Source: Eubacterium sp.
GTDB taxonomy: Bacteria; Bacillota; Clostridia; Acetivibrionales; DSM-1351
DNA: 64,000 nucleotides
Direction of reading: 5' to 3'
Assembly: GCA_029266335.1 (NCBI GenBank)
Contig: JAQSXC010000018.1
Span: 1-64,000, forward strand
Positions 1-64,000 of this stretch are shown piece after piece. Numbering within the stretch: position 1 is the first letter of the stretch; every line of letters begins with the position of its first letter. The translations under genes were made by a program, and so were the position numbers. The notes under the pieces were generated by a model, which did not search any database, was not told the origin of the DNA, and saw nothing but the letters and a program-made list of their open reading frames with translations.

Positions 1-200
1 CATTTTGCTGTTTTATCAAACTCAAATCAAAATTGAAATGTTAACATAAATTTTATATTTTCTTAAAATGTGAAGGATTCTTAGAATTTGTACCATGCTT
101 AAATAAAACGTAACTTGATTTTTAGCCATGTATGCACTATCCTCATAAAGTAATGTTATATATATTTCAACATAGTAATATAGAGGAGAGACTGCTCAAT

Positions 201-1349
201 ATGGTTTTAATTCGACGCAATGAGAAGGCTGTTTTAATGCTGTGTCTTTGTCTATTTCTGTCATTATCCGCTTTTTTCCGGCAGCCTGTATATGCAGAAG
301 CAGGCAGCAAAGCAGTCCAGGTAAGTTATTTCTATATTTCTGCCTGTTCCTCCTGCCACGATACCGAAGAATATCTTGCGGGAGTGTCGGACAGATGCAC
401 TTCTTTTCTTAAAGAAAAGAATATCGATCTTCTCATAAACAAATACAATACAGCTGAGGATGAGAATCTGAATCTTCTTCAAACCTATCTGAAAAAGTAT
501 AATGTACCCGAAAAGGAAAAAGATTTACCTATAGTTTTCTTTGATAAAACATATATTTCAGGCGAAAAAGCTATTAAAGCACGATTTGAAAAGGAACTGC
601 TGGAATTAAGCCCAGAGGATCTAAGTGCATCCGGGGAGGTCAAAAGTGATAAGGATGCAGCTTTCCGGCAGTTCAGCAGTTTCAGGGTTTTAAGTACCTT
701 TGCGGTTGGTTTTGCAAATGGACTTACACCATGCTCTCTTTCAATGCTGCTGTTTTTTATTTCATTATTGCTTGCAAGAGATATCAATGTCATAAAAATG
801 GGTTTGCTCTATTGTGCAGGCAAATTTGTAACATATCTTCTTTTGGGCACCTTGCTGTTTAAAACTCTTGGGAGTATTAATACAGGGTGGCTTGGCAGTA
901 TTATCAAAATACTGATGCTTACAGCCATAGTAATATTTATTTTCCTGAATGCAATGGACTTTATAGCTGCAAAAGGCGAACGTTACGATAGGATCAGACT
1001 GCAGCTGCCTGCCAGAGTCAGGGGCTTGAATCACAAATGGATTAAAGCAGCCGCCAATGCGGACAGTCCGGTCAGATTATTCTGGATAAGCCTGCTCCTG
1101 GGAGTATTGACATCTGTAGGCGAGTTCCTGTGCACAGGTCAAATATACCTTACAACAATTCTTTATGTTTTACATAGCAATACTAATCTGGCTTTTATAG
1201 CTCCGCTGGTAATTATAACATTGCTGATATTTAAGGGCAGAGAGCTGCTTGATGTCTCTGAATTTATACGGAGAAACATGCATTATATAAAACTTATCAA
1301 TATAATAGTTTTTTTACTGCTGGGTATATTTCTCTTTTTCAATCTTTGA
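201..1349 (+). CDS. Membrane protein with N-terminal thioredoxin-like CxxC segment and DsbD/CcdA-like transmembrane domain
   Basis: ORF 132..1349; start at 201 preferred (GAGGAGAG upstream). Motifs ISACSSCHDTEEYL and NGLTPCSLSMLLFFISLLLA; multiple hydrophobic segments. Confidence 0.7.
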   Translation: MVLIRRNEKAVLMLCLCLFLSLSAFFRQPVYAEAGSKAVQVSYFYISACSSCHDTEEYLAGVSDRCTSFLKEKNIDLLINKYNTAEDENLNLLQTYLKKYNVPEKEKDLPIVFFDKTYISGEKAIKARFEKELLELSPEDLSASGEVKSDKDAAFRQFSSFRVLSTFAVGFANGLTPCSLSMLLFFISLLLARDINVIKMGLLYCAGKFVTYLLLGTLLFKTLGSINTGWLGSIIKILMLTAIVIFIFLNAMDFIAAKGERYDRIRLQLPARVRGLNHKWIKAAANADSPVRLFWISLLLGVLTSVGEFLCTGQIYLTTILYVLHSNTNLAFIAPLVIITLLIFKGRELLDVSEFIRRNMHYIKLINIIVFLLLGIFLFFNL

Positions 1350-1414
1350 TGTTTATCAGCAAAAACGTTTATCGGTATAAATGTTTATCAGTTAACGGAA
1401 AGAGAGGATTGCTA

Positions 1415-1720
1415 ATGCCTGTTAAAAACATATCTTTTTTAAACGGTCGGAAAGAAGTACTTCGAAGATTTAAATTTACGTCACTTCCAATAAGTGAGCA
1501 AGTGATAATTAATAAAAGTATTGAGTTTTTTTGTGATCCCGAACCTTGCTTCATTCACCGGAGCGCAGTTCTGAAAAGACTCCTGGCAGAAATCGAGGAT
1601 TATTTCAACAGCATGGCCCTGAGTGGCAGCAGTGAAATCAATTGCTCAGCCTTCACTGAACGGTTCGGGGATATGATTAACTTCGGAGAGGGTGTGGAGA
1701 GCCTGAAATTTGATGTTTGA
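1415..1720 (+). CDS. Hypothetical protein
   Basis: ORF 1346..1720, ATG at 1415 after AGAGAGGATT; no family recognised. Confidence 0.5.
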   Translation: MPVKNISFLNGRKEVLRRFKFTSLPISEQVIINKSIEFFCDPEPCFIHRSAVLKRLLAEIEDYFNSMALSGSSEINCSAFTERFGDMINFGEGVESLKFDV

Positions 1721-1800
1721 AAAGTGGAAACGGGGCTTTTTTCGAAATATATTTCAGCGGTTACAATGCTGAACAAATCCAATAAAAGGTGGGGACTTCC

Positions 1801-4104
1801 TTGCGGACGAAAAAAAACTTTAAGAAGATTCAGATTTTTAAAGGATTTTTACTATCATATATACTGATTTTGATTCTTCCATTTGCTTTTGGCAGCTTTG
1901 TATACTTTAAGGCTTTGGGCATAATTGAGAAGGATGCCAAGGATGCCAGGATTTTTATGCTGGAACAGAGCAGTACAATCATAGATAATTATTTGAAGGA
2001 TTTAAACAAAACGGCAGTATCAATGTCACTAAATCAAAATCTGAATACTCTGATGTACATGGATCAGCCCGGATACGGGTCTTCAGACGTTTATTACCTG
2101 AGCCTCACTCAGAAAGAAATGAAGTATTTTAATACCTCCACTACCTTTGAAAGCAATATTTATGTGTTTTTGAAAAAAAGTGATCTGGTTATGACAAAGA
2201 CCGATACCGTATTCGGTATTAAGGAATATTATATGACCAACCATTACAATATGCCGTATGATACCTGGAATCAGCAGATCCTCAATTCGGTTCATAAAAT
2301 GGATATTGAGCCTGACAATATAATTACAGATCTGTCAATTCCACAGAATGAAAAGAGATATCTTACCTATGTTCAGACACTACCATTAAGCGCACCCGAG
2401 AAAAAGCTGGGAGCTATAGTTGCCTTAATTAATACCGATGACATAAATAAGCTGTTAATGGCAGTTGACGAGTCCAAAACAGGCTATACTTATATTCTGG
2501 ATAAGAAGGGTAAAGTCATTACAGGAGTATCAAATGACAGTCGTAAGGATTTCCCTGCAATATCTATTGACCCCGGCTCAACCAGCGGATTTTTGTTTGA
2601 GAAAATAGATGGTAAGGAGATGGCGGTAATCTATACACAATCCCAGTTCAACAAATGGACTTATGTTACAGCCCTGCCTACAAAGGTGTTCTGGGATAAG
2701 GCTATATACATTAAAAAAGTCATACTGGCCATAGTAATTATTTCACTGCTGATAGGTGTTGGAATTTCCATATATCTGACAAGAAGGAACCTTCGTCCCA
2801 TTCAGGAAACGATGCTGACTCTTAGAAAAGTATTTAAGGGTGAACTTGGAAATGGCAGAAACGAATATGATTTTCTGAAAAATGGTGTAGCCAAATTGAT
2901 CAATACCCATGAGGAAATGAAGAAATCAATGGAAAACCAGGAGATTTTAATGAAGTCCACCTTTGTTAACAGGCTTATTCATGGTGAAATAAACGATCTA
3001 AGTGAAATTGAAATCCTCTCGGAACATCTTGGAATCAATCTGACAGGTAAAAAGCATACTGCGGCTATTATAGTCCTTAATCGTTTTTCAAATCCTGTAA
3101 ACAGGGAAGCTTTGATTGAACAGGATATTAACAGAGCAATTATTGAAAATGTAATAGAAAAGCATATCGGACTCAATTGTTTCATTCATATAATTGATGC
3201 CGACCAGATTGCACTGATACTGAACTTTGATACCAATGACGATAGGGAATGTGAAAAAATCATTGAAACCATATTTGAAAATGTAAAAAATGAGCTTCAG
3301 GAGATATTTAATATCAATGTGAACTTTGGTGTCGGAAATCTGTATGAGAAGGTTTCTGATATCAATTTATCCTTCAGTGAGGCAAAAAATACTATTACTG
3401 CTTTTAGTGAGGTAAGTACCGACAATTCCATAATATGGTATAAGGATGTAAAGAAGGAGTCCTCGGGATACTACTATCCCGTTGAACTTGAGCTTCAGCT
3501 TATAAATATGGCGAAGTCAGGAAACAAAGCAGATATAGACCGGGTTATGGATATCATACACACAGAAAATTTTGTGCAGCGCAGGCTGACTAATTATATG
3601 GAGTATAACCTTTTCTTTGATATGAGGGGTACTATTATAAAAATTATCGGGGATATAGGCAGCAAACTGGATATAAAAGAGATTATAAGCAGTAATTACA
3701 GCTCCATGGAGATCAAAGATATCTTTAATACCATGAAAACAGCGTATTACAGTATATGCAACGAAGCAAAGAACAAGAAAAAGAGTCATAACAGCCGCCT
3801 TCTGGAAAAGCTTGTGGAATATATTCAGTCAAATTACTTCTCCTCAGAGGTAAGTGCATGTAATATAGCAGCTCAATTTAATATATCCGAATCCTATTTC
3901 TCGCAGTTTTTCAAGGAACAGACAGGGGAGACCTTCAGTGATTTTCTGGAAAAGATGCGAATAAACCGGGCCTGCGAGCTTTTGACCGAGAAGACCATGT
4001 CTGTCGAAGATACCGCCAGACTGGTGGGATATAACAGTGCATATACCTTCCGGCGGGCCTTTAAAAGGGTAATGGGAGTCCTGCCTACGGAATACAGAGG
4101 TTGA
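1801..4104 (+). CDS. AraC-family transcriptional regulator with N-terminal membrane/extracellular sensor region
   Basis: TM segments near residues 15-40 and 310-330, C-terminal double HTH (FNISESYFSQFFKEQTGETFSDFLEKMRINRACELL...GYNSAYTFRRAFKRVMGVLPTEYR); TTG start after GGTGGGG. Confidence 0.85.
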   Translation: MRTKKNFKKIQIFKGFLLSYILILILPFAFGSFVYFKALGIIEKDAKDARIFMLEQSSTIIDNYLKDLNKTAVSMSLNQNLNTLMYMDQPGYGSSDVYYLSLTQKEMKYFNTSTTFESNIYVFLKKSDLVMTKTDTVFGIKEYYMTNHYNMPYDTWNQQILNSVHKMDIEPDNIITDLSIPQNEKRYLTYVQTLPLSAPEKKLGAIVALINTDDINKLLMAVDESKTGYTYILDKKGKVITGVSNDSRKDFPAISIDPGSTSGFLFEKIDGKEMAVIYTQSQFNKWTYVTALPTKVFWDKAIYIKKVILAIVIISLLIGVGISIYLTRRNLRPIQETMLTLRKVFKGELGNGRNEYDFLKNGVAKLINTHEEMKKSMENQEILMKSTFVNRLIHGEINDLSEIEILSEHLGINLTGKKHTAAIIVLNRFSNPVNREALIEQDINRAIIENVIEKHIGLNCFIHIIDADQIALILNFDTNDDRECEKIIETIFENVKNELQEIFNINVNFGVGNLYEKVSDINLSFSEAKNTITAFSEVSTDNSIIWYKDVKKESSGYYYPVELELQLINMAKSGNKADIDRVMDIIHTENFVQRRLTNYMEYNLFFDMRGTIIKIIGDIGSKLDIKEIISSNYSSMEIKDIFNTMKTAYYSICNEAKNKKKSHNSRLLEKLVEYIQSNYFSSEVSACNIAAQFNISESYFSQFFKEQTGETFSDFLEKMRINRACELLTEKTMSVEDTARLVGYNSAYTFRRAFKRVMGVLPTEYRG

Positions 4105-4110
4105 GCCAAA

Positions 4111-4160
4111 GGGATGATACGTTTTCTAATGAAATGTATCATCCCTGTTTTATTGTCTTT
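4111..4160 (+). terminator. Rho-independent terminator
   Basis: GGGATGATAC / GTATCATCCC perfect stem followed by a T-rich tract. Confidence 0.8.
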
Positions 4161-4188
4161 TTTGTAATTAAACCCATTTAGGCCGGTT

Positions 4189-4225
4189 TATAATCAAATG
4201 TCACATCAAAAAAGGAACTGATTCT
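4189..4225 (+). promoter_or_regulatory. 37-bp conserved upstream element, copy 1
   Basis: TATAATCAAATGTCACA-N13-TGATTCT, same flanks and spacing as at 11451-11487; lies about 165 bp upstream of the ABC permease gene. Confidence 0.6.
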
Positions 4226-4390
4226 ATCTATTTTTTTTAAGCCGTTTTAAAATCACATTGTACTCATCCATATGGCCTGATTCACAGTTATATCAGAAGT
4301 AGAAGAGTGTATGCAGAAAATATTTCAAGCCACAGCTGCAATATTCAAACATACCGAAATAAATAATTAGAATTTTGGGAGGTCCTAAAA

Positions 4391-5353
4391 ATGGCAACAT
4401 CAGATGCAGTAATTCAAAAAGAAAGGAAAGTTTTAAAACAGCCGGGTGTTAAAGGCAACCTGTCAAAACGCATATTAAAACATTGGCAGCTTTATCTTCT
4501 AATACTGCCATCACTTCTAAGCGTTATTATATTCAAATATATACCAATGTACGGAGTTCAGATTGCATTCAGAAATTACCAGCCTGCCAAAGGTTTTATG
4601 GGAAGCCCCTGGGTTGGTTTAAAATATTTTGAGGATTTCTTCAGTTCCTATCAGTTTTCACGATTGCTGATAAATACCCTTTCCATAAGTATTTATTCAT
4701 TAATTGCACTATTGCCTGTACCTGTAATTCTTGCATTATCCTTAAATGAAACCAGATGGAGATTTTTTAAAAAATCTGTTCAGACAATCACATATGCTCC
4801 GTACTTTATATCAACGGTTGTTCTGGTTTCTATAATATTTCAGTTTTTATCACCATATGGCTTATTGAATAATCTGCTGGGTTTGTTTGGGATCGGGAAA
4901 GTTGATTTAATGGCTAATCCAGCCCTTTTTAAATCACTTTATGTATGGTCGGGTGTCTGGCAGCAGGCAGGTTACTACGCTGTCATTTATCTGGCTGCAT
5001 TGGCCGGAATAAATAGTGAACTGTATGAAGCAGCATGGATTGATGGAGCCTCAACCTTCCAAAAGATAATTCATATTGATCTGCCGGGTATCATGCCAAC
5101 AATAATCATTATTCTTATATTGAATACCGCATCTATTTTAAATGTTGATTATCAAAAAATATTACTTATGCAGAATCAGCTGAATATGGAAGCATCCGAT
5201 GTAATTTCAACCTATGTATACCGGCAGGGTCTGGTTTCGGTGCAGTATAGTTTTTCATCAGCCATAGGCTTGTTTAATTCCGTTATATCAATGATTTTAT
5301 TCTACGGAGTTAATTTTATGGCCAGAAAATATTCAGAAACCAGCTTGTGGTAA
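4391..5353 (+). CDS. ABC transporter permease, LplB-like (oligosaccharide)
   Basis: Polytopic; EAAWIDGAS motif of binding-protein-dependent permeases; YKPMYG-like KYIPMYGVQIAFRNY. Confidence 0.88.
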   Translation: MATSDAVIQKERKVLKQPGVKGNLSKRILKHWQLYLLILPSLLSVIIFKYIPMYGVQIAFRNYQPAKGFMGSPWVGLKYFEDFFSSYQFSRLLINTLSISIYSLIALLPVPVILALSLNETRWRFFKKSVQTITYAPYFISTVVLVSIIFQFLSPYGLLNNLLGLFGIGKVDLMANPALFKSLYVWSGVWQQAGYYAVIYLAALAGINSELYEAAWIDGASTFQKIIHIDLPGIMPTIIIILILNTASILNVDYQKILLMQNQLNMEASDVISTYVYRQGLVSVQYSFSSAIGLFNSVISMILFYGVNFMARKYSETSLW

Positions 5354-5367
5354 GAGGAGGAAAACAA

Positions 5368-6267
5368 ATGGCAAAGAGTAAACAGATTTTATCTCGTAGT
5401 GACAGGGTATTTCATATTTTTAATAATTTATTTTTGATTGTCTGCTTTATAGTTGTATTTTTTCCGCTGGCAAATGTGGTAGCCCAGTCCTTCAGTGCCC
5501 CGGCCAGCGTTGTTTCAGGAAAGGTGCTTTTTTTGCCGGTTAAGCCGTCCTTGATAGGTTACAAAAGTATTATGGAAGATAAGGAACTGCTGTCAGGTTT
5601 TGTTAACTCCTTTATTTATACTTTTTTAGGAACGCTGATCAGTGTTGTTCTGACAGTCACAGGCGCATACCCGCTGGCAAGAAAAACCTTTGTGGGTAAA
5701 AAGATTTTTACATGGATTTTTACATTTACCATGATTTTTAACGGAGGACTAATACCAACTTATCTTTTGGTAAGAGATCTGAATATGCGCGATACCATAT
5801 GGGCTATGGTACTCCCAAATGCAGTAGCGGTGTGGAATCTTTTCATAGCCAGGGCGTTTTTTGAAAATACAATACCTGACGGTCTCTATGAAGCAGCTGA
5901 ACTGGATGGCTGCAATGATATAAGGATTTTTACATCAATAGTCCTTCCTTTATCTAAACCCATCCTTGCTGTGTTGGTGCTGTTTTATGCAATTGGTATA
6001 TGGAATAACTATTTTGACGGATTGATTTATCTGACAAAGGCATCAAAATTCCCTCTGCAGCTTGTTCTCAGAAATGTGCTTATAAAGTCTCAGATGCAGA
6101 CGATTCTCCAGGCAAGCTCAGGACGGGATCAGAGCGAAATAATGGCTTTGACCGAAGTAATGAAATATTCGATTATTGTTTTTTCAAGTTTACCGGTAAT
6201 GCTGCTTTATCCCTTTATCCAGAAGTATTTTGTAAAAGGAATTATGATTGGGTCGGTAAAAGGGTAA
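5368..6267 (+). CDS. ABC transporter permease, YtcP/LplC-like
   Basis: EAAELDGCNDIRIFTSIVLPLSKP EAA motif; follows the first permease; RBS GAGGAGG. Confidence 0.88.
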   Translation: MAKSKQILSRSDRVFHIFNNLFLIVCFIVVFFPLANVVAQSFSAPASVVSGKVLFLPVKPSLIGYKSIMEDKELLSGFVNSFIYTFLGTLISVVLTVTGAYPLARKTFVGKKIFTWIFTFTMIFNGGLIPTYLLVRDLNMRDTIWAMVLPNAVAVWNLFIARAFFENTIPDGLYEAAELDGCNDIRIFTSIVLPLSKPILAVLVLFYAIGIWNNYFDGLIYLTKASKFPLQLVLRNVLIKSQMQTILQASSGRDQSEIMALTEVMKYSIIVFSSLPVMLLYPFIQKYFVKGIMIGSVKG

Positions 6268-6378
6268 AGTTTCTTATATGGAGGAGGTGATGACTTAAAA
6301 GCATTATTTGATCAGTATGGTTCAAATAATATGAGCAAGTAGAATTATCATTAAAATTATTTATCAGGAGGAACATGT

Positions 6379-8082
6379 ATGAGAAAGAAATTAGCATTAA
6401 TACTGAGCTGCGTTTTAAGTGTATCCGCTATTCTGTCAGCATGCGGCAGCAGTTCTCAAACTGCAGCATCAACATCCGCAGGAAACGTCTCGGCATCTGC
6501 CGGCGCAGATACAGGACTGTCTGAGCTTGGACAATTTCCGCTTGTAAAGGAAAAGACAACAATAAAAGCTTTGATTGGCTGGGGAACACAGACAGATATA
6601 AACAAGAACTGGAATACATTGGATTATGAAGAAAAGACAAATGTGCATGTTGAATGGCAGGTAGCTTCTGCAGGTGATTTCAGAGAAAAACGTGCACTGG
6701 TTATAGCAAGCGGAGATCTTCCAGACGTATTTTTAAACGGTTATAACGACTTTACAGCTGCGGATGAAATGCAATACGGAAGTCAGGGAAGCATTATCCC
6801 TTTGAATGACATAATTGATAAAAACAGTATATACTTAAAAAAGATTTTTGATGAAAATCCTTTATATAAGAAAATTGCAACATCACCTGATGGAAATATA
6901 TATTCCATGCCTACATTCTCAGTTTGCTACCACTGTGACTATTCACAAAAGATGTGGGTAAATGTATCCTGGCTTAAAAAGCTGAATATGCAAATGCCGA
7001 CAACTACAGATGAATTTGAGAAAATGCTTGTAGCCTTTAAGGAAAAGGATCCCAACGGTAATGGAAAAGCAGATGAAATGCCTTTGATGACAACAACAGA
7101 CGGATGGCATTACCAATTGGAAGGTTTCCTGATGAACGCCTTTGTAAATTGTGATGCAGATACACACCTCTCATTAAACAACGGAAATATCGAAATGACA
7201 GCAATCAAGCCTGAATTTAAAGAAGGTTTGAAGTATTTAAATAAATTGTACAAGGAAAAATTAATTCCACCCCAGGCATTTACAACAAATGCGACTTCCA
7301 TGCAGAAACTCAATGAAAGCGGAGACGTAGAAGTTGTCGGAGCAATTCCCGGCGGAGCCAACTATATATTTGCAGGCGGACCTGCCGTATCGGACAGATG
7401 GAGAGATTATGACATATTACCTCCTATCGCCGGTCCAAACGGATTCAAATCAGCTCCGAATTATTCTGCAACCAGAGATATCATAACCGGGGACGTTGCC
7501 ATATCCAGTGCTGCAAAAGATCCGGCTCTGATAATGAGATGGATTGACTGGTTGTACAGTGAAGAAGGAACCTTGTGGCATGATACAAATGGAGGCAGAG
7601 AAGGTACTGAATACAGGAAAGCTAACGCCGACGAAGTCGGTCTCGATGGAAATCCTGCAAAATGGACTTCACTTAAAGTTAGAAAGCCTGAAGACAATGC
7701 GGTTTGGGAACAGTTCTTCCCCAGCAATATGACAAAAGAATTCAGAGCAGGCTGGAAATCACCTAAGGAGTGGAATGTTCCAAATGATTCACAGGCTCCC
7801 GAAGTACAATTGTTCCAGGGCTCTAAGGCATACGAAGCTGCTGCTCCCAAGAACGAAGACTCCCTGCCGAACCTCTTTGTAACAAGTGACAAGATATCTG
7901 ATTACACTCGTATAAAGACAGGTATTGACGATTATATCAAGGAATCTATAGTTAAGTTTATTACAGGAAATATGGATGTTGACAAGGACTGGGACAGCTA
8001 CGTTGCAAAGATGAAGAACATCGGTTTGGACGACTATCTGAGCATGGCCCAGGAAGCTTATGATGCTAAATTTAAAAAATAA
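6379..8082 (+). CDS. Extracellular solute-binding lipoprotein (oligosaccharide ABC transporter)
   Basis: Lipobox LSACGSS, family-1-like SBP sequence, adjacent permeases. Confidence 0.88.
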   Translation: MRKKLALILSCVLSVSAILSACGSSSQTAASTSAGNVSASAGADTGLSELGQFPLVKEKTTIKALIGWGTQTDINKNWNTLDYEEKTNVHVEWQVASAGDFREKRALVIASGDLPDVFLNGYNDFTAADEMQYGSQGSIIPLNDIIDKNSIYLKKIFDENPLYKKIATSPDGNIYSMPTFSVCYHCDYSQKMWVNVSWLKKLNMQMPTTTDEFEKMLVAFKEKDPNGNGKADEMPLMTTTDGWHYQLEGFLMNAFVNCDADTHLSLNNGNIEMTAIKPEFKEGLKYLNKLYKEKLIPPQAFTTNATSMQKLNESGDVEVVGAIPGGANYIFAGGPAVSDRWRDYDILPPIAGPNGFKSAPNYSATRDIITGDVAISSAAKDPALIMRWIDWLYSEEGTLWHDTNGGREGTEYRKANADEVGLDGNPAKWTSLKVRKPEDNAVWEQFFPSNMTKEFRAGWKSPKEWNVPNDSQAPEVQLFQGSKAYEAAAPKNEDSLPNLFVTSDKISDYTRIKTGIDDYIKESIVKFITGNMDVDKDWDSYVAKMKNIGLDDYLSMAQEAYDAKFKK

Positions 8083-8130
8083 TTTAACAGATAATTAAAG
8101 TAACAGTTAAAGTAATGCCAGGATAACAAG

Positions 8131-8219
8131 AATGCTCTCCACTTTTAAGGAATATTACATACAATCTTCTGAAACAGGATTGAGATCATAATAAACCGGT
8201 AAAGTGCGGGAGCATTTTT
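8131..8219 (+). terminator. Probable terminator with long branched hairpin
   Basis: AATGCTCTCCACTTT ... AAAGTGCGGGAGCATTTTT, with an inner CAATC/GATTG pairing. Confidence 0.55.
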
Positions 8220-8339
8220 GTCACTCTCACCGTTTACCCCGAAACATTAGTTTTATACTAAAACATATTAGTAATCTACATTTTATTTTGGTGGTAAATT
8301 AGATAAATTTTATATTATTAATTAAAAAGTGAGGAAGTT

Positions 8340-10676
8340 ATGAATACTGATTCCATCCCCAAAAATAATGAAAAATTAAGACTTTGGTATAAACAACCCG
8401 CTGTAAAGTGGCAGCAGGCGTTGCCGCTGGGAAACGGACACATGGGTGTTATGGTTTATGGCGGAATAAATACTGAACGGATTGAGCTCACAGAAAACAC
8501 ATGTTATTCAGGAGAAGCCTCGGATTATAATAATCAGGAAGGCGCAGCACAAGCTGTACCCGAAATAAGAAAGGCATTGTTTAAACACGATTATAAAACA
8601 GCAGGAGAGCTGTGTGAAAAAATAACTGGGAAGAGATTAAACTATGGAACAAACCTCCCTTTTGGAAACCTGATGATTGAATTTGAAAATTATTCCGGTG
8701 AAATATCTGACTACAGCAGGGAATTGCAGCTGGATAACGCAGTATCGCTTGTAAGCTACAGAGCAGGTGAAGTTCAATATTCAAGAGAATTGTTTGTTTC
8801 CCATCCCCATAAGCTTGCTGTAATGCGTTTGTCCTCAGGTGTATCGGGAAAAATGTCCTTTAAAGTGTCAATTGACGGTTCGAAAAATCCGTTTTCGGTC
8901 GATACTGACGACCGCGATATCATTATGAATGGTCATGCATACGAACACATCCATTCCGATGGTAAAACCGGGGTTGACATTCATGGAAGATTGCGTGTTA
9001 TAGCAGATAAGGGAACTTCAGCTGTCAGAAACAACTCCATCTGTGTATCAGAGACCGACAGTGCCGTAATAATTTTAGCAATCGGGACAGACTTTGTTGA
9101 AAAAGACATCAGGAACCTATGTAAAGCCCGCATTGATGCAGTTTCCGGAACGGCCTACGAAATTTTAAGAGGAGGGCATATAAAGGAGCATCAAAGCCTG
9201 TTCAAGAGGGTTGAGCTGGAAATTAACTGTGAGCCCAGAGAGCATATGCCCACAGACATAAGACTGGACGAAGTAAAAAAAGGAGTGGAAGATCCTGCTC
9301 TGATTGCACTGATGTTTCAGTATGGCCGTTATCTTCTGATGGCAAGCTCCAGGGAGGATTCACCCCTTCCGGCCCATCTGCAGGGTATCTGGAACGACAA
9401 TATAGCATGCAGTATGGGTTGGACCTGTGATATGCATCTGGACGTTAATACTGAAATGAATTACTGGCCGGCAGAAGTGACAAATCTGTCGGAATGTAAT
9501 GTGCCGCTATTCAAGTGGATTGAAGAGAGACTTGTTCCATCGGGACAGAGAACTGCTAAGATTACTTACGGATTAGAGGGCTGGACTGCGCATGTGGTAT
9601 CCAATGCATGGGGTTATACTGCTCCGGGCTGGGCCACCTCATGGGGGATCAATGTTACAGGCGGTTTATGGGTGGCAACTCATCTGTGGGAGCATTATTT
9701 ATATACCGAAGACAGGGAATTTCTGCGCAATAAGCTGTATCCCATCTATCGTGAGGCCTTAAAGTTCTTCCTGAAATACCTGAAAAAAGATCCTCAGAGC
9801 GGTTACTATTTATCAGGGCCCTCCATGTCTCCCGAAAACTCCTTTATACATGATTGGAAAAATCCTGTGGAATGCTCCAATTCAATGGGGACAGTATGTG
9901 ATACCGTAATGATACGTGAACTTTTTACTTCCTTCATATCAACCTGTGAAATTCTGGGTATTAATGATGAACTGCACAGAGAAACAAAAGAAAAACTTGA
10001 GAAATTGCCGCCTTTCAAAATCGGAAGCCGGGGCCAGTTACAGGAATGGTTTTATGATTATGATGAACCGGATGCCCACCACAGACATACCTCCCATTTA
10101 CTGTCGGTCTATCCTTACTGGCAGATCAGTCCCGATACTACACCCGGGCTTGCCCAGGCTGCAAAGGTAAGTATAAGAAGACGTACCACTCCAGCGTGGA
10201 GATGGGAGGATACCGGTTGGGCAAGGGCTCTTTTGATACTATACTCAGCAAGACTTCTTGAAGCTGAGAATACCTATCAGCATATACTTGCCTTCCAGAG
10301 AGGGCTTACAAATGACAATCTGCTTTCCTTCTGCCCTCCCGGAGCCGGTGCTGAAACAAACGTATATGAGATGGACGGAACTACCGGTCTCTGCAGTGGA
10401 ATAGCTGAGGCACTGCTTCAGAGTCATAACGATGTTATTAATATACTTCCTGCATTGCCTTATAAGTGGGAAACAGGGTATGTAAAAGGACTCAGGGCAA
10501 GGGGAGGATACACGGTTGGTATCGGCTGGAGGGCCAATGAGCTTGAAAGTATTGAATTGGAAGCCCGGAAGGATACTGTCTGCACAATAAAATATAAAGA
10601 TACAAAAATCGAAATACCTGTACTTAAAGGGGAAAGATATCTGTTGGATAAAAGCTTAAAAGTTATGACAAGATAA
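8340..10676 (+). CDS. Glycoside hydrolase family 95 (alpha-L-fucosidase-like)
   Basis: N-terminal LWYKQPAVKWQQALPLGNGHMGVMVYGG; PLPAHLQGIWNDNIACSMGWTCDMHLDVNTEMNYWPAEVTNLSEC; no signal peptide evident. Confidence 0.9.
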   Translation: MNTDSIPKNNEKLRLWYKQPAVKWQQALPLGNGHMGVMVYGGINTERIELTENTCYSGEASDYNNQEGAAQAVPEIRKALFKHDYKTAGELCEKITGKRLNYGTNLPFGNLMIEFENYSGEISDYSRELQLDNAVSLVSYRAGEVQYSRELFVSHPHKLAVMRLSSGVSGKMSFKVSIDGSKNPFSVDTDDRDIIMNGHAYEHIHSDGKTGVDIHGRLRVIADKGTSAVRNNSICVSETDSAVIILAIGTDFVEKDIRNLCKARIDAVSGTAYEILRGGHIKEHQSLFKRVELEINCEPREHMPTDIRLDEVKKGVEDPALIALMFQYGRYLLMASSREDSPLPAHLQGIWNDNIACSMGWTCDMHLDVNTEMNYWPAEVTNLSECNVPLFKWIEERLVPSGQRTAKITYGLEGWTAHVVSNAWGYTAPGWATSWGINVTGGLWVATHLWEHYLYTEDREFLRNKLYPIYREALKFFLKYLKKDPQSGYYLSGPSMSPENSFIHDWKNPVECSNSMGTVCDTVMIRELFTSFISTCEILGINDELHRETKEKLEKLPPFKIGSRGQLQEWFYDYDEPDAHHRHTSHLLSVYPYWQISPDTTPGLAQAAKVSIRRRTTPAWRWEDTGWARALLILYSARLLEAENTYQHILAFQRGLTNDNLLSFCPPGAGAETNVYEMDGTTGLCSGIAEALLQSHNDVINILPALPYKWETGYVKGLRARGGYTVGIGWRANELESIELEARKDTVCTIKYKDTKIEIPVLKGERYLLDKSLKVMTR

Positions 10677-10780
10677 AAGACCTGTTGTACTTTAATTTGC
10701 GCCGAAAGCCGGATTCTGACTGCCTGAACGGGTACGTTATATACAGGAAGCAGTAATGAGTATGAAAGGATGGGAATATT

Positions 10781-11389
10781 ATGGCAGTACTTGAAACATA
10801 TGAATGGTGTGATTTCTGGTGGGAAAAAACAGATTGTTATGATAAACCAAGGGTGCTGCTGATAGGCGACTCAGTTACCAGGGCATACAGACCAAAAGTT
10901 AACGAACTCCTTAAGGAGGCTGCATATGTAGATATGCTTGCAACCTCCAAGGCTGTTGATAATCCGTCTTTGATGCGTGAGATAGGGTATATCCTGTCTC
11001 ACCGGGACTTCAGGTATAAAGTTATACATTTTAATAATGGAATACATGGTCTGCACCTGTCCGAAGAGGAATACCAAAAGGGTTTGGAGGAGGTTGTCAG
11101 TTACATTATTGATAATTGCAGAGCGGCAGGGATTATTTTGGCTCTTTCCACACCGGTCACTGTTGAAGGCAAAAAAGAGGTTATTAATGCCGAGTTCACA
11201 GATAAGCTGATTGATAGAAATAATGCCATGAAATTGATAGCAAATAAATATAATATTGCAATAGATGACTTATATACACCCATGTTTGGAAAGAGCGGGT
11301 ATAGAGCTGATGATGGTCTTCATTACAACGATGAAGGTGAAAACGCTCAGGCAAAATTGGTGGCAGAAAAGATTATGGAATTTCTTTAA
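10781..11389 (+). CDS. SGNH/GDSL hydrolase (acetyl esterase-like)
   Basis: VLLIGDSVTRAY block I and DGLHYNDEG block V. Confidence 0.75.
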   Translation: MAVLETYEWCDFWWEKTDCYDKPRVLLIGDSVTRAYRPKVNELLKEAAYVDMLATSKAVDNPSLMREIGYILSHRDFRYKVIHFNNGIHGLHLSEEEYQKGLEEVVSYIIDNCRAAGIILALSTPVTVEGKKEVINAEFTDKLIDRNNAMKLIANKYNIAIDDLYTPMFGKSGYRADDGLHYNDEGENAQAKLVAEKIMEFL

Positions 11390-11450
11390 TACTGTTTTAG
11401 CAATAAAAGTCCCTAAAAAATATAATTGTACCTTTAAAGAAACTGCTTTA

Positions 11451-11487
11451 TATAATCAAATGTCACAATACAAAATGAAGTGATTCT
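11451..11487 (+). promoter_or_regulatory. 37-bp conserved upstream element, copy 2
   Basis: TATAATCAAATGTCACA-N13-TGATTCT, 76 bp upstream of the GH27 gene; matches 4189-4225. Confidence 0.6.
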
Positions 11488-11562
11488 TTTCAAGATTAAC
11501 TCCTTGAAAATAAAATGTTGTGGTAGATAGAAACCAAATAATTTAACAGGAGGAGTTAATTT

Positions 11563-14500
11563 ATGAGAAAAGTCAAAAAGACGGGAGTGTTGTTTTTAGC
11601 ACTTCTCATGGTGCTGAACTCAATGAGTCTTGTTTTGCCGTCAGAGGCAAAAGCAGCAGCACTGCCTGTACCCGAAGTTCCACAATTTACAGATTTCGTT
11701 AAAGGGAATGCTGACGCAAAGCCTTATATGGGCTGGAGTACTTACAGTTTGCAAGTGTATGACGGATCTGCAGGAAAATGGATATCAGAAGAAAAAATCA
11801 AGCAGCAGTCTGATGCAATGCATCAAAAACTGCAATCCCATGGTTACAAATATATAAATATTGATGCAGGCTGGAATGGCGGTGAAGATGAGTATGGAAG
11901 GCCAATTCCAAGCGAGACTCAATACCCGGGTGGATTTAAAAACCTGGTTGACTATATTCACAAAAATGGGCAGAAGATAGGTATCTATTGTATTCCGGGA
12001 ATATCCAGGGATGCAATTGATAAGAATCTTCCTATACTGGGAACCGAAAAATACGATAAAAATACTGATCCCGGTCATGTAAAGCAGCCGCTTCACATTC
12101 AGGATATAATTGAAAGGGACTCAAGCGGTAATCCGGTTAAAATTGACGCCTGGGAGGCCTATACATATAAAATTGATTTTAATAAAGCCGGTGCTCTTGA
12201 ATACATCCAATCGGTAGCAGATCTTTTCCATGAATGGGGAATTGATTTTGTCAAACTGGACAGTGTTACACCCGGTTCAGACAAAGGAAATTCAAAGGAT
12301 TCCAGAGGAAATGTATGGGCATGGGGATATGCTCTTGCAAAATATAATATCTGGCTGGAAATATCCTGGGCAGTTGAGCACAATTATGCAGACCAATGGA
12401 AGAAATGGGCCAACGGCTGGCGAGTTGAACATGATGTGGAGGCATATGACAAAAACATAGGCATGACTCAATGGCCATGTATTTCAAGGTTGTTCCCGGT
12501 TGCTGCATTATGGTGGAGAGATGCCGGCCCGGGTGGCTGGAATGATTTTGATTCATTAAATGTAGGAAACGGTTCAATGGACGGTTTGACAAAGGATGAG
12601 CGTCAGACTGCTGCAACTCTATGGGCTATTTCATGTGCCCAGTTTTACACAGGTGATGACATGACTAAACTGGACAGCTTCGGACTTTCACTTCTTACAA
12701 ATGATGAAGTTATTGCGGTCGATCAGGGAGGACACCCTGCACATCCTGTTTCATTGGATACTCAGCAGCAGGTATGGTATTCGAATAATGGAGACGGCAC
12801 CTTCAACGTAGCAGTATTCAACCTGGGTTCCAAATCTACAGCCATGGATGTGAAATGGAGTGATATAGGGCTTTCGGGAACAGCCTCGGTAAGAGATTTG
12901 TGGAGCCACACCGAACTTGGGACTTTTTCTAATGGCATATCAGGAATCGGACTTGATCCCCACGCTTCACGTCTGTTCAAAATTACAGCTAACAGCGGCA
13001 CTGCGGCTATAAATGATGACGATACAAATATTACCTATAACGGTAATTGGACACGCAATGGAGGTAAGGAGGTTGCTGCACAGTCACAGGAGCTTCTTGT
13101 AACCATAGGCGATTCAACGGGTCAGCCTCAGATTCCGGCAATTTCTGGCTCCGGTGTTATTATTAATGACAACGACAGTACTATCAGCTATGACAATACC
13201 TTTGGCTACAGCAGCAACAGAGAACAATACGGAGCTGATGATTATAATGATGATGTCCATTATACCAATACATCGGGAGGAGCTATTGAATATACGTTTA
13301 GAGGTACCGGCGTGGAAGTGATTACTGAAAATGCAGGCTATGAACATGCGGATATCTATCTGGACGGCATATTGGTGCAGCATGTGGACAATACCCCGGG
13401 CAGCAGAGTCAATCAGGAAGTATTATACAGTGTCGCCGGTCTTCCTTATGGAGAACACACTGTAAAAATTGTCAATACATACACCGACTATTTGCAGATA
13501 GATGCCATCAAAGTTAAAGGGAACTCATTCATTAGTCCGGATACAGCCGGCTTTGACGGTTCAAACGGTATTGAGGTTACACCTGTATATGGTGTTGATT
13601 CAGTTACATCAATTAAAAACAGTGAGACAGCTCTGTCGGCAAATATTGATTATACAGTCAGCGGAAGTGCAATTGTTGTAAACAGCAGCTATCTGTCCAA
13701 ACAACAGGTAGGTAAAACAAAGCTCGTTTTTGAATTTGCCGGAGGTGCGTACCATACACTTGCCGTTGATATTCCCATAGCAACACAGCCTCCTGCCGGA
13801 GCAAGCAGCAGGTATATAATGGTAAATGATAATGATCCGGGTATCAGTTATAACGGAAAATGGGGTTCGGGAGGCCGTAATGCCGATCTGAAGGACTACA
13901 TGGGAGACGCTCATTACGGCGAAACCGATTCGGGAAACCAGCCCTATTTTGAATACACCTTCAATGGTACCGGAATAGGCTATTATTGCGAATTGGATCC
14001 TGAGCAGGGGGATATAGATTTTTATATAGATAATGTCAAGGCTGGTACAGCCAGTTCCCGTTGTTCAGGTTCAAAACAGGCCTCGGCAATGATCTGGCAG
14101 ACCAGCGGCTTAAGTGACGGAGTACATACATTTAAAGCTGTAAAAGCTGATAGCGCTATGTTTATGCTGTTTGATGCACTTCGTGTTGAAGTCCCAAATC
14201 TTATGAGTCCGGTTACTGCCAATTTTGATAAAAATATAGCCGAACAAAGAGATCTGCATATATTCCTTACAGGAAACCTTAACAATTTCTCCGGAATATA
14301 CAATGGAGCAGTACCTCTGGTTCGGGGAACAGACTACACGCTGTCAGGAGGTTTGGTTACAATAAGCAAGGTATATCTGTCTGCACAGCCCGCAGGTAAA
14401 GTAAGTCTGGCATTCAAGTACAATGGAGACTTCCGGAACGATGTACACTCTACTGCCGTTGCTGGAGATTCCTTTCAATACAGCTTTACAGGAACAGGGG

Positions 14501-16146
14501 TGAGCCTGCTGGGACCTGTAAGCCCTGAACAGGGGGATATGGACATATATATTGACGGAGTTCTGAAGCAGACAGTCAGTGCCTACAGCAGTGACAAACG
14601 TTCAAATCAGCTCTTATACTCCATAACCGGCCTGAACAGTGGTACACATACAATCAGCGGGGTTAAGGGAACCGGCTACTTAATGATAGTTGACCAGATT
14701 AATTTTAATATAGGCGGCTCAAATAGTGGTTCAAATCCTTCAAACGGAGGTTCCACGCCTTCAAACGGAGGTTCGAATTCGGGATCGGGCGGATCAGCTC
14801 CTTCGACCGGAGGAACAGTAACAACTCCTGCTACAGAGGCAGTAAAAGGCATAATTACAGGATCGGATACACTTGTTACAGTTAACAGGACAACACAGTC
14901 CGATGGCAGTAAAAAGGATGAAATAAAGCTGACACAGGATGAGACACGGAAGTTTGTCGCTGACTTGGTAAAAACAGGGAAGACAACTGCGGTAATGACT
15001 ATTGATGACTTAAAGGACCAGGTGGCTGAAACAAAAGTTACTATAACAAAGGAAGCTGTCAAATTAATTACTGATCAGAAAATTGATCTGGAGATTAATA
15101 CTGTCAATTGTATAGTTCATATACCATATTTATCACTGAGTGGCATTGCCGAAGATATTGTTTTCACCATAACCCCTGTGAAAGTTCAAGCCGGGCAGAC
15201 TCAAATTGCTGCTGCAGCCAACAGCTCAAACATTGTAATGGCAGCAACTGCTGGAAACAAAGTAACGGTAGTGGGCAGACCTGTGTCTGTTGTGACAAAT
15301 TTAAAAAATAAAACTATTACATTGGTACTGCCGCTTACAGGAATTGATCTGAACGGTTCAGGACAGCTGGGCGTTTATATTGAACACAGCGACGGGACAA
15401 AGGAATACAAAGCAGGAAAGCTTGTTGATTTTAACAGTGTTAAAGGACTATCCTTTGAGGTTGACAGCTTCAGTACATTTACAATTGTTTTGTCGGATGC
15501 GGCAGTACAAGAGCATAAAGCATATGTAAGCGGATATAAGGACGGATTGTTCCATCCTGAAAGAAAGATAACTCGTGCCGAAATGGCAGCCATACTTGCC
15601 AGCGCATTAAACCTGCAGGAAAAAGCAGATATTTCCTATGGTGATGTTAAAGCTGATTACTGGGCTGCAGATGCCATAGCAAAGGTAACGGGGGCAGGGC
15701 TTATGAAAGGTTACCAGGATAACAAATTCAAGCCCGGCCAGACTCTGACACGTGCAGAAATGGCCGCAATTGCCGCTGTATTGGCTAAGGATGCCGGTAC
15801 TGATGCAAAGATATCAGGTACTGATTCAAAGTCATTAAGTGCTGATACAAAGACCATTAGTGATATAGCTGACAACTGGGCAAAAGACTATATTATGAAA
15901 GTTCAGGCTGCCGGCATGATGGGTGGTTATTCTGACGGAACATTCAGGCCCGGAAAACCTTTAACACGTGCAGAAGCTGTTGTAGTAATCAACAGAGTTC
16001 TTGGAAGGGGGACGCTGAATGGAATAAGTGAATCAAAATGGAAGGATGTTCCCGGTTCATTTTGGGCAGCTGGAGATATAATGGAGGCGTCAACAGATCA
16101 TTCCTTTAAAATGGATATTCAGGGCAGGGAACAGTTTGTAAAGTAA
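11563..16146 (+). CDS. Secreted GH27 alpha-galactosidase with CBM_X2-like/beta-sandwich modules and C-terminal SLH repeats
   Basis: Signal peptide; YMGWSTYSLQV...YKYINIDAGWNGG...FVKLDSVTPG; repeated NDND..ISY modules; Gly/Ser/Asn-rich linker; SLH motifs (GYKDGLFHPERKITRAEMAAI, GYQDNKFKPGQTLTRAEMAAI, GYSDGTFRPGKPLTRAEAVVVI). Confidence 0.9.
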   Translation: MRKVKKTGVLFLALLMVLNSMSLVLPSEAKAAALPVPEVPQFTDFVKGNADAKPYMGWSTYSLQVYDGSAGKWISEEKIKQQSDAMHQKLQSHGYKYINIDAGWNGGEDEYGRPIPSETQYPGGFKNLVDYIHKNGQKIGIYCIPGISRDAIDKNLPILGTEKYDKNTDPGHVKQPLHIQDIIERDSSGNPVKIDAWEAYTYKIDFNKAGALEYIQSVADLFHEWGIDFVKLDSVTPGSDKGNSKDSRGNVWAWGYALAKYNIWLEISWAVEHNYADQWKKWANGWRVEHDVEAYDKNIGMTQWPCISRLFPVAALWWRDAGPGGWNDFDSLNVGNGSMDGLTKDERQTAATLWAISCAQFYTGDDMTKLDSFGLSLLTNDEVIAVDQGGHPAHPVSLDTQQQVWYSNNGDGTFNVAVFNLGSKSTAMDVKWSDIGLSGTASVRDLWSHTELGTFSNGISGIGLDPHASRLFKITANSGTAAINDDDTNITYNGNWTRNGGKEVAAQSQELLVTIGDSTGQPQIPAISGSGVIINDNDSTISYDNTFGYSSNREQYGADDYNDDVHYTNTSGGAIEYTFRGTGVEVITENAGYEHADIYLDGILVQHVDNTPGSRVNQEVLYSVAGLPYGEHTVKIVNTYTDYLQIDAIKVKGNSFISPDTAGFDGSNGIEVTPVYGVDSVTSIKNSETALSANIDYTVSGSAIVVNSSYLSKQQVGKTKLVFEFAGGAYHTLAVDIPIATQPPAGASSRYIMVNDNDPGISYNGKWGSGGRNADLKDYMGDAHYGETDSGNQPYFEYTFNGTGIGYYCELDPEQGDIDFYIDNVKAGTASSRCSGSKQASAMIWQTSGLSDGVHTFKAVKADSAMFMLFDALRVEVPNLMSPVTANFDKNIAEQRDLHIFLTGNLNNFSGIYNGAVPLVRGTDYTLSGGLVTISKVYLSAQPAGKVSLAFKYNGDFRNDVHSTAVAGDSFQYSFTGTGVSLLGPVSPEQGDMDIYIDGVLKQTVSAYSSDKRSNQLLYSITGLNSGTHTISGVKGTGYLMIVDQINFNIGGSNSGSNPSNGGSTPSNGGSNSGSGGSAPSTGGTVTTPATEAVKGIITGSDTLVTVNRTTQSDGSKKDEIKLTQDETRKFVADLVKTGKTTAVMTIDDLKDQVAETKVTITKEAVKLITDQKIDLEINTVNCIVHIPYLSLSGIAEDIVFTITPVKVQAGQTQIAAAANSSNIVMAATAGNKVTVVGRPVSVVTNLKNKTITLVLPLTGIDLNGSGQLGVYIEHSDGTKEYKAGKLVDFNSVKGLSFEVDSFSTFTIVLSDAAVQEHKAYVSGYKDGLFHPERKITRAEMAAILASALNLQEKADISYGDVKADYWAADAIAKVTGAGLMKGYQDNKFKPGQTLTRAEMAAIAAVLAKDAGTDAKISGTDSKSLSADTKTISDIADNWAKDYIMKVQAAGMMGGYSDGTFRPGKPLTRAEAVVVINRVLGRGTLNGISESKWKDVPGSFWAAGDIMEASTDHSFKMDIQGREQFVK

Positions 16147-16384
16147 TAAATAACAGTAAAATGTTTCTGAAAAAATAATGTTTTATAATTAAAAAGTTAT
16201 TTCAATAAGTCAATAAAAGATGGTTGTCCTCATAATATTTATAGTTAATGGCAGCCGTCTTTATTTGCTTTTTATAAATAAGTAAGCCCCATAGGAATTA
16301 AACGCAGCGATTTTCTTGCGTATAGGAATTTATAACTTTTTAATAAGAGTAGCTAATTTTCTTGCATTTAAAAGGGAGACAACT

Positions 16385-19300
16385 ATGAACGATATACAGT
16401 TGGAGCGAATGCTTCAAAAGCTGGTCAGATATGAAAAAACCCTTGAACCTTATGTGTTTGGCGAAATAGCCGAGGTTCAGGTAAAACGTTATGAGACTGT
16501 TGAGCAGTACCATTGTATACCACAGGAGGATAGCCTGTTTCTGGAAACAAAAAAAGGCGATATCTGGGGAGGAGAAGGTGTATACTGCTGGTTTAGGGGG
16601 AAAGCAGAAATACCTGAGAAGTACAGGAACAGCGATATCTTTATAAAACCTCAGGTTGGCGGGTATGAAGCCCTGTTGTGGGTGAACGGTATTCCATCGG
16701 GAACCTTTGCTACGAAAATAGTGCAGACCGGCCATGGAAACCACTACTGTGACCTGTTGGTCAAAGGGGAGGAAATCCGGGGGGATAGTGTGGACTTTGC
16801 AATTGAATTTTATGCCGGTCACTATATAATAGGAACCCAGCCTTTTGAAACAATACCTGAAACTGATTTTTGCCATACTTACGATTGCATAGCACTTTGT
16901 ATAAAAAATCAGGATATTGCAGATTTTATTTTTGATCTCAGAACCTTGAATCAGATGGTTGAAAAGCTTGATGCTTTGAGCTTCAGACGCGCCGACATAA
17001 TCAACTGCCTGACCGAGGTTCACAAGGTTGTATACTATGCGGTTGAGGATGCTGCCGAAGAAGTATGGCGGAGAGCTCTTGCAAAAGCAAGAGAAATAAT
17101 GAGGCCGGTGCTGGAGGAAAAAAATTCAAGGTCGGCGCCGTTTGCAGGCATTGTGGGCCATTCGCACATGGACACAGCCTGGCTCTGGCATATCCCGGAG
17201 ACCATAAAGAAGTGTGCCAGAACCTATTCAAATGAAATCAGCCTTATGAAGCAATATCCCGAATACCGTTTTATTCAGAGCTCTTCCTACCATACAGAAA
17301 TGATCAGGCGGCATTATCCCGGCCTGTTTGATAACCTCCGGGAGAAGGTTGCCGAAGGAAGATACGAGCTCAATGGAGCAGTCTGGGTAGAATGTGACTG
17401 CAATATAACCTCCGGTGAATCCATGATTCGCCAGTTTTTGTGGGGGCAGAAATACACACGGAAGTATTTCAACAAAACCTCAAACTGCTTCTGGCTTCCC
17501 GACACCTTCGGCTATAGTGCTGCAATTCCGCAGATAATGAAGGGCTGCGGAGTAGAATACTTCCTCACTACAAAGCTATCCTGGAACGACACAAATAAAT
17601 TCCCTTATGAAACCTTCTATTGGAGGGGAATTGACGGAACCGAAGTATTCACCCATTTTAATCTGACCCACTGCTGGCCTGATCCAAAGACTCTTCTGGA
17701 AAATGTGGATGGAAGGGGCAGTGATAATTATCTGAAAAACAAAAATGTGGCCAAAAGCCGCCTGATTGCATACGGCTATGGAGATGGCGGCGGAGGGCCG
17801 CAGTTTGAAATGATAGAAATGGCAAAAAGGCTCAGGGACCTTGAAGGCTGTCCCAAAGCAGAACATGTCACCGTCGGAGAGTTTATGACGGGGCTTGAAA
17901 ATGAAGCGGTAAATCCTCCGGTTTATTCTGGTGAACTATATCTGGAACTGCACAGAGGTACACTGACAAATCAGCATACAATAAAACGCAACAACCGAAA
18001 GGCCGAAGCAGCACTTCATGATCTGGAATTCTTAACGGTGCTGAATGCAGTAGCAGAAGGTACAGAAGCTAAGGACCAGGATATCAGACCACTGATGGAA
18101 ACTCTGCTGGTTAACCAGTTCCACGATATACTGCCGGGTACATGTATTCCTGCTGCCCATGATAACTGCTACAGAGAGGTGGGAGAGTTGCTTGAAAAAG
18201 CTGCGTTGCTTATAAACCGGCCAGTAAAGACTTCTGAAAAGACTTCAGAAAGAACTTCTGAAAAGACTTCAAAAAGTACTTCAGTGACTTCAGTTAAGGT
18301 TCCAGTAAAGCCAATAGACATAGCTGACCCGGACAGGGTACCTGCTGATGCTGTAACTGTAATAAATACGTTGGGTTTTGAAAGAAATGATGTCATATAT
18401 CTTGAGGGCTTTAAAAACAGAGCAGTCAAAGACAAAGCCATTCTCACACAGCCTGTTCGGAACCTCAGAGGAGAGGAGCGGCTTTGTCTTGCAAATGTGG
18501 TAATTCCTTCTCTGGGAAGCAGAGTTATTGAGTTTGAGGAAAGGAATAAGGAATCTGATTCACATAAATCTTATGAAAATTTAAAAGAGCAATTTGCAAT
18601 AGACATGGAATACGGTCAGACGGCTTCAAACAAATCAGCATTTAGCCTGGAGGGAAATGTAGGGAATTAAGAGGTAACGGCTATCCGCTTAATACCCTGT
18701 TGATGGCTGAAGATGTCTCTTCGGGCTGGGACAGCTGGGATATTGATGCCGATTGTCAGATGAAATTCAGAGCTTGTTCACAGTTGTTTGAAAGAGAAAT
18801 AGTTTCGGACGGGAATGTTCAGTTCCGCATCAGAAGTATTTACAGACTTTCTGAAAAGTCCACTTTAAAGCAGGATATGATATTCTATTCAACAACGCCA
18901 AGAGTTGACTTTGAGACAGTTATGGACTGGAAGGACAAACACCGCTTCCTTAAGGTGGATTTTGATACGACAATCATGAGCAACACTGCACGGCATGAAA
19001 TACAGTTCGGGCATTGCCAAAAACCTACCACACGCAACAACAGTTACGAGCAGGCTATGTTTGAGGTAGTAAACCATAAGTTTACAGATATTTCGGAAAC
19101 CAGGTTCGGCATAGCCATACTTAACGACTGCAAATATGGTATTTCAGTTGAAGGAGCAGACATAAGGCTTTCATTGCATAAGGGCGGAACTCGGCCTGAC
19201 CCCAGAGGTGACTCGGGTGTTCATGAATGCACATATTCATTTTTACCCCATGTTGGAAGTTTTAGTTCTGAAAATGTAATAATCCCGGCATACTGCTTGA

Positions 19301-19599
19301 ATTACAGGCCGGTTGTAAAAATAGGAAGAGCCTTGTACAGCTCCTTTGCATCTGTGGATTGCACCAATATTGTAATAGAGACTGTCAAACCCTGCGAGGA
19401 GAACTGCAAAGCTTATATTATGAGGCTTTATGAAGCTGAAGGAACATATGCGGCTGCAACAGTGACCCTCGGCCATGAACCAAAGTCGGTAGAGCTTACA
19501 AACATGCTGGAGGAAAGGGTTGAGACGCTTGCTGCACAAAGCCGGCTGTCCCTTACCTTTCGTCCATTTGAAATTAAAACTGTTAAGGTGAGCTATTAA
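16385..19599 (+). pseudogene. Glycoside hydrolase family 38 alpha-mannosidase, split by a -1 frameshift
   Basis: ORF 16316..18670 (GHSHMDTAWLWHIPET, WLPDTFGYSAAIPQIM) and ORF 18700..19599 (AEDVSSGWDSWDIDADCQ) are consecutive parts of GH38 in different frames; the downstream frame reads RELRGNGYPLNTLLMAED from 18661. Confidence 0.8.
18230..18284 (+). repeat. 12-bp imperfect tandem repeat inside GH38 gene
   Basis: acttctgaaaag / acttcagaaaga / acttctgaaaag / acttcaaaaagt / acttcag, encoding KTSEKTSERTSEKTSKSTS. Confidence 0.85.
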
Positions 19600-19672
19600 G
19601 ATTGAAGATGAGTGGTATATGTTTTAAAATAAAGGAGTGTTGTGCAGCAGTTATATTAATAATGGGGGCATC

Positions 19673-20524
19673 ATGAATTATTATCAAGAAAGAATTGAAA
19701 CGGATTCCATAATACCTGCCAAAATATATATGGGAAAATCTCAGGGAGATAACTGTCATTATCCTTTGCACTGGCATAATAATCTGGAATTTGATCTTGT
19801 ACTTAAAGGCGCTATAAAGGGCAAAATTAACGGAAAACAGACAGTAGTTTCAGAAGGTGACTTCTTTTTTGTTAACAGCGGAGATCTGCATGAGACTGAT
19901 GCAGTTGATAAAAATCAAATGTGTGCAATCACTATTCTACTATCGTATGAGCTTCTGAAAGAATATTGCCCCGGTGCGGATACCTGCTGTTTTAGTTTTT
20001 CAGAAAAAGAAGCAGCTAAGGAAAAAGTGAAAAATTTAATTATGGAATGTGCACAATTATATGAGGAGCGGAAGGAATTTTTTGAATTGGAAATATCCAT
20101 CACTCTAAGAAAAATATGCAGTGTATTGTTAAAGGAATGCCGGACAAAAAGACAGGATACCAATTACAGCGGGTATGAGCAGAAGAGCATTATGAATATT
20201 AAAAAAGCAATTGCTTATATGGAGGAAAATTATGCAGATGAGATCTCTCTTAAAAGTGCTGCAGCTGACATGGGTATGGCCCCTACCTATTTTTCCAGAT
20301 TCATAAAGAAAACTACTGATGAAACCTTTTACGGCTATCTGACTAAAATCAGACTCTTTCATGCATATATGGAACTTGTCAATAGTGATGCATCAATTAC
20401 TGAGATAGCACTGAACAACGGTTTTTTAAATGTAAAATCCTTCATAGTATCCTTCAAAAAAGCTTACAAGGTTACTCCCGCAAGATACAGGAAGCAGCAT
20501 AACGACCGGGGAAAGATTTCATAG
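19673..20524 (+). CDS. AraC-family regulator with N-terminal cupin-like domain
   Basis: HWHNNLEFDLVLKG...VSEGDFFFVNSGDLHE cupin; C-terminal HTH ending YKVTPARYRK. Confidence 0.85.
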   Translation: MNYYQERIETDSIIPAKIYMGKSQGDNCHYPLHWHNNLEFDLVLKGAIKGKINGKQTVVSEGDFFFVNSGDLHETDAVDKNQMCAITILLSYELLKEYCPGADTCCFSFSEKEAAKEKVKNLIMECAQLYEERKEFFELEISITLRKICSVLLKECRTKRQDTNYSGYEQKSIMNIKKAIAYMEENYADEISLKSAAADMGMAPTYFSRFIKKTTDETFYGYLTKIRLFHAYMELVNSDASITEIALNNGFLNVKSFIVSFKKAYKVTPARYRKQHNDRGKIS

Positions 20525-20637
20525 ACTGGGATTTGGCAGAAAAGATAATAATCGACAAAAATAAGTCAAGAAAAGACAATACTTTCTGGAAACGAGGTTG
20601 TAATATGACAATATAACAGTTGAGGGGAGTATTGGTT

Positions 20638-21489
20638 ATGCATAAAGATTTGGAGCTGGCATTTCAAAGAGCAGTGGAGATTTTAAAAGAAGACAGACGC
20701 TGTAAGGGAGGATGGCACTACGGATCCATAAGCAGAGGGTCGGAAGATATTTATTCGGATTATGACCCTGTTTTTCTGGTGGAGGATAAGGACTTCGAAC
20801 AGTTTGCAGCAGACGCCCCCAAAGTTCTTGCACAGGCCTCGGATGAACTTTTGATCTTCTGGGGTGAGAGCTTTAATGATGACCATTTTAAAAACTACTG
20901 CAGTGTGATTCGTTTAGGGAACAATTTGCATCAGTTCGATTTTTTTATAATTAATGCCGATTACCCTGAGGCATGGATGTGCCGACAGCACTGCAAGGGC
21001 TGCACAAGAGACAATATTATTTTTGACAGAACAGGAGAGGTGGCTGCGTTTCTTGATAAAGGCTACCGCACCGACAACAATATTCCGGAGCCGGTAAGGG
21101 CTATGGATACGTACTGGTTTCATACAGAGATGCTTATAAAATACTTTAAGCGCAAGGATATGTTTAAATTAATAAAAAATATGGATGTACTGTTTCACTC
21201 ACATGTAGACCTGCTTTTAAGCCAATATGACCGGTTGGACTGGGGTGCGTGGGAAAGTAAAGTAAAATACTGTGTTCCGGAGGGTAAACAGGAACACCTG
21301 AAAGCATATTTTACGGTCGCAGATTTCAGGTGTCTGGAAGCTGCTGTTAAAAAAAGTATGCTTTTATTTAAACAGGATGCCGAAGAAATTTGTAAAGCAA
21401 AAGGAATTGATTATCCGGATACAATAGCCCGGCAGATTATTTCATACTTTAACCGGCGAATTGATTTCGAGGACGGGGAATGGCTATAA
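20638..21489 (+). CDS. Nucleotidyltransferase related to aminoglycoside 6-adenylyltransferases
   Basis: GSISRGSEDIYSDYDPVFLV nucleotidyltransferase motif; ATG at 20638. Confidence 0.6.
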   Translation: MHKDLELAFQRAVEILKEDRRCKGGWHYGSISRGSEDIYSDYDPVFLVEDKDFEQFAADAPKVLAQASDELLIFWGESFNDDHFKNYCSVIRLGNNLHQFDFFIINADYPEAWMCRQHCKGCTRDNIIFDRTGEVAAFLDKGYRTDNNIPEPVRAMDTYWFHTEMLIKYFKRKDMFKLIKNMDVLFHSHVDLLLSQYDRLDWGAWESKVKYCVPEGKQEHLKAYFTVADFRCLEAAVKKSMLLFKQDAEEICKAKGIDYPDTIARQIISYFNRRIDFEDGEWL

Positions 21490-21505
21490 TTTTTGATTAT
21501 AGCCA
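21481..21505. terminator. Bidirectional hairpin between convergent genes
   Basis: TGGCTATAAT-TTTTG-ATTATAGCCA perfect inverted repeat overlapping the upstream stop codon. Confidence 0.75.
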
Positions 21506-21508
21506 TCC

Positions 21509-22096
21509 CTATTTTATGCCTTGAAAGTTAATACCTTCAAAGGCCAGGTAAATAATATCCTTTAAATAAGCAGCATCCAGAGTGCCTCCGGCTGCCAGCA
21601 AACGATAGAAAATAGGCGCAAAAATCAGATCTATGGTTAACTCTATATCAATATTTTTCCGAATTTCACCTCTTTGAACACCTCTTTGCAAAATTTCACG
21701 AGCTATCTGCCGTCTTGGCTTAAAATATCGTGAACGGTATTCATCAGCTATATTTTGATTAGATTGACCTTCAGCTATCAACTCGGTAATTACTCTTCCT
21801 TTTTCACTGGTTAAAAAAGCTGCCAGAGTATTTGTCTGAATGAAAAGATCCTCTCTGGCAGAACCGGTGTCAGGAATCTGGAGCTGCTCTTCGGTAGCTG
21901 CAAAAAAACCGTCCAGCACCACCGCTGCCTTGCCGGGCCACCATTTATATATTGTAGCCTTACTGACACCTGCTCTTTCAGCAATTCCTTCAACAGTTAT
22001 AGCTTTAAAACCAATTTCCAATAACAAACCATATGAAGCTGAGAGAATAGCCTTCTTTGTTTCTTCACTTCGGGGACGTCCCGGTTTTTTTTCCAT
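21509..22096 (-). CDS. TetR/AcrR-family transcriptional regulator
   Basis: MEKKPGRPRSEETKKAILSASYGLLLEIGFKAITVEGIAERAGVSKATIYKWWPGKAAVV HTH. Confidence 0.92.
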   Translation of the reverse strand: MEKKPGRPRSEETKKAILSASYGLLLEIGFKAITVEGIAERAGVSKATIYKWWPGKAAVVLDGFFAATEEQLQIPDTGSAREDLFIQTNTLAAFLTSEKGRVITELIAEGQSNQNIADEYRSRYFKPRRQIAREILQRGVQRGEIRKNIDIELTIDLIFAPIFYRLLAAGGTLDAAYLKDIIYLAFEGINFQGIK

Positions 22097-22184
22097 GTCT
22101 GCTGCTCCTGAACATTAATAGTTGTATAACGAACATAAAAAATACATGTATATTATACTATACCACTTTCAGGAAAAAAAGATA

Positions 22185-22213
22185 TTGACAAAACTAAACG
22201 CAACGTTTATTAT
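22185..22213 (+). promoter_or_regulatory. Promoter of the MFS gene with embedded probable TetR operator
   Basis: TTGACA-17 bp-TATTAT with palindrome AAACGCAACGTTT (22196-22208) in the spacer; related ACTAAACGTACAGT sequence just downstream. Confidence 0.75.
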
Positions 22214-22254
22214 TTAATTAAATACTAAACGTACAGTATATTAATTGAAAGTTG

Positions 22255-23442
22255 GAGGTCAATATGCAAACAAATAATGAAGTAAAAAAATTATCAGGTT
22301 TGTTAATTTTTTTGATGGCTTGCTCCTGTGGCTTAATAGTGGCCAATCTGTATTATGCACAGCCCTTGGTTGGACCTATAAGTTCAGCTACCGGCATTTC
22401 GGCAGGAGCGTCGGGACTGGTTGTAACAATGACACAGATAGGGTATGTTATCGGTCTGCTTTTTTTGGTCCCTTTAAGTGATTTAATTGAAAACCGTAAG
22501 CTGGTTTCAGCTATACTGATTATTGCAGTATCGGGTTTAATAACAGCCGCCTTTGCAAAAAACGGATTTGTTTTTATGTCTGCTGCGGTATTAATTGGTT
22601 TGGGATCAGTTGCAGCTCAAATAATAGTACCCTTTGCAGCCTTTATGGCCCCTGAAAAACAAAGGGGACAAATAGTCGGTAAGGTTATGAGCGGGCTTCT
22701 GCTGGGAATTATGCTTGCAAGGCCTGCAGCCAGCCTTTTAACAGGCCTGTGGGGATGGCAGACGGTTTTTGCAGTCTCGGCAGTTATAAACGGATTGCTG
22801 GCTATAAGCTTATTCTTTGTGTTTCCTAAACGGAAGCCGGAAATCAAAGTTGGATATATGGAGATTATAAAGTCGCTCTTTGCATTGTTCAGAACCACAC
22901 CGGTTTTGAGGAGAAGATCACTGTATCAGGCATGCTTGTTCGGAGCTTTCAGCCTGTTCTGGACTACTGTCCCTCTCTGGCTGGCTCAGCATTTTCATTT
23001 ATCACAGAAAGCCATAGCAATATTTGCGCTGGTAGGTGTAGCCGGTGCGGCGGCAGCCCCTGTTGCCGGAAGATTGGCCGACAAAGGCTGGACTAGAAAA
23101 CTTACTGGATTTGCGTTCTTGACAGCTTCTTTTTCCTTTGTCTTAACTCATTTCTTTTCGAGCAATACCTTAATTTCCTTAATATTATTTTCTATAGCAG
23201 CTGTACTTCTTGATATGGCTGTCTCAGGAAATCTTGTGCTCGGACAGCAGGCCATTTATTCGTTGGGCAATGAAATCCGGGGAAGGGTTAACGGTGTGTT
23301 CATGGCTGTTTTCTTTATAGGCGGCGCAATCGGCTCTGCTTTGGGAGGCTGGTCATTTGCATATGGACAGTGGACAATGACCTCAATATTTGGGATTGTA
23401 CTTCCCCTGCTTGCCTTTATTTATTACCTTACTGAAAAATAG
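22255..23442 (+). CDS. MFS transporter (drug efflux-like)
   Basis: Twelve-TM-like hydrophobic protein; divergent from the TetR regulator. Confidence 0.88.
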   Translation, partial: EVNMQTNNEVKKLSGLLIFLMACSCGLIVANLYYAQPLVGPISSATGISAGASGLVVTMTQIGYVIGLLFLVPLSDLIENRKLVSAILIIAVSGLITAAFAKNGFVFMSAAVLIGLGSVAAQIIVPFAAFMAPEKQRGQIVGKVMSGLLLGIMLARPAASLLTGLWGWQTVFAVSAVINGLLAISLFFVFPKRKPEIKVGYMEIIKSLFALFRTTPVLRRRSLYQACLFGAFSLFWTTVPLWLAQHFHLSQKAIAIFALVGVAGAAAAPVAGRLADKGWTRKLTGFAFLTASFSFVLTHFFSSNTLISLILFSIAAVLLDMAVSGNLVLGQQAIYSLGNEIRGRVNGVFMAVFFIGGAIGSALGGWSFAYGQWTMTSIFGIVLPLLAFIYYLTEK

Positions 23443-23534
23443 GCATATTTTAAGCATTTTATGATTTTGCATTAATAATTGTGGTAAATAATATCTATAA
23501 ACAATGAAAACTACGCTAAACGGAGAGTGATATT

Positions 23535-23996
23535 ATGCTTAATGCAGGTGATAAAGCAATAGACTTCAAGTTGAAGTCCAATGATAATAAAGAAATTAGT
23601 CTGTCTGACTTTAAGGGCAAAAAAGTAGTTCTGTATTTTTATCCAAAGGATGATACTCCGGGCTGTACCAAAGAAGCCTGCGGGTTCAGGGATGTATATG
23701 ACTATATATTGGAGGCAGGAGCGGTAGTTATAGGCGTCAGCCCCGACGCAGAGACCTCCCATGAGAAATTCAGGAGTAAATATAGTCTTCCCTTTTACCT
23801 GCTAAGCGATACTGAGCATAAAGTTTCGGAAATGTATGGGGCATGGGGGGAGAAAAAGAATTATGGCAAAACATATATGGGAATAATAAGATCAACTTTT
23901 ATAATTGATGAGGAGATGACAATAAAGAAGGTGTTCCCGAAGGTTTCACCCGAAGGGCATGCCGATGAGGTACTGGATTTGCTGAGAAAAGGGTAG
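23535..23996 (+). CDS. bcp: Peroxiredoxin, Bcp family
   Basis: FYPKDDTPGCTKEACGFRD active site with two cysteines. Confidence 0.92.
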   Translation: MLNAGDKAIDFKLKSNDNKEISLSDFKGKKVVLYFYPKDDTPGCTKEACGFRDVYDYILEAGAVVIGVSPDAETSHEKFRSKYSLPFYLLSDTEHKVSEMYGAWGEKKNYGKTYMGIIRSTFIIDEEMTIKKVFPKVSPEGHADEVLDLLRKG

Positions 23997-24106
23997 ATAA
24001 GTACAGCATTTTTAAGAGTAAATGATTAACAACCTTTTTAATTGAAAAGAATAACAATATTTTGTTCATCAGGTATGACGAATGCTGCCGGAAGTATGGC
24101 AGATGC

Positions 24107-24160
24107 AAAGCAGGGATAAAGCAGGTTTTCTCAACTTGTTTTATCCCTGCTTTATTTTTT
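24107..24160 (+). terminator. Rho-independent terminator
   Basis: AAAGCAGGGATAAA / TTTATCCCTGCTTT 14-bp perfect stem followed by ATTTTTT. Confidence 0.85.
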
Positions 24161-24344
24161 CGGTTATCTGTATACCGGCTTATACTTCTATACCGAAGGA
24201 CCGTTCAGTATTCTTTTTAATTTTTCTTAATATTATTTGCATAAATGTATCAGACTACATATAGAAGACTTAAATACTAATAAGATTTTTAGGGATAACT
24301 GCTTTACTATTTCAGACAATCAAGGACTGCGGGAGGTTATAAAC

Positions 24345-24716
24345 TTGTTTGGACAATCGGGCATCAGGTATAGACTTGCAGTTGTGTGGGTAGCCGCGTT
24401 CCTGGCTCTTTGGATAGCATTCTGCAATTGCTTCCAAATGGAAAGACTTCAAAATGATCTAGATAAAGTAATTGAAGGAATTGAGAGTAATAATTGGAAG
24501 CAGGCTGATGAGTATAATGAAAAATTTTCAGATATGTTTTATAAAAAGAAATATTTTATACAGATGAATAATGCTACCGAAATATATATAACCTTCGAGC
24601 ATACCGTACGGCAGTTGGATCTGGCAGTTAAAAGCAGGCAGGAAAGTGCTCTGGAGTATGCAGGTCTGCTGAGGGAGGCGCTGAATTACGTGGTAAAGCC
24701 GTTTTCAGGACCGTAA
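24345..24716 (+). CDS. DUF4363-like small membrane-anchored protein
   Basis: TTG start after GGGAGGT; single N-terminal TM; precedes a DUF421 gene. Confidence 0.6.
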   Translation: MFGQSGIRYRLAVVWVAAFLALWIAFCNCFQMERLQNDLDKVIEGIESNNWKQADEYNEKFSDMFYKKKYFIQMNNATEIYITFEHTVRQLDLAVKSRQESALEYAGLLREALNYVVKPFSGP

Positions 24717-24767
24717 GCCTGTCTTTTCAGGCATTCACACCATATCTTGTATACTGATGGAGTATTT

Positions 24768-25442
24768 ATGTACACTTTTCTTAGTTATAGTATAAGAGTA
24801 ATATTGGTTTATTTTTTTACGTATATGGGAACCAGATTCCTTACAAAAAAGGCCATTGCAGAAATGACAGCTTATGAAATGGCCGGACTGATGGTGTTTG
24901 CCAATGTTGCAGCAGAACCACTGGTGGACAAAGTGGTTATAAAATCTGTATATGGTTCGGGGCTTCTTATACTCCTTATGATGTTAATTGCCAGGCTGGC
25001 TCTGGTTAACAGGATTACACAGGTTGTTGAGCATACGGCAACAATAATAATTCAAAACGGTCAGATAGATTTTAAGCAGATGAAAAGGTTAAGTCTTAGC
25101 TTGAATCAGCTTCTTGGACTTTTAAGACAGCAGGGCTATGACCGGGTGTCGGAGGTTCAGGCGGCAATATTTGAACCTCAGGGCAGTTTATCTGTTTTTC
25201 CGAAAGCTGAGAATAAGCCTGTCACCCTGAAGGATATGAAAATTCCGCCTCAAAATGTTCCTGTTAGCCTTCCTCTTATACTTGACGGAAAGGTCATAAA
25301 AGAAAATTTAAAGTATTTGGATAAAACCGAATTGTGGCTTATGGATGAAGTCAGGAAACAGGGAATTATTGATTACAGGAAACAGGTTGTCCTGGCCGAA
25401 CTGGATTCCTCATGGAATGTAACCATTTATAAAAAAGCTTAA
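24768..25442 (+). CDS. DUF421 (YetF-like) membrane protein
   Basis: TM segments then VSEVQAAIFEPQGSLSVFPK, typical of YetF-like proteins. Confidence 0.85.
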   Translation: MYTFLSYSIRVILVYFFTYMGTRFLTKKAIAEMTAYEMAGLMVFANVAAEPLVDKVVIKSVYGSGLLILLMMLIARLALVNRITQVVEHTATIIIQNGQIDFKQMKRLSLSLNQLLGLLRQQGYDRVSEVQAAIFEPQGSLSVFPKAENKPVTLKDMKIPPQNVPVSLPLILDGKVIKENLKYLDKTELWLMDEVRKQGIIDYRKQVVLAELDSSWNVTIYKKA

Positions 25443-25665
25443 TATTTGTTCTTTATGAACCCTGACTAAATTAAGGAACCTCAGCCAATGAACCTGCTGG
25501 TTTGCACCTCCCCTTAAAATTATGCAAATTGCCGAAAAATATAGTGTAAAGTAGAGAAATTAAATCCAGATCCTGGACTCAAATTTAAATTGGAGCAAAA
25601 ATCAAAGGATACCAATCACATTATTATCATAGTAGAAACATTGAGAAGAGAGGGATTTTTACTTC

Positions 25666-25839
25666 TTGGATACACAGGATATAAACAAAAAAATAGAACT
25701 GACGAGAAGGGAGCTTGCACTTGAATATACAAAATGTATGGATGGTAGAGTTCCCAGCCCCAGGGTGCTTGAGATAAGTGAGGAATTGGACAAATTAATT
25801 CTCGAGTACATGAAAATTGTACGTAAAAGGCTTCCTTAG
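25666..25839 (+). CDS. Spo0E-like aspartyl-phosphate phosphatase family small protein (57 aa), absent from the ORF track
   Basis: TTG start: LDTQDINKKIELTRRELALEYTKCMDGRVPSPRVLEISEELDKLILEYMKIVRKRLP; contains the SxELD-type signature (SEELD); terminator-like AAACAGA...TCTGTTTTTTT follows. Confidence 0.75.
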   Translation: MDTQDINKKIELTRRELALEYTKCMDGRVPSPRVLEISEELDKLILEYMKIVRKRLP

Positions 25840-26193
25840 TTCAATAATAACACTAAAAATTAATAAAGCTATAGAGTAAAAACAGATGGCTTTCAGACTG
25901 TCTGTTTTTTTGCGCGCACTGTATCTGACTATACAGATGTTGCCGGCTCGTCCCTGCAAAGGTTGAAACGAATTAAAAAGCTCATTTAACATATAATAAA
26001 AAGAATTGGTAAATACCTGTGAAATATTGAGGAATTTAAAGGTTTTGGGTATATAACTCCAATAAAATAGAATATTTTTCTTTTTTATTGATTTTTTAAT
26101 TTATTTTTTGTATAATCACGCTTATGTATTATTAGTAATGGAAAATTGTAATCACTATTTATGTCGCTGCAGGTCAGCGGAATGGAGGTTAAT

Positions 26194-27393
26194 ATGGGAA
26201 AGGCTTTAATTATTGGCGCAGGCGGCGTTGCAAGTGTTGTAATCCATAAATGCTGCCAGAACCCCGATGTATTCGAAGAAATATGTATAGCCAGCAGAAC
26301 AGTTGAAAAATGTGAGGCCATAAAAGCTAAGTTGGATGGAGGTAAAACTAAAATCCAAACTGCCCAGGTTGACGCTGATAACACCGAAATGGTTATTGAA
26401 CTTATAAATAAATTTAAGCCTGATATTGTTATAAATGTAGCTCTTCCTTATCAGGACCTTACTATTATGGATGCATGTCTTGCAACAGGTGTTCATTATC
26501 TGGATACTGCAAACTATGAGCCTCCTGAGATACCCAAGTTTGAGTATAAATGGCAGTGGGCTTACAGGGAGAAATTTGAAAAGGCCGGTATAATGGCTCT
26601 TCTGGGGAGCGGTTTTGACCCCGGAGTAACAAGTGTTTTCTGTGCATATGCTCAGAAGCACTACTTTGATGAAATTCACTATATTGATATAGTTGATGCT
26701 AATGCAGGCGATCATGGATATCCATTTGCAACCAACTTCAACCCTGAAATAAATATCCGTGAAATCACAGCTCCCGGAAGCTACTGGGAAAATGGACACT
26801 GGGTTGAAACAGAGCCTTTGGAATTGAAGAATGTATATGACCTTCCTGAAATCGGACCTAAGGATATATACCTCCTGCATCATGAAGAGATCGAATCTCT
26901 TGCAGTAAATATCAGGGGTATAAAGAGAATAAGATTTTGGATGACCTTCTCGGAAAAGTACATTACCCATTTGCGTGTTCTTGAAAATGTTGGTATGACC
27001 TCCATTGAGCCCATAGAATTTGAAGGAAAGAAGATAATTCCTCTTCAATTCCTGAAGGCAGTGCTTCCTGATCCGGCATCACTTGGACCAAGAACAAAGG
27101 GTAAGACCAACATAGGCTGTATTATCCAGGGTGTAAAGGATGGCAAACCAAGGACTTATTACGTTTACAATGTATGTGTTCATGAGGAGTGCTATGCTGA
27201 AGTAGGCTCTCAGGCTATCTCTTATACTACGGGTGTTCCTGCGATGATAGGTGCCATGATGATGTTAAAGGGAATATGGAAAAAGCCGGGAGTATATAAT
27301 GTGGAGGAGTTTGATCCGGATCCGTTTATGGATGCATTGAATAAATACGGACTCCCATGGAAAGAGGACTTCTCTCCGAAGCTTCTGGATTAA
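26194..27393 (+). CDS. Saccharopine dehydrogenase-like; probable carboxynorspermidine dehydrogenase
   Basis: GKALIIGAGGVASVVIHKC Rossmann motif; next gene is an NspC-type decarboxylase. Confidence 0.85.
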   Translation: MGKALIIGAGGVASVVIHKCCQNPDVFEEICIASRTVEKCEAIKAKLDGGKTKIQTAQVDADNTEMVIELINKFKPDIVINVALPYQDLTIMDACLATGVHYLDTANYEPPEIPKFEYKWQWAYREKFEKAGIMALLGSGFDPGVTSVFCAYAQKHYFDEIHYIDIVDANAGDHGYPFATNFNPEINIREITAPGSYWENGHWVETEPLELKNVYDLPEIGPKDIYLLHHEEIESLAVNIRGIKRIRFWMTFSEKYITHLRVLENVGMTSIEPIEFEGKKIIPLQFLKAVLPDPASLGPRTKGKTNIGCIIQGVKDGKPRTYYVYNVCVHEECYAEVGSQAISYTTGVPAMIGAMMMLKGIWKKPGVYNVEEFDPDPFMDALNKYGLPWKEDFSPKLLD

Positions 27394-27504
27394 TTGAAAT
27401 ATAGTATACGCCGCTGATTCACATTACGGGAATGACACATTTCTGAGCAAGCCGTGGAAGCAGTGGCGTATTGTATGTTTGCATAAAGGAAAATGGAGGT
27501 TAAA

Positions 27505-28647
27505 ATGTTTGATTTGGATGTAAGTAATTTACCGACACCCTGTTATGTGGTTGATGAGAGACTGCTGATAAGAAATCTTGAAATACTTGACTCTGTTCAA
27601 AAGCGTACCGGGTGTAAAATCCTTCTTGCCCAAAAGGGTTTCTCAATGCACTCTGTTTATCCTCTGATAGGTAATTATCTTAAGGGTGTAACCTCCAGTT
27701 CTCTCTTCGAAGCAAGACTGGGATATGAAAAAATGGGTAAAGAGGTGCATGTATATGCTCCTGCATATATTGAAACGGAATTTGATGAACTGCTTAAATA
27801 CTCGGATCACGTAGTTTTTAATTCCTTCAGCCAATGGAGCAGGTTTAAGGAAAAAGTAAAGAACTATCCTGGAAAAACGATCGAATGCGGAATTCGAATC
27901 AATCCGGAGTACTCCGAACAGGACCATGCCATATATGATCCCTGCGCAGCGTACTCAAGACTGGGTGTTACGCTGAACAATTTTAAACCTGAAGAACTTG
28001 ACGGCATAGACGGACTTCACTTCCACACCATGTGCGAGCAAAATTCAGACACTCTGGAACGTACTGCCAGGGTGGTTGACGAGAAATTCGGCCGGTATAT
28101 AAAGGGTATGAAGTGGCTGAATTTTGGTGGAGGACATCACATAACCAGACAGGATTATGATATAGAAGCACTTATCCGTACAATAACCTATTTCCAGGAT
28201 AAATATGGAGTAAAGGTTTACCTTGAACCCGGTGAGGCAATTGCACTAAATACAGGCTATCTTGTTGCCAGTGTGCTTGATATAGTTGACAACGGTATGA
28301 ATATCGGAATTCTGGACACTTCTGCCGCATGCCATATGCCGGATGTGCTGGAGATGCCATACAGGCCGAACATAATTGATGCCGGAAAGCCTGGGGAAAA
28401 CCCTTATACTTACAGGTTCGGAGGACATACCTGTCTTGCCGGAGATATAATTGGAGACTACTCCTTTAAAAAGCCTTTAAAACCCGGTGACAGATTGGTT
28501 TTCTGCGACATGGCCCATTACACCATGGTTAAGAATAATACCTTTAATGGTGTTAACCTTCCTGCAATTGCACTTTACACTGAAAAGGAAGGAATAAAAG
28601 TAATTAAAGAATTCGGATACAGTGATTTTGAAACCAGATTATCGTAA
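27505..28647 (+). CDS. nspC: Carboxynorspermidine decarboxylase
   Basis: LPTPCYVVDERLL, LLAQKGFSM (PLP Lys), GLHFHTMCEQ, EPGEAIALNTGYLV. Confidence 0.9.
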   Translation: MFDLDVSNLPTPCYVVDERLLIRNLEILDSVQKRTGCKILLAQKGFSMHSVYPLIGNYLKGVTSSSLFEARLGYEKMGKEVHVYAPAYIETEFDELLKYSDHVVFNSFSQWSRFKEKVKNYPGKTIECGIRINPEYSEQDHAIYDPCAAYSRLGVTLNNFKPEELDGIDGLHFHTMCEQNSDTLERTARVVDEKFGRYIKGMKWLNFGGGHHITRQDYDIEALIRTITYFQDKYGVKVYLEPGEAIALNTGYLVASVLDIVDNGMNIGILDTSAACHMPDVLEMPYRPNIIDAGKPGENPYTYRFGGHTCLAGDIIGDYSFKKPLKPGDRLVFCDMAHYTMVKNNTFNGVNLPAIALYTEKEGIKVIKEFGYSDFETRLS

Positions 28648-28678
28648 ATATTGTTAAAAACCGGATATTGATTTTGTG

Positions 28679-28710
28679 AGAACTCAACATACAAGTTGAG
28701 TTCTTTTTAT
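28679..28710 (+). terminator. Rho-independent terminator
   Basis: AGAACTCAAC-atacaa-GTTGAGTTCT followed by TTTTAT. Confidence 0.8.
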
Positions 28711-28805
28711 GTCACAATTTTATATGAAGTTGTAAGTTTTATAAATGTAAAACACTTTTCTTAAATGCTATTATAAAACCATAAAATTTAAGGGAGGTCA
28801 AGATA

Positions 28806-30173
28806 ATGAAAAAAGCTATTCGTAAGGCCCTTGCTACCGGTATTGCTTTTGCAATGACCATATCCATCGCAGCATGCGGCTCATCAAAACCGGCAGAAAC
28901 TTCAACCTCAACAGCACCTGAAAGTACAGCGGCGTCATCGTCTGCTGCAGCATCATCTTCAGCAGCACCGGCTGCAGAACCTGTGAAACTTACTCTGTGG
29001 CATATTCAGACCACAGATCCTATGCCGGGTATTATCGAAGACAGCATGAAGCGTTTCTCTGCAGACAATCCGAATTATACCGTTGAGATTTCACCAATGC
29101 AGAATGATGCTTTTAAGACCAAAATCCAGATTGCCATGAGTTCCGACTCAATGCCCGACATATTTCCGCACTGGTCAGGCGGACCAATGAATGAATATGT
29201 AAATTCAAACAAAATTGCGGATTTGACAACTTATATGAACGAAAACAACTATAAGGACCATTTCATGCCTGCAGCCGTTAATCAGGCTACATACAAAGAC
29301 AAATTGTGGGCGGTTCCGGTTGAAAACACAGCAGTAGCAATGTTCTTCTACAACAAGGACCTGTTTGCAAAATACAACCTTCAGGTGCCAAAGACACTTA
29401 CAGAACTTGAAGCAGTTTGTGATACCTTGAAGAAGAACGGAGTTATTCCTTTCTCTTTAGCCAACAAGACACAGTGGACTGGTTCCATGTACTATATGTA
29501 CCTTGCTGACCGTTTTGGCGGTGCCAGCGCTTTCAACGATGCAGCAGGCCGTACAGGTTCCTTTGAAAATGAAGCATTTACTCAGGCCGGTAACAAAATT
29601 CAGGAATGGGTAAAAAAAGAATACTTTAACAAGGGCTTCAACGGTCTTGATGAAGATTCGGGACAATCACGCACACTGCTGTATTCAGAAAAAGCTGCTA
29701 TGACTCTTATGGGCTCATGGTTCCTTTCAACGGCGGCAGGTGAAAACAAAGACTTTATGAAGAAGGTTGGTTCCTTCCCCTTCCCGGCAGCTGATGGCGG
29801 AAAAGGAGATCCAAACTCTGTTGTCGGTACGGTGGGTGATAACTTCTATTCAGTCGCTTCGAGCAGTAAGGATGTTGCAGGTGCATTCAAGGCAATTACT
29901 TATCTTATCGATGATACAGCCGTTACAAAACGTATAGAAGCAGGAAGAGTTCCTCCTGTAAAAGGTGTAAAGGTTAGTGATCCACTGCTGCAGGATGTAT
30001 TGAATGCAGTTGAAAAGGCTCCTTCAGTGCAATTGTGGTATGACCAGTATCTGCCTGCAGCAGTTGCTCAGGTTCACAAAGATACTTCACAAGCAATATT
30101 TGGCCTTGCCAAAACTCCGGAAGCTGTAAACAAGGAGATGGAAGAAGCAGCAAAGAAAGCCTTTGGCAAGTAA
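28806..30173 (+). CDS. Extracellular solute-binding lipoprotein (sugar ABC transporter)
   Basis: Lipobox IAACGSS; LTLWHIQTTDPMP...MPDIFPHWSG; adjacent permeases. Confidence 0.9.
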   Translation: MKKAIRKALATGIAFAMTISIAACGSSKPAETSTSTAPESTAASSSAAASSSAAPAAEPVKLTLWHIQTTDPMPGIIEDSMKRFSADNPNYTVEISPMQNDAFKTKIQIAMSSDSMPDIFPHWSGGPMNEYVNSNKIADLTTYMNENNYKDHFMPAAVNQATYKDKLWAVPVENTAVAMFFYNKDLFAKYNLQVPKTLTELEAVCDTLKKNGVIPFSLANKTQWTGSMYYMYLADRFGGASAFNDAAGRTGSFENEAFTQAGNKIQEWVKKEYFNKGFNGLDEDSGQSRTLLYSEKAAMTLMGSWFLSTAAGENKDFMKKVGSFPFPAADGGKGDPNSVVGTVGDNFYSVASSSKDVAGAFKAITYLIDDTAVTKRIEAGRVPPVKGVKVSDPLLQDVLNAVEKAPSVQLWYDQYLPAAVAQVHKDTSQAIFGLAKTPEAVNKEMEEAAKKAFGK

Positions 30174-30226
30174 TAAAGCATAAAAACGATTTCCGATTAA
30201 ACCTATGCGTTATAACTATAATTGTT

Positions 30227-30250
30227 TGGGTATCACTCAGCTGATACCCA
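30227..30250 (+). terminator. Intercistronic hairpin between SBP and permease genes
   Basis: TGGGTATCA-ctcagc-TGATACCCA perfect stem. Confidence 0.6.
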
Positions 30251-30332
30251 TCAATTATATGTTTTTGACTAGATTGCCCATAAAAATAACCGGTCTGAAT
30301 TGTACAATATGTTCAGAGGGGGAGGAGAACCA

Positions 30333-31235
30333 ATGCAAGCTACCAGATCGCTTTTAATTCACAGAAAACGCAGCACCGCAATTGCAGCAGCTGTATTCCT
30401 TATCCCGGTATTCTTTTTTATTACGATTTTCATTATATACCCTATAATTAATTCATTCTGGCTCAGTCTTCATGAGTGGAACGGAATCAGCACAGATAGA
30501 CCATTTACAGGACTGGACAACTGGAAAACGCTTGTAGGTGATGTGATATTTTACAAGTCCTTTCTTAACAATATAATAATAGTAATTTTATCTATAGCCA
30601 TTCAGCTGCCTATAGCAATGGCACTGGCATTCCTGCTGGATACGGGAGGGAAAAAATTGAACTTACTCAAGATGATTTATTTTCTCCCCATGCTTATGTC
30701 ATCCGTAGCAGTAGGTTTCCTCTTTAAATATACCTATGATCCCCAGTTTGGACTCGTAAGTGCAGTGTCGGCATTGTTTGGCGGAGATGGGATGGTAGAC
30801 CTTCTGGGTAATCCCAAAGTCGCCATTTATGCGGTTATAACCGTAATATGCTGGCAGTACATTCCTTTTTATATGGTTTATTTCCTTGCGGCCTTCAGCT
30901 CACTTCCTGAAGAAATATATGAGGCTTCAATTATAGACGGGGCTTCATATGGACAGTATTTCTGGAAGGTTGCTCTACCCTGTATGAGAGGCACGGTAAA
31001 AAGTGCGGCTGTATTATCGCTGGTTGGTTCATTAAAGTATTTTGACCTTATTTATGTTATGACTCAGGGAGGACCCAACAGTGCTACTGAACTTATGGCT
31101 ACCTATATGTATAAAAACGCCTTCCAGACAATGCAAATGGGTTACGGTTCGACAATTGCATCAGGCATGTTTATTGTAATTACTTTAATTTCATTGTTAA
31201 CCCTTAAGGCTTTAAACGGAAAAGAGGAGGCATGA
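30333..31235 (+). CDS. Sugar ABC transporter permease (MalF-like)
   Basis: EASIIDGASYGQYFWKVALP EAA motif; RBS GGGGGAGGAG. Confidence 0.9.
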   Translation: MQATRSLLIHRKRSTAIAAAVFLIPVFFFITIFIIYPIINSFWLSLHEWNGISTDRPFTGLDNWKTLVGDVIFYKSFLNNIIIVILSIAIQLPIAMALAFLLDTGGKKLNLLKMIYFLPMLMSSVAVGFLFKYTYDPQFGLVSAVSALFGGDGMVDLLGNPKVAIYAVITVICWQYIPFYMVYFLAAFSSLPEEIYEASIIDGASYGQYFWKVALPCMRGTVKSAAVLSLVGSLKYFDLIYVMTQGGPNSATELMATYMYKNAFQTMQMGYGSTIASGMFIVITLISLLTLKALNGKEEA

Positions 31236-32071
31236 GGATGGCTAAGAAAAGAATAACTGCGGGAAAAATAATTGTAGCAGTATTGGCCTTATTATGGCTG
31301 GTTGTTGCAGGAGCTCCATTTTACTTTATGGTGGCCTCAGCCTTCAAAGAACAGTTTGAGATTCTTACCTCGGGAGTATTTGCAGTGCCAAAGGGTTTCT
31401 ATTTTGAAAACTTTGTTAAGGTAATACAGAGCCAGTTTTATAAATATCTGCTGAATAGTACTTTCGTGGTGGCTGTTTCACTGGTGCTGATATTAATTAC
31501 AGCACTGTGTGCGGCGTATCCGTTTTCAAGATTCAAATTCAAACTGAACAAGCCTTTATTCGGGCTGGTTGTGGCTGCCATGGCTGTGCCCATACATGTA
31601 ACCCTCATACCTGTTTTTCAGCTGACACAAAAAATGCATTTATACGATACGATTTTCGCACTTATAGGTCCATATACCGCCTTTAATCTTCCAATATCGG
31701 TATTTATACTGACCAGTTTTATGGCGGAAATACCCAGGGAACTTGAAGAATCTGCCGAGATAGACGGGTGCGGAAAATACAGAACCTTCTTCCATATTAT
31801 TGCACCTTTGTCCAAGCCAGGCCTGGCTACATTGGCCATATACAACGCTGTTAACATGTGGAATGAATTCAGTTTTGCACTTGTATTGACCCAATCTGCC
31901 AAAAGCAGAACTTTGCCTCTGTCAATATGGGAATTCCAGGGACAGTATAATTCCAATATTCCCATGATTATGGCTGTTTTATCCCTGTGTGCACTGCCCA
32001 TGATAGTTGCTTTTGCAGTAGGACAGGATAAACTGATAAAGGGAATGATGGCAGGAGCTGTCAAAGGTTAG
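31232..32071 (+). CDS. Sugar ABC transporter permease (MalG-like)
   Basis: ESAEIDGCGKYRTFFHIIAPLSKPGLAT; overlaps the upstream stop. Confidence 0.9.
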   Translation: MRMAKKRITAGKIIVAVLALLWLVVAGAPFYFMVASAFKEQFEILTSGVFAVPKGFYFENFVKVIQSQFYKYLLNSTFVVAVSLVLILITALCAAYPFSRFKFKLNKPLFGLVVAAMAVPIHVTLIPVFQLTQKMHLYDTIFALIGPYTAFNLPISVFILTSFMAEIPRELEESAEIDGCGKYRTFFHIIAPLSKPGLATLAIYNAVNMWNEFSFALVLTQSAKSRTLPLSIWEFQGQYNSNIPMIMAVLSLCALPMIVAFAVGQDKLIKGMMAGAVKG

Positions 32072-32186
32072 GCAGCAGAAAATCCCATCAGCGGAATAGT
32101 GTTGTTACCTGCACTGATATGTGGTATATATTAGTTTATAAGGTCTTACATAAAAGTGTTTGCAGAAGATTATACAGGAGGTCTGC

Positions 32187-33485
32187 ATGCGGAAAATATC
32201 TCAAATCCTTATTGTACTTATAATTGCTTCCCAGTTGTCAGGTTGTTTTTATGACGGTCAGATCGGCAATAAGGCACGCCAGCCTCAGAAAAAACAGCTT
32301 ACTCTGTATTCAATTCAGGGGGATTCCGCTGTTAATCTTGTTATAGCTGATTCTGTCAGGAGATTTGAGAGTAACAATAGCGGCTTTGAAGTTATAAATG
32401 AAATAATTCCAAATGATTTATATAAAAACAGGTTATCGGTATGTGTCGCAACAAATCAGATGCCCGATGTCTTTCCAACCTGGTCGGGAAGTGTGCTGAA
32501 GGAGTATATCAGCATAGGCGGTGTTGTAAACCTTGAAAAGTTTATGAGTCAGGATAACTACAGTTCCAGATTTAATGAAAAAGCTCTGGAAATGGTTACC
32601 GATGACAATGGGATATGGGGAGTGCCGGTTGAAAATCTGACCATTGCCTTGATATTTTACAATAAAAATATTTACAAGTCGCTAAATCTTAGTGAACCTA
32701 AAGACTTTAATCAGCTTAAGAAAAATATACAAATACTTAAAGAACATGGCTACATACCTTTTGCCCTGTCAAACAGAACAGCCTGGACGGGGTCCATGTT
32801 CTATATGTATTTCGTGGACAGATTGGGTGGTCCGTCAGTTTTTGATGATGCTGCCAATAGAAAAAACTCGGGTTCCTTTGATAATGAGATTTTTGTAAAG
32901 GCGGGAGATATGGTGCAGCAGCTGGTTAATATGGGGGCATTTCCCAGAGGCTTTAACTGGATGGATGAGGACTCCGGAGATTCCCGTAATCTTTTGTATA
33001 ATAACTCAGCAGCCATGGTATTGTCGGGAAGCTGGTTCCTTAGTAATGTAAAATATGAAAACCCTGAATTTTATGACAATATAGGAGTTTTTCCTTTTCC
33101 CTCCATACCGGGAGGAAAGGGGAATCCTCAAAATACTATCGGCTGTCTGGGAGATAATTTTTATTCCATAGCCAGCTCCAGTAACAATATTGAAGAGGCC
33201 TTTGAACTTCTGAAGTATCTTATTGATGATACTGCAGTACAAAAACGTATTGAAGCAGGTAAGATTCCCCCTGTTAAAGATCCCGATTTAAAAGATCCCT
33301 TGACTGCAAAGGTATTGGACTATATAAATAAATCACCAAATGTTCAGTTCTGGTATGACCAATACCTGCCCCCAAAGCTCTCGGAAGCCCATTTGGCGTT
33401 GACAAGACAGATATTTGGAGGAGAGGACCCGAAACGTGCTGCAAAAACCATGGAAGATATAACTCGTCAGTACTATGATCAATAA
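32187..33485 (+). CDS. Solute-binding lipoprotein, paralogue of 28806..30173, next to YesM/YesN
   Basis: Lipobox LSGCFYD; collinear similarity (MPDVFPTWSG, WTGSMFYMYFVDRLGG, DEDSGDSRNLLY, IEAGKIPPVK). Confidence 0.88.
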   Translation: MRKISQILIVLIIASQLSGCFYDGQIGNKARQPQKKQLTLYSIQGDSAVNLVIADSVRRFESNNSGFEVINEIIPNDLYKNRLSVCVATNQMPDVFPTWSGSVLKEYISIGGVVNLEKFMSQDNYSSRFNEKALEMVTDDNGIWGVPVENLTIALIFYNKNIYKSLNLSEPKDFNQLKKNIQILKEHGYIPFALSNRTAWTGSMFYMYFVDRLGGPSVFDDAANRKNSGSFDNEIFVKAGDMVQQLVNMGAFPRGFNWMDEDSGDSRNLLYNNSAAMVLSGSWFLSNVKYENPEFYDNIGVFPFPSIPGGKGNPQNTIGCLGDNFYSIASSSNNIEEAFELLKYLIDDTAVQKRIEAGKIPPVKDPDLKDPLTAKVLDYINKSPNVQFWYDQYLPPKLSEAHLALTRQIFGGEDPKRAAKTMEDITRQYYDQ

Positions 33486-33497
33486 AGGGTGAACAAT

Positions 33498-35288
33498 ATG
33501 AAGAACCGGTTATTACAATTAGCCAAACAAAAATTACGAAATACACCATTCAGGTCAAAACTAACCTATTATCTTGTAATAACCATATGTCTGACTGTTT
33601 TAATCGTAGTCGGTTTTTCATATTCTGTCACTAGCAGGTCTATCAAGCAGCAGGCAAAAGATATGACCATGCTCCAGTTGGAACAGAACACCTCAAACCT
33701 TGAAGACTACCTCAAAAATATTGAAAGTACACCTGACAGTATTGTAACTGACAGAAGCCTGCAGGAGTATCTTTCAAATCATGATGAAGACAGTCTGGAA
33801 TTTTCGTCAAAGGTTGATGATGTCTATCGTTCAATGTCAAATATCATGGGGGCAAAAAGAGATATACTCTATGTTTTTCTTTACAAGGCACTGGATAACA
33901 AGGTTCTCTATCTGGGACCAACAAAGGCAGGAAGGAACTCTGACTACTCTAATGTTGTGGCTTATCTCTCAAAAAGTGATATTACCGGCAGTCCCATCAG
34001 GGTAAGCTTCAGACAGGACCCGGTTATTACCAACAAGTACACTTTTACCATATACCAGCCTATTTTTGATATATACAGGATAAAGAAACCCATAGGCATG
34101 CTTGGCATATCAGTTGCCGAAGATGTTGTTGCCAGGTTTTATTCCCACAGAAACAGAAATCTTCCTCTTGAAACCTATATAATGAACGGTGAAGGGACAA
34201 TAGTTTCACATGTTGACAAGTCCAAACTGTTAACCGATACAGGACTTCAGAACATATTGAACAAGCAGGACGGTGCGGCTGAAATCGGCGGCAAGCTTGT
34301 TGTATACAAATATATAAAGGATTGGGACTGGTATGTTATTGGTACACTTCCCATAAGCTACCTGCTCAAGGACAGCAATGCCATGTTGTTTGCCATAGTT
34401 TTCATAGTTCTGCTGACTATTATTCTTGCCTCCTTCATATCACTGATTTTCAGCAAACACCTGCTGAGGCCTTTTAATGACCTTATTTTCAGAATGTCCA
34501 TGGTATCCAGGGGTGATCTGACTACCAGAATAAATCTTGAGGATCACGGCTATGATTTCGAACAGGTATCCAAAGGCTTCAACCTGATGGTTGAACAAAT
34601 AAATGTATTGATGCAGAAAATATATGATGAGCAGCGCCAGCTGAAGGAGATTGAGTTCAAGGCACTTCAGTCACAGATTAATCCTCACTTTCTATACAAT
34701 ACTCTGGAATCAATACATTGGCAGGCCTTGCTTAACGGGCACCATGAGATTTCCACAATGGTGAAGGCACTTGCAGGGTTCTACAGAATAAGCCTCAGCA
34801 AGGGAGAGGCTATTATACCCCTTAAAAATGAGTCCGAGCATGTTGAGAACTATTTGACCATACAGGAAATGCGCTATAAGGATAAAATGGAGAGTTATAT
34901 GGATATCCCTGAGGAATTCATGAATGTTATGATACCAAAAATGACTCTGCAGCCTCTGGTGGAGAACTCCATTTATCACGGATTGAGAATTAAACAGGTT
35001 AAGGGTTTTATTAAAATAACCGCAATCAGGGAAGGTGACGACCTTGTGGTCAAGGTTATTGATAACGGTACCGGAATGACACCCGGGCAGATAAACAGCC
35101 TGAACCGCACCCTTGAGGACAATGATTCCAGCGTGGGCTATGGTGTGAGGAATGTACACAGGAGAATAAAGCTCTTTTTTGGCAACCCCTATGGTCTGTA
35201 CTATGAAAGCAATGAGTATGGCGGAGTGACTGTGAACGTAAGGCTTCACATGAATACTACAGATAACAATATATACAGGCATGCCTGA
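33498..35288 (+). CDS. Sensor histidine kinase, YesM family
   Basis: Two TM segments, HAMP-like region, LQSQINPHFLYNTLESIHW, PLVENSIYHGL. Confidence 0.92.
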   Translation: MKNRLLQLAKQKLRNTPFRSKLTYYLVITICLTVLIVVGFSYSVTSRSIKQQAKDMTMLQLEQNTSNLEDYLKNIESTPDSIVTDRSLQEYLSNHDEDSLEFSSKVDDVYRSMSNIMGAKRDILYVFLYKALDNKVLYLGPTKAGRNSDYSNVVAYLSKSDITGSPIRVSFRQDPVITNKYTFTIYQPIFDIYRIKKPIGMLGISVAEDVVARFYSHRNRNLPLETYIMNGEGTIVSHVDKSKLLTDTGLQNILNKQDGAAEIGGKLVVYKYIKDWDWYVIGTLPISYLLKDSNAMLFAIVFIVLLTIILASFISLIFSKHLLRPFNDLIFRMSMVSRGDLTTRINLEDHGYDFEQVSKGFNLMVEQINVLMQKIYDEQRQLKEIEFKALQSQINPHFLYNTLESIHWQALLNGHHEISTMVKALAGFYRISLSKGEAIIPLKNESEHVENYLTIQEMRYKDKMESYMDIPEEFMNVMIPKMTLQPLVENSIYHGLRIKQVKGFIKITAIREGDDLVVKVIDNGTGMTPGQINSLNRTLEDNDSSVGYGVRNVHRRIKLFFGNPYGLYYESNEYGGVTVNVRLHMNTTDNNIYRHA

Positions 35289-35310
35289 AAGGAAAGGTCG
35301 GTGAAATATA

Positions 35311-36864
35311 TTGTATAAAGTCTTGATAGTAGATGATGAGATCATGATACGAAACGGATTATATAATATGATTCCGTGGAATACGCTGGAGATAGATGAT
35401 ATTCTTACTGCTTCCTGTGCCCAGGAAGCTCTGGAAATTGCCCGCGAAACAAAACCCGATATAATGCTGACCGATATTTGTATGCCTGAAATGGATGGCC
35501 TTGAAATGACAAAGCTTATGCTGGATATACTTCCTGATCTGAAGGTTATCGTACTTACAGGCTATGATGATTTCAAGTATGCCCAGAAAAGCTGTTCTCT
35601 CGGCGTGAAGGAATTTATACTCAAGCCTGTGGACGAGGTTTCTTTGGTAAACAGCATCAAATTGCAGGTTGAGAACATTAAAAATGAGATACAGTCCTCT
35701 TTAAAATGTAATATCCTGAACAGAAAAAGAGTACTTGAAAACCAGAGAGCCTTTGAAAAATCGCTAATGCAGCTCACCGAAAAAATTGCAGAGTCTGACG
35801 ACATCAAAATAGATGATCTGAATATTGAAGAGGACTGTCAATACCAGGTAGCCTTGTTATCGCCTGTTATTGAAGAAAACAGTGTATGGGAGCAGCATAA
35901 GAACCTTCTTTTAATGTCTATAAAAAGTTTACTCATCAATATTATTGACTCAAATAACTCAGGTTGGACCTTCCAGAACAGGGAAGGCGACATAGTTGTG
36001 ATCTTCTACGTCATGGCCGGAGACGAAGGAGCCGAAGATCAGATTCTGAAGCTCCGGGAAATTGTAAATACCGAGTATGATGTGGACCTGGACATGGGTG
36101 TGGGGCCGGTTGTATCCCACATATCCAAAATCAAGGTTTCCTACGGCAAGGCCAAAGAAAACAGGAGCGGGGAGCCTCAGGTCAATCTAAAGCCGGCCGA
36201 CGAAAAGAGTGAAGCCCTGTCAAAAAGGTCGGACAATCTTCAGTTCTATAAGGTGAAGATGCTTGAGAGTATTCAGGATACTGAAACCGCCAAGAAATAT
36301 CTGAAAATGTACATTGATGATATCAAAAATTCCGGTATGAAAAAAACAAGTGCCGAGCAGAAGTTCTATGACCTTGCCTCAGCTTTTTACTGGGAATATC
36401 TGAAAGCTACGGGCTACACAACTGACGGGCGGCTGGAAACCTTTATCACCACTCTGCAGAGCAATGATCTGGAAAACTGCTGCGTTTTTACCGAAATGTT
36501 CATTGCCAAGCTGATGTACTCCAACAAAAAGCAGATGCATGAAATTGTCGAGGCTGCGGCAAAGTTCATAAATGAGCGTTTCACAGAAGACCTGACGGTA
36601 TTTACACTTGCAGAACAATTTCATGTGGCACGCAATTACTTCTCAAGACTTTTTAAAAAGGAAATGGGAGAAGGCTGCAACGAATACATAACAAGACTGC
36701 GCATTGAAAAAGCCAAGCAGTTTTTAGGGGCTTCCCGTCTTAAAACCTATGAAATAGCCGAAAAGGTTGGCTATCATGATACCAACTACTTCTCGCTGGC
36801 ATTTAAGAAGAATACCGGATTATCTCCCAAAGAGTTCAGGGAGAAACTGAATAATCCGGAATAG
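35311..36864 (+). CDS. Response regulator, YesN family (REC + AraC HTH)
   Basis: VLIVDDEIMIRNGL...MLTDICMPEMDGLE; C-terminal AraC HTH. Confidence 0.92.
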   Translation: MYKVLIVDDEIMIRNGLYNMIPWNTLEIDDILTASCAQEALEIARETKPDIMLTDICMPEMDGLEMTKLMLDILPDLKVIVLTGYDDFKYAQKSCSLGVKEFILKPVDEVSLVNSIKLQVENIKNEIQSSLKCNILNRKRVLENQRAFEKSLMQLTEKIAESDDIKIDDLNIEEDCQYQVALLSPVIEENSVWEQHKNLLLMSIKSLLINIIDSNNSGWTFQNREGDIVVIFYVMAGDEGAEDQILKLREIVNTEYDVDLDMGVGPVVSHISKIKVSYGKAKENRSGEPQVNLKPADEKSEALSKRSDNLQFYKVKMLESIQDTETAKKYLKMYIDDIKNSGMKKTSAEQKFYDLASAFYWEYLKATGYTTDGRLETFITTLQSNDLENCCVFTEMFIAKLMYSNKKQMHEIVEAAAKFINERFTEDLTVFTLAEQFHVARNYFSRLFKKEMGEGCNEYITRLRIEKAKQFLGASRLKTYEIAEKVGYHDTNYFSLAFKKNTGLSPKEFREKLNNPE

Positions 36865-36966
36865 GTTCATTTTAAAACAGGGCTGATACAAGTTGAAAAT
36901 GTGGATAACATAGTAGTTATAAATAGATAACTTTAAATTACAAAAAGAATAGGAGATGCTGCAATT

Positions 36967-39141
36967 ATGGCTGTAAATACCAGAATTTTTCACTGTGACG
37001 AATATTTTCGTCTCCCAAGAAATGAGAAAAAGGAATTTGACAGTATCATTCTGAAAGAACTTGAAGAAAAACCGGTAGAGCATTTGGATACGGAATGGGG
37101 AAGATTTGAAAATCTGCCGCCAATGTCCGAGGAAGAAATAGATAAGCTGGCTGATGAGGTTTTAGGTGAAATGTCTTTAGAGCAGAAGGTTCATCAAATG
37201 TCCTGCGATAACTATGCCAGATATGCTCCTATTAATCCTCCAAGATACAATTATATACCGTACTATGCAGGAGAAGACCGTGAATTGAATATTCCTGCCG
37301 TAAAGTTTACCGACGGCCCTACAGGTATAGTAATGGGCTACCACTCTACAGCTTTTCCTGTATCCATAGCCCGGGGCTCTTCCTGGGATACCGGGCTTGA
37401 GGAGCGGGTGGGAGAGGTGATTGGCATAGAGGGCCGCTCGGGCGGCGCCAACTTCTTTGCGGGTGTCTGTATAAACCTGCTGCGCCACCCTGCATGGGGA
37501 CGTGCCCAGGAGACCTATGGAGAGGATACCTGTCTCCTGGGTAAAATGGGAGCGGCTCTGACCAAAGGGGTACAGAAACACATGATGGCCTGTGTAAAGC
37601 ATTATGCTGCAAACAGCATGGAAAACGCCCGCTTCAAGGTGGACGTTCAAATGGATGAAAGAACTCTGAGAGAAATATATCTTCCTCACTTCAAAGCATG
37701 TGTGGATGCGGGCGCAGCGGCCGTAATGAGCTCCTATAACCGTGTCAGGGGTCAGTGGTGCGGACACAATGATTACCTGCTGAATCATATACTTAATGGT
37801 GACTGGGACTTCAAAGGACTTGTAATGTCAGACTTTATATGGGGTGTGAGAGATACTGTTGAGGCGGCTAATGGCGGTATGTGCATAGAGATGTATGCAA
37901 CACAGTACTTCGGAGAAAGACTGGTTGAAGCAGTAAAAGCCGGCAAGGTCGATGAAAGCAGGATAGATACCGCTGTAAGACGTATTCTGAGACAAAAGAT
38001 CAGATTCTCCTTTATTGGTGACAAAAATCTGTATTCTGAAGATACAATGGGTTCAAAGGAACATGCTGCACTGGCACAGGAAGTATCTGAAAAGTCTACC
38101 GTCCTTCTTAGAAATGAGGGTATACTGCCTCTTAAAAAGGATAGTCTGAAGAAAATAACAGTAATAGGCAAACTTGCAGTTGAACCCAATACAGGGGATC
38201 TTAAAGGCAGCAGTGCCGTTTTTCCGCCATATGCGGTAACTCCGCTGCAGGGACTTGTCAATGAGGCTGGCAACAGTATTGAAGTTATCTATGTTGACGG
38301 CAGAACACCTCATCAGGCACAGGAACTATCCAGGGATGCAGATGCAGTTGTTATTGTTGCCGGACTTACATCACTTGATGAAGGTGAATTTATTACAAAT
38401 GGAGGGGATATTGGCGGAGACAGAAAAAATCTGGGTCTGCATCCTGAGGATGAGGATCTGATTGAAGCTGTTTCAAGGGTTAACCCCAATGTGATAGTTG
38501 TTATACAGGGTGGAAGCACAATTATAGTAGAACCATGGAAAAACCGTGTCAGAGCAATATTGATGCAGTGGTATCCGGGTATGGAGGGCGGAACAGCTCT
38601 GGCCAATGTTCTGTTCGGAAAGATAAACCCTTCTGCAAAGCTTCCCGTTACAGTTCCTGCAACACCGCAGCAACTGCCATATTACGATATTGATGCAACT
38701 GCAATAGTTTATGATTATTATCACGGGTATTTTCTGGCAGATAAGAACAAATACCAGGTTACCTACCCCTTTGGCTTCGGATTGAGCTATACAACCTACA
38801 GCTACAGCAATGCAAAAGCAAGCCCGGTCAATGGCAGGGTTACTGTTTCAGTAGATGTTAAAAACGCCGGGGAGGTTGCCGGGGACGAGATTGTTCAGCT
38901 GTATATCGGTTATATGGATTCAAAGGTTGAACGTCACGTCAAGGATCTAAAGGGCTTTACCAAGGTTCATCTTGAGCCGGGAGAGACCAGAACTGTGTCC
39001 ATATCGCTGGATAAGGAAGAGCTGGCATACTATTGTGAAAGCTCCGGGAGCTGGGTAGTGGAGGATATCGGTTACATTGCAATGATTGGTGCCTCTTCGG
39101 CTGATAAAGACCTGCTTAAAACAGAGTTTAACCTAGTTTAA
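36967..39141 (+). CDS. Glycoside hydrolase family 3 beta-glycosidase
   Basis: VMSDFIWGVRDTVEAANGG nucleophile region, ARDADAVVIVAG-like and FGFGLSYTTYSYSN C-terminal motifs. Confidence 0.9.
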   Translation: MAVNTRIFHCDEYFRLPRNEKKEFDSIILKELEEKPVEHLDTEWGRFENLPPMSEEEIDKLADEVLGEMSLEQKVHQMSCDNYARYAPINPPRYNYIPYYAGEDRELNIPAVKFTDGPTGIVMGYHSTAFPVSIARGSSWDTGLEERVGEVIGIEGRSGGANFFAGVCINLLRHPAWGRAQETYGEDTCLLGKMGAALTKGVQKHMMACVKHYAANSMENARFKVDVQMDERTLREIYLPHFKACVDAGAAAVMSSYNRVRGQWCGHNDYLLNHILNGDWDFKGLVMSDFIWGVRDTVEAANGGMCIEMYATQYFGERLVEAVKAGKVDESRIDTAVRRILRQKIRFSFIGDKNLYSEDTMGSKEHAALAQEVSEKSTVLLRNEGILPLKKDSLKKITVIGKLAVEPNTGDLKGSSAVFPPYAVTPLQGLVNEAGNSIEVIYVDGRTPHQAQELSRDADAVVIVAGLTSLDEGEFITNGGDIGGDRKNLGLHPEDEDLIEAVSRVNPNVIVVIQGGSTIIVEPWKNRVRAILMQWYPGMEGGTALANVLFGKINPSAKLPVTVPATPQQLPYYDIDATAIVYDYYHGYFLADKNKYQVTYPFGFGLSYTTYSYSNAKASPVNGRVTVSVDVKNAGEVAGDEIVQLYIGYMDSKVERHVKDLKGFTKVHLEPGETRTVSISLDKEELAYYCESSGSWVVEDIGYIAMIGASSADKDLLKTEFNLV

Positions 39142-39195
39142 AATTGAAAATCAGCAAGTGCTGAATATTTTATATGCAAGAACAGGATAATTGAA

Positions 39196-39235
39196 CCCAA
39201 ATGCTGAAGCGGGGAGGCTTCGGCATTTGGGTTTT
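39196..39235 (+). terminator. Rho-independent terminator
   Basis: CCCAAATGCTGAAGC-ggggag-GCTTCGGCATTTGGG followed by TTTT. Confidence 0.85.
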
Positions 39236-39338
39236 CTGCTCCGAATTTGTGTGCGGGATAGGCTTATTAACAATTCTGGCTGTTATTTCATAATATAATC
39301 TAGAGTGCAATACTATTTTTAAAGTAAGGAATTGAAAT

Positions 39339-40169
39339 ATGGTTTTCTCAGACGCAGAGAATTTTTTTAGCAATAGGGCGGCGATTTTTCTGTCAGCTAT
39401 GAGCTATCAGACATATCCGCTTTTTCTGGAAGGAAAACTGATCCTGCCAAAAGGTTTTGAATTGCGATATACCATCAGAGCCCTTGCAAACGTTGAAAAC
39501 CCCTCGGAGGAAGTTTTCGGATTTATTGCTGAAGCAAAGGACATGATCGTTATTGCATTTAGAGGATATGCCTCATATCCGGCAGACCTTATCGCAGCAT
39601 ACGATATACTTCAGATGGAATATCCTTACGTAAGAGGCGGAGGGAAGACCTCTCGCGGCTTTACATGTATTTATACATCGGCAAGGGACGAAATAATCGG
39701 CGAATTATCAAAACTGCCGATTACAAAAAAATTATATATTACCGGGCATAACTATGGAGGAGCAATAGCTACGTTGGCTGCATTGGATATTGCCGTGAAT
39801 ACAAGGTTTATGAATTCCGCCATATATACTTATGCAAGTCCCCGTGTAGGAGACCCTGCCTTTGTTTTCAAATTCAATAAAGAGGTAAGAAATAGTATAA
39901 GGATTTATAATATTCATGACTCCTATGCGACTTTCCCGGATCCGGTATATATGCCTCCATTCACTGAAGAAGGCTTGTTTTATCAACATGTAGGGCTTGA
40001 CTACCCTATCTCTTTCCAGCTTAACAATACTCCGCGGAACGATTCCATCAGCTGCTATTTTAATTATCTCGGAAAAACGGATCAGTATTTTACAAAAATG
40101 CTATGCAGTGAAAATCCGGGTTTTTGTCCCGATACAAAAATTTGCCTGCCTTTTCAAAAAACATGTTAA
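39339..40169 (+). CDS. Class-3 lipase-fold protein lacking the nucleophile Ser (pseudo-lipase)
   Basis: YITGHNYGGAIATLAAL aligns with YITGYSLGAALVVLAAL of the next gene; Cys-rich C-terminus CSENPGFCPDTKICLPFQKTC. Confidence 0.75.
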   Translation: MVFSDAENFFSNRAAIFLSAMSYQTYPLFLEGKLILPKGFELRYTIRALANVENPSEEVFGFIAEAKDMIVIAFRGYASYPADLIAAYDILQMEYPYVRGGGKTSRGFTCIYTSARDEIIGELSKLPITKKLYITGHNYGGAIATLAALDIAVNTRFMNSAIYTYASPRVGDPAFVFKFNKEVRNSIRIYNIHDSYATFPDPVYMPPFTEEGLFYQHVGLDYPISFQLNNTPRNDSISCYFNYLGKTDQYFTKMLCSENPGFCPDTKICLPFQKTC

Positions 40170-40203
40170 TGTTTACAGCTGTGTATGTAAAAAGGAGTTT
40201 CAT

Positions 40204-41052
40204 ATGATTATTCCGGAAATCAATTATTTCTTTAACAGTAAAGATGCAATAATGCTGGCGGCTATGTGCCATCAGTCAAATCTGATTTTTGAAGAGGAAG
40301 AGCTGATCCTTCCAAAAGGCTTTATACTCCGGCATACTATTTGTGCTTTAGCCGGTGTGGAGGAACCTGAAGAGGAAGTATTCGGCTTTATAGCAGAGTC
40401 ATTTGATAAAATAATTATTGCTTTCAGAGGAACCGATTCCTTTAAGGATAATGAATCCGATCAGGACCTGTATCAGGTACCCTATCCTTTTGTCGGAAAT
40501 GCCGGTGAAACCCACCGTGGTTTTACTTGTATTTATCAGTCTGCAAGGGACCAAATTATAAGCGAATTAAACAGGCTTCCTGGACAAAAAAGACTTTATA
40601 TTACCGGCTACAGTCTGGGAGCGGCTCTGGTAGTTTTGGCCGCGCTGGATATTGCTGTGAACACACGGTTTGAAAATCCCATAGTGTATACATATGGCAG
40701 TCCCCGTACGGGGGATCCTGTCTTTGCTGCCCGTTTCAACCAGACAGTTGAAAATAGTATCCGCATATTTAATGTTCATGATGTTATTCCAACAATACCG
40801 GCCCGGAAATACCCTCCGCCATTCACAAAAGAAGGCATATATTATCAGCATGTAAGGAGAATGTATCCTGTCTCTTTTCAGCTGAACAGTATTGCACGTG
40901 CACATTATATAGGCTGCTATTTTAATTGTTTAAAGAAAAGTAATCCTGACTTTGCAAAAGCATTATGTGCTGATAACCCCGGTTTCTGCCCCAATACTGA
41001 AATATGTGTTCCATTCATTGGCATATGCAGTGAAAATGAATTTTTTAAGTAA
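40204..41052 (+). CDS. Class-3 lipase-like protein, tandem paralogue
   Basis: GYSLGAA elbow, FRGTDS, YGSPRTGDPVFA, NVHDVIPTIP; Cys-rich C-terminus CADNPGFCPNTEICVPFIGIC. Confidence 0.8.
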   Translation: MIIPEINYFFNSKDAIMLAAMCHQSNLIFEEEELILPKGFILRHTICALAGVEEPEEEVFGFIAESFDKIIIAFRGTDSFKDNESDQDLYQVPYPFVGNAGETHRGFTCIYQSARDQIISELNRLPGQKRLYITGYSLGAALVVLAALDIAVNTRFENPIVYTYGSPRTGDPVFAARFNQTVENSIRIFNVHDVIPTIPARKYPPPFTKEGIYYQHVRRMYPVSFQLNSIARAHYIGCYFNCLKKSNPDFAKALCADNPGFCPNTEICVPFIGICSENEFFK

Positions 41053-41077
41053 TTGCACATTATAACCATTTATTTAT

Positions 41078-41111
41078 TTTGAGAGTTTTTTGAGAGTAAT
41101 TTTGATAAAAT
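41078..41111 (+). promoter_or_regulatory. Putative SARP direct-repeat operator and -10 upstream of the hybrid kinase gene
   Basis: TTGAGAG (41079-41085) TTTT TTGAGAG (41090-41096), 9 bp, TAAAAT (41106-41111). Confidence 0.6.
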
Positions 41112-41170
41112 ATATTTGTGTTTTCAAAAAATCATATTAATAATATATTAAAGGTTTAGGTCAATTAGAG

Positions 41171-44100
41171 ATGCGTGTCAATGTTAAGCAGCTTACAAGC
41201 TCATTAATAACAGTGGGTGTTATTTTTATTATTTTTTTCATCCTGTATTATATTACTTCACCTTTTTCAGAAAAACCCAAGGTGGAAAACGGCAGGCTGG
41301 ATTTGTCAAACTGGGAGTTTGTGGAGGATGGGGCGGCTGCAATAAGCGGTAGCTGGGAATTTTATCCGCAAAGACTCCTTTCCCCCGATAAGCTTCCAAC
41401 CGGCAGTACGGATATGATTATAGTTCCCGGACAATGGGAGAGCAAGACTTCATTATCTCAGCCGTCAAAAGGAAGTGCTACATATAATGTTAAAGTAATA
41501 CTGCCTGAGCATCACAAGCATTTAGCTTTAAAAGTGCAGAATATATGGATGTCCCATCGCCTTTTCATCAATGGAAAGCTGGTGAAGGAAATGGGCAGGC
41601 CGTCAGAAAGCCCGGACAGCAATGTTTCAAAAAATACTCCGTATATAGTAATAATTGATCCTGCCGATGAACTTGACATATGCATTCAGGTAACAAATTA
41701 CAAGTATTATACGGGTGGAATTGTCCATCCTGTTCTGCTGGGTGATGTGGAAGAGATGGAAAAGAGTGTGCAGTTTTCAGTGGGAAGTGACATGGCCGGC
41801 TTTTTTCTATTCCTGTTGTTTGGCGTATATCATATTCATATTTACCAGATGAGAGGTAAGGAACCAACTTATTTGTATAGTGGAATATACATGATATTAA
41901 TGTCATTTACAATTATAACCAGCGGAGAAAAATTGCTTATGAAATTGGCAGACAATATGCCATTTGAAGTTTTATACAGATTTCAGGATTTATGTATTTC
42001 CTTGAGTTTTCCTATTCTGGTGTTTTTTATACGGAGTTTTCAGTCGGACACTATTAACCGGAGAATGTCGAGGATCATAATAATACCCACGATGATATAT
42101 CCGGTACTGGTATTGGCTGCACCATTCAATTTCTATATAGAGTTAAAACCCTATATAACCATATACGGAAGTATAATGCTGTTTTTTCTGGCATTCCGTC
42201 TTACATATATACTTGTGAGGAATCAGAAGAATCAGGCTGACAAGATTTTCAGCAATGAATTAAAATATGTGGTTGTATGTATTGCATTTATTGCAGTAAT
42301 GTTCTTTGACTCAATTATTTACTATTCCAGTATGAGCAGCAATAATTTGATAGGAAGACTAAGCCAGATGGGGTTTCTGATTTCGTTGAATCTTTTAATG
42401 GCAAGGCGCTTTACCAATAATGTGAATAAAGTTGAAGCCTTATCGGATAAATTGGAAAAAGCCAATAAAATCAAAGATGAGTTTCTTTTCAGAACCTCCC
42501 ACGGACTGAAATTCCCACTGCAGGAAATCAGCAATATAACAAACCATCTGATGCTGGATGAGCAGACAGCACTTACTCCGAAACAGAGAAAGAACCTTGC
42601 TCTTATGCTGGATACTTCAAAAAAACTTTCTATTATGGTCAATGACATGACAGATGTTATCAGGCTTAGATATGGAGATATCAGTCTTAATATTACAACC
42701 GTTGATCTGTATGTGGCCTGTCAGATAATATTTCAGCTTCTTTCTTTCAACGTTAAAGGCAGGGAACTGAAACTTGTAAACTCCATAGATTCCATGACCT
42801 TTGTTGAGGTTGATGAAAATCGACTAAGACAGATATTGTATAATGTCGTTTCAAATGCAATAAACGACTGTCAATATGGTGTTATTGAAGCCAGGTCAGT
42901 AGTAAAGGATGGAGCGGTACTGCTTGCCTTATCCATTGCCGGAATAGGTATAAATGGAGAAGAATGGGAAAAAAAGTTTGAAGATCCGTATGAGACCGAT
43001 GCCATAATTGGAAATCCTAAAAACGGTTCAGGCCTGGGACTGTATATAAGCAGGCAGCTGGCAAGAAAAATGGGTGGAGACATTTGGATATCCGAATTGG
43101 AAGTGGGTACAGGGGTTATAGTAAATGTACGCCTGCCGGAAGGAGTGACCGCAAATACTCTTAAAATCAATAATGAAAATGATTTTGATATAGTTAATTC
43201 CGCTGCGACCGGTCAGGAGAAGCCATATTTAAGAGACAAACCTGAGAAGGAATTGAAACATATTCTGATTGTTGACGATAATGCCTCAAATATTCATGTT
43301 CTGTCATTGATATTGGAGGAGGACTTTAAAATAAGTGTTGCCCATAATGGAAATACTGCACTGGAGATGGTTAAAAACAACAGAATAGATATTGTGATTA
43401 CTGATATGATAATGCCTGGTATGTCAGGAATTGAACTTACACAAAATATTCGACGGTATTATTCAGTTATCAAACTGCCGGTGATTATTTCCATAATACG
43501 CAGCAGTACGCAGGAGATTGAGCTTGCATACCAGGCAGGAGCCAATGATTATATTTCTCTGCCGTTTACAGCCGAAGAGGTTAAATTTAAGGTCAAGGGT
43601 GTACTTCAATTAACCGATGCGATGGAAATGGCACTCCGGAATGAAAATGCCTTCCTGCAGGCTCAGATTAAGCCGCATTTTATTTATAACGCCCTGAGCA
43701 ACATAATAGCTCTTTGCTATGAAGATGGAGAAAGGGCAGCTGAGCTTCTGTCGCTGCTAAGCAGATATTTGAGGTTTATATTCCAAACCGATTCATCTTT
43801 CAGTAAGATTTCTATCAATCAGGAGCTGGATATTATTAAAGCATATGTAGAAATAGAAAAACTGAGGTTTGGAGAAAGGCTGCAGTACGAAGTCTATGTT
43901 GATGAAGAACTTTTAGAGGAGGAGCTGCCGATTCCGCCTTTGCTGTTGCAGCCCTTGATTGAGAATTCCATCCGCCACGGTCTTTTTAACAAGATCGGTC
44001 AGGGTAAGGTGTCATTAAGCATAACTCAGGGAGACGGATTTGTTTATATGGTTGTAGAGGATGACGGGGTTGGTATTGGTGAAGATCAGTTGTATAGGCT

Positions 44101-44239
44101 TATGAATGAAGACGGAGGAAAAGGTGTCGGAATAAAAAATATACGTAAAAGAGTTGGCATTTATTCCGGAGCATCATTTTCAATTGATTCGGAATTGGAT
44201 AAAGGTACGAAATGTAAACTTTTTTTACCAAAGGCTTAA
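41171..44239 (+). CDS. Hybrid sensor kinase: 7TMR-DISM extracellular/7TM region, HisKA-HATPase, REC, LytS-type His_kinase/HATPase
   Basis: LSNWEFVEDGAAAISGSWEFYP; TM block; SHGLKFPLQEI; GSGLGLYISRQLARKMGG; HILIVDDNASNIHVL; QIKPHFIYNALSNI; PLIENSIRHGL. Confidence 0.88.
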   Translation: MRVNVKQLTSSLITVGVIFIIFFILYYITSPFSEKPKVENGRLDLSNWEFVEDGAAAISGSWEFYPQRLLSPDKLPTGSTDMIIVPGQWESKTSLSQPSKGSATYNVKVILPEHHKHLALKVQNIWMSHRLFINGKLVKEMGRPSESPDSNVSKNTPYIVIIDPADELDICIQVTNYKYYTGGIVHPVLLGDVEEMEKSVQFSVGSDMAGFFLFLLFGVYHIHIYQMRGKEPTYLYSGIYMILMSFTIITSGEKLLMKLADNMPFEVLYRFQDLCISLSFPILVFFIRSFQSDTINRRMSRIIIIPTMIYPVLVLAAPFNFYIELKPYITIYGSIMLFFLAFRLTYILVRNQKNQADKIFSNELKYVVVCIAFIAVMFFDSIIYYSSMSSNNLIGRLSQMGFLISLNLLMARRFTNNVNKVEALSDKLEKANKIKDEFLFRTSHGLKFPLQEISNITNHLMLDEQTALTPKQRKNLALMLDTSKKLSIMVNDMTDVIRLRYGDISLNITTVDLYVACQIIFQLLSFNVKGRELKLVNSIDSMTFVEVDENRLRQILYNVVSNAINDCQYGVIEARSVVKDGAVLLALSIAGIGINGEEWEKKFEDPYETDAIIGNPKNGSGLGLYISRQLARKMGGDIWISELEVGTGVIVNVRLPEGVTANTLKINNENDFDIVNSAATGQEKPYLRDKPEKELKHILIVDDNASNIHVLSLILEEDFKISVAHNGNTALEMVKNNRIDIVITDMIMPGMSGIELTQNIRRYYSVIKLPVIISIIRSSTQEIELAYQAGANDYISLPFTAEEVKFKVKGVLQLTDAMEMALRNENAFLQAQIKPHFIYNALSNIIALCYEDGERAAELLSLLSRYLRFIFQTDSSFSKISINQELDIIKAYVEIEKLRFGERLQYEVYVDEELLEEELPIPPLLLQPLIENSIRHGLFNKIGQGKVSLSITQGDGFVYMVVEDDGVGIGEDQLYRLMNEDGGKGVGIKNIRKRVGIYSGASFSIDSELDKGTKCKLFLPKA

Positions 44240-44275
44240 TGGAAAATTTTTAAGAATAACTCGGGAGAAGTATAA

Positions 44276-45391
44276 ATGTTTTCAGTAATACTTGTTGAGG
44301 ATGAGATTCATATTTTGAACTATATGAAAAAGAAGCTGGCTGCATCCGGTGTTTTTCAGGTAAAGGAAGCATTTTCTGATCCGGAAAAGGCACTGGAAGG
44401 GTTCGGTGAAATTATGCCGGAGGTTGCTTTTCTGGATATAGAAATGCCAAGAATGAACGGTATAGAATTGGCAAAAAGGCTTATTGCAAAAAAGCCCGAC
44501 CTTAGAATCATCTTTACCACCGCTTTCGAACAGTATGCACTGGATGCTTTCGGAGTGGAAGCTGTGGATTATCTGATGAAACCTGTAGGAGATGAAGATA
44601 TTGCTCGGGTTATAAAACGCCTGAAAAAAACTTCTTTAGCCAATATAGAGCCTAAAGCGGACTTATGGGGTCATAAGATAAATTCAGTGAACTGTTTTGG
44701 CCGTTTTGAAGTATGGGACAAGGATAACAGATTGGTAAATTGGCCCACAAGAAAGTCGGAAGAGCTGTTTGCCTATTTTTTGGTGAATCAGGGCAGGTAT
44801 ATTTCCAAGTGGGAGCTTTTGGAGCTTTTCTGGCCTGAGGTGGAGACCGAAAGAGGACTTAACAATTTATATAATACTGTATATAGGGTTAAACAAGTTC
44901 TTAAAAAATTACCTTCAACAACTCAGGTGCAAAAAATTAATGAAGGATATATACTCTTAGGTGATGAATTTTTATCGGATATTGGAAGCTTTACAGGTTT
45001 TGTTTCAAAATATGAGAATAATCCTCAAATGCCTGTTGACAGGGCTGAAGAGATATATTTTACATACGCTGCTCCTTTATTCGGACTACAGGATTATGCA
45101 TGGAGTATCTCCTTGCAAAAATATTTCGCAGTCTATTTTAAGAAATTATGCCGTAAATTACTCCAGGGTTACTGGGAACAAAAATTGTTTGAAAAGGCAG
45201 ATAAGGCCATTCGACATTATTTAACACAGCATATTGAGGATGAAGAACTTGTTCTGGAATGGCTTGAATTGCTTAAAAATTGGGAAGGCAGGGAAAAAGC
45301 AGAAGAGGATTTTAAAAAATGGCTCAATGAAAAGCTTAGGGAAGCTGATCTGCCGGTTTTAGGAGAGCTGATCCCAGAGTCCGATTATTGA
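44276..45391 (+). CDS. Response regulator with REC and SARP/BTAD-type DNA-binding region
   Basis: SVILVEDEIHILNYM...VAFLDIEMPRMNG...DYLMKP; INSVNCFGRFEVWDKDNRLVNWPTRKSEELFAYFLVNQGRYISKWELLELFWP. Confidence 0.85.
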   Translation: MFSVILVEDEIHILNYMKKKLAASGVFQVKEAFSDPEKALEGFGEIMPEVAFLDIEMPRMNGIELAKRLIAKKPDLRIIFTTAFEQYALDAFGVEAVDYLMKPVGDEDIARVIKRLKKTSLANIEPKADLWGHKINSVNCFGRFEVWDKDNRLVNWPTRKSEELFAYFLVNQGRYISKWELLELFWPEVETERGLNNLYNTVYRVKQVLKKLPSTTQVQKINEGYILLGDEFLSDIGSFTGFVSKYENNPQMPVDRAEEIYFTYAAPLFGLQDYAWSISLQKYFAVYFKKLCRKLLQGYWEQKLFEKADKAIRHYLTQHIEDEELVLEWLELLKNWEGREKAEEDFKKWLNEKLREADLPVLGELIPESDY

Positions 45392-45499
45392 TTTTATGAT
45401 CTTACTAAATTTAATCTATTTCAATTCATTCAATTTTAGTTCATTCTATTTAATGTATTCTATTCTATTTTAATTTTATCATATTCTGTATTCATTTGG

Positions 45500-45521
45500 C
45501 CGGGGCTACCCCGGTTTTTTT
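45500..45521 (+). terminator. Rho-independent terminator
   Basis: CCGGGG-CTA-CCCCGG followed by TTTTTTT. Confidence 0.85.
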
Positions 45522-45591
45522 ATTGTCTAGGAAAGTTAAGAAAAGTGGCTTTGCCACATTTGTTCCTAACAAATTAATACTTTATGTCTTA

Positions 45592-45626
45592 TTTGAGAGT
45601 TTTTTGAGAGATATTGTTGGTAAAAT
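45592..45626 (+). promoter_or_regulatory. Putative SARP direct-repeat operator and -10 upstream of the protease/giant-protein operon
   Basis: TTGAGAG (45593-45599) TTTT TTGAGAG (45604-45610), 10 bp, TAAAAT (45621-45626); core identical to the site at 41078. Confidence 0.6.
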
Positions 45627-45643
45627 CAGAGAAAATCTGTGTG

Positions 45644-45680
45644 ATAAGAAAAACAAAGGAACTCCCTTTGTTTTTCTTAT
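45644..45680 (+). promoter_or_regulatory. 16-bp perfect hairpin in the predicted 5' leader of the protease operon
   Basis: ATAAGAAAAACAAAGG-AACTC-CCTTTGTTTTTCTTAT; lies between the putative promoter and the GTG start at 45711. Confidence 0.65.
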
Positions 45681-45710
45681 GTTTCTTATTTTAAGGAGGA
45701 ATAGGGATTT

Positions 45711-46376
45711 GTGAAAAAAATGTTCAAGAGTTTTTTGTGCTTGGTTATGGCGCTGTTCATAACCTTGGCCGGAGGAAGCTTTATCGGGGCGAAGGCTTCG
45801 GATATGCAGGAATTGACTGCAGACCAGATATATAAGTCACATTCTGCCTCAATATTCTATATGAGAGTGCTGAAAGAGGACGGGACATTGAAAACTGTTG
45901 GAAGCGGATTTCTTATAGCAGGAGGAAAAGCACTTACAGCTTTCCATGTGGTGGAAGGCGGAACCTCTTATGAAGCAGTTTTTGATGACGGAAGTACCAT
46001 CAGAAATCTAAAAATAATAAAAACCAGTAAAGATAGTGATCTGGCTCTTTTAGCAATGGAAGCAGGGTCCCGTTCAGGCCTGGAACTGGCAGCAGCTGAA
46101 GCTGAACATGGACAAAAAGTCTTTGCACTGGGGTACCCCATGAAGGCAACAAAAATCATAACCGAAGGTATTATAAATACTCCGGAAGCCGAAATAAACG
46201 GTCATAGCCGTATTCTTACTTCGGCCCAGGTGGCCAGCGGCATGTCCGGAGGCCCGCTGCTGGACAGGATGGGTTATGTGACAGGGCTTATATCAGGTTC
46301 CTTGAGAAATATGAGCAATATCCATATATGCATTTCAGCAGAAAATATAAAAAGCTTTATAGGAGGAGATGAATGA
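45711..46376 (+). CDS. Secreted trypsin-like (S1C/HtrA-type) serine protease without an obvious PDZ domain
   Basis: Signal peptide; triad motifs TAFHVVEG, DSDLALLAM, ASGMSGGPLLD; GTG start with AAGGAGGA. Confidence 0.8.
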   Translation: MKKMFKSFLCLVMALFITLAGGSFIGAKASDMQELTADQIYKSHSASIFYMRVLKEDGTLKTVGSGFLIAGGKALTAFHVVEGGTSYEAVFDDGSTIRNLKIIKTSKDSDLALLAMEAGSRSGLELAAAEAEHGQKVFALGYPMKATKIITEGIINTPEAEINGHSRILTSAQVASGMSGGPLLDRMGYVTGLISGSLRNMSNIHICISAENIKSFIGGDE

Positions 46377-46378
46377 TA

Positions 46379-49300
46379 ATGAAGAAGAGGGTTTTAGCAG
46401 TTTTGCTGGTACTGGGCATGCTTTTTCAGGTATTTCCCCGGTGGCCGGGGGCAAATGAAGTATATGCAGCTGCAGGGTATGCGGATATTTATATACCCAG
46501 CGGAGGAAAGCTGGTAAATGGGGAAGATTTGGGACCTGTATCGGCAGGTAGTTCAGTACCTCAGGGCAGTGCATTTCCCGGCTGGATAATGGAGGAAGAG
46601 GATGCCGAAAACACAACACCTCCAAATTTTATGGATGATTCCTGCGATTCCTTCAGAATGTTCAGCAGCGGTGCTCAAGGTACGGCATGGTCGTCAGATG
46701 ATGGTGATGCACCTGCTGCTACCGGAATATATAAAATTGACGGGCATTTCTATGGAAGAATATCGGTTTCCGAGAATCCCGTCTTAAAGAGGCTGGCTGA
46801 AGGAGGGCAGGCCTATTTCATGGTGAGAGTATACATGCTGGATTCCAGCGGAGACCATGATGCTGCAATATGGGCTTATACCCAGAAGTCGGCATGGTAC
46901 AATGCAGGGGGAGATAACAGGCCGGGATATGGAACCACAGCATCATACTGGACAGCTGTTTCAAAAGCTGATGACGATGATGACAGGCATTATGCAAATT
47001 CACAATGGATGAAACTTGATTTGGATGATGTTTTAATCATAGAGACTGAAACCCATGGAGCAGATACTCATGTTGATGGGATACAGCTCTATTTTGCGGA
47101 CATAGCTCCTCCGGCATATAACGGCAATATACTGACTACTGACGGTACCGTAAGACATAACGATCAGCTGGATAAGAATGAGCTGTTCCTGAAACAGGGA
47201 CAGTATATCAATATGGCTCTGAACTTCAGTGAACCTGTTTTCCCGACCAATGCGGCATCAGCATCAGAAAAGGTCGGTAACACATACAGCTTTATAAGAA
47301 CTGAACTTTTTAACAACAGTGGTGCAGACGGCTATACTCCGTCAACATATTATCTTGAAAGCGCCGATGCAGGTTACAACGGGTTTACTCCGGGCAGTAT
47401 CAATTTAAATGACAGTTCCAGAAGCACCTTCAACATGAAATATACAGCCGCAGCTAACGACAGCACGGGAAATACGCCGCTGGATCCCCTGAGACTGACA
47501 GATTTAACTGCTTCCGAGGAAAAGCCAAGTCTGATACAGCGGATTAATGACGCTGATTTCATAGACGGAGCTGGAAATCCTGCCGTGGATATAACCGGTA
47601 TAGGGACAGTACCCTTGGGAAACAATGACTATCCTTCAGGAACTTATAGAACAATTATAGATGCAAGACCACCAAAATATTCTCCCGTAAAAAACGGAGT
47701 GCAGCCCGATATTCTTACGCAACTTGTTCTGAACAAAGGTGATACCATTAACTTCACAGTGAATTTAAATGAAGAGGTTGTAAGTGCCATCAATCCTGCC
47801 GATAATGTCAGACTGGCCTTCAACAACGGGATGCTTGCGTCCTACCAGAGCGGCAGCAACACCGATACGTGGAAATTCAGCATGACTGTTCCTTCCGGTA
47901 CATCGGTTGAGACAGCACTACTGGAAACAACAGCTTTGGAGCATTCTGCAAAAACCGGTGATGGAAATGTCATATGGGATTATGCGCACAACTATCTTAC
48001 AGACGCTGTTAAATCCATAGCTGAAGCCAACCTGTCCATAGATAATACAGCTCCCGATTTTAACTATACATATAAAAATGAAAATGGAAATGCAGTAGCT
48101 GCAAACCAGTATGTAAAAAGCGGAAACATAGGTATCAACGCCTTTGATCCCGATATTAAGGGACAGTCCAGCAAAGGATTATACAGAGCAGGCAGCGGTT
48201 CGGGGCTTGTATACTACCTGTGGAGCAAAAGTCCGGCAGACCCCTTTGCCGTGAAAAACGATAATTTTGCAGCCGTCAAAAGATATTCACTGGCAACAAA
48301 ACAGCCATGGGAAGACCTGTATTCCTCAGGCTATAATGATATAAACCTCAGTGTGGCAAATAACGGAAGTACAATAGAGCTTCCCGCGGAAGCAGCCGGA
48401 AAAAGCGAGAACTGGTATCTGCATACCTGGACTGCGGACATGACCTGGGATTCGGCCAGGCAGCTCATGCAATATCAAAAGGGTAGTGCCATGAGAGCAG
48501 ATTATCTTAGCACGCACCCTGATGCAACACCGGCCGAGCAGGAGACAAATTTCAGAATGTATATCCTGCCTTTTGTTTCACAGTATGATGATATTGTACA
48601 GTGGCCTGTGGATGACTTCAAACAGGATGATTCCAACTGGATACACAAATGTGCCGAACTCAAACTGGATAATGACCTTCCGGTATTACAGGTAAAAGGT
48701 ATTATCGATAATAAAAGTGATAATGTTAAAACCACCATATCAGCTACTGATATGACTTCGGATATTAAAGACCATAAAATTTCATATCAGTATGTAAAAA
48801 AAGGTGAGCTGCCTGACGAAGCCGGCTGGCTGGAGGCAATCTTGAGCGGTTCCGGTCAGGCTGTGATAGGAACTCTCGAGAATCCGGCAATAGAAAATGG
48901 CGGAAAGTACGAAATATATGCCAAAGCCGAAGATCTGGCAGGAAACACCATAACCTCAAATGTTGGGGAGATAGATGTCCTGGTCATAAACAAAGTATTT
49001 GAAAGCTACGGTGACAAGTATGTCATAAATAAGGGGCCTGATTTCACAATATGCGGACTGCCTTTAGATAATCTGGAATATCAATATACATATTCTTCGG
49101 AACGTCCTGCCTCCACAAGCTGGAGCGCTATTGGTGTTGACAGGCGTATATCTGCCGAATTAAAGGGGGAGACAGGGTATACCTATGACATACCTGCCGA
49201 CCGGTCAAAGAATGGAACGGTATATTTGCACATAAAGGCAAAGCAGGAGGATATGGACAGATACTACTATTATTATAAAGAATATAAATTTGACCATTTG

Positions 49301-51700
49301 CCTCCTGTGGTTACCTTTAGCACAAATGGGTATCTCTATCCGCTTCCGAAACAGACTACTCTAATTGCAGTTGAAGACTCCCTTGTGGATTCTTCAGGAG
49401 TGGCTGATGAAAATATTCATTATCAGTGGCTAAAAGTAGAGGAAGGCAAAGAGGAAGCCGCTCCTGACAGGGACTCCCCCAACTGGGTACAGGCACCCTC
49501 CGACGGAAATCTGGAAATAGAGGTTGACTCAAAAAGCAAGGATGGGAATTACCGTCTCTATGTCCATGTAAAAGACAGCCTGGGCAATGAAAAAATATAT
49601 AATAGTGGGCTTTTTGCAGTATATTATTTAAGCCATGAACCTCCTGTAGGCAGTGCAGGACTTATTTATACAACAGGAAATGAGACTGATGGTTATACGG
49701 CAGTCCTGAAGCTGGAGGTGGATGTGCCTTCGAAGGTGGGGTATTTTTATTCGGTATCTTCAAACGGAGGAGAAAACTGGAGTACCTGGCAGCCATACAC
49801 CAATTTTGTCGGAGTGCCTGTAGACACAGTGGATACAGATAAGCTCAAACAAGCTATAAAAGTTAAATTCAGAGGCTATTTTCTTGATAATATCAGTGAA
49901 ATATACTCTCCGGACATAAATATTGAGGACTCACCGGCCTATGCTCTGGCCTCACTTGAAAAGATCGAGCCTGTAAGAGGAGGGGCAAAGAGAAGTGATG
50001 GCGGTGTAAATGACGGGCTGATAATTAATTTCACCCATACCGGAGGAAAAGCAATTACGCCTACCGGGGCTAACCCTGAAATGCCGGAAATACTTGAGGA
50101 AAACAAGGCCTTCAGGATATACCGGAATGGCAATTATACTTTTAATGTTGCAGATGGCTCAAAGACAGCTGTTGTGTCAATAGTGGTATCAAATTTTGAC
50201 GAGACGCCCCCAGTTGCCACTATTAAGTACTCGACCATTAAAAAGACCAGTGCCGATGTGATAGTGAGCCTTAAGTCCAGTGAACCCATACGCATCACAA
50301 ACCTTGATTCCAATAAAAAAATATTTGAAGAAAACGGTGAATTCATCTTCGAGTTTGAGGATGCAGTGGGCTTGACCGGTTCGGCTATCGCGCTTGTAAA
50401 CAATATTGACAAAACTCCGCCGCAAGCGGAAATCAAGCTGCATTACAATGATGAAGATATGAAGGCTCTTATTAGATACAACGGTAAAACCATTGTGGTA
50501 AACAGTTCGGGAAAGGGCTACAATGCAGCAGGGGAGTATGTCTTTTTTGATTACCCTACAGCTGAAAATGTCATAGCTTCCAATATGATATTAGCCGAGG
50601 TTAAAGCAAAGGACGGAGAAGAAAAGGATTTCAAAGTAATTAATAACAATAAGGGAAGTAATGAAGAAACAATTGTTATAAAAGAAAATGGAGAAGTATG
50701 GTTCAGGCTGTCGGACAATGCAGGGAATACAGCGACGATAACTGCCGGGGCCATATCTGCCGTGTGTGCTGCACCACCAAAGGTGACAAAAACCATACTG
50801 ACCAGAGTTGACGACAATGGAAGCCCTCTGGCAGAAGACAGGATTGTAACAATAGATGGAAAGGAATACTCAAAAGGGAAGGTAAGGGTAAGTTTTGAGC
50901 TGGAAGCTTCACCTTATGATATTCCTGAAAATACGGTTATGATAGGAAACAAACCTGTTAAAGATTTTTCAAAGGATTATTCCATAAACAGGCAGGAAAA
51001 GCTTGTTCTCATTGACAGGTTGGGGAATAGAAACAGCCAGTTGTTTAAAATAGATGGACTGGATAATACTCCTCCCGAGATAAAATTAAACAAGCCCATG
51101 ACTACTATTATGCAAAACATAGCCGATTTTGATTTTACTGTGGACTTTGGAGGCTATTCTGTATCAGATAACCTGTCTGCTGATGAGGATTTGAAGGTTG
51201 AAATAATGGAAGAAATTCTGGTAAACGGACAGCAGAAGGAAATAAGCTTTGATCTGTCCAGACCCGGTAAACACATAGTCAGGTATATAGTAACAGACCA
51301 GCTTGGAAATAAAGGTTTTGCGACACAGCAAGTATATGTCAGGGCTTCGGATGATATGTTTATTCTGGCAAATGATCTGCCTCTTTCACCGGATGAAACC
51401 GAAACCGCAATACTGAACACCAACAAGGTAACGTTCAAGGTATATAACTACGATATCATGAAGCTTGGTAAGGACAAGACAAAAACGGTTAATGAAAAGG
51501 GAACCTTTGATATATTGTACTACACAGGATTGTACAGAGAGGGTCAGATGAAATATGTTGCTAAAAAGCTTACTTACAAGCAACTGCTGGAAGGCAATTT
51601 TACCGTTGAGCTTCCGAAAGCGGGCTGGTATACCGTTATTGTCAGGAACCAGGAAAGAGAAAGAGTATATACTACACTGCTGGTAAGCAGAGTTCAGTAA
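46379..51700 (+). CDS. Giant secreted protein with Ig-like repeats, unknown function
   Basis: Signal peptide; recurring D-x-T-P-P / D-N-T-A-P domain-boundary motifs (SIDNTAPDF, FDETPPVATI, IDKTPPQAEI, LDNTPPEIKL). Confidence 0.8.
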   Translation: MKKRVLAVLLVLGMLFQVFPRWPGANEVYAAAGYADIYIPSGGKLVNGEDLGPVSAGSSVPQGSAFPGWIMEEEDAENTTPPNFMDDSCDSFRMFSSGAQGTAWSSDDGDAPAATGIYKIDGHFYGRISVSENPVLKRLAEGGQAYFMVRVYMLDSSGDHDAAIWAYTQKSAWYNAGGDNRPGYGTTASYWTAVSKADDDDDRHYANSQWMKLDLDDVLIIETETHGADTHVDGIQLYFADIAPPAYNGNILTTDGTVRHNDQLDKNELFLKQGQYINMALNFSEPVFPTNAASASEKVGNTYSFIRTELFNNSGADGYTPSTYYLESADAGYNGFTPGSINLNDSSRSTFNMKYTAAANDSTGNTPLDPLRLTDLTASEEKPSLIQRINDADFIDGAGNPAVDITGIGTVPLGNNDYPSGTYRTIIDARPPKYSPVKNGVQPDILTQLVLNKGDTINFTVNLNEEVVSAINPADNVRLAFNNGMLASYQSGSNTDTWKFSMTVPSGTSVETALLETTALEHSAKTGDGNVIWDYAHNYLTDAVKSIAEANLSIDNTAPDFNYTYKNENGNAVAANQYVKSGNIGINAFDPDIKGQSSKGLYRAGSGSGLVYYLWSKSPADPFAVKNDNFAAVKRYSLATKQPWEDLYSSGYNDINLSVANNGSTIELPAEAAGKSENWYLHTWTADMTWDSARQLMQYQKGSAMRADYLSTHPDATPAEQETNFRMYILPFVSQYDDIVQWPVDDFKQDDSNWIHKCAELKLDNDLPVLQVKGIIDNKSDNVKTTISATDMTSDIKDHKISYQYVKKGELPDEAGWLEAILSGSGQAVIGTLENPAIENGGKYEIYAKAEDLAGNTITSNVGEIDVLVINKVFESYGDKYVINKGPDFTICGLPLDNLEYQYTYSSERPASTSWSAIGVDRRISAELKGETGYTYDIPADRSKNGTVYLHIKAKQEDMDRYYYYYKEYKFDHLPPVVTFSTNGYLYPLPKQTTLIAVEDSLVDSSGVADENIHYQWLKVEEGKEEAAPDRDSPNWVQAPSDGNLEIEVDSKSKDGNYRLYVHVKDSLGNEKIYNSGLFAVYYLSHEPPVGSAGLIYTTGNETDGYTAVLKLEVDVPSKVGYFYSVSSNGGENWSTWQPYTNFVGVPVDTVDTDKLKQAIKVKFRGYFLDNISEIYSPDINIEDSPAYALASLEKIEPVRGGAKRSDGGVNDGLIINFTHTGGKAITPTGANPEMPEILEENKAFRIYRNGNYTFNVADGSKTAVVSIVVSNFDETPPVATIKYSTIKKTSADVIVSLKSSEPIRITNLDSNKKIFEENGEFIFEFEDAVGLTGSAIALVNNIDKTPPQAEIKLHYNDEDMKALIRYNGKTIVVNSSGKGYNAAGEYVFFDYPTAENVIASNMILAEVKAKDGEEKDFKVINNNKGSNEETIVIKENGEVWFRLSDNAGNTATITAGAISAVCAAPPKVTKTILTRVDDNGSPLAEDRIVTIDGKEYSKGKVRVSFELEASPYDIPENTVMIGNKPVKDFSKDYSINRQEKLVLIDRLGNRNSQLFKIDGLDNTPPEIKLNKPMTTIMQNIADFDFTVDFGGYSVSDNLSADEDLKVEIMEEILVNGQQKEISFDLSRPGKHIVRYIVTDQLGNKGFATQQVYVRASDDMFILANDLPLSPDETETAILNTNKVTFKVYNYDIMKLGKDKTKTVNEKGTFDILYYTGLYREGQMKYVAKKLTYKQLLEGNFTVELPKAGWYTVIVRNQERERVYTTLLVSRVQ

Positions 51701-51741
51701 CTATAACCTTCCGTTATCAAGTATATAAAGGAGATATGGAA

Positions 51742-54700
51742 ATGAACAGAATTATAAAGAAAGTGATTGCAGGTATACTGGCAGTCCTGGTGCTGATGGG
51801 AGGCATGCCTCTTGACACATTTGCACAAGCAGTCTCCAAGCCGGATACTACAACCATTGAGAACGAATTTGTGCGTGTTGCAGTGGACAACTCCAGCGGA
51901 AGGTACAGTATACGTACCGTAGACGGGCAGCCCATAAGGAAGAAGGATGGCAATGTAGAGACCATCTTTGAGGGAGAAAATCCCGAGACCTCCTTTACAA
52001 CCTTCAAAATCGACGGGACGGAATACATATTCGGAAATCCGTATAAATTTGCTGTTGACTGGTTTTCAGAAGTATCCGAGCCAAAGGTTGTGAAAAATAA
52101 TAACGGAACAGTAGACCTTATTACTGTATGGAGAATCAAGGGTATAAAAATAAGTCAGATTATCACCCTGATGACAATTGATGATAAGGAGAATGCCGGA
52201 AATGTGCGAATTTCCTATAAGGTTGACAATGACACAAAATCTACCGTTGAGGTGGGAACCAGGGTACTTCTGGATACTTCCGTAGGAGGAAATGACGGAC
52301 CGGCCTTCCAGATAGGACAAAATTATCTGCAGCCCTTGTATACTGAAAGAAAGCTGGTACATGAGCCTGCCGAGCTTGGGTACAATAAAAATAATCCTGA
52401 GCAGGAACAGCAGTACAACCTGCACAAGCTGCCTCCATACTGGGTTATGAGAGACAAACTGGATCTGAGCAATCCTCTGGCTACCAATGTAATGGCTTAC
52501 GGCTTCAATAACCTTTTCGAGGGTGGAATAAACATAGTTGATAAAATGGTTGTGGGCCATTGGAATGGACTGGCAAACTCAAAATGGGATTACGAGCCTA
52601 ACGAGAATCTTGATTTTACCGATGACAAAAATGATTATGGAACAGCCGATACGGCGGTAGCATATTTCTGGAACCCTGCCAATATTTTATCCGGTGCAAG
52701 TAAGACCTTTGAAGTTGTATATGGACTTGGTGAAATTGTTGTACCTGACAAGGTGTTTGATGTGAGATTTCTGGACACAGTACAAAAGTTGGACACAAAT
52801 GATGCCGGAACAGCATACAGGGAAGATGGAATATTTGACATAAATGTGGAAATAGAAAACCTTGCCATGTTTGATATGGAACACAGCAAAATGAATGTTA
52901 CCTGTAAATTGGAAAACGGATTGGTTTTTGTTGATGAACAGGGTAACGAGCTGGGAAGTTCCAGTAAAAGTCTGGAAATCAAAAAGAAGATACCTCCGGA
53001 AGATGCAGCTAAAGGAGTGGAGGTTATTACCTATAAACCCGGAGAAATTGTCACTGCCAGCTGGAAGGTAAAGGCAAAGGGCCGTCCCTGGCCCGTTACA
53101 CGCCAGTATATGGTGACGGTGAGCAGTCCGGAGACCGAAAAAAAACTCAAAAGCAAGCTGGACAGTGCAGGTAAAGATGAAGAAACGGAGATACGCGCGA
53201 TCTATGAAGCCTCCAAAGCTAATTTTGTATTTCTGCCTGCAACAGGTGAACTAAAGTCAACGCTTGTGTATGGTATGACGCCTGAAGAGGCATATTATGC
53301 CGATGACAAATACATTTCAATAAATATATCCAATATAGAAGCCTATAATGTGGGAAGCAAAGTACAAGGTACATCTCCTAATTTTAATCTGTTTATTCAA
53401 AATGTGAAAAATGGTGACAGGTACAGGGTACCTGTGACTGATTCCGTAATAACACAGCCTATGGGAAATGGCCTTGTGGGTGATATGAAAATCACTTACA
53501 GGGGTGGAGAAAAGGTAGATGAAAACGGGAATACCGTAGAAATTTTGTCAAATGGACAACTGCCACTGGGAGAATACAGGGTGGCTCTGGATTACAAGGA
53601 CAAGTCCGACCCGGAAGTAGCACAGGCGCTGAGCTTTGAAACCGAACAAACCTTAAGTATTACTGAAAATGAAGAAAATAGAGTAAGGCAGGCAAAAATA
53701 ATAGCAGTCTATAAAAAGGTGCTGGATTTGCAGCAGAATGACCAGGAGGCAATGGATACACTGGCCGAAGTGCTTCCAGATGACTATGACGGGTTGAATG
53801 GAGCGGAGTTTACGGCAAAGAAGACCCGTGACATGGGCATTGTTGCGGCTGCAAAAACGGCTGTGGTTTCTGCCAGCAAGCTGCTGGATCCAGGGCTAGA
53901 CATAGCCTCAGCAATGGATATTACAGCGGTACCGGTTTATGCTATGAAAGCCTTTAACACAGAAGAGGAATATGAAGAATTCAAGGCGGAATTTGAAGGG
54001 GACGAGGAAGAACCGGGATACATAGGAAGTGGTAAGGATGACGGAGAAGAGCCTACGGATGAGATACTTCTGGAAATCAGAGGAATGATTGTTCAATCCG
54101 GTGAGGGAGAAAATGCACAATTTACCGTTGATACCAAGACCGAGCCTGCCATTATCAACAACAGTGTGGCATATTCCGGAAAAGAGCTTACTTTTTCAAA
54201 GGGTGAGTTTCCGCTTGCAGATATAGTTGGTCTCGGAAGTGATACCCCGTTTCTGGACGCTCTTTTTGTTAAGGGGGACGGCAGTCTGAGTGTAGCCAAC
54301 AGCGGATTTGTATTTCATAAAGGGGAATGGTCCCTTGATTTTTACAACAGCTTTGATAAAACCCTGGGTGAGGGTTATAAAGTGCCTGCAGGAGAAATGG
54401 AGTGGGAAAAGGGTGAGAATCCTGAAGATGATACTCTGAATGGAAGCTTGCAATGGGCATGCGGTCAGGTAGGGGATGCGCTCAATCCTTTCAGGACACT
54501 GCTTATTTCAGAGGTATATTTCAACAAGCATAGCCTGTTTGCTCCGCCAAGCTTTTCAATCAATGGTTTCGGGCTGAAATTCAATGATTTTATTCTGAGG
54601 CAGGATGCCGTTTCCTTTGGGGGAGCTATTTATCTTAAAATAATTAATGGTGAAATAAATAATGTTATGTTCAATGAAGAGGGGTTTGTGGGAATTGATG

Positions 54701-57700
54701 CAAAGCTCGCCCTGGAGCTCAAGGAAGATATGGGGCTGCTCCAGTCTCAGAAGTCCAAAGGCACCGATGAGGCAGGAAATGCTGTTGAAGGCGACACCGG
54801 TGACATCGGTGGAGAAATTAATATAACCCACTATGTGGATCCCGAAAAATATGATGTGTCAAACACGTATGGGCTCAGCTTCAATGCCGATCTTAAAAAT
54901 ATATTTGCGGTTAGCTGTGAGCTTTCTTTCAAGCAGGTAAAGGATGGCCGTATCCTGCCAGATGTAGTTGCTTTTGGTGCTGAACTCCCGGAACCCGGAA
55001 TATCAGTTGCTGCTGCTACCTATATTACCGGAATCAGGGCAGCCATAAGGGAATTGGCTGATACCATTGCAGGTGATGGAGAAGGAGTACCTCTGACAAT
55101 TGAGGCCGGTATCGATATGACCTTCGGAATCAGCCCTGCAACCTTCCTTGGGTCTGTAGATCTCACATTAAAGCGTACAGGTATGAAAATAGTTGGTAAG
55201 CTGGATCTTGGAGAAGATAATGATTCAGCGGTGACAATGCTTACCGAAGCTGTCTTGCAAACCCAGTGGGTAACCCCGTGGTTTATACGTGCAAAGGCAA
55301 CAATTGATGTGTGCGGCTGGGATATGATTATCGGAAAGGCTAGTATCTTCCTGGGGCAGAATCTGGAGAAAGACCGCATTGATTTTGAAGGCATGATAAG
55401 CGCTGCCGTCCAGGTTCCGGGAAGTGTACCTGTTGTTGGGGGAATGGAACTGGGCAGTGTTTGTGTGGGAGTCAACAACGATAAGGTATGGGGAAGTGTC
55501 GGCATACTTTTCATCAGTCTTGGAATCACTTATTATTGGGGGGGAGGAGTTGAATTTGGTACAAATGGTGAGATACTGAACAAGGATGCACTGATGTATC
55601 TTCTTGTGCAGGATCCACAGCTGGGACCAAGAGTCATGGCTATAGGCACCGGAGCAGAGGTGCTTGCAACCTCCTGGGAAAATGAGGAGACTGATAGGCA
55701 GGAAGTAAAATATCTGTCGGTTGGTGAAGGAATAGAATATATTGATGATGGTTCCCAAAGCCTGGGTATTGGCGGAATCACAACCTCGGACAATTCAAAG
55801 GTGCATTCCATACCCATGTCACAAGTATCGGGCAATGCTCTTATAGAAGTAGAATATGCTAATGTAAAAAGGCCGAAACTCTCTTTGAAAAGGGATGACG
55901 GCAGCACGTATGACATAATATACGGTGATATAAAGGACAATACCGCAAACGCTTTTGATCAGATCATAAAAGCAAAAAAAGCAGGAGAAATAAAGCATGA
56001 CGGTACAACTGTCAGTAAACAGGAGGAAGCGGAAAGTACGGATGTCACAAGAGTTTATATAGCCGTTCCGAAAGAGCAGCTTGCAGACGGCAGATGGATG
56101 CTCACCTCCGATCAGCAGATCAGGACAAGACTGTTCAATATACCTGTTCTTCCTGAACTCGCAGAAGTGTCTATCACTCCTGATAACAGTGATGAGAACC
56201 TGTTTAGGGCAGACTGGACTGTAAAAAATGCAAAAGCAGGCGATAAAGTAAATCTGTATTTATCCAAAGACAAGCTGGAATCTGTATCTGATCCGGATAG
56301 CGCAGTTGACCCTGGTCTTCTGATTGCAAAAGATATAGAGATAAAGGCAGAAAATATCGGACAGGATGGAATTGCAGCAGGACAAATAATATTTGATGTG
56401 AAAAAGATAGACTATCTGGGAGGTGCCGATATCAGGGGAATGCTGTCTCAAGGGAACTATTACCTGAGAGTCGAGCTGAGGTCTGACACAGCATTTTCAG
56501 CCAAATCTTCACAGCAGGCATTCAGGCTGACAGACAGTCTTGCACCGGAAGATGTGGAAAGCGTAGGACTGAAAGCTGCCGGAAACGGTGTTTTCCAGTT
56601 ATCCTTTGAACCTGTTGAAAGGAAGCCTGGACACGAAAACTATGAGTACAGCTATATTGTTTCTGCAAAGGACGAAAATGGAAATATCTACGAGCCGCTG
56701 GGAGAGATAATGTACACTGAGGAGCAGCTTCAGGACAATATTTCAGGCGGGGAATACCATTTGAACGTTGGTGGTTGGACCACAGTAGGAAAGCCTGAAA
56801 CTTATATTGACAAAGATGGTAAAATGCAGATTAAACGGGATGCCAGGGGCAACATCCTTATGGATAATGTCCAGGACAAATATACCGGACTGGAGTCCGG
56901 CAAGAAATACAGCATAGGGGTAACAGCGGTAAGTGTACCTGTGAAGCAGGATGATGCAAATCAGAATATGCATCTGGCGCAAACAATATATTCAGATACA
57001 AAATTGCTGCCCGTACCTTCCAAACCCAGGTTGACAATAAACGGAAACCAGCTTCCTGACAACAGGTATGATCTGATGGTAAATCAGAAGACTCAGGAGA
57101 TTATGGTTGCTTCAGATCAACCTGATGTGGTGGTTGAGGCTGTATGCGGTGATGAAAGTCTTGGAAGCTTCAGCCTTAATGACAGTGGAAACAGTGGGAA
57201 AATAAAGCTCTCCAGGCTTGATTCTGACGGAAAATACGCAATAGAATTAAAGGCAAGAAATACCGGGACAGGGGACTATTCTGTAACGGTACTGTATCTG
57301 ACTGTTGATACAATTTCGCCAATGATTTATTTGGAAGGTCCGGTACCGGGGGCACTGACAACTCCGGACGGAAACATAGCCATAAAGGGGAGAACGAACA
57401 ATGATGCAACTGTTACTGTTACAGATGCAGAGTCAGGAACAAGGCTGGCAACAATAACCCCAGAGAAGAGCGGCAGGTTTGAAAAACTGATAGCGGCAAA
57501 TTTATCAGCCAGAAAGGCAGTTTTAAAAATAGAGGCGGTAGATAAAGCCGGTAATTCAAACAGCACCAAAGTTGAAATTATAAACTCTAAATACAAGCTG
57601 CCTGTGAAGCTGCAGCTCAACCTGCCGGATGAAATAAAAACCGGCGAACCTGCAGCCGTGCTTGGTGCAACAGTGGAATATTCTGATGGAACTTCAGGGC

Positions 57701-59371
57701 CGGCAGCCGGCAGTAAACTTAATTACCATATATCTATGGGTGAGTCCAATGCAAAGGTGACCGGGGGAAAGCTTACCGCACTGAGAAAGGGTGCAGCAAT
57801 TGTGGAGGTAATATATGAACCCTGGGAAGGCCTTACTTTAAAGGATACCGATGCAGTAACAATTACTGCCGGAAAAACTTCGCCTCCAGACTCAATGGGG
57901 ACAATCAAGGCAGCTGCCGTAGGCACGGGAAAGGCCGGAGAGACAAGAATTGTGATCCAATCCTACGGAAATGAAGAGAAGATGAACGGCTGCGAACTGG
58001 CATACAGAGTATACACAGATGCAGCTCAGGCAGCCCTGCCGGTCTTCGATCAGGATATAACCTCCTGGAAGACATAAAGGTCCGCTGACCATATCAGGGG
58101 TTTCTACCGGGAATTCTGCCAATATACCGCTTTTATTAAACGGACAAAAGAAAGATAAACTGGCTACTGCTGATATAAAAACCGATAAAGGAACTGTGGC
58201 CATCACGGTGAAGCTTGACAGGAAGGCCGTGCTGGAAGCTGTGAATAACTCTGAAGACAGTGTGAGAACAATTCGGCTTCCTGTGGAAGGGGAGCTGGAC
58301 AGCCTGGATTTCCAACTGGATGCAGATATTATAAAATTCCTGGGTGAAAAAGAGATTACTTTGGAAGTTGAAACCGGGATTGGCTCATACATATTGCCAG
58401 CTTCCAAAATCATACCGGAAAATATGAAAAAACAGCTGGAAAACACTAACCTTAAGGAGGTAATGGTTTCAATAAAAATAGCTAAAGCAGAGGAAAAGTA
58501 TGCAAACACATTAAAGAAAAATCAAGCGAATAAGAAATTTCAGATTGTTACACAGCCTGTGGAATTTAGCATAGTTTGCAGTATAGGCGGGAAGGACCTT
58601 GAGGTGAAGTCCTTTGACTCTATTGTCAAAAAGCTGCTCCCTGTTTCTGAAAATGTTGACGGGAGAAAAGTAACTACTGCTGTAGTTATAGAACCAAATG
58701 GTGCCATAAGGCATGTACCTACAAAAGTAGTAATAAGGGAAGGAAAGTACTTTGCTGAGGTAAGCAGCCTCACAAACAGTGTTTATAGCCTGGTATATAA
58801 CTCAAGATCCTATGCGGACACAAAAAAGCACTGGGCTGAAGAGGCAATAAATGATCTGGCATCCAGAATGGTGGTAAATGGAGTGGCAAAAAATTTGTTT
58901 AACCCAAACAGGGATATCACCCGTGCCGAATTTGCCGCAATTATAGTAACAGCGCTTGGTCTGAAGCCCGGTGCAGGAACAGATAGCTTCAGTGATGTAA
59001 AAGCTGCCGACTGGTACGCCGGCTATATAGAGACAGCTACGGAATACAAGCTCATATCGGGTTATGGTAATGGCAGATTCGGGCCAAAGGATAAAATTAC
59101 CCGTGAGCAGGCAATGTCCATTATAGGAAAAGCCATGAGCATTACCGGACTGAAGATGGAATTAACATCCCAAGAAAGCAATGAGCTGCTTGCAGGTTTC
59201 TCTGATGGCAGTAAGGCGGCAGATTATTCAAAAAACAGCATTGCAGCCTGTGTGAATTCCGGAATTGTATCAGGCAGAAAAGGTAACTTTATAGCTCCTA
59301 AAGAGAATATTACCAGAGCTGAGGTGGTAATAATGGTCAGGAATCTGCTGAAGGAATCCGGTTTGATATAA
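51742..59371 (+). pseudogene. Giant secreted protein with C-terminal SLH repeats, split by a +1 frameshift near 58061-58077
   Basis: ORF 51736..58077 (frame 1) ends DQDITSWKT*; frame 2 is open from 58061 (KGPLTISGVSTGNSANIPLLLNGQKK...) and continues into ORF 58196..59371 with SLH motifs (FNPNRDITRAEFAAII, GYGNGRFGPKDKITREQAMSII). Confidence 0.75.
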
Positions 59372-59495
59372 CCATGCTCCAAATAGATAAGAAACTAATG
59401 TTCAGATAACCCCGTTTTGCCTTGTGGGATAAATATCAGATTCAATGAAACAGACATAATGAATATGACTTTCCGCATATGGAGATATGGAGGTT

Positions 59496-59539
59496 AAAAT
59501 GAAAAATCCGTGACAAATATGTTGCGGATTTTTCATTTT
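59496..59539. terminator. 15-bp perfect inverted repeat, probable terminator
   Basis: AAAATGAAAAATCCG-N14-CGGATTTTTCATTTT downstream of the SLH gene. Confidence 0.55.
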
Positions 59540-59690
59540 CAGGATATTGGTTCTGTTTGCAAACCGGGCCGGAATTAAGCTATAATTAAGTATTGGCATA
59601 TGAATCAAATGCTATTATAAAAATAGTGGTTAATATATCAAGCAATTTAATATACAAAATAGGATAATTGCGGGTTATGAGGTGAGAGTA

Positions 59691-60722
59691 ATGGAAAAGA
59701 CAAGATTGGGACGTACAGGCCTTATGGTGACAAGGACAAGCTTTGGAGCACTTCCTATTCAAAGGGTATCCTTTGATGAAGCTAAAAAACTGCTGGTAAA
59801 GGCTTATGATAACGGGATCAACTTTTTTGATACGGCCAGGGGCTACACTGACAGTGAGGAGAAAATCGGTTATTCATTGTCCGGAGTCAGAAAAGATATA
59901 ATTATAGCAACAAAGAGCTTTTCTCAGGACAAAAAGACCTTGTTCGAGCATCTGGAAACAAGCCTTAAAAATATGAAAACAGACTATGTGGATATTCTTC
60001 AGCTTCACAACCCTGCCGAACTTCCTGATCCGAAGGATCCCGACAGTACCTATGCAGGACTTCTGGAAGCAAAGCAGAAGGGAATGGTGCGTTATATCGG
60101 TATAACAAATCATAGAATAAAAACAGCTATGGAGGCCGTAGCTTCAGGACTTTATGATACAATGCAGTTTCCTCTGAATTCGCTTTCGTCAGCTGCTGAC
60201 CTGGAACTTATTGATGAATGTAAAAAACATGATGTGGGGTTAATAGCGATGAAGGCTATGTCAGGCGGACTTATAACAAACGCCGCATCTGCTTTTGCAT
60301 TTCTGAGGCAGTTTGAAAATGTAGTTCCCATTTGGGGGATACAGAGAGAGGCGGAATTGGATGAATTCCTGATTATGGACAAGAATCCTCCTGAACTTGA
60401 CCAGGCAGTCTGGGAGGTAATAAAAACAGATCGTGCCGAGCTGGCGGGAAATTTTTGCAGGGGCTGCGGCTATTGCATGCCATGTCCCGTCGGTATAGAA
60501 ATACCCATGCAGGCAAGAATATCTCTGTTGTTGAGGAGGGCACCCTATCAGCAGTTCATGCAGGATGGGTGGAAGGCAAAAATGGACTTGATTGACAAGT
60601 GCATTGAATGTGGCAATTGCAGCAGCCATTGCCCATACAATATAGATACACCCAAGCTTCTTAAACGGGAACAACAGAACTATAATGAGTTTTACGCTGT
60701 TCATGGAGCAGCCGGGCAGTAA
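59691..60722 (+). CDS. Aldo/keto reductase with C-terminal 4Fe-4S binding motifs
   Basis: MEKTRLGRTGLMVTRTSFGALPIQRV; CRGCGYCMPCPVGIEIP and CIECGNCSSHCPYNIDTP. Confidence 0.9.
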   Translation: MEKTRLGRTGLMVTRTSFGALPIQRVSFDEAKKLLVKAYDNGINFFDTARGYTDSEEKIGYSLSGVRKDIIIATKSFSQDKKTLFEHLETSLKNMKTDYVDILQLHNPAELPDPKDPDSTYAGLLEAKQKGMVRYIGITNHRIKTAMEAVASGLYDTMQFPLNSLSSAADLELIDECKKHDVGLIAMKAMSGGLITNAASAFAFLRQFENVVPIWGIQREAELDEFLIMDKNPPELDQAVWEVIKTDRAELAGNFCRGCGYCMPCPVGIEIPMQARISLLLRRAPYQQFMQDGWKAKMDLIDKCIECGNCSSHCPYNIDTPKLLKREQQNYNEFYAVHGAAGQ

Positions 60723-60769
60723 GCTGGAATCACCAAACAAAAAACAGTAGAAAAGGATTTGGGGGATTT

Positions 60770-61261
60770 ATGAAAAACATATTCTATTATGATACTGTGA
60801 TCGGATGTATCGGTATTGCAGAAGAAGACAACTATATTACAAATGTGGTGTTTGAAAATGACGTACTTCCTGTAAAATCAAAGGAAAATCATGAGCTGGT
60901 CGTGCATGAAACACAAGTGATCAGGGAAGCCGCCCAACAGCTTGATGAATATCTTAAAGGAGAACGGCAGCTTTTCTCAATACCGCTGGCACCTGAAGGC
61001 ACACCGTTTATGAAAGAGGTTTGGAATGGCCTTTGCCGTATTCCCTATGGAGAAAGCAGAAGTTATAAGGAGATTGCAGGGACTGTGGGTAATCCGAAGG
61101 CTTACAGGGCAGTCGGTCTTGCAAATAACCGGAATCCTATCCCTGTCTTTATACCCTGCCACAGAGTTATTGGCTCAAACGGTAAACTGACAGGCTACAG
61201 GGGAGGTCTTGAGGTAAAACAAAAACTGCTGGAGTTGGAAAAGGGTAATGGAAATATTTAA
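60770..61261 (+). CDS. ogt: Methylated-DNA--protein-cysteine methyltransferase
   Basis: PVFIPCHRVIGSNGKLTGYRGGLEVKQKLLELE. Confidence 0.93.
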   Translation: MKNIFYYDTVIGCIGIAEEDNYITNVVFENDVLPVKSKENHELVVHETQVIREAAQQLDEYLKGERQLFSIPLAPEGTPFMKEVWNGLCRIPYGESRSYKEIAGTVGNPKAYRAVGLANNRNPIPVFIPCHRVIGSNGKLTGYRGGLEVKQKLLELEKGNGNI

Positions 61262-61850
61262 ATACGGACAAAAAGAGCTCGAGCAGCTAAAGAAAAAGGA
61301 TAAAAAGCTTGGAGCAGCCATAGAAAGTATTGGTTTGATCCAGCGCCAGGTTATACCCGATCTTTTTACTGCACTTGTAAACAGCATAGTGTCACAGCAG
61401 ATATCTGCAAAAGCAGCTGTAACTGTCTGGGACAGGCTTGTAGGTAAAATCGGGGAAATAAATCCCGGGTCAATTCTTTCAGCTGGCCCCGAGGAAATAC
61501 AGCAGTGTGGCCTGTCCCACAGAAAGGTAAAATATATCACTGGAATTTGCGAAGCTGTTAAAACAGGTAAACTTGATCTTCAACAGCTGGGCCTTATGAC
61601 CGATGTCCAGGTTATTGACTGCCTTTCCTCCTTAAATGGTATCGGTAAGTGGACAGCAGAAATGCTTATGATATTCTCCCTGGAAAGGCCAGATGTGGTC
61701 AGCTGGGGTGACCTGGCTATTCAGCGGGGAATGATGAAGCTGTACGGACTTAAAAGTTTATCCAAAGAACAGTTTGACAGGTATGCAAGAAGATATTCCC
61801 CGTATGGTTCGGTAGCATCTTTATATCTCTGGGCTTTGTCAAAAGAGTAG
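61248..61850 (+). CDS. DNA-3-methyladenine glycosylase II-like (HhH-GPD)
   Basis: LNGIGKWTAEMLMIFSLERPDVVSWGDLAIQRGM HhH-GPD; overlaps the ogt stop. Confidence 0.9.
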   Translation: MEIFKYGQKELEQLKKKDKKLGAAIESIGLIQRQVIPDLFTALVNSIVSQQISAKAAVTVWDRLVGKIGEINPGSILSAGPEEIQQCGLSHRKVKYITGICEAVKTGKLDLQQLGLMTDVQVIDCLSSLNGIGKWTAEMLMIFSLERPDVVSWGDLAIQRGMMKLYGLKSLSKEQFDRYARRYSPYGSVASLYLWALSKE

Positions 61851-61944
61851 AATGAATTACTGCTGCAGTAATGATGGTGGTATTTTATAGAAAAAACTTA
61901 GCAAAAGCTAATAAAAAAATAAATTGACGAAAGTTATTTTTAGA

Positions 61945-61977
61945 ATTGGGTATATATATTTATATACTCAATTTTTT
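61945..61977 (+). terminator. Terminator-like hairpin
   Basis: TTGGGTATATA...TATATACTCAATTTTTT. Confidence 0.55.
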
Positions 61978-62045
61978 ATTTAAATTGTGTTGGCAGATTT
62001 ATACAAAAACAAAAAAATATCTCTTGGAATTGGAGGTAATATATT

Positions 62046-62261
62046 ATGGGAAAGTTTGAAAGATTTGAAAGAGTCGGGTTGAGAGATAAGGAGACAAAAG
62101 TGCTTGTGGCTGTGTACCCGAATAAACCCGAAGGAACTGATGATAAAATTGAATCCGATGTAAAGTATTGGTATTATCAGAGAAGCTGTTCAGCGGAGGA
62201 GGAGCTTAAGGGTCTCTTTGTAGATCACTTAACCGAGCATGAACTTAAATCCATCCAATAG
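62046..62261 (+). CDS. Hypothetical small protein
   Basis: 71-aa ORF with GGAGGT RBS; no family recognised. Confidence 0.55.
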   Translation: MGKFERFERVGLRDKETKVLVAVYPNKPEGTDDKIESDVKYWYYQRSCSAEEELKGLFVDHLTEHELKSIQ

Positions 62262-62378
62262 CTTTAATAAAAAGTTTTATTTGCCAAGCTATAAACAAAA
62301 GATTATGAGGAGCTGATGGATTACATAAAGAAATTTCTTTAAGTAATTCCATCCTACTCCTGATTGGAGGTGTTGACA

Positions 62379-62708
62379 GTGTCCAAACTCAGAAATGTTT
62401 ATTTATATCTGGTAAGCTTTGTTTCCCTGATGATGATACTCATCGGGTTAATATTTACAGTTCAGAATATTACCGATGTCCTCTATCCTACAAATAATTA
62501 TTATGATGTGATCCCTATAGATAAATCGCAGAGTATGACCGAAGAGGAAAAAAAGTACTATGAAGAAAACAGAAAAAGGAATGAGCAAAACCAAAGGACT
62601 GAAAGCAGAAAAAATGTAGCAAAATCAACTGCTGTGGTTCTTGTTGCTCTGCCCGCTTTCATATACCACTGGAGGAAGATAGAAAAAGAAAAGAGAGAAA
62701 AGGTTTAA
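62379..62708 (+). CDS. Hypothetical small membrane protein
   Basis: GTG start after GGAGGT; two hydrophobic segments flanking a charged region. Confidence 0.6.
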   Translation: MSKLRNVYLYLVSFVSLMMILIGLIFTVQNITDVLYPTNNYYDVIPIDKSQSMTEEEKKYYEENRKRNEQNQRTESRKNVAKSTAVVLVALPAFIYHWRKIEKEKREKV

Positions 62709-62891
62709 AGACTATTCTGATGCAAGAGCAAAAGACAGAAATATGACAATCAAACCATTCTTTGCAAAATTGCACTCCGGTATTGAACCTCAATACTTGA
62801 TAAGCAATTTTTTTTATGCTAATATATATTTTATACAATTATATTTTATAAAATATAATTGCTGGGAAGTGAAATTTGAAGTAAAAGCATT

Positions 62892-62952
62892 TTTTATTAA
62901 GCAATCGCTATACAAAGACTATTTTTATTAAGTAGTTACTATACTAAGACTA
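62892..62952 (+). repeat. 31-bp imperfect tandem duplication
   Basis: ttttattaagcaatcgctatacaaagacta / ttttattaagtagttactatactaagacta. Confidence 0.75.
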
Positions 62953-63005
62953 TTTTAGCTTTACTCACGTAAAATAAAACAGATTTAGTTTTATGGAGAA
63001 AAATT

Positions 63006-64000
63006 ATGAGTGGAACATATGATTTGACCGAGTATATGAATGGCGCTGTGGAAAACCTGGTTAAGAGTGCTATAAGGTCATCCCTTAAAAATCCCAGGGA
63101 AATGGCTTTTCTGGTTCAGTATTCGCTGAAAGCCAGGCAGGCCGAGGCCAGGCGCAGAAGATCCGAAGCTGTGAACCAGCATATACCTCCTTTCCTTATA
63201 GCAAGTATTTCAAAAACCTGTAACCTTTATTGTAAAGGCTGCTATGCCAGAGCAAACAAATCCTGCAGTGAAGCTCCTGATGCTAATTTGCTTTCTATGG
63301 AGAGATGGAGTGAGATTTTCTGTGAAGCTGAAGAATTGGGAGTATCCTTTATACTTCTTGCTGGAGGAGAACCCATGATGAGGCGGGAGCTTATTGAAAA
63401 AGCAGCCGAATATAAAGGTATTGTTTTCCCCGTATTCACAAATGGAACCATGTTTGATGAAAAGTATCGAAATATTTTCAATGAAAATCGTAATCTGCTG
63501 CCAATACTCAGTATCGAGGGAGAGCAGTCACAAACTGATTTAAGACGAGGAGCTGGCACTTATATAACATTGATGGATGAAATGGAGCACATGAATGGTA
63601 AAGGAATATTTTATGGAGCTTCGGTAACTGTGACTACTGACAACTTGAATTATGTTACGGGTAAGGAATTTGTTGAGACTTTGTACAATAAAGGTTGTAA
63701 AATTCTATTCTATGTGGAATATGTTCCTGTTGAGAGGACTACAGAATATCTTGCTCCCGGAGACGGTGAAAGGCAACTGTTGGAGGAGAAGCTTCAAGAT
63801 ATGCGTAAACAATACAGGGATATGATATTCCTGGCTTTTCCAGGCGATGAGAAGAGCACCGGAGGTTGTCTGGCGGCAGGGAGAGGTTTCTTTCATATCA
63901 ACGCTGACGGGGGTGCCGAACCTTGCCCCTTTTCACCTTTTTCCGATATTAGTCTGAAAGAAAACAGTCTTCTTCAGGCTTTGAAATCCCCTCTTTTTAT
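63006..64000 (+). CDS. Radical SAM protein (truncated by window end)
   Basis: ISKTCNLYCKGCYARAN (CxxxCxxC), LLAGGEPMMR; reading frame open to base 64000; C-terminal CPFSPF begins a likely SPASM-like region. Confidence 0.88.
   Translation, partial: MSGTYDLTEYMNGAVENLVKSAIRSSLKNPREMAFLVQYSLKARQAEARRRRSEAVNQHIPPFLIASISKTCNLYCKGCYARANKSCSEAPDANLLSMERWSEIFCEAEELGVSFILLAGGEPMMRRELIEKAAEYKGIVFPVFTNGTMFDEKYRNIFNENRNLLPILSIEGEQSQTDLRRGAGTYITLMDEMEHMNGKGIFYGASVTVTTDNLNYVTGKEFVETLYNKGCKILFYVEYVPVERTTEYLAPGDGERQLLEEKLQDMRKQYRDMIFLAFPGDEKSTGGCLAAGRGFFHINADGGAEPCPFSPFSDISLKENSLLQALKSPLF

Follow-up and report, generated by a model that had tools for sequence, protein, structure and literature searches.

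The locus analysed here raises the question of whether a two-component system directly controls the giant surface-protein operon beside it, and whether it does so through a short sequence that stands before both sets of genes. The locus lies on contig JAQSXC010000018.1 of an assembly from Eubacterium sp. (GCA_029266335.1; 356 contigs, completeness 92.6%, contamination 5.1%), of which the stretch from position 1 to 64,000 was analysed (hereafter the window). The operators, promoter elements, terminator and genes described for 41079–59371 of the window are on the forward strand.

Two identical copies of a predicted operator precede the two-component genes and the operon

The 19-nt sequence TTTGAGAGTTTTTTGAGAG is present in two identical copies, which can be read directly from the window at 41078–41096 and 45592–45610. 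It parses as TTGAGAG-TTTT-TTGAGAG, a heptamer direct repeat with a 4-bp spacer and an 11-bp period, placing predicted operator 1 at 41079–41096, 5′ of the kinase gene, and operator 2 at 45593–45610, 5′ of the surface-protein operon. Searching the window with TTGAGAGNNNNTTGAGAG returned these two exact matches, all others having three mismatches. We also ran the genome-wide scan that a preliminary description of this DNA had proposed, and found that TTGAGAG-N4-TTGAGAG matches exactly at just two places in the full genome of 5,522,997 bases, both in the window, with zero for the pattern read backwards as a reversed control.

Each copy is followed by a TAAAAT hexamer, which begins after a gap of 9 bp from the second heptamer on the kinase side (41106–41111) and 10 bp on the operon side (45621–45626). 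Both hexamers are preceded by TGn (TGA and TGG, respectively), making them extended −10 elements of a predicted kinase–regulator promoter and a predicted operon promoter. Neither is used by a promoter-like −35/−10 pair when at least 4/6 matches per hexamer and a spacer of 16–18 bp are required. The preliminary description had reported the paired 19-mer, the lack of a further pair in the window, and the two TAAAAT hexamers at these distances with no −35, and was accurate on each point, to the letter and the coordinate in the case of the 19-mer.

An intrinsic terminator, consisting of an 8-bp stem with six G-C pairs and then a T run, is located at 45498–45516, between the regulator gene and operator 2, so a separate transcription unit probably begins with operator 2. 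The predicted operon leader contains a 16-bp A/T-rich hairpin (ATAAGAAAAACAAAGG...CCTTTGTTTTTCTTAT; 45644–45680) between the −10 and the ribosome-binding site, for which no counterpart was found in the operon leader of the related genome G008, described below.

The response regulator combines a receiver with a predicted SARP domain

The kinase gene (41171–44239) encodes a hybrid histidine kinase of 1022 residues, in which Pfam recognises a 7TMR-DISM membrane part, HATPase, a receiver and a LytS-type His_kinase module. Just 5′ of it, at 39339–41052, are two adjacent, related class 3 lipase genes. The response regulator (44276–45391; 371 residues) begins with a receiver (Response_reg, E = 1.5e-20), the phosphoacceptor of which, Asp54, is invariant in 18 relatives.

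The preliminary description had assigned a SARP/BTAD-type domain to this regulator. With the window regulator alone, Pfam places the winged helix just under the cut-off and does not detect BTAD, which it recognises in 14 of the 18 aligned relatives. A family profile matches SARP domains across the whole C-terminal half, with E = 5e-15 to AfsR and 5.6e-14 to EmbR. Fold matches of the full-length model were dominated by the receiver, so the C-terminal half was folded separately (pLDDT 89.9). At E ≤ 1e-3, the PDB fold matches of this model are AfsR and EmbR only, with a TM-score on the query of 0.67–0.69 for five of six chains, and about 140 modelled residues beyond the winged helix fold like the BTAD half of AfsR. 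Judged by family profile and predicted fold, the C-terminal half is a SARP domain, an OmpR-type winged helix followed by an all-helical BTAD half, as had been proposed. With its N-terminal receiver, phosphoacceptor Asp and SARP domain, the whole protein has the composition of the COG3947 (SAPR) family, and the BTAD half is additional to the OmpR/PhoB type, which has a receiver and winged helix and nothing further. A search of genome contigs gave zero matches with the window regulator as the query, and with a three-ortholog alignment gave receiver-domain matches only, from many unrelated phyla.

The operon encodes a protease and giant surface proteins

The first operon gene (45711–46376) encodes a trypsin-like protease (Trypsin_2) of 221 residues with a signal-peptide-like N-terminus, and the second (46373–51700) a giant secreted protein of 1775 residues with an Ig-like stretch (Big_13). 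A giant surface protein follows (51736–58077; 2113 residues), which comparison with G008 indicates is frame-split from its C-terminal part, encoded in another frame at 58196–59371 and carrying three S-layer homology domains (SLH, E = 4e-38). Over its first 600 residues, the protein is 78% identical to the intact G008 frame. The break into two frames falls at 58040–58200, where G008 has a single open frame of 2582 residues; the break may be either a true frameshift or an error of assembly.

The predicted operators are kept where gene order and flanking sequence are not

A regulator ortholog (56% identity) was found in one of ten congeners, G008. The gene order there is swapped, with the operon 5′ of the kinase gene, not 3′ of the regulator gene. 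The G008 operon is preceded by the identical 19-mer (19/19), followed by a gene similar in size and N-terminus to the window protease. The kinase gene is preceded by TTAAGAG-ATTT-TTGGGAG (16/19), so that an operator 5′ of the regulator's own genes is present in both genomes. The −10 spacing is as in the window at both sites, and the flanks of window and G008 are at background, with 15/58 identical positions upstream of the boxes and 26–29 of 76 downstream.

In G339, from another family of the same class, a regulator 55% identical to that of the window is followed by TTGAGAG-AATT-TTGAGAG. This box, with a poorer −10 (TACACT), lies between the regulator and a 1681-residue secreted protein with YDG, ChW and Big_2 domains. 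Conservation of the repeats in orthologous loci, on which the earlier proposal had been made to depend, is therefore found in both G008 and G339. The 5′ part of the G339 kinase gene is absent at the contig start (L058 1–330), beside a transposase-like fragment, and the kinase may be disrupted.

Across 11 genomes of the genus, TTGRGAG-N4-TTGRGAG with a −10 has five matches and the reversed pattern zero, two of the five being in the window and one each at the paralogous C28 locus of the source genome, in G008 and in G006. The G006 match (L258 position 13265; G006 C1:659264) is followed by 76 bp that are identical to the G008 operon leader at 65 positions. No operon genes were found after this box and no close regulator ortholog in that genome; the box, −10 and leader are a relic operon promoter. 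Homologous giant-protein operons with no adjacent gene for a receiver-plus-SARP (REC-SARP) regulator were found to have no such box. When two mismatches were allowed, box counts across the genus were not far above those of the reversed control.

Period-11 boxes recur downstream of Firmicute REC-SARP genes

Class- and phylum-level searches yielded 61 REC-SARP regulator loci, in each of which we scanned 500 bp of sequence 3′ of the regulator gene. The heptamer length and −10 definition were fixed after the window sites were known, and the comparison between periods serves as a fair internal control. Exact heptamer repeats at period 11 are present in 23 of the 61 loci, and in 0–8 at any other period from 7 to 40; for exact octamers the counts are 19 and 0–4. 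Requiring a −10 at 7–12 bp after the second heptamer leaves 16 loci at period 11 and at most one at other periods, and allowing one mismatch as well gives 28 and at most five.

Dinucleotide shuffles gave a box with a −10 in a mean of 0.03 loci (exact) or 0.7 (one mismatch). The upstream regions of further genes at these loci gave 2/108 and 4/108, one of these matches being the box 3′ of the G004 kinase gene, where the order of regulator and kinase is reversed, and the opposite strand of the scanned regions gave 3/61 and 5/61. Grouped at 60% identity, the 61 regulators fall into 50 clusters, and a box is present in 15 of these (exact) or 27 (one mismatch). About half of the 61 loci have no recognisable box 3′ of the regulator. 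A gene of at least 700 codons starts within 1.1 kb in 18 of the 28 loci with a box, versus 9 of the 33 without. The arrangement of a box and a surface gene, with differing heptamers, recurs in many Firmicutes and suggests a widespread and apparently undescribed form of a switch hitherto studied in actinomycetes that produce antibiotics.

The heptamers fall into groups, namely TTGAGAG (window, G008 and G339), TTGGGAG (C28, G298 and G635), TTGRTGA (G723, G654 and G633), TTGTTTAT (C107 and G450), TGTTCAG (G009, G004 and G573) and TTGGTAAG (G793 and G493). The source genome (G000) itself has three such systems, with TTGAGAG, TTGGGAG and TGTTTAT boxes, and all three of its full-length REC-SARP genes have a box downstream. 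The two further systems, on contigs C28 (L054; TTGGGAG) and C107 (L055; TGTTTAT), likewise pair a 7TMR-DISM kinase with a REC-SARP regulator, and each box is followed by repeat-rich secreted-protein genes that reach the contig end. The kinases are of the minimal 7TMR-DISM and LytS-type form in C28 and G298, and of a longer form in C107 and G339.

Heptamer and recognition-helix sequences look related, although the relationship is statistically modest (Mantel test, r = 0.20, p = 0.008). After correction for receiver similarity the link is weak (p = 0.08), and we therefore do not claim a specificity code. The TTGAGAG and TTGGGAG boxes, one base apart per half-site in one genome, allow specificity and cross-talk to be asked about directly.

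A proposed circuit and its alternatives

Sequence and comparison show the two sites, their conservation in orthologs even where the gene order is swapped, the SARP fold and, downstream of many related regulators, the combination of period 11 with a −10. Reading them together, we consider it very likely that the locus is a self-contained circuit, in which the kinase acts on the REC-SARP regulator, and the regulator on two operators, activating the operon and its own genes. The membrane kinase, with its 7TMR-DISM sensor, would phosphorylate the response regulator, two phosphorylated protomers of which would occupy the neighbouring heptamers of the repeat, separated by one turn of the helix. There they would cover the place of the absent −35 and recruit RNA polymerase to the extended −10. 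From operator 2 the regulator would drive the protease, the giant Ig-like protein and the giant S-layer-anchored protein, and from the identical operator 5′ of the kinase gene, the kinase and regulator themselves, as positive feedback. We infer that the regulator is phosphorylated, that it binds the sites, that it activates and does not repress, and that the feedback is positive. Weighing against this reading are the related loci with no recognisable box 3′ of the regulator, the poor −10 of G339, the failure to find a kinase-side box as a rule for the family, and the weak link of heptamer to recognition helix.

The sense of regulation is suggested by the register of the site. If the operon −10 is set at −12 to −7, the heptamers are calculated to span −40 to −34 and −29 to −23. 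This is the register of the afs box, where a pair of adjacent AfsR SARP protomers occupies two 11-bp repeats that run from −40 to −19 and overlap the −35, with contacts to sigma region 4 and polymerase (PMC10936776); activation by a phosphorylated dimer is proposed on this correspondence. The same position could be occupied to the opposite effect, since the box extends over the −35 region and each extended −10 can work without a −35, so that a bound dimer might block polymerase at the extended −10, with phosphorylation relieving or imposing the block. We regard such repression as unlikely, as the SARP proteins studied to date activate (PMC10936776) and the spacing from box to −10 is tightly kept at 9–11 bp across unrelated boxes, as expected for polymerase contact.

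It is more doubtful still that another OmpR/PhoB-type regulator, encoded elsewhere, binds the boxes, with the neighbouring REC-SARP protein acting on different targets. PhoB-type proteins do recognise direct repeats of 11 bp at a comparable place, and the genome encodes dozens of response regulators, but in the genus the boxes accompany REC-SARP genes. Their frequency 3′ of these genes in the 61 loci is far above the controls, homologous giant operons with no REC-SARP neighbour lack them, and the sole match with a −10 outside REC-SARP loci in the genus is the relic promoter. Chance, or recent duplication of a functionless T-rich 19-mer between intergenic regions, has next to no probability: just two copies exist in the genome, but their flanks are unrelated (20/58 and 21/76 identity), the box is kept in orthologs with flanks at background, and the period-11 enrichment holds across the 50 regulator clusters.

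For the circuit of activation proposed here, positive feedback on the kinase–regulator genes is put forward within the window's subfamily. The preliminary description had envisaged an autoregulated two-component system driving the adjacent surface operon, and the boxes kept before both promoters in G008 agree with this; autoregulation as a rule for the family was rejected, as a scan upstream of kinase genes, the window aside, gave one A/T-rich match (the kinase-side copy of G008 being too diverged for this automatic scan). More broadly, we lean slightly towards the view that SARP activators under kinase control are a broad class in Firmicutes, each connected to the giant surface gene beside it by its own heptamer, in several insulated copies per genome and with the recognition helix setting specificity, such that surface display would follow a readable operator code.

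Comparison with known systems

SARP operators consist of direct repeats with a period of 11 or 22 bp, the 3′ repeat lying about 8 bp from the −10 (PMC10936776). The window sites, with their 11-bp period and 9 and 10 bp to TAAAAT, bear out the SARP-like geometry proposed in the preliminary description. The afs box of the afsS promoter in Streptomyces likewise has 11-bp direct repeats just 5′ of the −10, over the place of the −35 (PMC10936776), and AfsR shares the winged helix and BTAD by profile and fold. AfsR has NOD and TPR domains where the window regulator has a receiver, and the heptamers and phyla differ (actinomycetes versus Firmicutes). EmbR of Mycobacterium tuberculosis has the same SARP fold (TM-score 0.67 on the query), but carries an FHA domain (PMC10936776) and no receiver.

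OmpR and PhoB share the receiver and winged helix with the window regulator. PhoB lacks the BTAD half, and full-length fold matches to this type come from the receiver and winged helix only. The pho box also consists of 7-bp direct repeats with a 4-bp spacer near the place of the −35, and the geometry of PhoB-type operators is similar, so geometry alone is not proof of a SARP, and the fold and the co-occurrence of box and gene carry that assignment.

The full composition of receiver, winged helix and BTAD is that of COG3947-type (SAPR family) proteins, to which the window regulator belongs. In open-access papers, the literature covered, we found neither an operator nor a set of targets described for Firmicute members, and the novelty is accordingly provisional. 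What is known of SARPs concerns mainly their activation of antibiotic genes in actinomycetes; the targets in Streptomyces are antibiotic-pathway genes, whereas those predicted in the window are surface proteins. Firmicute two-component SARP regulators thereby gain a predicted operator, promoters and targets, and the way in which numerous giant, uncharacterised surface proteins are controlled becomes testable from sequence.
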